From: a virus | IMG/VR virus record: IMGVR_UViG_3300035199_000782 | Span: 1 to 22,474 of that record | Strand: one strand, 5' to 3' | Length of the DNA stretch: 22,474 nt | Part shown: positions 1 to 22,474 of the stretch, piece by piece | How positions within the stretch are numbered: the first letter of the stretch is position 1 | Layout of the letters: every line of letters starts with the position of its first letter | Translations under genes and position numbers: made by a program | The notes under the pieces: model-generated | Databases searched by the model: none | Seen by the model: the letters and a program-made list of their open reading frames with translations, nothing else | Told to the model about the DNA's origin: nothing

Positions 1-2
1 GT

Positions 3-962
3 TTTACGGTATCGTTTAGGCGCGCCGGCGGAGGGGACGATCATGTAGGGGGATATCTAGGTCTTAATCCCAAGGATGAAGTCTATTTCAAAGCTTTTTT
101 GCTTGCTTTTAACGAAACCTTTAAACCTGACTGGGTGAATGAAACAATTTATGGTCGCGCCGATCCTGTAGGGATGTTCAAGAATACCACGAGAAGCATT
201 TCCGTGGGGCTGATGATCCCCGCCGCAACCGTCGGTGAAGGCTTTGAAAACTTGGCGAGAGTCCAACGCTTAGTTCAGTTTCTTTATCCCACATATGCGG
301 ATGAACAGGGCGCCCGCGTTATTACGCAATCGCCCCTCCTGCGCCTAAAGGTGATGAACCTCGCAACTAAAGGTTCCGCGACCCGGGTAACCGCCGAACA
401 GCGCAATAAAGGACACGTAATAACCACATTTTTTAATTCTAACCAGGCTCACGACGGTCTCCTCGGCGTCATGCAAAACCTCACCATCAACCACAACGTT
501 GAAAACCCCGATTTTGGCTCTTTCGAGGTCCAAGCAGGAACCATCATCCCCAAAGCCATCGAAGTTCAGTTTGATTTTGCAGTCATCCACGAGCACCACT
601 TGGGGTGGAGCGCAGACCGCGCTAAGGATCCAGGCGACGGGAACCTATACGGAGAAAGTTCCGAATTCTCATCGCCTTATTTCCCCTATGATGTAAACGT
701 AAAAGACGCTGCAGCAGCAGCCAAGAAGGCGCCTGCATTGGGCGGAGAGATCGAGCAGGCGAAAGAGAAAGAAAAACCCAATGACGCAGCGCTGCAAAAT
801 GCACAAGCTCGTATTCCAAAGATGGGCATCGGAACTGGTGCACCGGTGGGTGATCCACCCATGGGTGAACCAGAAGCTCCCCCCGAGGCGCATGGAACTA
901 TTATAAGTCATACTCATGGTGGCGACGACTGGGACGAGGAGATGGATAGGCAACAATTATAG
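3..962 (+). CDS. Phage tail/baseplate-type virion protein (5' partial)
   Basis: The frame is open from base 3 to the TAG ending at 962 with no stop, so the true start lies before the window; the TTG at 99 is not needed as a start. 319 residues are visible. The N-terminal part is glycine-rich (GGGDDHVGG), followed by a region with YGRADPVGMF, a run ending in QFLYPTY, and HEHHLGW, a pattern I associate with tail-tube/baseplate-proximal proteins of marine myovirus-like phages. The last 85 or so residues are low-complexity: Ala/Lys-rich, then Pro/Gly/Glu-rich, ending in His and acidic residues, probably a flexible tail. The next gene is a gp53-like baseplate protein, which supports a structural role. 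The family is assigned by resemblance only, and the exact baseplate position is unknown. Confidence 0.6.
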   Translation, partial: FTVSFRRAGGGDDHVGGYLGLNPKDEVYFKAFLLAFNETFKPDWVNETIYGRADPVGMFKNTTRSISVGLMIPAATVGEGFENLARVQRLVQFLYPTYADEQGARVITQSPLLRLKVMNLATKGSATRVTAEQRNKGHVITTFFNSNQAHDGLLGVMQNLTINHNVENPDFGSFEVQAGTIIPKAIEVQFDFAVIHEHHLGWSADRAKDPGDGNLYGESSEFSSPYFPYDVNVKDAAAAAKKAPALGGEIEQAKEKEKPNDAALQNAQARIPKMGIGTGAPVGDPPMGEPEAPPEAHGTIISHTHGGDDWDEEMDRQQL

Positions 963-1000
963 ATCCATGTTCTATAAAACATTTAAGGAAACACTAAACT

Positions 1001-1342
1001 ATGGCACGATACGCAAACGCAAGAATCTTGAACAATTCACTTGAATTTTATGGATTTCTCCGCAAAGAACGCGGAGACATCAAAAACATCGTTCAATACG
1101 AAACCCCCACCCTGCGCATGCCGCGTCTAGGCGACAGAATCGCTTTGCAGACGTCTGTGCATATATGGACTTATGGGGATCGCTATTATAAGCTCGCGAA
1201 CCAATATTATAACAACCGCAACTACTGGTGGGTTATCGCATGGTATAACGGATTGCCCACCGAAACAGACGTCAAGCCCGGCGATGTGATTCACATTCCC
1301 CTCGATTTGGAGACGGCACTGAGAACCATGGGAGGGTCATAG
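1001..1342 (+). CDS. Baseplate wedge protein, gp53-like with LysM-like C-terminus
   Basis: 113 residues. The ATG at 1001 follows an AAGGA ribosome site. The N-terminal half contains RYANARILNN and FYGFLRKE. The C-terminal half has the LysM-like pattern of T4 gp53-type wedge proteins: YKLANQYYNN, then YWWVIAWYNG, then VKPGDVIHIP, at roughly residues 60-100. In T4, gp53 helps join baseplate wedges around the hub. Here LysM presumably serves protein-protein contact within the baseplate, not peptidoglycan binding. The gene ends two bases before the next start, and the ribosome site for that gene (GGAGGG) lies within its last codons, so the two are probably cotranslated. The length is much shorter than T4 gp53 (about 196 residues), so only the core may be conserved. 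Confidence 0.75.
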   Translation: MARYANARILNNSLEFYGFLRKERGDIKNIVQYETPTLRMPRLGDRIALQTSVHIWTYGDRYYKLANQYYNNRNYWWVIAWYNGLPTETDVKPGDVIHIPLDLETALRTMGGS

Positions 1343-1343
1343 T

Positions 1344-4300
1344 ATGGGTCATGAAAGTGGTCACGACTTTACGATCCCAGAAGGGAACGGCTATACAGAA
1401 ACACAAGAGCAGATAAAAGCAAAAAAAACCGCATGCTTGGATGCATGTGATGCAACTCTGGCAGCAGACACTCAACTAAGAATCGAGCGATATCGAGCAG
1501 AAGGACACACATTCCCGCCCTCTCCCACTGTGACGAGAGACGTGGATATGGGAGACGGACGCACACTGGACCAGGGCGCCATCGCCGCCACGCGCAACAA
1601 GTGTAGGAGCGGCTGCATGAAAACTCACGGCACCGCCGGAGAAATAGAAGTATATGGGCTCTTTAAGACAGCAATGACCAACATTGCTCCCAGCTTGGAA
1701 GCTGCCGATAAGAATATTCGCGAGTGTCTGGAGAAGTACTTAAAAGCCCAGGAACAACTTCAACAGTTAATTAATGAATTTTTTGGACAGACCTCAGATT
1801 TCCAATTCCTCGACGGACATTGGAACGCCAAAGCTGTCATATCCGATTCCGCTACGGTGTCCGGCAGAGCCGAGTGGGCCTCCCGCCAATCTACTGAACG
1901 CACCACCATCCACGCCGTGGGGGGACTTTCGTCCGCGGAACTGAATTCATATATCGCCAAAATCGTCTTGCGAGGCGGCGGTACCGCTCAGTTTGAAGCC
2001 ACAAGCGACTATACGAAGTGGATCGATGCCAACATTCCCCTCGGATCGGGGGTTGGCGGCGATATAGCGCTGGTCTTTAACAACCCCACCCGGGACTTTA
2101 CTAAAGATCCTCTTGTGAAGGATGACGCTGCTGAACTATCCAAAGTACAGAGTGGCACGCGAACAATGAATATTCAATTCATAGATTCAACGTCAAAATT
2201 TCAAGAGCTGCTTCTGCTTTCAGAGATTGGGTTTTCAAAATCCGGCGGCGGTGGGAACGTGTTTCAAGTCGATGGCGTGGGACTCGAAGGCACCGAGACA
2301 CAAGTAAAGGGGTGGCCATACGGCTGGTTTTCGTGGGTTACTAACATGGCACTTCTCGCCAAACAACTCATAGAGATAGGACCCGCGCAAGAAGATCTGG
2401 ACAAGATGAAAAGCAATATTCCCGGCGCGTATTCTCAAGCAACAAGTGGGATCATCGGCGATGGGGGAAACAAACAAGACGCCCCTTATGATGAAGCCTT
2501 CTTCGCGTCCCCCATGGGCATTCTTACGTATGGATCCGCCCGCTATTGGCCCAAGAACTCTCAAAATCTAGTTTACAAATCCAGCATCACTGCGAAGATG
2601 TACATCGGCGGCGACCTCAGCAAGCCCGTCGGCGCCACGAAATCCCGTGAACGCCTGCTTTCTGCCACCACCGGATCTGGAACCGGTCATACCATCGAGC
2701 CTCAACGCAACATGTCCGGAGTTATCCCCGCGGATCAAAGCGGCATAGGGCTCCAGAACCAAAATATAGCTTGGATGGTGGATTATGCCAACACTCTAGC
2801 GGACAATATAGAGAAACTTCCCAACGTCATTGCAGAGACACCGCGTCGAGAACTGGCGCAGTATATAAGAACATTTGGCTCCAAACTTAAGCTCATTACC
2901 AATGAGATGTTGGATGCCGCATCTTGCATTTTTGCCGAGGACTGGGATTCAGACGCGAAGATAAATGAAGAATTAGCCAAGATCACGGATAACGCCAAGC
3001 GCAATGTGATCCAAAAACTTCTTGGTCTCAAAGAAGGGCGCGAGAAGGCGATGATGGCTGCAGTAAACGCGCTTCGGAAAAAGGCAGCGCTTGTTACTCC
3101 TCTATTGGAAGGCGCGAACCCCGAGAGAATCCTCTTTAAAGAACAGTGCTTTTTGTTGAGCTTTATTGGGATAATCTCTGATTATAAAAAAAGAACTTTG
3201 AATTTTGGAGAATATACAGCCGGCAAGACCGGCTTCGGTGCCAAGGGGGGGTACACCGGTACCTCTGCAGGACACGGACACCCCGCTGGCAATCACAAAA
3301 GGTTGCCTTATAAAAATCCAGCAAACTATGCAGCCGATCCTAGCAATCCTCTTAGTAGCAAGCTAACGAATGCCACGCTGTTAGTAGATGGAGACCCCTA
3401 TGGGTTCATGAACCAATTGACCGTGAGCCCTTACACGACTCGGCTTCTAAATATTGAAAATTGGGAACTCTCCAATTTGCAGCCAAGAATTAGATTATTC
3501 AAAGTAATTTATGATGGAAAAGATGAAAAGGAAGTAGAAATAAAGTTTGATTCTCACTTCTCAAAACAAGAAATGAACATGTTTTTAGATAAAAATTCCC
3601 GTGGTGGTGGAATTGGTTTAAAAAGTTTTAATTTTACATATGATGGAAGTAACCCTTTTGCTGCCAAGAAGAGTATTAAAGGACAACTAAATCTGTTTGC
3701 TAATAGTTTTAGCGAGCTGCTTCAAGATCGAGTGGGGGCGACTAATGACACCCCACCCGGGAAGGCAACGTATAAGTATATTGAATTGGCACTGAAGACG
3801 GGAAAACCATATAAAGGCAAGCAATGTACGCCCCCCCAAGATTATATCGACATGATGGAGCAGAACGAGGAGTTGTCCAAACTAAACTTTAGATTAAAGG
3901 CAGTTGTAGGATGGAGCGCTCCACATGGACTATCGGGCATGCGCCAAGACGACAAGATACAGCTGCAGCGCGCCCTGGATGATTCTTTTGTGACATTGAA
4001 TTTAACCCCTACTGTTCATAATTTTGATTTTGATGAGCAAGGTCGCGTTAACTTTACTATCAACTATCTCGCTTATATCGAAGACTTTTTTGATCAGAAA
4101 GGATACAATATTTTCGCAGACCCCAGTGGAAAAATTGGATTAAATCGGATCAAAAGAGACCTTAGCATGAAAACCTTTCAACGTGAATGTGGGGGAACAG
4201 CGCCATCAGCGCCACCACAGGTGGCGCCGGGGAAAGAAGGTGAGGAGAAGGAGGCAAAACCCACCGCGCAGGACTCTCTAGAGACCATTAAAGCCGCTTA

Positions 4301-5921
4301 TGCCGATGAGGTACGTAACGATACTTTGGAATCAGTAAGTAAGCTGTTGTTCACCATGGCATGTTCCAATTCCATTTATTATATTAATATTCCTTATAGC
4401 AAAATAAGAATGTTTGTGCAAAAGGGACCTTTTCAAGATTACTCGAAGTACCACGAGGCATATCGGAAAGGTAATTTCATCTTGAACGATGAAGCATATG
4501 GTAGTGTGCTTGCTACTCAGATAAGCGCAGCGCTAAACAGCAAAAAGGCCGGACAAGCAGGATATTATAAGGCTAGCGGCGGGAAAGATCTTAGCGGCAC
4601 GGACGAAGGCAATCAAGTAGCCGGCGCCCTCGTTTCGGTAAATCCGAATGCCAACAACCTTCCATTCTTTTATGTAAGCGATCTGCTAGATCAAGTTTTG
4701 GGAAATATTGAATTAGAATTAGATGAACTGTCCAACAAGCTGGGAAACTTCGATAGTCTCTCTTGGAAGCAACACACCACCAAGTGCGACGTTACACAGC
4801 GCAAAAATGAGTTAGAGCTTTATCTTAAAAACTTTAAGCGTTTTCGTCTTCTGTTAGGACCGGTTGAGTTCGTTCATCATAAAGTGGACAAGGGCGCCCC
4901 AAGCGCGTTTGTAAACTTTGGAGACATCCCAATTTCAGTCAAATACTTTGTAGAGTGGCTCACTAGCAAAGTGCTCCAGCGCGAGGAAACATCTTATCCT
5001 TTGACCAAGTTCTTAAATGATTTTTTCAACACACTGGTCAGAGACTTTTTAAATAATGATTCCTGCTTTATTTATAACACTTCTCAAAAAGTGCGCGTGA
5101 ACCAAGCCGTACTGACGAGCTTTAGACCCGACAAATATGGTAAGTTGGATGATATTACCTATAAAATAGGACAAAAACTGGGCGCCAACGCTTCACGAAT
5201 AAATCTTGCTCACTTTGATCGAGCCGTTACACACAAGATCGAAAAAGGGGCACCCGTATGTCTTGCCAGCAACAAGCAACGCCCGATGGATTCAATGCTT
5301 CCTATTTTAAATGTTTCTGGCATAAAGGGAAGTTCACAGACTTATGCCCCCTTGAGTCGTGAAATGAACTTTTTTGTATTTTTTGCTGGACGCACGATGC
5401 CCACCGAAATGATGAATGGGCACAAATGCCAAGATGAAGACCGAGGCATTCAACATTATTTAATGGGACGAGACAAAGGATTATTAAAGACCATTAAACT
5501 TACCAAGACCGATTCCAAAGGTCTGGCTGAGGTAAGATTTGAGCAAGATGGATATGATGGATTGAGACAGCTTCGTGTGGTATATGATGTAGAGATCGAC
5601 TCCTTTGCTAATGTGCAAACATATCCAGGGACTTATATTTATATTCCTCCCCGGGGCTTCGATCCTGGAATGCTTCCCAAAGATAGCCCAAAGGGATTTG
5701 ATATGACCGATCTAGGTATCGGAGGATATTATATGGTAATTCGTTCAGAGCATGAATTCGGAGAAGGGTATGCCAATTCTAAAATACATGCAAAATGGGT
5801 CGCTCAAATTGATAAAGATAATAAGCCCGGAGTGGCGACAGATAGTAGTATGCGCGCCTCTCCCGGTAAGTGCAAGATCTATGCCCAGCGTGCAGCGGTG
5901 GCCAAAAAAGGAACTGAATAA
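1344..5921 (+). CDS. Very large virion structural protein, probably baseplate/tail-associated
   Basis: 1525 residues; ATG at 1344 with GGAGGG just upstream. The N-terminus is hydrophilic and helical-looking, with two CX3C pairs (C31/C35 and C87/C91). Residues about 170-470 are Gly/Ser/Thr-rich and probably beta-rich. Around residues 675-810 is a conserved-looking core containing DGDPYGFMNQLTVSPY, ENWELSNLQPRIRLFK and FNFTYDGSNPFAAKKSIKG. This type of segment occurs in large structural proteins of marine myovirus-like phages. The C-terminus (about residues 1415-1500) has YPGTYIYIPPRGFDPG followed by GIGGYYMVIRSEHEF, like the closing domain of hub or tail-fibre-base proteins. There is no long uniform coiled coil, so a tape-measure role is unlikely. 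I saw no lysozyme motif. Base composition changes strongly along the gene. Baseplate hub or a large wedge component are both possible. Confidence 0.6.
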   Translation: MGHESGHDFTIPEGNGYTETQEQIKAKKTACLDACDATLAADTQLRIERYRAEGHTFPPSPTVTRDVDMGDGRTLDQGAIAATRNKCRSGCMKTHGTAGEIEVYGLFKTAMTNIAPSLEAADKNIRECLEKYLKAQEQLQQLINEFFGQTSDFQFLDGHWNAKAVISDSATVSGRAEWASRQSTERTTIHAVGGLSSAELNSYIAKIVLRGGGTAQFEATSDYTKWIDANIPLGSGVGGDIALVFNNPTRDFTKDPLVKDDAAELSKVQSGTRTMNIQFIDSTSKFQELLLLSEIGFSKSGGGGNVFQVDGVGLEGTETQVKGWPYGWFSWVTNMALLAKQLIEIGPAQEDLDKMKSNIPGAYSQATSGIIGDGGNKQDAPYDEAFFASPMGILTYGSARYWPKNSQNLVYKSSITAKMYIGGDLSKPVGATKSRERLLSATTGSGTGHTIEPQRNMSGVIPADQSGIGLQNQNIAWMVDYANTLADNIEKLPNVIAETPRRELAQYIRTFGSKLKLITNEMLDAASCIFAEDWDSDAKINEELAKITDNAKRNVIQKLLGLKEGREKAMMAAVNALRKKAALVTPLLEGANPERILFKEQCFLLSFIGIISDYKKRTLNFGEYTAGKTGFGAKGGYTGTSAGHGHPAGNHKRLPYKNPANYAADPSNPLSSKLTNATLLVDGDPYGFMNQLTVSPYTTRLLNIENWELSNLQPRIRLFKVIYDGKDEKEVEIKFDSHFSKQEMNMFLDKNSRGGGIGLKSFNFTYDGSNPFAAKKSIKGQLNLFANSFSELLQDRVGATNDTPPGKATYKYIELALKTGKPYKGKQCTPPQDYIDMMEQNEELSKLNFRLKAVVGWSAPHGLSGMRQDDKIQLQRALDDSFVTLNLTPTVHNFDFDEQGRVNFTINYLAYIEDFFDQKGYNIFADPSGKIGLNRIKRDLSMKTFQRECGGTAPSAPPQVAPGKEGEEKEAKPTAQDSLETIKAAYADEVRNDTLESVSKLLFTMACSNSIYYINIPYSKIRMFVQKGPFQDYSKYHEAYRKGNFILNDEAYGSVLATQISAALNSKKAGQAGYYKASGGKDLSGTDEGNQVAGALVSVNPNANNLPFFYVSDLLDQVLGNIELELDELSNKLGNFDSLSWKQHTTKCDVTQRKNELELYLKNFKRFRLLLGPVEFVHHKVDKGAPSAFVNFGDIPISVKYFVEWLTSKVLQREETSYPLTKFLNDFFNTLVRDFLNNDSCFIYNTSQKVRVNQAVLTSFRPDKYGKLDDITYKIGQKLGANASRINLAHFDRAVTHKIEKGAPVCLASNKQRPMDSMLPILNVSGIKGSSQTYAPLSREMNFFVFFAGRTMPTEMMNGHKCQDEDRGIQHYLMGRDKGLLKTIKLTKTDSKGLAEVRFEQDGYDGLRQLRVVYDVEIDSFANVQTYPGTYIYIPPRGFDPGMLPKDSPKGFDMTDLGIGGYYMVIRSEHEFGEGYANSKIHAKWVAQIDKDNKPGVATDSSMRASPGKCKIYAQRAAVAKKGTE

Positions 5922-5923
5922 AA

Positions 5924-7183
5924 ATGAGTGAATTTTATGCGGAAAAAAATAACGAGTCCTCCTTTGAGCTTTTTAATAAGCGCACCGTGTATAAAGGCGA
6001 ACTGCTGCGCAGCTATCAGCCTAATATTGTTAACTTTTTTGAGGGAGAGAAAATTCTATATGGGCGTATAAGTCGGAGATTTATACCACTTACAGTGAGT
6101 CCTCACATCCTCGCACCAGTCGCCGCAACTTCTGGTGATCGCCCGTTGCAGGCAGTTAATTTTGTAGCGGCCGTCTTTCAAGAGATGGCTCTCCAGTTTA
6201 AAAAGTGCGCCCAGCGCGGACAAATTATAGATGACGATCCACATCTTACCAATCTCATAGCCTATAAAGCTTATGTATCTCCGCGCAGCCAATATTTAGA
6301 ATATAAAACCGCGTATTTCGCCGCCATCGCGAGTAAATTTAGAGAGCATAACATTAAGGTAACTAACTTTCGGGAATTCATATATGCTCTTTTCCCCATT
6401 ATTCGAGATGCATTACGGCAGAAGCCTCTTACTTTCCCGGGCTTTGTAAAAAGCACGAGTTGCTCTATTTTAGGCTCTGGCTTGGCAATAGAGATAGCCA
6501 GCATGGATTATATTAATGATGCTCAAAAGGTAACAGAATTGGTCCAAAGCCCAAACTGGGAATTTTTTGTTAACACTTGCAATTCCTACGGGTTTATGGT
6601 AGACTATCATGTACCCTGGAGAATTGTGGCAGATATTGGAACCGATTCTATGAAGGAAATAGCGCGCAAATATGGACTTAACCACATTCTAGATCATGGC
6701 TATGGAAACGCAGCATCTCTTTACTTAAGAGGGTTTTTAGTGGATCTGCGGAATCTTTATAATACTGTTGTAGAGCCGGTAATCGTAGAAACTGAAACAT
6801 GTAAAAACGGCACCACCAAAAGGCACGTGAAGAGACGCACAGAATATACGGTGCGCCAATTAGCGCAATCTCACGACGCGTATGAGTTTGTTAAAATTTA
6901 TTTGCAACTACGCCTTTACGAAGAGGTTCCCACCATGCGCCAAGTAGACATGGATAAAGTAATCCGAGAATATCTCAACATCACCAAAAAAACAGCGTCC
7001 ATGCGGCATATTTCATTTGCATTTGAAAGTATTATCAATAAAACGTTTGACAAGAGAGGCTCAATGAGTTATCTTAGAAGAGAGCTAATAGCACAAACGC
7101 GCAAAGGCTTTGCCGAGGGCACTATTGAGAATGTAGCCATTAGCGATATGGGTATGACATACGATGATCTTTCAAGCTATTGA
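5924..7183 (+). CDS. Conserved phage protein of the tail/baseplate region, function unknown
   Basis: 419 residues; starts two bases after the large virion gene, with AAAGGA about 10 bases upstream of the ATG. Recognisable segments are KPLTFPGFVKS, GSGLAIEIASMDY, and GFMVDYHVPWRIVADI at about residues 223-238, followed by an alpha-helical C-terminal half with many basic residues. I associate this pattern with an uncharacterised protein encoded among tail genes of marine myovirus-like phages, but cannot name a function. No membrane segment, signal peptide or enzymatic motif is visible. It overlaps the DNA polymerase start by 20 bases, so it joins the structural block to the replication block and polymerase translation may depend on ribosomes finishing this gene. 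Confidence 0.55.
   Translation: MSEFYAEKNNESSFELFNKRTVYKGELLRSYQPNIVNFFEGEKILYGRISRRFIPLTVSPHILAPVAATSGDRPLQAVNFVAAVFQEMALQFKKCAQRGQIIDDDPHLTNLIAYKAYVSPRSQYLEYKTAYFAAIASKFREHNIKVTNFREFIYALFPIIRDALRQKPLTFPGFVKSTSCSILGSGLAIEIASMDYINDAQKVTELVQSPNWEFFVNTCNSYGFMVDYHVPWRIVADIGTDSMKEIARKYGLNHILDHGYGNAASLYLRGFLVDLRNLYNTVVEPVIVETETCKNGTTKRHVKRRTEYTVRQLAQSHDAYEFVKIYLQLRLYEEVPTMRQVDMDKVIREYLNITKKTASMRHISFAFESIINKTFDKRGSMSYLRRELIAQTRKGFAEGTIENVAISDMGMTYDDLSSY
7047..7075 (+). promoter_or_regulatory. Weak candidate sigma70 promoter before DNA polymerase
   Basis: A perfect TTGACA (7047-7052) is followed after 17 bases by TATCTT (7070-7075), which keeps only the T1, A2, T3 and T6 positions of the -10 consensus. 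It lies inside the upstream gene, about 90 bases before the polymerase ATG. Listed because of its position at the structural/replication boundary; alone it is weak. Confidence 0.25.
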
Positions 7184-8339
7184 TGATAAAGCACAATGTA
7201 TAGGGGTATATGCGGAAGGTAAACTTCACTTTGACTCATTTCCTGAGCCGCTAACCCAAACATGGAAATACACAGGCTCCTTGAAGGAGCATGCGCCGCA
7301 GTCTGCGTGGATCCGGGCATCAGGTCGAAGCCTGATAGAATGTTGCCCTATAGAGCTTGCGGAGGAATTGGACGCTGCTCAGAGTAAGATGCGCGCCTAC
7401 ATCAAGTCGTTCACGATAGCCAAAGTCGATCTTAATGATCATTGTGTATTTGACTTGATTCCTCACGACTTTTTGCTGGCATTCTGCGAACTTAAGAACA
7501 AGATCACAGAGCACGTGTTTGAAGCATTTCCGGAGCCGCCAAACTATAAACACCTTGAAGAAGTCCAGCGGCTACTCCACAAGATCAAATATCAGAAACT
7601 CAACCTTAATAGTGAAAATTGTCGCAACTTATTTTATGCGTCCCGCGAGAGAACGAAGGCCAACGAGCTAATAAGAAATTATAACTATATCGACTATAAT
7701 CTCTTTGGGACAGTGACAGGGCGCCTCACAACGAACCCTGGTTCTTTCCCCGTGCTCACGCTTAAAAAAACATATCGGGCGCTCTTAAAGCCCAATAATG
7801 ATCTTTTTGTTAGCTTGGATTATAATGCCGCCGAAGTCCGCACGTTTATCGAGCTACGAGGCTCCTCGCAGCCTCAAAAAGATATCCACCAATGGAACAT
7901 CGAAAACATTTTTAAGAACGAAGAGGTGAGCCGTGACGAGGCAAAAACCATATTCTTTGCGTGGCTTTACAACCCCGAGTCAGAACAAATTCAATCGGAA
8001 CTATATAATCGTCAAAAAGTGCTTGACAAGTGGTACGATAATGGTTATATTAAGACACCCTACGGAAGAGAGATTCAAGTGGACGAGCGCCGAGCACTTA
8101 ATTATATCATTCAGAGCACATCGGCGGATCGAGTATTAACAAAAGCAGTGGAAATCGATAAACTATTGGAAGGCAAGAAATCTTATATCTCCCATGTCGT
8201 GCATGATGAAATAGTAATTGACTATGCAGATGAAGATCGGGATCTAATTATGCTAATTAAAGATACCTTTGAAGACGGATATCTCGCCAACCTCAAAGGT
8301 GGTAAAGACTATTTTAATCTGGCGGAGTTAGAGTTATGA
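7164..8339 (+). CDS. Family A DNA polymerase, polymerase domain only
   Basis: 391 residues. The palm/fingers motifs of family A polymerases are clear: TGRL at residues 185-188; motif A SLDYNAAEVR with the metal-binding Asp at about 219; motif B starting R257 with K261 (RDEAKTIFFAWLYN, normally RxxxKxxxFGxxYG); GYIKTPYGR before the O-helix-distal region; and motif C VVHDEIV with H347-D348-E349. It therefore copies the phage genome. The roughly 180 residues before TGRL show no DxE or other 3'-5' exonuclease motifs, and the whole protein is far shorter than T7 gp5 (704) or Pol I (928). The ATG at 7164 lies 20 bases inside the previous gene and the stop overlaps the next ATG (ATGA). Proofreading, if any, must come from another gene outside this window. 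Confidence 0.9.
   Translation: MIFQAIDDKAQCIGVYAEGKLHFDSFPEPLTQTWKYTGSLKEHAPQSAWIRASGRSLIECCPIELAEELDAAQSKMRAYIKSFTIAKVDLNDHCVFDLIPHDFLLAFCELKNKITEHVFEAFPEPPNYKHLEEVQRLLHKIKYQKLNLNSENCRNLFYASRERTKANELIRNYNYIDYNLFGTVTGRLTTNPGSFPVLTLKKTYRALLKPNNDLFVSLDYNAAEVRTFIELRGSSQPQKDIHQWNIENIFKNEEVSRDEAKTIFFAWLYNPESEQIQSELYNRQKVLDKWYDNGYIKTPYGREIQVDERRALNYIIQSTSADRVLTKAVEIDKLLEGKKSYISHVVHDEIVIDYADEDRDLIMLIKDTFEDGYLANLKGGKDYFNLAELEL
8023..8051 (+). promoter_or_regulatory. Candidate intragenic sigma70 promoter in DNA polymerase gene
   Basis: TTGACA (8023-8028), 17-base spacer, TATATT (8046-8051): a 6/6 and 5/6 match at the optimal spacing. It lies in the 3' part of the polymerase gene, about 285 bases before the next gene. 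GTCAA at 8011-8015 forms an inverted repeat with the TTGAC of the -35 box with a 7-base gap, the same geometry as upstream of the deaminase gene. It would transcribe the tubulin-like gene and SSB. Confidence 0.45.
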
Positions 8340-9196
8340 TTTCTATTGTTGGTTTAGGAAATGCGGCATCTGCGATTGTGGAATTCTTTGAAGAAACGCC
8401 TCAATATAGCGTTTATAAAATGAACGACAAAGTAAAGAGAAGCTCAAAGCGCAAGTTTAAACTAAAATCCTACAAGACACCCGAAGAGTATGAAACCAGC
8501 ATTCCCAATGTGTCAAAGTTTTTTGCAGAGTTGGGGGAGCACGTGCAGTTTTTTATCGTGGGAGGCTCCTTTAGTTCCAATTATTCTTTAGGAATCTTAG
8601 AACAGATCAAAGACAAAAAAATAGATCTTATTTATATTAAACCTGACACAGATCTGCTGACGGGCTACCCCGTTCTGGTGGAAAACGCTGTCTTTGGGGT
8701 CTTGCAAGAATATGCGCGGTCTGGACTCTTTAATTCGTTGACTGTGATTTCTAATCTCAACCTTGAAAAGTGTCTGGGAGAACTCCCCATTAAAACTTAC
8801 TATCACTCTTTAAATCAATTTATTTTCTCGACCATTCATCACGTGAATTATTTTGTTCATACGGAGCCAGAGATTGGACAAGTGGCCAAGCCGGCAGAGA
8901 TTAACAGGATAAGAACCATCGCCGGACTCAATATAAAAAATCTTGAAGAAAAGTGGTTTTTTGACCTTGACACACCGCGAGAATTATGTTATTATTTAGC
9001 TATAAACAGTGAGAGATTAGAAAACGAAGGTGGCTTGCACAAGCGTATTGTAGATATGTTGAAGGAAAAACCCCGAAATGCATTTCGAAAAATATCCTAT
9101 GCAATTTATGAGACACCATACCATGATTTTGGGTTCTGCGTTGCCCATACTAACGTAGTACAACAAAAAACTTCTGGGGAGCTATCTCAGGAGTAA
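8336..9196 (+). CDS. Unassigned phage protein; possible divergent FtsZ/tubulin-like fold
   Basis: 286 residues; ATG overlaps the polymerase stop (ATGA). I cannot assign it by direct resemblance. Motif order and spacing recall FtsZ/tubulin: an N-terminal strand and glycine turn (IVGLGNAA, residues 4-11, in place of the T1 loop), FFIVGGSFSSN (72-82, in place of the GGGTGTG signature), IKPDTDLLTG (101-110, in place of VVTKPF), VISN (137-140, in place of IPND), and a helix at 158-174 followed by PAEINRIRTI where FtsZ has its catalytic NxDxxD loop. The GTP-binding glycines are only partly kept and the catalytic acids are missing, so if the fold is right it may not hydrolyse GTP. A plain Rossmann-like protein is the main alternative. 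It lies between polymerase and SSB, which suggests a role near replication. No membrane segment is seen. Confidence 0.4.
   Translation: MISIVGLGNAASAIVEFFEETPQYSVYKMNDKVKRSSKRKFKLKSYKTPEEYETSIPNVSKFFAELGEHVQFFIVGGSFSSNYSLGILEQIKDKKIDLIYIKPDTDLLTGYPVLVENAVFGVLQEYARSGLFNSLTVISNLNLEKCLGELPIKTYYHSLNQFIFSTIHHVNYFVHTEPEIGQVAKPAEINRIRTIAGLNIKNLEEKWFFDLDTPRELCYYLAINSERLENEGGLHKRIVDMLKEKPRNAFRKISYAIYETPYHDFGFCVAHTNVVQQKTSGELSQE
8967..8995 (+). promoter_or_regulatory. Candidate intragenic extended -10 promoter before SSB
   Basis: TTGACA (8967-8972), 17-base spacer, TATTAT (8990-8995), with TGT directly upstream of the -10 box giving an extended TGn element. It sits inside the unassigned 8336-9196 gene, about 250 bases before the SSB ATG. 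Transcription from it would make an SSB mRNA with a long leader that includes the hairpin at 9203-9223. Confidence 0.5.
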
Positions 9197-9202
9197 TATC
9201 AG

Positions 9203-9223
9203 ATATCAAGGAACGCTTGATAT
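9203..9223 (+). promoter_or_regulatory. Perfect hairpin in SSB leader
   Basis: ATATCAAG (9203-9210), loop GAACG, CTTGATAT (9216-9223): an 8-bp perfect stem with a 5-base loop, ending about 10 bases before the SSB ribosome site (AAGGAG, 9233-9238). No T-tract follows, so it is not a typical terminator. T4 gene 32 is translationally autoregulated through a structured leader; a similar role here is inference. Confidence 0.5.
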
Positions 9224-9246
9224 GCTATAACTTAAGGAGAAACAAC

Positions 9247-10017
9247 ATGGCAATTGATATGCAACTAATGCGAGAAAAACTCGCGAACCTTCGCGGAGAA
9301 GGAACTAGAGACTCGAACTCGGTTTGGTTTAGACCAGACGAGGGCGATACTGACATTCGGATCGTACCGACTAACGACGGAGATCCACTAAAGGAAATGT
9401 TCTTCCACTATAATGTGGGAGATCACAAGGGAGGCATCATGTGCCCGAAGCGCAACTTCGGCGATGAGTGTCCCATTTGTGAGTTTGCTTCCAAGCTATG
9501 GCGCGAGGGAGTAGACCAAAACGATGAAGAGAGTAAGAAGCTCGCGAAGAGCCTCTTTGTACGTACTCGGTACTTCTCTCCCGTCGTTGTGCGAGGACGA
9601 GAGGAAGAGGGCATTAAGGTCTACGGCTACGGCAAGCAGGCATATGAACTTCTTCTCGGATACATCCTCGATCCAGAGTATGGGGATATTACCGATGCCA
9701 CCGAAGGCACTGATATTACCCTCACATACACCAAGCCCACCAAGCCTGGTGCATACCCACAGACGAGCCTAAAGATGCGTCGAAACACATCCACCTTGCT
9801 TGAGGATACAGAGGCGATCCCCGCCCTCCTTGATCGCATGCCTGACTTTGACGGTCTTTTTGAACGTCTCAGCCCTCAGCAAGTCGATGCCATCTTAGAC
9901 GAGCAACTTTCGGGAGATTCTTCTGCCGAAGGGCGTTCGTCAACAACAGCCAAATACGGTCCCGCCAACGGAAAGAGCAGTGTAGACCGAGCATTTGATG
10001 AATTAATGTCTGGCTAA
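9247..10017 (+). CDS. ssb: Single-stranded DNA-binding protein, T4 gp32-like with zinc site
   Basis: 256 residues from the ATG at 9247, which has AAGGAG nine bases upstream; a longer reading from TTG at 9217 falls within the upstream hairpin and is rejected. The N-terminus is a basic LAST-type region (MREKLANLRGEG). A zinc site is visible as H54, C66, C75 and C78 (CPKRNFGDECPIC), matching the H-x12-C-x9-C-x2-C layout of gp32. The core continues with FSPVVVRG and YGKQAYELLLG. The C-terminus is a Ser/Thr/Gly linker ending in VDRAFDELMSG, the acidic tip used by gp32-type proteins to contact polymerase, recombinase and helicase partners. It coats single-stranded DNA during replication and recombination. 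A stem-loop with a T-run follows the stop, and a hairpin precedes the ribosome site, so dosage is probably controlled separately from its neighbours. Confidence 0.9.
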   Translation: MAIDMQLMREKLANLRGEGTRDSNSVWFRPDEGDTDIRIVPTNDGDPLKEMFFHYNVGDHKGGIMCPKRNFGDECPICEFASKLWREGVDQNDEESKKLAKSLFVRTRYFSPVVVRGREEEGIKVYGYGKQAYELLLGYILDPEYGDITDATEGTDITLTYTKPTKPGAYPQTSLKMRRNTSTLLEDTEAIPALLDRMPDFDGLFERLSPQQVDAILDEQLSGDSSAEGRSSTTAKYGPANGKSSVDRAFDELMSG

Positions 10018-10043
10018 AATAAATAGGCGACTCTGACACCGAC

Positions 10044-10077
10044 GGCAGAGCGGGGTTTAAATACTCTGCCATCTTTT
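10044..10077 (+). terminator. Terminator-like stem-loop after SSB (stem-loop A)
   Basis: GGCAGAG (10044-10050) pairs perfectly with CTCTGCC (10064-10070) across a 13-base loop, and is followed by ATCTTTT. This is the form of a Rho-independent terminator, though the T-run is short and the next gene's ribosome site begins 6 bases later. No promoter lies between it and the next ATG, so it is probably leaky or acts as an mRNA 3'-end or processing structure. It is related to the stem-loop at 10342-10364. Confidence 0.65.
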
Positions 10078-10096
10078 CTAATAAGGAGACAATAAA

Positions 10097-10330
10097 ATGT
10101 TAGATACGCTAAAGGACTTGTGGTCCAAATGGAAGGTACACATTACCGTAGCAGGTGGCGTCGTTGCTGTCGCTACGGCTTATGGAACCTGCACATATGA
10201 ACCACCCACCGTTTCTGAGGCAACTGTTGTACCCGCGGAGTCGTCCACGCCGACTGCGCCCGCAACAGTTGAGGTTTCTAGCACGACCCATAATACGGAA
10301 AGTGCAGAAACTACGACTACAACTGAGTAG
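10097..10330 (+). CDS. Small single-span membrane protein with Thr-rich tail
   Basis: 77 residues; ATG at 10097 with AAGGAG eight bases upstream. Residues 1-14 are charged (several Lys). Residues 15-32 form one hydrophobic span (HITVAGGVVAVATAY). The rest is Pro/Ser/Thr-rich low complexity ending in ESAETTTTTE. Positive-inside reasoning puts the N-terminus in the cytoplasm and the Thr-rich tail outside. The Cys after the span lacks a proper lipobox (YGTC), so a lipoprotein is unlikely. I do not recognise a family. A single-span holin, a superinfection or envelope-modifying protein, or a membrane anchor are possible, none supported directly. The gene stands alone between two related stem-loops, which points to independent dosage control. 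Confidence 0.7.
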   Translation: MLDTLKDLWSKWKVHITVAGGVVAVATAYGTCTYEPPTVSEATVVPAESSTPTAPATVEVSSTTHNTESAETTTTTE

Positions 10331-10341
10331 GAAAGGCCGCT

Positions 10342-10372
10342 GGCAGACCGGTAAAAAGTCTGCCGCATTTTT
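10342..10372 (+). terminator. Terminator-like stem-loop after the 77-residue gene (stem-loop B)
   Basis: GGCAGAC (10342-10348) pairs perfectly with GTCTGCC (10358-10364) across the loop CGGTAAAAA, followed by GCATTTTT. It shares GGCAGA, the loop-start CGG and the TCTGCC arm with stem-loop A, but the closing pair is C-G where A has G-C, a compensatory change. Next comes AGGAGG of the following gene. Confidence 0.7.
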
Positions 10373-10390
10373 AATTTATAGGAGGATATG

Positions 10391-11545
10391 ATGGCAATTC
10401 CATCTAACAAAACTGAACAATTACTGTTCGATTTAATTGAAGCTTGTCGCTCTGGCGAAGCTTTTACAAACACAAAAAACAAATTTTATGGAAAAGTTGA
10501 AGAGCGTATTATGGATACCTCCGTCTTTTTCCATCCCCAGCTTGACTCCAAGCCGTCCGAATTGTTTGATTCCGCAACATGGTTTTTGGATCAAGTACGT
10601 GTCGGAGAAATTTCAGAAAACAATTACAAAAAGAAATACGAATCAATCAGATCTCGCGGGATCTTAGAGTCTGGATGGGCGGTTCTAGATAACGAGCCCA
10701 ATTCTAAGTGGACCGGTCGCGTTCTAGACAGCGTAACGCGCATTGTATTAGCGCGTACTTGTGAAACAAACGAACATGTTGATTCGTCGATTGCTGTGCC
10801 AATGTTTGTTGTTACAGATGCAGATTTGATTCGCTTAATTATGAAAAATAAGAAAAGTTTTCAAACCATGGCGAATGATCACCCCCCTTCTGATTCCTCA
10901 AGTGCTGATGATATAAAGAAGCTGATTCGGGATCTTATCGCTGATGAGCCAGCGCCGGCAAAACAACATAGCAAGTCTTTCAAAACAAGGTTGGCCACGC
11001 ATGTGTATCGTATGGTGCACACGAACAATACGCGCACCACTATAAGAAACTATGTTAGCGAAGTATACAACACAATTGAACAATCAACTAATGGAGTTAA
11101 AGGTTATTTAGAACCAAAAGCTAGAGCAAATTCTGTTCGTAAGGCTTTAGAAGCCGGAAAGGGCACTTTTAAGATTGATGCCTCAAAGTGGACCGCGACT
11201 AAGAAAGAGTATACACACGAAGACTACAAGATCTATCAAGGGGCTCCGACAAGGGGCAGTTTGAATAAGGATTTCGGTCGTGAAATTGAAAGAAAGGCTG
11301 AAGGAGAAGATACGCGCTCAAGCGTGTATGTGTTCAGAACAGACGCCAAAACCCCTACGAAAGTTAGGGACGCACAGGTTGCCGTCTTTGATAAGATCAA
11401 TGCTATGCATAAGTATCTTGGAGTGACAATCTTCGACAAGGTATATGCTTTGGGTCAGATAACTAATGTAGACGCTGGCAAGCTGCTCAGTGAGACTGAC
11501 GTGCGCGCCGCAGAAAAGAAACTAAAAGTAGTTAACGCTAAGTGA
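10391..11545 (+). CDS. Unknown protein, first gene of methyltransferase-nuclease cassette
   Basis: 384 residues from the ATG at 10391, chosen because AGGAGG (10380-10385) is 5 bases upstream; an ATG at 10388 is only 2 bases from it. I do not recognise the family. It is soluble-looking, with no membrane span or signal peptide. Residues about 150-190 contain an acidic/Ser/Pro linker (DHPPSDSSSADD and ADEPAPAK) separating a mixed N-terminal part from a Lys/Arg-rich C-terminal part, so a two-domain, possibly nucleic-acid-binding protein is plausible. Its stop overlaps the GTG start of the adenine methyltransferase (GTGA), which suggests coupled translation and a related role. It could be a specificity, regulatory or structural partner, or simply an unrelated early phage protein; the sequence does not decide. 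Confidence 0.65.
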   Translation: MAIPSNKTEQLLFDLIEACRSGEAFTNTKNKFYGKVEERIMDTSVFFHPQLDSKPSELFDSATWFLDQVRVGEISENNYKKKYESIRSRGILESGWAVLDNEPNSKWTGRVLDSVTRIVLARTCETNEHVDSSIAVPMFVVTDADLIRLIMKNKKSFQTMANDHPPSDSSSADDIKKLIRDLIADEPAPAKQHSKSFKTRLATHVYRMVHTNNTRTTIRNYVSEVYNTIEQSTNGVKGYLEPKARANSVRKALEAGKGTFKIDASKWTATKKEYTHEDYKIYQGAPTRGSLNKDFGREIERKAEGEDTRSSVYVFRTDAKTPTKVRDAQVAVFDKINAMHKYLGVTIFDKVYALGQITNVDAGKLLSETDVRAAEKKLKVVNAK

Positions 11546-12381
11546 ATACCCCGTTGCGATATCCGGGCGGCAAGTCACGTGCTGTGAAGCACATCTTGCC
11601 CCTCATTCCCGAAGATTGTGGAGAGCTTTGCTCTCCCTTTCTCGGAGGCGGCTCAATAGAGTTGGCTGTGGCTGAGCGTGGCACGAGGGTGCACGGCTAT
11701 GATATTTTTGAGCCTCTGGTTTGGTTTTGGCAAGCACTTTTGTCGCAACCTGCCAAGCTTGCAATATTGTGTGATGGGATGCGCGTGTGGCATCCTGAGT
11801 ATCTTAAAAAGTATAAAGTCAGAAATTCAGATCCACCTGAGCACTATCATGTTCCTCAACGTGGACTATTAAAAGAAGACTTCGATCAATTGCGTGAAGA
11901 ATTAAGGAAAGAAGATTCCTATTCGTTGCGCAATGCCGCAGCATTTTATGCCATTAACCGTAGTAGCTTCTCGGGCGCTACTTTTAGCGGTGGCTATTCT
12001 AAACGCGCTGCATATGCACGCTTTACGGATAGTCGCCTAAAAGACCTTAAAAACTTTAAAGAGCCCAATTTGACTGTAGGACATGCTCATTTTACTGAAT
12101 CCCTATCTCGGCACCCGAATGCATTTCTATATTTGGATCCACCGTATCTACTAGGAGCCCAAAGAGAGAAGCTTTATGGCGATAGCGGCAACACCCACGG
12201 AGGGTTTGATCACGCAGCGCTATCTCGGTTAGTCGGCCAACGCAGCAACTGGGTCATGTCTTATAATGATTGCGAAACAATCCGAGATCTATATAAGGAC
12301 TATGAAATACAAGAAGCTGCGTGGACCTATGGAATGAATAAAAGTAAAGAGTCTTCCGAGATACTAATTATTGCAAGATGA
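11542..12381 (+). CDS. D12-class DNA N6-adenine methyltransferase (Dam-like)
   Basis: 279 residues, GTG start at 11542 overlapping the previous stop. The class D12 layout is clear: N-terminal RYPGGKSRAV (residues 6-15), SAM-binding FLGGGSIELA (33-42), a target-recognition region in the middle with INRSSFSGATFSGGYS, catalytic DPPY at 199-202, and VMSYND near the end. Enzymes of this class transfer a methyl group from S-adenosylmethionine to N6 of adenine in double-stranded DNA; T4 Dam and E. coli Dam modify GATC, but the target here cannot be read from sequence. Its stop overlaps the ATG of a PD-(D/E)XK nuclease gene (ATGA). The pair could protect phage DNA from host enzymes or from the adjacent nuclease. 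Confidence 0.9.
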   Translation: MNTPLRYPGGKSRAVKHILPLIPEDCGELCSPFLGGGSIELAVAERGTRVHGYDIFEPLVWFWQALLSQPAKLAILCDGMRVWHPEYLKKYKVRNSDPPEHYHVPQRGLLKEDFDQLREELRKEDSYSLRNAAAFYAINRSSFSGATFSGGYSKRAAYARFTDSRLKDLKNFKEPNLTVGHAHFTESLSRHPNAFLYLDPPYLLGAQREKLYGDSGNTHGGFDHAALSRLVGQRSNWVMSYNDCETIRDLYKDYEIQEAAWTYGMNKSKESSEILIIAR

Positions 12382-13487
12382 ATATGAACGAAATACATAT
12401 TAAGTTTAGAGAGCAAATGGAAGAAGAGTTGGACGTCCCCCAGGAACTAGAAAAGGATCTGGATAAGCCGCTCCCATCCCCCCAAGACTCGCCGGAAAGC
12501 AATCTAAAGCGTGCCCTTCGCGTAATTGAAGCAGAGGGATATGACTACAAGATTGTTAAAAATCACATTAGAGTTTTGGACGATCAGCGCCTGGAGACAA
12601 TGCAAAAACTAAATCAAATGCTTTCTCCGTTAGGCTTCGTTCACAATCCCATCGGCGGCGGCAGTAGCATCGGACGCTTAGAACTTCAAGACCGTAAAGC
12701 CGGCAGCGTCTATGTGTATGTGAAACCAAAGAGACGCACCGCCGCATCTGCTGGTATGGATTTTGAAGAGCGCTTAGCAAACGAAATCACCCAGCGCTAC
12801 CGCCACGCGGGAATTACCGCCAAGACTGCTGGTTTTGGTCATGGCTCCGATCTTGCCATTATGAAGAACGGGCGCACGATGATGAGCATTGAGTTAAAAA
12901 CAGCGCTCTCTGCTGACTTCGGACAGTTCCGAGCGCAATACAACTTAACCACCAAAACGTGGGAGCCACGCCGCACACCGGGATACGTAAAGAATAAAAA
13001 AATCTTTGGTCCCTTGTTTAATGACTATTTGCGCGATTGGCTCAACCAAAATGCAAGGTTCCCGGATCTCTATGACCGGCGCCTAAACCTATCAGCAAAC
13101 AATATTGTGGGGATCCATCGCTCTTTGAAGACGGGTGAGTTAAAGAAAGAATTGCAACAAGCATGGTTCAAGGGAAAAACAGATTTAAAGATCCCCTTTG
13201 ACTTTTCTCGTATTGCTGGGTATTACGCCGACAAAGGCGATTCATTTATTCAAATCGATGAGCGCGGGCTTTATGCCCTAAAGGCGCAAGCACAAACACT
13301 CATCGACGTACCCATGTTTGCAGATCTGGGCTTGAAGTGCGACTTGAGATTCCGTCTCAAGCCCTCAAGCGGAGAAAACAGCGCGACTAGCTTTACCATC
13401 GCAGTAAAGATCAAAGGACGCTATAATAAATCAAATCTTAGCTTGACAAATGCCGAAGATTTAGATAAAATAATATCAATGCTTTAA
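12378..13487 (+). CDS. PD-(D/E)XK superfamily nuclease-like protein
   Basis: 369 residues; ATG at 12378 overlaps the methyltransferase stop. Residues 1-120 are a hydrophilic region with an acidic, Pro-rich stretch. A nuclease core follows: FEERLANEI (E130/E131), then FGHGSDLAIM with D158, then SIELKTA with E172 and K174. The order E...D-x13-E-x-K is the PD-(D/E)XK signature used by many restriction and repair nucleases. Next is ADFGQFRAQYN, a conserved-looking segment after the active site. The last 130 residues look like a mixed alpha/beta domain of unknown role. The gene is coupled to an adenine methyltransferase, which makes a restriction-like or host-DNA-degrading role plausible, but a replication or recombination nuclease is equally compatible with the UvsX gene just downstream. 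Cleavage activity and specificity are unproven. Confidence 0.75.
   Translation: MNMNEIHIKFREQMEEELDVPQELEKDLDKPLPSPQDSPESNLKRALRVIEAEGYDYKIVKNHIRVLDDQRLETMQKLNQMLSPLGFVHNPIGGGSSIGRLELQDRKAGSVYVYVKPKRRTAASAGMDFEERLANEITQRYRHAGITAKTAGFGHGSDLAIMKNGRTMMSIELKTALSADFGQFRAQYNLTTKTWEPRRTPGYVKNKKIFGPLFNDYLRDWLNQNARFPDLYDRRLNLSANNIVGIHRSLKTGELKKELQQAWFKGKTDLKIPFDFSRIAGYYADKGDSFIQIDERGLYALKAQAQTLIDVPMFADLGLKCDLRFRLKPSSGENSATSFTIAVKIKGRYNKSNLSLTNAEDLDKIISML
13443..13471 (+). promoter_or_regulatory. Sigma70-type promoter for uvsX
   Basis: TTGACA (13443-13448), 17-base spacer, TAAAAT (13466-13471). It lies in the last codons of the nuclease gene. The expected start of transcription is near 13478, giving a leader of about 24 bases that contains the uvsX ribosome site AGGAG. 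The geometry is that of a dedicated promoter. Confidence 0.7.
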
Positions 13488-13501
13488 CCATAGGAGAGCA
13501 C

Positions 13502-14641
13502 ATGGCAAAAGCCAAAGCGGGTCGCGTTGCAATGCAAGACCTAATGAAACTAATAAACAAGAGAGCGGGCAGGAAGGTTGCCCACAATCTATCGGGCGAC
13601 AACCCCACCAGCGTGAAGGAGTGGATTCCAACAGGCTCTCGGTGGCTCGATAGTATTATCTGCAAAGGGCATGTCGCTGGTATCCCCGTCGGGAAAGTGA
13701 CAGAGATTGCCGGGCTGGAGTCCACAGGCAAATCTTACATGGCCGCGCAAGTCGCCGCAAACGCTCAGAAACAGGGCAAGCTCGTTGTATATTTTGATTC
13801 CGAGTCAGCCATCGATCCAAACTTTTTAAGCCGTGCAGGCTGCGATCTAGAGCGCTTAATGTACATTCAAGCATCCTCTGTGGAGTTTGTTCTTGAAACC
13901 ATTGAAGAGCTTCTGGGTGCAACTGATGAACAGGTTGTTTTTATCTGGGACTCCTTAGCATGTACTCCTTCTGTGTCTGATGTGGAGGGGGATTTCAACC
14001 CACAATCATCGATGGCAGTGAAGGCGCGGATCTTGGCGAAGGGAATGTCTAAGTTGACGATCCCGTTGGCCGACAAGCAGGCGACTTTTATTGTTCTTAA
14101 CCAGCTTAAGACCAATATTCCGCAAGGACCCAACGCTCGCATCGTGGCAATGACCACTCCCTACACCACCCCAGGCGGCAAGGCTATGCACTATGCATAT
14201 TCGCTGCGCATTTGGTTAACCGGAAGAAAGGCGAAAGCATCGTTCGTTGAGGATGAGAGGGGCTTCCGGATCGGATCCGAGGTGAAGATAAAGCTTGAAA
14301 AGTCTCGCTTTGGAACCCAGGGTCGTTCTTGTGCTTTCCGCATTCTGTGGGGCACTGAAGATATCGGTATCCGTGACGAAGAGTCGTGGTTTGATGCCAT
14401 CAAGGGCTCAGACTCTCTAACGTCTGCGGGAGCGTGGTATACCCTTAGAACTGATGATGGCTACGAAAAGAAGTTTCAACCCTCTAAGTGGACGGCGCTC
14501 GTAACAGAAGATGAAGAGTTTAGAAATCGCGTCATTCGGCTGATGGACGAAGAGATCGTTCAGAAGTTTGATAAGCGAGAGGGAAGTGCCGAGGTTTTCT
14601 ACGCTGATCCCGAAGACCTCACTGTGCCGGTGAAAGAATAA
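13502..14641 (+). CDS. uvsX: UvsX/RecA-family strand-exchange recombinase
   Basis: 379 residues; AGGAG precedes the ATG at 13502. The RecA-type ATPase core is evident: EIAGLESTGKSY with Walker A at residues 71-78 (K77), VVYFDSESAID after it with the conserved acidic residue, Walker B VVFIWDSLA ending at D150, then an ATPase sensor region IVLNQLKTNIP and TTPGGKAMHY. The C-terminal 90 residues are the charged tail seen in phage UvsX proteins. Length is close to T4 UvsX (391) and the P-loop GLESTGKS is closer to phage UvsX than to bacterial RecA (GPESSGKT). It forms ATP-dependent filaments on single-stranded DNA and drives recombination-dependent replication, with the gp32-like SSB and the helicase of this window as expected partners. 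It has its own promoter at 13443-13471. Confidence 0.9.
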   Translation: MAKAKAGRVAMQDLMKLINKRAGRKVAHNLSGDNPTSVKEWIPTGSRWLDSIICKGHVAGIPVGKVTEIAGLESTGKSYMAAQVAANAQKQGKLVVYFDSESAIDPNFLSRAGCDLERLMYIQASSVEFVLETIEELLGATDEQVVFIWDSLACTPSVSDVEGDFNPQSSMAVKARILAKGMSKLTIPLADKQATFIVLNQLKTNIPQGPNARIVAMTTPYTTPGGKAMHYAYSLRIWLTGRKAKASFVEDERGFRIGSEVKIKLEKSRFGTQGRSCAFRILWGTEDIGIRDEESWFDAIKGSDSLTSAGAWYTLRTDDGYEKKFQPSKWTALVTEDEEFRNRVIRLMDEEIVQKFDKREGSAEVFYADPEDLTVPVKE

Positions 14642-14660
14642 GTCAAAAAATAGTTGACTT
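14640..14660 (+). promoter_or_regulatory. Inverted repeat overlapping the deaminase -35 box, operator-like
   Basis: AAGTCAA (14640-14646), 7-base gap AAAATAG, TTGACTT (14654-14660): perfect 7-bp arms. The right arm contains the -35 hexamer. No T-run follows, so it does not look like a terminator for uvsX. A dimeric repressor or activator bound here would act directly on the promoter. The same core (GTCAA, 7 bases, TTGAC) occurs at 8011-8027. Confidence 0.45.
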
Positions 14661-14682
14661 TAGCGGCGGGATTGGTTATAAT
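14654..14682 (+). promoter_or_regulatory. Strong sigma70-type promoter for deaminase-exonuclease operon
   Basis: TTGACT (14654-14659), 17-base spacer, TATAAT (14677-14682), in the only gap between uvsX and the deaminase gene. The expected transcription start near 14689 gives a very short leader; GAGGG (14691-14695) then precedes the ATG by 3 bases. The TTG of the -35 box could be misread as a start codon. Confidence 0.8.
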
Positions 14683-14698
14683 AATAATCAGAGGGCAT

Positions 14699-15142
14699 AT
14701 GAGTACTCAGTGTGTGGAATACGGTGTGGGAACCACCGAACGCCTCCATAATTATGTTGGCAAGATCCGACGATTTATGGACATTGCACGACGTGCTGCC
14801 AATCAATCGAACTTCCCGGATTATCGTCATGGAGCCGTATTAGTAAAAGGAAACAAGATACGGAACGTCTCCTTCAATAAAGATAATTATTGTTCTTTTG
14901 GTCATCGCTTTCGCCATCAGCAAGAAGGACATGCTACGTTGCATGCAGAATTAGGAGTGATCCTTGGATTGGATCGAAACATTACTGAGGGCGCCACCAT
15001 CTACGTAGCACGCGTTGATAAGTCGGATGATTTTCGACTTTCCAAGCCGTGCTCTATGTGTCATGAAGCCATGAAGCATGTGGGTATACGACAGGTGGTA
15101 TACACTATTAACGGCAAAACTGCCGGGAGCTATAAACTATGA
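14699..15142 (+). CDS. Zinc-dependent cytidine/deoxycytidylate deaminase family protein
   Basis: 147 residues from the ATG at 14699; the upstream in-frame TTG at 14654 is the promoter -35 box. The deaminase zinc site is complete: HAE at residues 82-84 (H82 binds zinc, E84 is the proton shuttle) and PCSMC at 117-121 (C118, C121). Before it is YRHGAVLVKGNKI, the usual second strand. Phage members of this superfamily mostly convert dCMP to dUMP to feed dTTP synthesis, which suits the reductase downstream, but cytidine, nucleic-acid or other amine substrates cannot be excluded, and the protein is shorter than T4 dCMP deaminase (193). The stop overlaps the exonuclease start (ATGA), and one of the strongest promoters in the window drives the pair. 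Confidence 0.8.
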   Translation: MSTQCVEYGVGTTERLHNYVGKIRRFMDIARRAANQSNFPDYRHGAVLVKGNKIRNVSFNKDNYCSFGHRFRHQQEGHATLHAELGVILGLDRNITEGATIYVARVDKSDDFRLSKPCSMCHEAMKHVGIRQVVYTINGKTAGSYKL

Positions 15143-16119
15143 AAAGAGTATTAATTATTGACGCGTTAAACGCGTATCTGCGAGCCTATATCGTAGACCC
15201 GTCGCTATCGAGCAACGGACAACCCATCGGAGGCTTAAAAGGATTTATCAAGATTCTTCAAAAGCTTGTAAGAGAAACGAACCCAGATCAAGTAGTGATC
15301 GCGTGGGATGGCCCGAACGGGTCTAAAAAGCGCAAGACGATGGATAAAAACTACAAGGATGGACGCAAGCCCATTCGCCTCAATCGATCCTTCCACAACC
15401 TTACCGATGATGAAGAGTTACAGAACAAGATATGGCAGCAAGGGAGGGTAATTGAATACCTTAACCGCATGCCCATTATCCAGACGCTTTTGCCGGAGAT
15501 CGAAGCTGATGACGTTATCTCCTATGTTACCACCATGGATTATTACAAGGGGTGGCAAAAGATTATTGTTTCGAATGACAAAGATTTTATGCAAGTTTGT
15601 AACGAGGAGACTATTTTGTGGCGTCCCACCAAAGATGAGTTTTTGAATGTTAAGCGAATCGTAGAACAAACGGGGGTGCATCCCACGAACATGGCACTCG
15701 CCCGAGCGATCATCGGCGATCCTTCCGATAATTTGGCAGGCATCAAGGGCGCGGGATTTAAGACAGTCGAGAAGCGCCTAACCTTTCTCTCAGAAGAAAA
15801 GACATATACTATCGATGAGGTAGTAGAGTACTGTGAAGAACAAGCTCGCAACAGCAAGCTCAAGTTTTTTAATGCAGTCGCAGAAAACAAAGGGGTAGTA
15901 GAGCATAATTATAAAATGATGCAGCTGTATTCGCCCCAGATGTCATTTCAATCAAAAATGCACGTTAAAGAATCAATTGAAAACTTTGAATGTGAATTCA
16001 ATAAGACAGAACTTATTGGCATGATGCGCGATGATGGATTTGGTGAACTAAATTGGGAAGATCTCAAAGTACACTTAAATAAAATTACGAGAGAGTGTGT
16101 TGACAACGCAAGCGAATAA
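15139..16119 (+). CDS. 5'-3' exonuclease/FEN family (T4 RNase H-like)
   Basis: 326 residues; ATG overlaps the deaminase stop. The metal-binding acids of the PIN/FEN family appear in order: IIDALNAYLR (D8), VIAWDGPNG with the second Asp, EIEADDVISYV, VSNDKDFMQV, and the helix-hairpin-helix region IIGDPSDNLAGIKGAG with GDxSDN. A Lys/Arg-rich stretch (SKKRKTMDKNYKDGRK) between the first motifs matches the helical arch that threads DNA flaps. These enzymes remove RNA primers and 5' flaps during lagging-strand synthesis; T4 RNase H (305 residues) is the closest in size and setting. Because the polymerase here carries no 5' nuclease domain, this protein probably supplies that activity. The C-terminal 90 residues are less conserved. 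Confidence 0.88.
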   Translation: MKRVLIIDALNAYLRAYIVDPSLSSNGQPIGGLKGFIKILQKLVRETNPDQVVIAWDGPNGSKKRKTMDKNYKDGRKPIRLNRSFHNLTDDEELQNKIWQQGRVIEYLNRMPIIQTLLPEIEADDVISYVTTMDYYKGWQKIIVSNDKDFMQVCNEETILWRPTKDEFLNVKRIVEQTGVHPTNMALARAIIGDPSDNLAGIKGAGFKTVEKRLTFLSEEKTYTIDEVVEYCEEQARNSKLKFFNAVAENKGVVEHNYKMMQLYSPQMSFQSKMHVKESIENFECEFNKTELIGMMRDDGFGELNWEDLKVHLNKITRECVDNASE

Positions 16120-16133
16120 ATCTTTAAATTGCC

Positions 16134-16161
16134 TTGACATTAGGGCGAGATCAAGTATACT
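16134..16161 (+). promoter_or_regulatory. Sigma70-type promoter for the helicase gene
   Basis: TTGACA (16134-16139), 16-base spacer, TATACT (16156-16161), in the gap after the exonuclease stop. The predicted transcription start near 16168 leaves a short leader with GAGGG (16175-16179) before the GTG start at 16185. A second TTGACA at 16100-16105 has only a poor -10 (TTTAAA). Confidence 0.78.
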
Positions 16162-16184
16162 TATTAACACAAGCGAGGGTATCT

Positions 16185-17573
16185 GTGGCATCAGATAAGA
16201 TCAACTTTGGTAGATACGGAAAAACCTTCCAAGAGGGATTGGTTCAATTAATATTTGAGGACCGGTCCTTTGCTGATCAGATCACCGAAGTACTCAATAT
16301 TAATTTTATTGAACTTGAGTATTTGCGCACCTTTCTTCGGAAGACTCTGAACTTCCGCCAGAAGTATGACAAGCACCCATCCGTGGATGCTATGCTTACC
16401 ATTATTAAGACGGAATTAGAGGGCGAAGACGAGGTGGTGCAGCAGCAGGTGCAAGATTATTTTACCCGCATGCATACACGTGATGTTACAGACGCTGAGT
16501 ACATTAAGGAAATTTCTCTTGATTTTTGCCGCAAGCAAAACCTCAAAGAAGCAATGCTCACCTCCGTTAATCTTTTGCAGAATTGTTCCTTCGATGAAAT
16601 CTCCACCGTTATTAACGACGCTTTAAAGCTTGGCTCCGAAAACAATTTTGGTTATGATTACATGTCTGATTTTGAGATGCGCTTTGTGCCCAAGCACCGA
16701 CGACCTGTAAGCACCGGTTGGTCAGACATTGACGCTCTCATAGGTGGAGGGCTTGGAAAGAGCGAACTCGGCGTTGTCATCGCACCCACGGGCGCGGGTA
16801 AATCTATGGTGCTCGTGCACTTAGGGTCAGAAGCTTTAAAAGAAGGCAAAACTGTAGTACACTATACTCTCGAATTGCAGGATACTGTAATTGCGACTCG
16901 TTATGATAGTTGTATTACAGGATACCCGCTATCCGACATTCTTTCTTTTAAGGAGGAGATTTATGACGAAATTAAAAACATTGATGGATCACTTATTATT
17001 AAGGAGTATCCAACTAAATCAGCATCCACAAATACAATCCGAGCACATCTTTCTCGTCTTGTTAAGCGTGGTGTTAGCCCTGGAGTGGTTATTGTAGACT
17101 ATGCCGATCTGCTTAAGCCAGTTCAGGCGAGAAAAGAAAAACGAAATGAGCTTGAATCAATTTATGAGGAACTACGGGCGCTCTCCACAGAGTTTCAATG
17201 TCCTATTTGGACTGCCTCTCAAACTAACCGCTCTGGTCTAAGTGCAGAGGTGATTACCATGGAACAGATCTCAGAAGCTTTCAACAAGTGTTTTGTTGCT
17301 GATTTTATTTTCTCTGTTTCTCGCACCATTACTGATAAACAAAACAACCATGGAAAGATTTTTATTGCAAAAAATAGAAACGGACCGGACGGAATGATAT
17401 ATAATATCTTTATGGACACATCCAACGTGAACATAAAGATTCTGCCTCGACTCCCGCAGTTAAACGGAGCACCTCAAAATGGACAAGCTGTTGCCACATC
17501 GCCAGTCGCACTTGAACCCAAAGCCCAACAGCAACTATTAAAGGCGAAATACACAAAATTAAAAAGGAAATAA
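16185..17573 (+). CDS. Replicative DnaB/gp41-type DNA helicase
   Basis: 462 residues from the GTG at 16185, chosen because GAGGG lies 5 bases upstream and because the in-frame TTG at 16134 is the -35 box of its own promoter. The N-terminal 170 residues are helical, as in DnaB/gp41 N-domains. The RecA-like core has STGWSDIDALIGGGLGK, Walker A APTGAGKS at 200-207 (K206), VVHYTLELQD with the catalytic Glu, Walker B VVIVDYADLLKP ending near D305, and the sensor PIWTASQTNRSG. The C-terminus is a basic tail. It is a hexameric 5'-3' helicase that unwinds the fork. No primase domain is fused and none is in the window. The reductase starts 6 bases after its stop, so the two are one operon. Confidence 0.92.
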   Translation: MASDKINFGRYGKTFQEGLVQLIFEDRSFADQITEVLNINFIELEYLRTFLRKTLNFRQKYDKHPSVDAMLTIIKTELEGEDEVVQQQVQDYFTRMHTRDVTDAEYIKEISLDFCRKQNLKEAMLTSVNLLQNCSFDEISTVINDALKLGSENNFGYDYMSDFEMRFVPKHRRPVSTGWSDIDALIGGGLGKSELGVVIAPTGAGKSMVLVHLGSEALKEGKTVVHYTLELQDTVIATRYDSCITGYPLSDILSFKEEIYDEIKNIDGSLIIKEYPTKSASTNTIRAHLSRLVKRGVSPGVVIVDYADLLKPVQARKEKRNELESIYEELRALSTEFQCPIWTASQTNRSGLSAEVITMEQISEAFNKCFVADFIFSVSRTITDKQNNHGKIFIAKNRNGPDGMIYNIFMDTSNVNIKILPRLPQLNGAPQNGQAVATSPVALEPKAQQQLLKAKYTKLKRK

Positions 17574-17579
17574 CGAGTA

Positions 17580-19547
17580 ATGAGAACTTTATCAAACATT
17601 CGGCGCTTTAGACTGTCCGACACTTTCGTGGAGCCCTATAAAACAAAGGAAGTACCCTGGGGACCTTTGGGGTACGTGACCTATAAACGAACGTATTCCC
17701 GCCGGTTGAGTGAGTTTGAGCCAGAAGCTACCGGATCTGAAGAATGGTGGCAAACCTGCCGTCGCGTTATTGAAGGAACGTTCAACATGCAGAAGCAGCA
17801 CGTATTCCTTTTAGGATTAGAGTGGAATGATGGAAAAGCGCAGAGAACAGCAAAAGAAGCCTATGATCGCCTTTTCGAACTTAAGTGGACCCCACCCGGC
17901 CGCGGACTGTGGATGATGGGGACTGACTTTGTAGAGAACAAAACGGCTGCTGGTTTATTTAACTGTGCGTTTCGTTCCACCAGGGACGTCGCGACAAAAG
18001 GTGGCTATCTCTTTGCGTGGATGATGGATGCCTTGATGGTAGGGATTGGCGTTGGTTTTGATACCGAAGGCGCAGGCACCCTCACTATCGCGGAACCCCA
18101 CTACACCAATGACCTTCACGTAATTGATGATTCCCGCGAAGGGTGGGTTGACTCCGTGCATCTCTTGCTCGACGGGTTCTTTTTTGGTTCTAAGGTCCCC
18201 AAGTTCGATTACTCTTCTATCCGTCCCGAAGGCGCCATCATCAAAGGGTTTGGTGGCACATCTAGCGGGGCTCAGCCACTGATTGAACTGCATAAGAATT
18301 TAACAGAGCTTTATACTGCCAAGTTAGGAGAGACTATTACATCCGTAGATATTGTAGATACTGAAAATCTGATCGGTCGATGCGTAGTCGCCGGCAATGT
18401 GCGGCGTTCCGCTGCCCTGGCGATGGGGCGCTACGACGATAAGCGATATTTAGAAATGAAAAACGATTCTGAAAAGTTGATGCATCATCGATGGGGTTCG
18501 AATAATTCCTTCAATGCGGTCGTAGGCATGGATTATACATGGCACGCCGCGCAGTCTCAAAAGAACGGAGAGCCCGGCTACATTTGGCTTAACAACGCCC
18601 GCACCCGCGGACGATTTAAGGACGGAGAGCGCCTAGACGATATTAATGTGGCAGGATTCAATCCCTGCGTAGAACAGCAGCTAGAAGACGCAGAGCTATG
18701 CTGCTTAGTCGAAACTTATCCAGCTAAGCATGATGATCTAGAAGATTATCTGCGCACTTTAAAGATTGCTTATTTGTATGGAAAGACGGTTACCCTTTCT
18801 AACACTCACTGGCCTGAAACAAACGCAAAGATGCTTAAGAACCGACGCATTGGGCTTTCCCAATCGGGAGTTATTCAGGCATTCAACAAGCACGGTCGTC
18901 GTCAGATGTATGATTGGTGCGACAAGGCATATGCACATGTCCAAGAATTAGATGAAGAATACTCTAACTGGCTATGCATCCCCAAATCCATTCGCATGAC
19001 TTCAATCAAGCCGTCAGGAACAGTCTCACTCCTCAATGGCTCAACGCCAGGGATCCACTTCCCCGAAGACGAGTACTATATTAGACGTATCAGGTTCTCT
19101 AAAGATTCAAAATTACTTGATAAATTGCGGGAAGCAGGTTATACGATGGAAGACGATCAATATTCCCCTAACACCATCTGTGTGGAATTCCCGGTACACG
19201 AGCCTCATTTCCACAAGGGTAAACGTGGGGTTTCTATGTGGGAGCAACTAGAGATCGCTGCCCAATACCAGCACTACTGGGCTGATAATTCCGTATCTGT
19301 TACGGTTACCTTTAAGCCTGATGAGGCGCCACAGATTAAGGATGCTTTAGAAATGTATGAATCGCGCCTCAAGGCTGTGTCGTTTTTAAGATACGAAGAA
19401 ACAGGCTATGAACAAGCACCTTATGAGCCCATCACTCAAGAGCGATACGAGAGCGAGATGGCACAGATTTGCCCCGTACAACGCTTTCACGTAGATGAAG
19501 GCGGCACGGGTACCAAGTTCTGCACTAACGACACCTGTACAATTTAG
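17580..19547 (+). CDS. nrdJ: Adenosylcobalamin-dependent (class II) ribonucleoside-triphosphate reductase
   Basis: 655 residues. Reduces ribonucleotides to deoxyribonucleotides for phage DNA synthesis, using a thiyl radical made with adenosylcobalamin. Catalytic residues line up with the monomeric Lactobacillus-type enzyme: C129 in FNCAFRST and C374 form the redox pair; NPCVE gives the radical Cys C363 and Glu 365, with C374 11 residues after C363 as in the reference enzyme (C408/C419); C648 and C653 in the last residues (FCTNDTCTI) are the shuttle pair. IKPSGTVSLL and TPGIHFPEDEYYIRRIRF mark the barrel and substrate loops. It is shorter than the Lactobacillus enzyme (739). It works without oxygen and without a small subunit, but needs B12 from the host or its medium. 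It follows the helicase by 6 bases. Confidence 0.92.
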   Translation: MRTLSNIRRFRLSDTFVEPYKTKEVPWGPLGYVTYKRTYSRRLSEFEPEATGSEEWWQTCRRVIEGTFNMQKQHVFLLGLEWNDGKAQRTAKEAYDRLFELKWTPPGRGLWMMGTDFVENKTAAGLFNCAFRSTRDVATKGGYLFAWMMDALMVGIGVGFDTEGAGTLTIAEPHYTNDLHVIDDSREGWVDSVHLLLDGFFFGSKVPKFDYSSIRPEGAIIKGFGGTSSGAQPLIELHKNLTELYTAKLGETITSVDIVDTENLIGRCVVAGNVRRSAALAMGRYDDKRYLEMKNDSEKLMHHRWGSNNSFNAVVGMDYTWHAAQSQKNGEPGYIWLNNARTRGRFKDGERLDDINVAGFNPCVEQQLEDAELCCLVETYPAKHDDLEDYLRTLKIAYLYGKTVTLSNTHWPETNAKMLKNRRIGLSQSGVIQAFNKHGRRQMYDWCDKAYAHVQELDEEYSNWLCIPKSIRMTSIKPSGTVSLLNGSTPGIHFPEDEYYIRRIRFSKDSKLLDKLREAGYTMEDDQYSPNTICVEFPVHEPHFHKGKRGVSMWEQLEIAAQYQHYWADNSVSVTVTFKPDEAPQIKDALEMYESRLKAVSFLRYEETGYEQAPYEPITQERYESEMAQICPVQRFHVDEGGTGTKFCTNDTCTI

Positions 19548-19555
19548 GAAGACAA

Positions 19556-19786
19556 ATGAATTTTAATCACCTACTAGCAGAGAAATTTATAAAAAGAATA
19601 TGCAAAGGTAGAAACACCAATGAGTGTTACTGGCAACCAGCCGGCGCCGGTCGCAGCACGCAAGGAAACAATGTTCACGTATCGTTGTTTTGCAAACGCT
19701 GCGGAGCGAGAGAAGATGTGTTTCTGAGCGCCGGCGAATACCAGATTCAAGAGAAACTTATTCACCAGGAGGTTGGAAATGTTTGA
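19556..19786 (+). CDS. Small cysteine-containing protein, possible zinc binder
   Basis: 76 residues; ATG at 19556 with AGGAAG upstream, directly after the reductase. It contains C16, C24 and a LFCKRCGARE knuckle (CxxC), enough for one small zinc site, in an otherwise basic, helical sequence. No family is recognised. It is translated from the same message as the reductase and its end overlaps the GroES-like gene by 8 bases. Roles as a small regulator or nucleic-acid-binding protein are guesses. Confidence 0.6.
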   Translation: MNFNHLLAEKFIKRICKGRNTNECYWQPAGAGRSTQGNNVHVSLFCKRCGAREDVFLSAGEYQIQEKLIHQEVGNV

Positions 19787-20063
19787 GCCTTTAAATCGAT
19801 ATACTCAGATTACATTAGCGCAAGACGATCCCCATGAAACGAGTAGCGGCATTTTGTTGCCTCAAGACTTTAAACCAGTAGAAGAGCGCTATGTCACCGC
19901 ACAGGTGGTAGCTTGGGCAGAAGACGTAAGGTTTGCTCAATTTCTTTCTAAGGGAGAAAGGCTGCTTATTGATAAGTCAATGGTCGAAGAGGTTACCATT
20001 GATGGCGAGGTGGTGCACCTAATACTGGATAATTACGTCTTGGGACTAATTAAAGAAGAGTAG
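19779..20063 (+). CDS. GroES-like co-chaperonin
   Basis: 94 residues from the ATG at 19779, which has a perfect AGGAGG (19767-19772) 6 bases upstream; TTG at 19773 is too close. The cpn10 barrel pattern is visible: an early strand (NRYTQITLA), the mobile-loop region ETSSGILLPQDFKP (residues about 20-34), AQVVAWAED, GERLLIDKSMVEEVTIDGE, and VHLILDNYVLGLI at the end. Host GroES caps GroEL; phage versions such as T4 gp31 replace it and enlarge the folding cage for capsid protein. Sequence identity to GroES is low, so the claim rests on pattern and size (GroES 97, gp31 111). It lies just before the lysis amidase and probably is expressed with it. Confidence 0.75.
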   Translation: MFEPLNRYTQITLAQDDPHETSSGILLPQDFKPVEERYVTAQVVAWAEDVRFAQFLSKGERLLIDKSMVEEVTIDGEVVHLILDNYVLGLIKEE

Positions 20064-20078
20064 AAAAGGATTTTAAGG

Positions 20079-21035
20079 ATGCCGATAGACAAGAATTTTT
20101 ATAATGAATCTTCGGCCAAAAACTTAGGATGGGAGCCATCTTGGTTTGGCGAAAAGTATTTTGATGACAAGCTCGTGCGCGCAATTAAAAAATGGCAGCG
20201 CACTCGAAGCATCTCAGCAGACGGGCTCTGCGGACCCATGACTTACCGTCGCATCTGGACAGAGCGCCAAGCAGACATTGACGCATACAAACCCACAGAC
20301 CTCCAATATTCTAATTACATTGTTTATAACGGAGACTTCTTTCCGATTGATTGGGACAAGATGGTTTTATGGTCTGAGCGCGGAGGCTTGGCAGCACGGA
20401 AGGGCTGCTACTATGATTACACTAGCCGTCCCAAGCGCACTGTTCGCTATTTTGTAAATCATTGGGATGTCTGTTTGAGTTCGCGTTCGTGTCAAAGCGT
20501 GCTTGACAGACGAGGAATTTCAGTACACTTCCTTATTGATAACGATGGCACCATCTATCAGACTTTGGACATGCAGCATGGAGGATGGCACGCCGGCAGT
20601 GAACGGGCGAACCGGGCTTCCGTGGGTGTGGAGATTTCCAATGCTTACTATTTGAAGTATCAAGATTGGTACAAGAAGAACGGCTTTGGCGAGCGCCCCA
20701 TCGTTGAGGATGGGCGCGTACATGGAGAGTTGTTAGATCCCTTTACAGACTTTTACCCAGTGCAAATCAGGGCGCTGAAGGCGTTGTGGAAAGCCATCCA
20801 TAAAGCAGCAGGCGTCCCATATGAGGCGCCTTTAAACCAGTTCGAGAAAACTTCCAAGAACTATGTGCAAGACGTAAAATACGGGAGCTTTTCAGGCTTT
20901 GTGAGTCATTACCACATCAGCAAAGGTAAAATTGATTGCGCAGGCTTGGATATTCTCACTCTTCTGAATGAAGTAGTGCAAGAAGAGAAAACAGGATATG
21001 TGAGCAGCAGCGATTCCTGTGACGATGACGCTTGA
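20079..21035 (+). CDS. Endolysin: N-acetylmuramoyl-L-alanine amidase with peptidoglycan-binding domain
   Basis: 318 residues; AAGGA is 8 bases before the ATG. Residues about 25-60 form a PG_binding_1 repeat (FDDKLVRAIKKWQRTR, then ADGLCGPMTYRRI). Residues about 120-290 are an Amidase_2/T7-lysozyme-type domain: VNHWDVC with zinc ligand H128, SVHFLIDNDGTIYQ, HAGSERANRASVGVEISN, and HISKGKIDCAG with H279 and C287 at the same 8-residue spacing as H122/C130 of T7 lysozyme. It cleaves the amide bond between muramic acid and the stem peptide to release virions. There is no signal peptide, so a holin is needed; no typical holin is adjacent. The last 20 residues are acidic/Ser-rich. The final bases overlap the next gene. 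Confidence 0.9.
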   Translation: MPIDKNFYNESSAKNLGWEPSWFGEKYFDDKLVRAIKKWQRTRSISADGLCGPMTYRRIWTERQADIDAYKPTDLQYSNYIVYNGDFFPIDWDKMVLWSERGGLAARKGCYYDYTSRPKRTVRYFVNHWDVCLSSRSCQSVLDRRGISVHFLIDNDGTIYQTLDMQHGGWHAGSERANRASVGVEISNAYYLKYQDWYKKNGFGERPIVEDGRVHGELLDPFTDFYPVQIRALKALWKAIHKAAGVPYEAPLNQFEKTSKNYVQDVKYGSFSGFVSHYHISKGKIDCAGLDILTLLNEVVQEEKTGYVSSSDSCDDDA

Positions 21036-21906
21036 GCATGAGAACATAGTAGTAGGCAGTTCATTATGTGCCTTATTATATGCATTTAGTCACAATTACC
21101 CTGTTTTTTTTGCTGAAGCGCAGCGACCTTTTAGGTTCGACCACTTGGATCGGCACATAGATTTGTCATGTCTTAAGATCCCCACCTGCCAACAAAGTTT
21201 AACGACGTTTGAAGGAGTTAAACTTGTAGGACATCCTAAAGAAATATTATGGGAGCGCCTCCTTTTTCTTTTATCCTTAGACGGCAAAGTGTCGTTGTCT
21301 AATCTATGTCACACTTTGCGATATACTGGCGAGGCACTGATTTGTTCCAATGAATACTCTAAAATTGCAGAGGTGCAGTTTAAGAATTGTTTTTATTTTG
21401 GAGAAGATAATTCGGAAGGACTGGTGATACAGAAAGAGGTTGCGGATCCTTCCTATGTGTGCTATGATTGGATAGGATTCAACCGCGGCGGCAAACACGA
21501 AATTGATTATATTAAAACTGACGACCATCTTGTAAACGAAGTGTGGTTTTATTCATCCGACAGGATAGATGGAGCAACACCAGTTAAAGACGCCTGCGTG
21601 GTATCGATCCTAAGCGAAGAGGATCTGCTAAGCTTCGATTATTCGCAGACGATGGCACGCTTTAAACTTATACACGAGATGGAAAGTCGAGGAATGAAAG
21701 GATTATTTAATGGACATGGACCCAATGGAAAACCAAAATACTACAAATTTAGAACATCTAGCATCGCTCGCGAAAGACATAAGCAGACAGTTACCTCGGA
21801 ACCGTCGGCCGCTAATATCACGATTGCGCCGGAGAGTGAAGAGGCGTTGCTTAAAGATCTACCAGCAGCTTGCATGGCATACGATAGATTTCTGAGGCAC
21901 CTATGA
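21025..21906 (+). CDS. Unknown phage protein with a dinucleotide-binding-like N-terminus
   Basis: 293 residues from the ATG at 21025 (a GTG at 21019 is also possible); it overlaps the amidase stop by 11 bases. The N-terminus NIVVGSSLCALLYAF...PVFFAE looks like the beta-alpha-beta start of an FAD/NAD-binding fold, but the GxGxxG glycines are reduced to G-S-S, so cofactor binding is uncertain. The middle is unassigned. Residues about 225-250 contain a distinct segment (MESRGMKGLFNGHGPNGK) that seems conserved in related phage proteins, followed by a Thr/Glu-rich and hydrophobic tail. No membrane span is visible. Its stop overlaps the next ATG (ATGA), so it is coupled to a nucleotidyltransferase-like protein; the pair may act together in sugar or nucleotide chemistry, an inference only. 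Confidence 0.6.
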   Translation: MTLEHENIVVGSSLCALLYAFSHNYPVFFAEAQRPFRFDHLDRHIDLSCLKIPTCQQSLTTFEGVKLVGHPKEILWERLLFLLSLDGKVSLSNLCHTLRYTGEALICSNEYSKIAEVQFKNCFYFGEDNSEGLVIQKEVADPSYVCYDWIGFNRGGKHEIDYIKTDDHLVNEVWFYSSDRIDGATPVKDACVVSILSEEDLLSFDYSQTMARFKLIHEMESRGMKGLFNGHGPNGKPKYYKFRTSSIARERHKQTVTSEPSAANITIAPESEEALLKDLPAACMAYDRFLRHL

Positions 21907-22474
21907 GGCACACTCATGTAGCTGGGATCATCCCAGTGTCTGGGTTAGAGACAGACTACAACATCGACACGCCGGAGATTTTGCTCCCTTTAGAAGCGGG
22001 CTTTACTGCTATTCAAAAATCAGTTTACGAATGCGCCATCGCCGGATGTCAAACCATCTGGATTGTTGCCAACCAAGACTTGGCACCCATTGTTCGAAAG
22101 CGTGTGGGGGAGTGGACATATGATCCCGTATATTTTAATCGCTTCAAGTACGGAGAAGGCTCCGAGAACCGCCGGGAAGTACCCATCTATTATATCCCCA
22201 TCCACCCTAAAGATCGAGATCGCCGCGATTCCTATGGCTGGTCTATCTTAAACGGCATCTATGGGTCGTGGCGCGTAGCCAATCACATCTCAAAATGGAT
22301 TGTGCCAGAAAAATACTTCATCTCCTTCCCGATGTCAGCCTATGACGTTCACCAGTTGCGCCATCATCGCCAAGCGATTGCAGATCTTGACAGTGGATTT
22401 TTTATGAGCTATAACGGAGAGACAGTGCTGGACGAGAAGCCGCTGTGTTTTACAATGACGGGTCGCGACTATAT
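21903..22474 (+). CDS. Nucleotidyltransferase-like (GT-A fold) protein, 3' partial
   Basis: Open to the window end, 190 residues visible; ATG at 21903 overlaps the previous stop (ATGA). The N-terminus VAGIIPVSGLETDYN, then TPEILLPLEAGF, and TIWIVANQDLAPIVRK follow the pattern of NTP-transferase enzymes (sugar-1-phosphate or IspD-like), where the first loop binds nucleotide and a later strand ends in a metal-binding Asp. The usual GxGTR loop is replaced by PVSGLETDYN, so catalytic competence is uncertain. I recognise this as a widespread conserved protein of marine T4-like and related phages. The C-terminus and any second domain lie outside the window. A promoter-like sequence lies inside its 3' part. 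Confidence 0.65.
   Translation, partial: MRHTHVAGIIPVSGLETDYNIDTPEILLPLEAGFTAIQKSVYECAIAGCQTIWIVANQDLAPIVRKRVGEWTYDPVYFNRFKYGEGSENRREVPIYYIPIHPKDRDRRDSYGWSILNGIYGSWRVANHISKWIVPEKYFISFPMSAYDVHQLRHHRQAIADLDSGFFMSYNGETVLDEKPLCFTMTGRDY
22387..22415 (+). promoter_or_regulatory. Candidate intragenic sigma70 promoter near window end
   Basis: TTGACA (22387-22392), 17-base spacer, TATAAC (22410-22415), inside the nucleotidyltransferase-like gene. It matches 6/6 and 5/6 at optimal spacing. Its target would be a gene beyond the window. Confidence 0.42.

Follow-up and report, generated by a model that had tools for sequence, protein, structure and literature searches.

Viruses are already known to carry restriction-modification genes. 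In T4-type phages, shuffled genes are reportedly bounded by repeated terminator-like stem-loops, the PeSL cassettes attributed to Arbiol in 2010 and Comeau in 2014. Chloroviruses package a restriction nuclease that helps to degrade host DNA (PMC7253447). The internal proteins of phage T4 carry N-terminal head-targeting propeptides of 10-19 residues, which gp21 cleaves off after L/I-X-E; when joined to such a T4 propeptide, EcoRI or staphylococcal nuclease has been packaged (PMC9026906). The ParB/Srx fold has been described as an NTPase and possible nuclease (PMC4619093).

The window analysed here is an IMG/VR virus fragment of 22,474 bases from a marine phage with T4-like replication genes, and its UvsX shows at most 33% identity to cultured phages among the matches listed. 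The original prediction of a three-gene cassette was confirmed: the ORFs are present with the 4-base overlaps GTGA and ATGA, a stem-loop lies just 5′ of the cassette and a promoter-like site lies at its 3′ end ahead of uvsX. The finding stands and extends beyond its first description; the N-terminal leader that the nuclease shares with other proteins and the stem-loop-marked exchange site had been missed, being beyond the view of that prediction. The features of the region are as follows.

10342..10364, + strand: conserved terminator-like stem-loop GGCAGACCGGTAAAAAGTCTGCC, followed by a T-run, marking the exchange site 5′ of the cassette (from sequence)
10388..11545, + strand: U1, the swappable first gene, 385 aa, possibly ParB/Srx-like (ORF; no family match)
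10727..10810, + strand: U1 residues 114-141, D-S-V-T-R...V-P-M-F-V, candidate ParB/Srx-like signature (motif)
11542..12381, + strand: Dam, D12-class N6-adenine DNA methyltransferase, 279 aa, GTG start (Pfam, PADLOC, PDB)
12378..13487, + strand: putative PD-(D/E)XK nuclease, 369 aa (ORF; catalytic signature kept in 13 homologues)
12384..12428, + strand: nuclease leader MNEIHIKFREQMEEE, a diverged MKxLxENWRxFLxE (orthologue alignment; leader profile)
12765..12899, + strand: nuclease catalytic core E130, D158, E172-x-K174 (invariant columns)
13443..13471, + strand: promoter-like site TTGACA-17-TAAAAT (consensus scan, 11/12 matches)

The promoter-like site overlaps the 3′ end of the nuclease gene, with uvsX starting at 13502, and the number of such sites found by consensus scan in the region was not above that in shuffles. 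Elsewhere in the window, a short family A DNA polymerase-like ORF of 391 aa (7164-8339) was found, with a profile match mainly to the C-terminal part.

By its sequence, the middle ORF clearly belongs to the D12-class adenine methyltransferases. It gave a full-length match to Pfam MethyltransfD12 above the curated cut-off (residues 7-265, 1.3e-27), a PADLOC Type II MTase match (1.1e-47), and matches to the PDB chains 7m6b (1.5e-33) and DpnM (2.8e-6). Palindrome counts in the uvsX-anchored set of relatives found GATC equally represented in loci with and without dam. In the same set, the observed/expected ratio of GGCC was 0.49 in dam-positive versus 0.87 in dam-negative loci, kinship being ignored.

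As the third ORF matched no Pfam family and the structure models were poor, it is called a nuclease here on its motif. The signature E130, D158, E172-x-K174 and D180-x-G-Q-F was found to be conserved in 13 homologues, down to 25% identity, with E130, D158, E172 and K174 invariant and F181 nearly so, a residue pattern that would be expected of a PD-(D/E)XK nuclease. With the D12 profile match of Dam, this bears out the claim that the motifs of both enzymes are intact. AlphaFold models built from shallow alignments reached a pLDDT of 52 for the nuclease and 47 for U1, and Foldseek searches with these models gave no usable fold match; PDB sequence-profile searches with the nuclease, U1 and C3 (another first-slot protein) found no relative. 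Bacterial and archaeal genomes, scanned with the nuclease alignment A4 by a pattern method that may miss distant homologues, yielded no confirmed one. In one relative, a remnant of the nuclease N-terminus follows dam (L047:2565-2642), which suggests decay or deletion of the nuclease.

Like a Type II restriction-modification system, the cassette joins an adenine methyltransferase and a PD-(D/E)XK-type nuclease, putative here, in one overlapping unit. Unlike such a system, it belongs to a tailed phage and sits at an exchange site, has a swappable first gene, and its nuclease, often leader-bearing, pairs with either Dam or Mom. A modification gene was present on all of the approximately 40 contigs that carry the nuclease (dam on 37, a Mom-family gene on 3), many of these contigs being near-duplicates and so not 40 independent events. 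The concern that most relatives might have the nuclease and no methyltransferase was thus not borne out; two apparent nuclease loci without dam (L093 and L110) were ruled out as gene-calling errors. The modification gene, dam or mom, lies next to the nuclease gene in the nuclease contigs, much as the methyltransferase gene does in Type II systems, with a 522-aa ORF between them in L197. The Mom-family partner was identified by Pfam Mom in L114 (5e-12) and L121 (4e-12) and by similarity in L196, at the following positions.

L114:2726-4776: nuclease with a Mom-family gene instead of Dam
L121:3228-4930: the same arrangement
L196:3563-4953: the same arrangement

The nuclease and its modification gene were found in at least three genomic contexts, namely the ssb-uvsX interval, beside PEPCK (L110-L112) and with Mom (L114/L196), and from the latter two it follows that the association outlives the ssb-uvsX site. 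A restriction-modification-like unit, as originally proposed, is therefore supported, every nuclease homologue found being accompanied by a modification gene even at other positions. Because the nuclease also occurs with Mom in the place of Dam, the coupling does not establish a strict Dam-cognate enzyme; such double pairing would not be expected of a strict cognate Type II pair. The gene for PEPCK (phosphoenolpyruvate carboxykinase) lies directly 3′ of the nuclease in L112 (7067-8521; Pfam 3.8e-181), and also in L110 and L111.

The relatives compared comprised 80 contigs anchored on uvsX, plus more anchored on U1 or the nuclease, and among them the ssb-uvsX interval was hypervariable. A 23-base stem-loop, GGCAGACCGGTNAAAAGTCTGCC, was present in 117 copies inside the ssb-uvsX intervals of relatives, a count that includes overlapping, redundant loci, and no copy lay anywhere else in the relatives' sequence of about 1.08 Mb; six copies counted as outside all lay at the start of uvsX, where the ORF caller had extended uvsX over the element. 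Contigs G001, G002 and G003 have one copy each, and inserted genes are flanked by a direct copy on either side, for example C10 in L042 and C15 in L048. The site is empty in the majority of relatives. Among 78 loci with both flanks, 53 lack dam and 25 carry it. The expectation that a phage Dam usually stands without a coupled nuclease held for the larger part of these 25, in which dam is alone or has other partners, but not for about 10, which also carry this nuclease. Restriction-like cassettes at the site include MunI-like plus dam, GmrSD-like plus dam, and a GHKL ATPase plus dam plus nuclease. Comparison of these loci shows that related phages exchange cassettes at the stem-loop-marked ssb-uvsX interval, and we infer that recombination occurs at the stem-loop itself. 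Unlike in PeSL cassettes, this stem-loop occurs at one site only, and there is not always a promoter 3′ of it. The shared N-termini of C6, C34 and C22, considered as a leader, were ruled out, as they are translated stem-loop sequence.

The first gene had been suggested as a possible source of specificity or control, and two comparisons do not support such a role for it beside this pair. Loci L019 and L082 share about 98% identity to either side of the first gene, including the dam-nuclease pair, but one has C3 and the other the unrelated U1 in the first position, the break in identity falling at the start of dam; and a close relative (L002) equals the window except that U1 is exactly absent between stem-loop and dam. 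Therefore, this dam-nuclease pair has no fixed first gene, and U1 as a fixed specificity subunit was ruled out. U1 matched no family in Pfam, PHROGs, PADLOC or NCBIfam, nor did a test for the ParB/Srx (DGQHR) superfamily find a significant profile match in these collections. Residues D114 and R118 are invariant among U1 relatives, and a regular expression for the pattern D/E/N-G/S-x-x-R...P, written after viewing U1, C3, C15 and C19, matched those 4 of the 43 clusters of at least 250 aa, all of them first-slot; profile comparison of U1 with C3 was weak (5.8% probability). Since the pattern is post hoc and this comparison weak, we treat U1 as ParB/Srx-like only hypothetically. Other occupants of the first slot are a GmrSD_N/NsnA-like protein (C20), a ParB_N-like protein (C25), a GHKL ATPase (c120) and a MunI-like protein (C22), the ParB/Srx-like and GHKL-ATPase signatures being weak. 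First-slot proteins resemble GmrSD and DndB-type ParB/Srx proteins in that some match GmrSD_N, NsnA or ParB_N weakly and in having a D-G-x-x-R-like signature; U1 itself differs in matching no family model. Genes with a ParB/DGQHR-like motif were also found alone in the ssb-uvsX interval, with neither dam nor nuclease, in L006, L021, L042, L048, L063 and L065.

Most of the nucleases start with MxMKxLxExWRxFLxE, and so do unrelated downstream-slot proteins (C21 and C37). The leader is also present on a short, divergent nuclease type (L191-L193), and its other bearers include zeta-toxin/AAA-like and HAD/polynucleotide-kinase-like proteins. With a profile made from nine non-nuclease leaders, the nuclease leaders ranked 9-20 and that of the window 31 among 2824 ORF N-termini; the reverse profile, from nuclease leaders, recovered the other leaders, and 0 of 615,867 internal windows reached a score of 20 with it. 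No convincing match to the leader was found in the cultured T4-like phages Syn9 and HTVC008M, so that it looks clade-specific. As in T4 IPI-IPIII, the leader is short and N-terminal and has unrelated bodies behind it, as capsid-targeted internal proteins do, and in most orthologues it ends near a candidate L/I-X-E site (FLKE, YLRE or FLSE); some leader genes also adjoin a gp21-type protease (for T4, PMC9026906), and in four contigs, L136, L137, L138 and L140, genes with related leaders are neighbours of the prohead protease gene. The leader sequence differs from that of T4, and the copy in the window ends in MEE and lacks a strict L/I-X-E. Some leader bearers are far from head genes. The gp21-type prohead protease (PF03420) was above cut-off in contigs of 8 of 12 relatives, the window being a fragment, and the major capsid proteins of these phages have a similar LLRE|S stretch, which we infer to be a cleavage site.

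We favour, with a probability of about 0.6, a modular phage-borne unit for self-marking and cutting that sits at a genome site dedicated to exchange. Dam, or Mom in some relatives, would modify adenines of the phage genome, as suggested by their families; the accompanying PD-(D/E)XK nuclease would spare the modified phage DNA and cut unmodified DNA of the host, of plasmids or of competing phages. The first gene would be an exchangeable accessory that in most cassettes, to judge from weak motifs, probably belongs to the ParB/Srx NTPase/nuclease class, and the units are those that related phages exchange at the stem-loop-marked interval. If so, phages would wield restriction-modification offensively and trade the units at a dedicated site. 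The leader resembles a T4 capsid-targeting propeptide cut at L/I-X-E, and the nuclease may therefore be packaged and injected: in most relatives the leader-bearing nuclease would be carried in the head and enter with the modified genome, which would explain why the co-packaged genome needs modification. We put forward only tentatively, and with more doubt than belief, that a marine T4-like clade packs a restriction-type nuclease by means of this leader and injects it with a Dam- or Mom-protected genome as a restriction-modification weapon.

It is possible, though we would not bet on it, that the cassette is instead cargo of the host-defence type, directed against superinfecting phages, expressed late or in persistent infection and never packaged, the leader being an unrelated conserved element. 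Exchange at a single hotspot is a typical trait of defence cargo, the nucleases of L032, L120, L121 and L197 have no leader, and the MxMK part of the leader coincides with the stop of dam, where it may help to couple translation; yet the W..(F/Y)L.E part recurs on proteins uncoupled to dam and beside the prohead protease. An unlikely explanation is that Dam is an orphan anti-restriction shield and the nuclease an unrelated enzyme of recombination, repair or host-DNA degradation sharing an operon by uvsX. That dam is alone or has other partners in most dam-positive loci fits this, as does the position of the site between replication and recombination genes, but every nuclease found had Dam or Mom with it, the pair is kept at other genome positions, and a general repair enzyme ought to occur also in the majority of relatives, whose site is empty. 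We consider it very improbable that the nuclease is modification-dependent (Type IV-like), cutting DNA with foreign or host modifications, and that the first gene encodes a GmrS-like NTPase for it. Although some first-slot genes are GmrSD_N/NsnA-like, phage DNA modified by the adjacent Dam or Mom would then risk self-cutting, and two different adenine modifiers as partners argue for protection, not targeting.

The self-marking and cutting unit recalls the chloroviruses in that methyltransferase and restriction endonuclease are both virus-encoded; those are algal viruses with unrelated particles, whereas packaging in the present phages is only predicted. If the leader is a capsid-targeting signal, these phages would hold a tailed-phage counterpart of the packaged chlorovirus restriction enzymes, DNA modification would act as the antidote that protects the co-packaged genome, and further injected proteins of this uncultured clade could be listed by means of the leader. 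Zeta-toxin/AAA-like, HAD-like and unassigned leader bearers at L182:12253-13398, L166:11493-12543, L147:2346-3371 and L173:2578-3057 are candidate packaged proteins.
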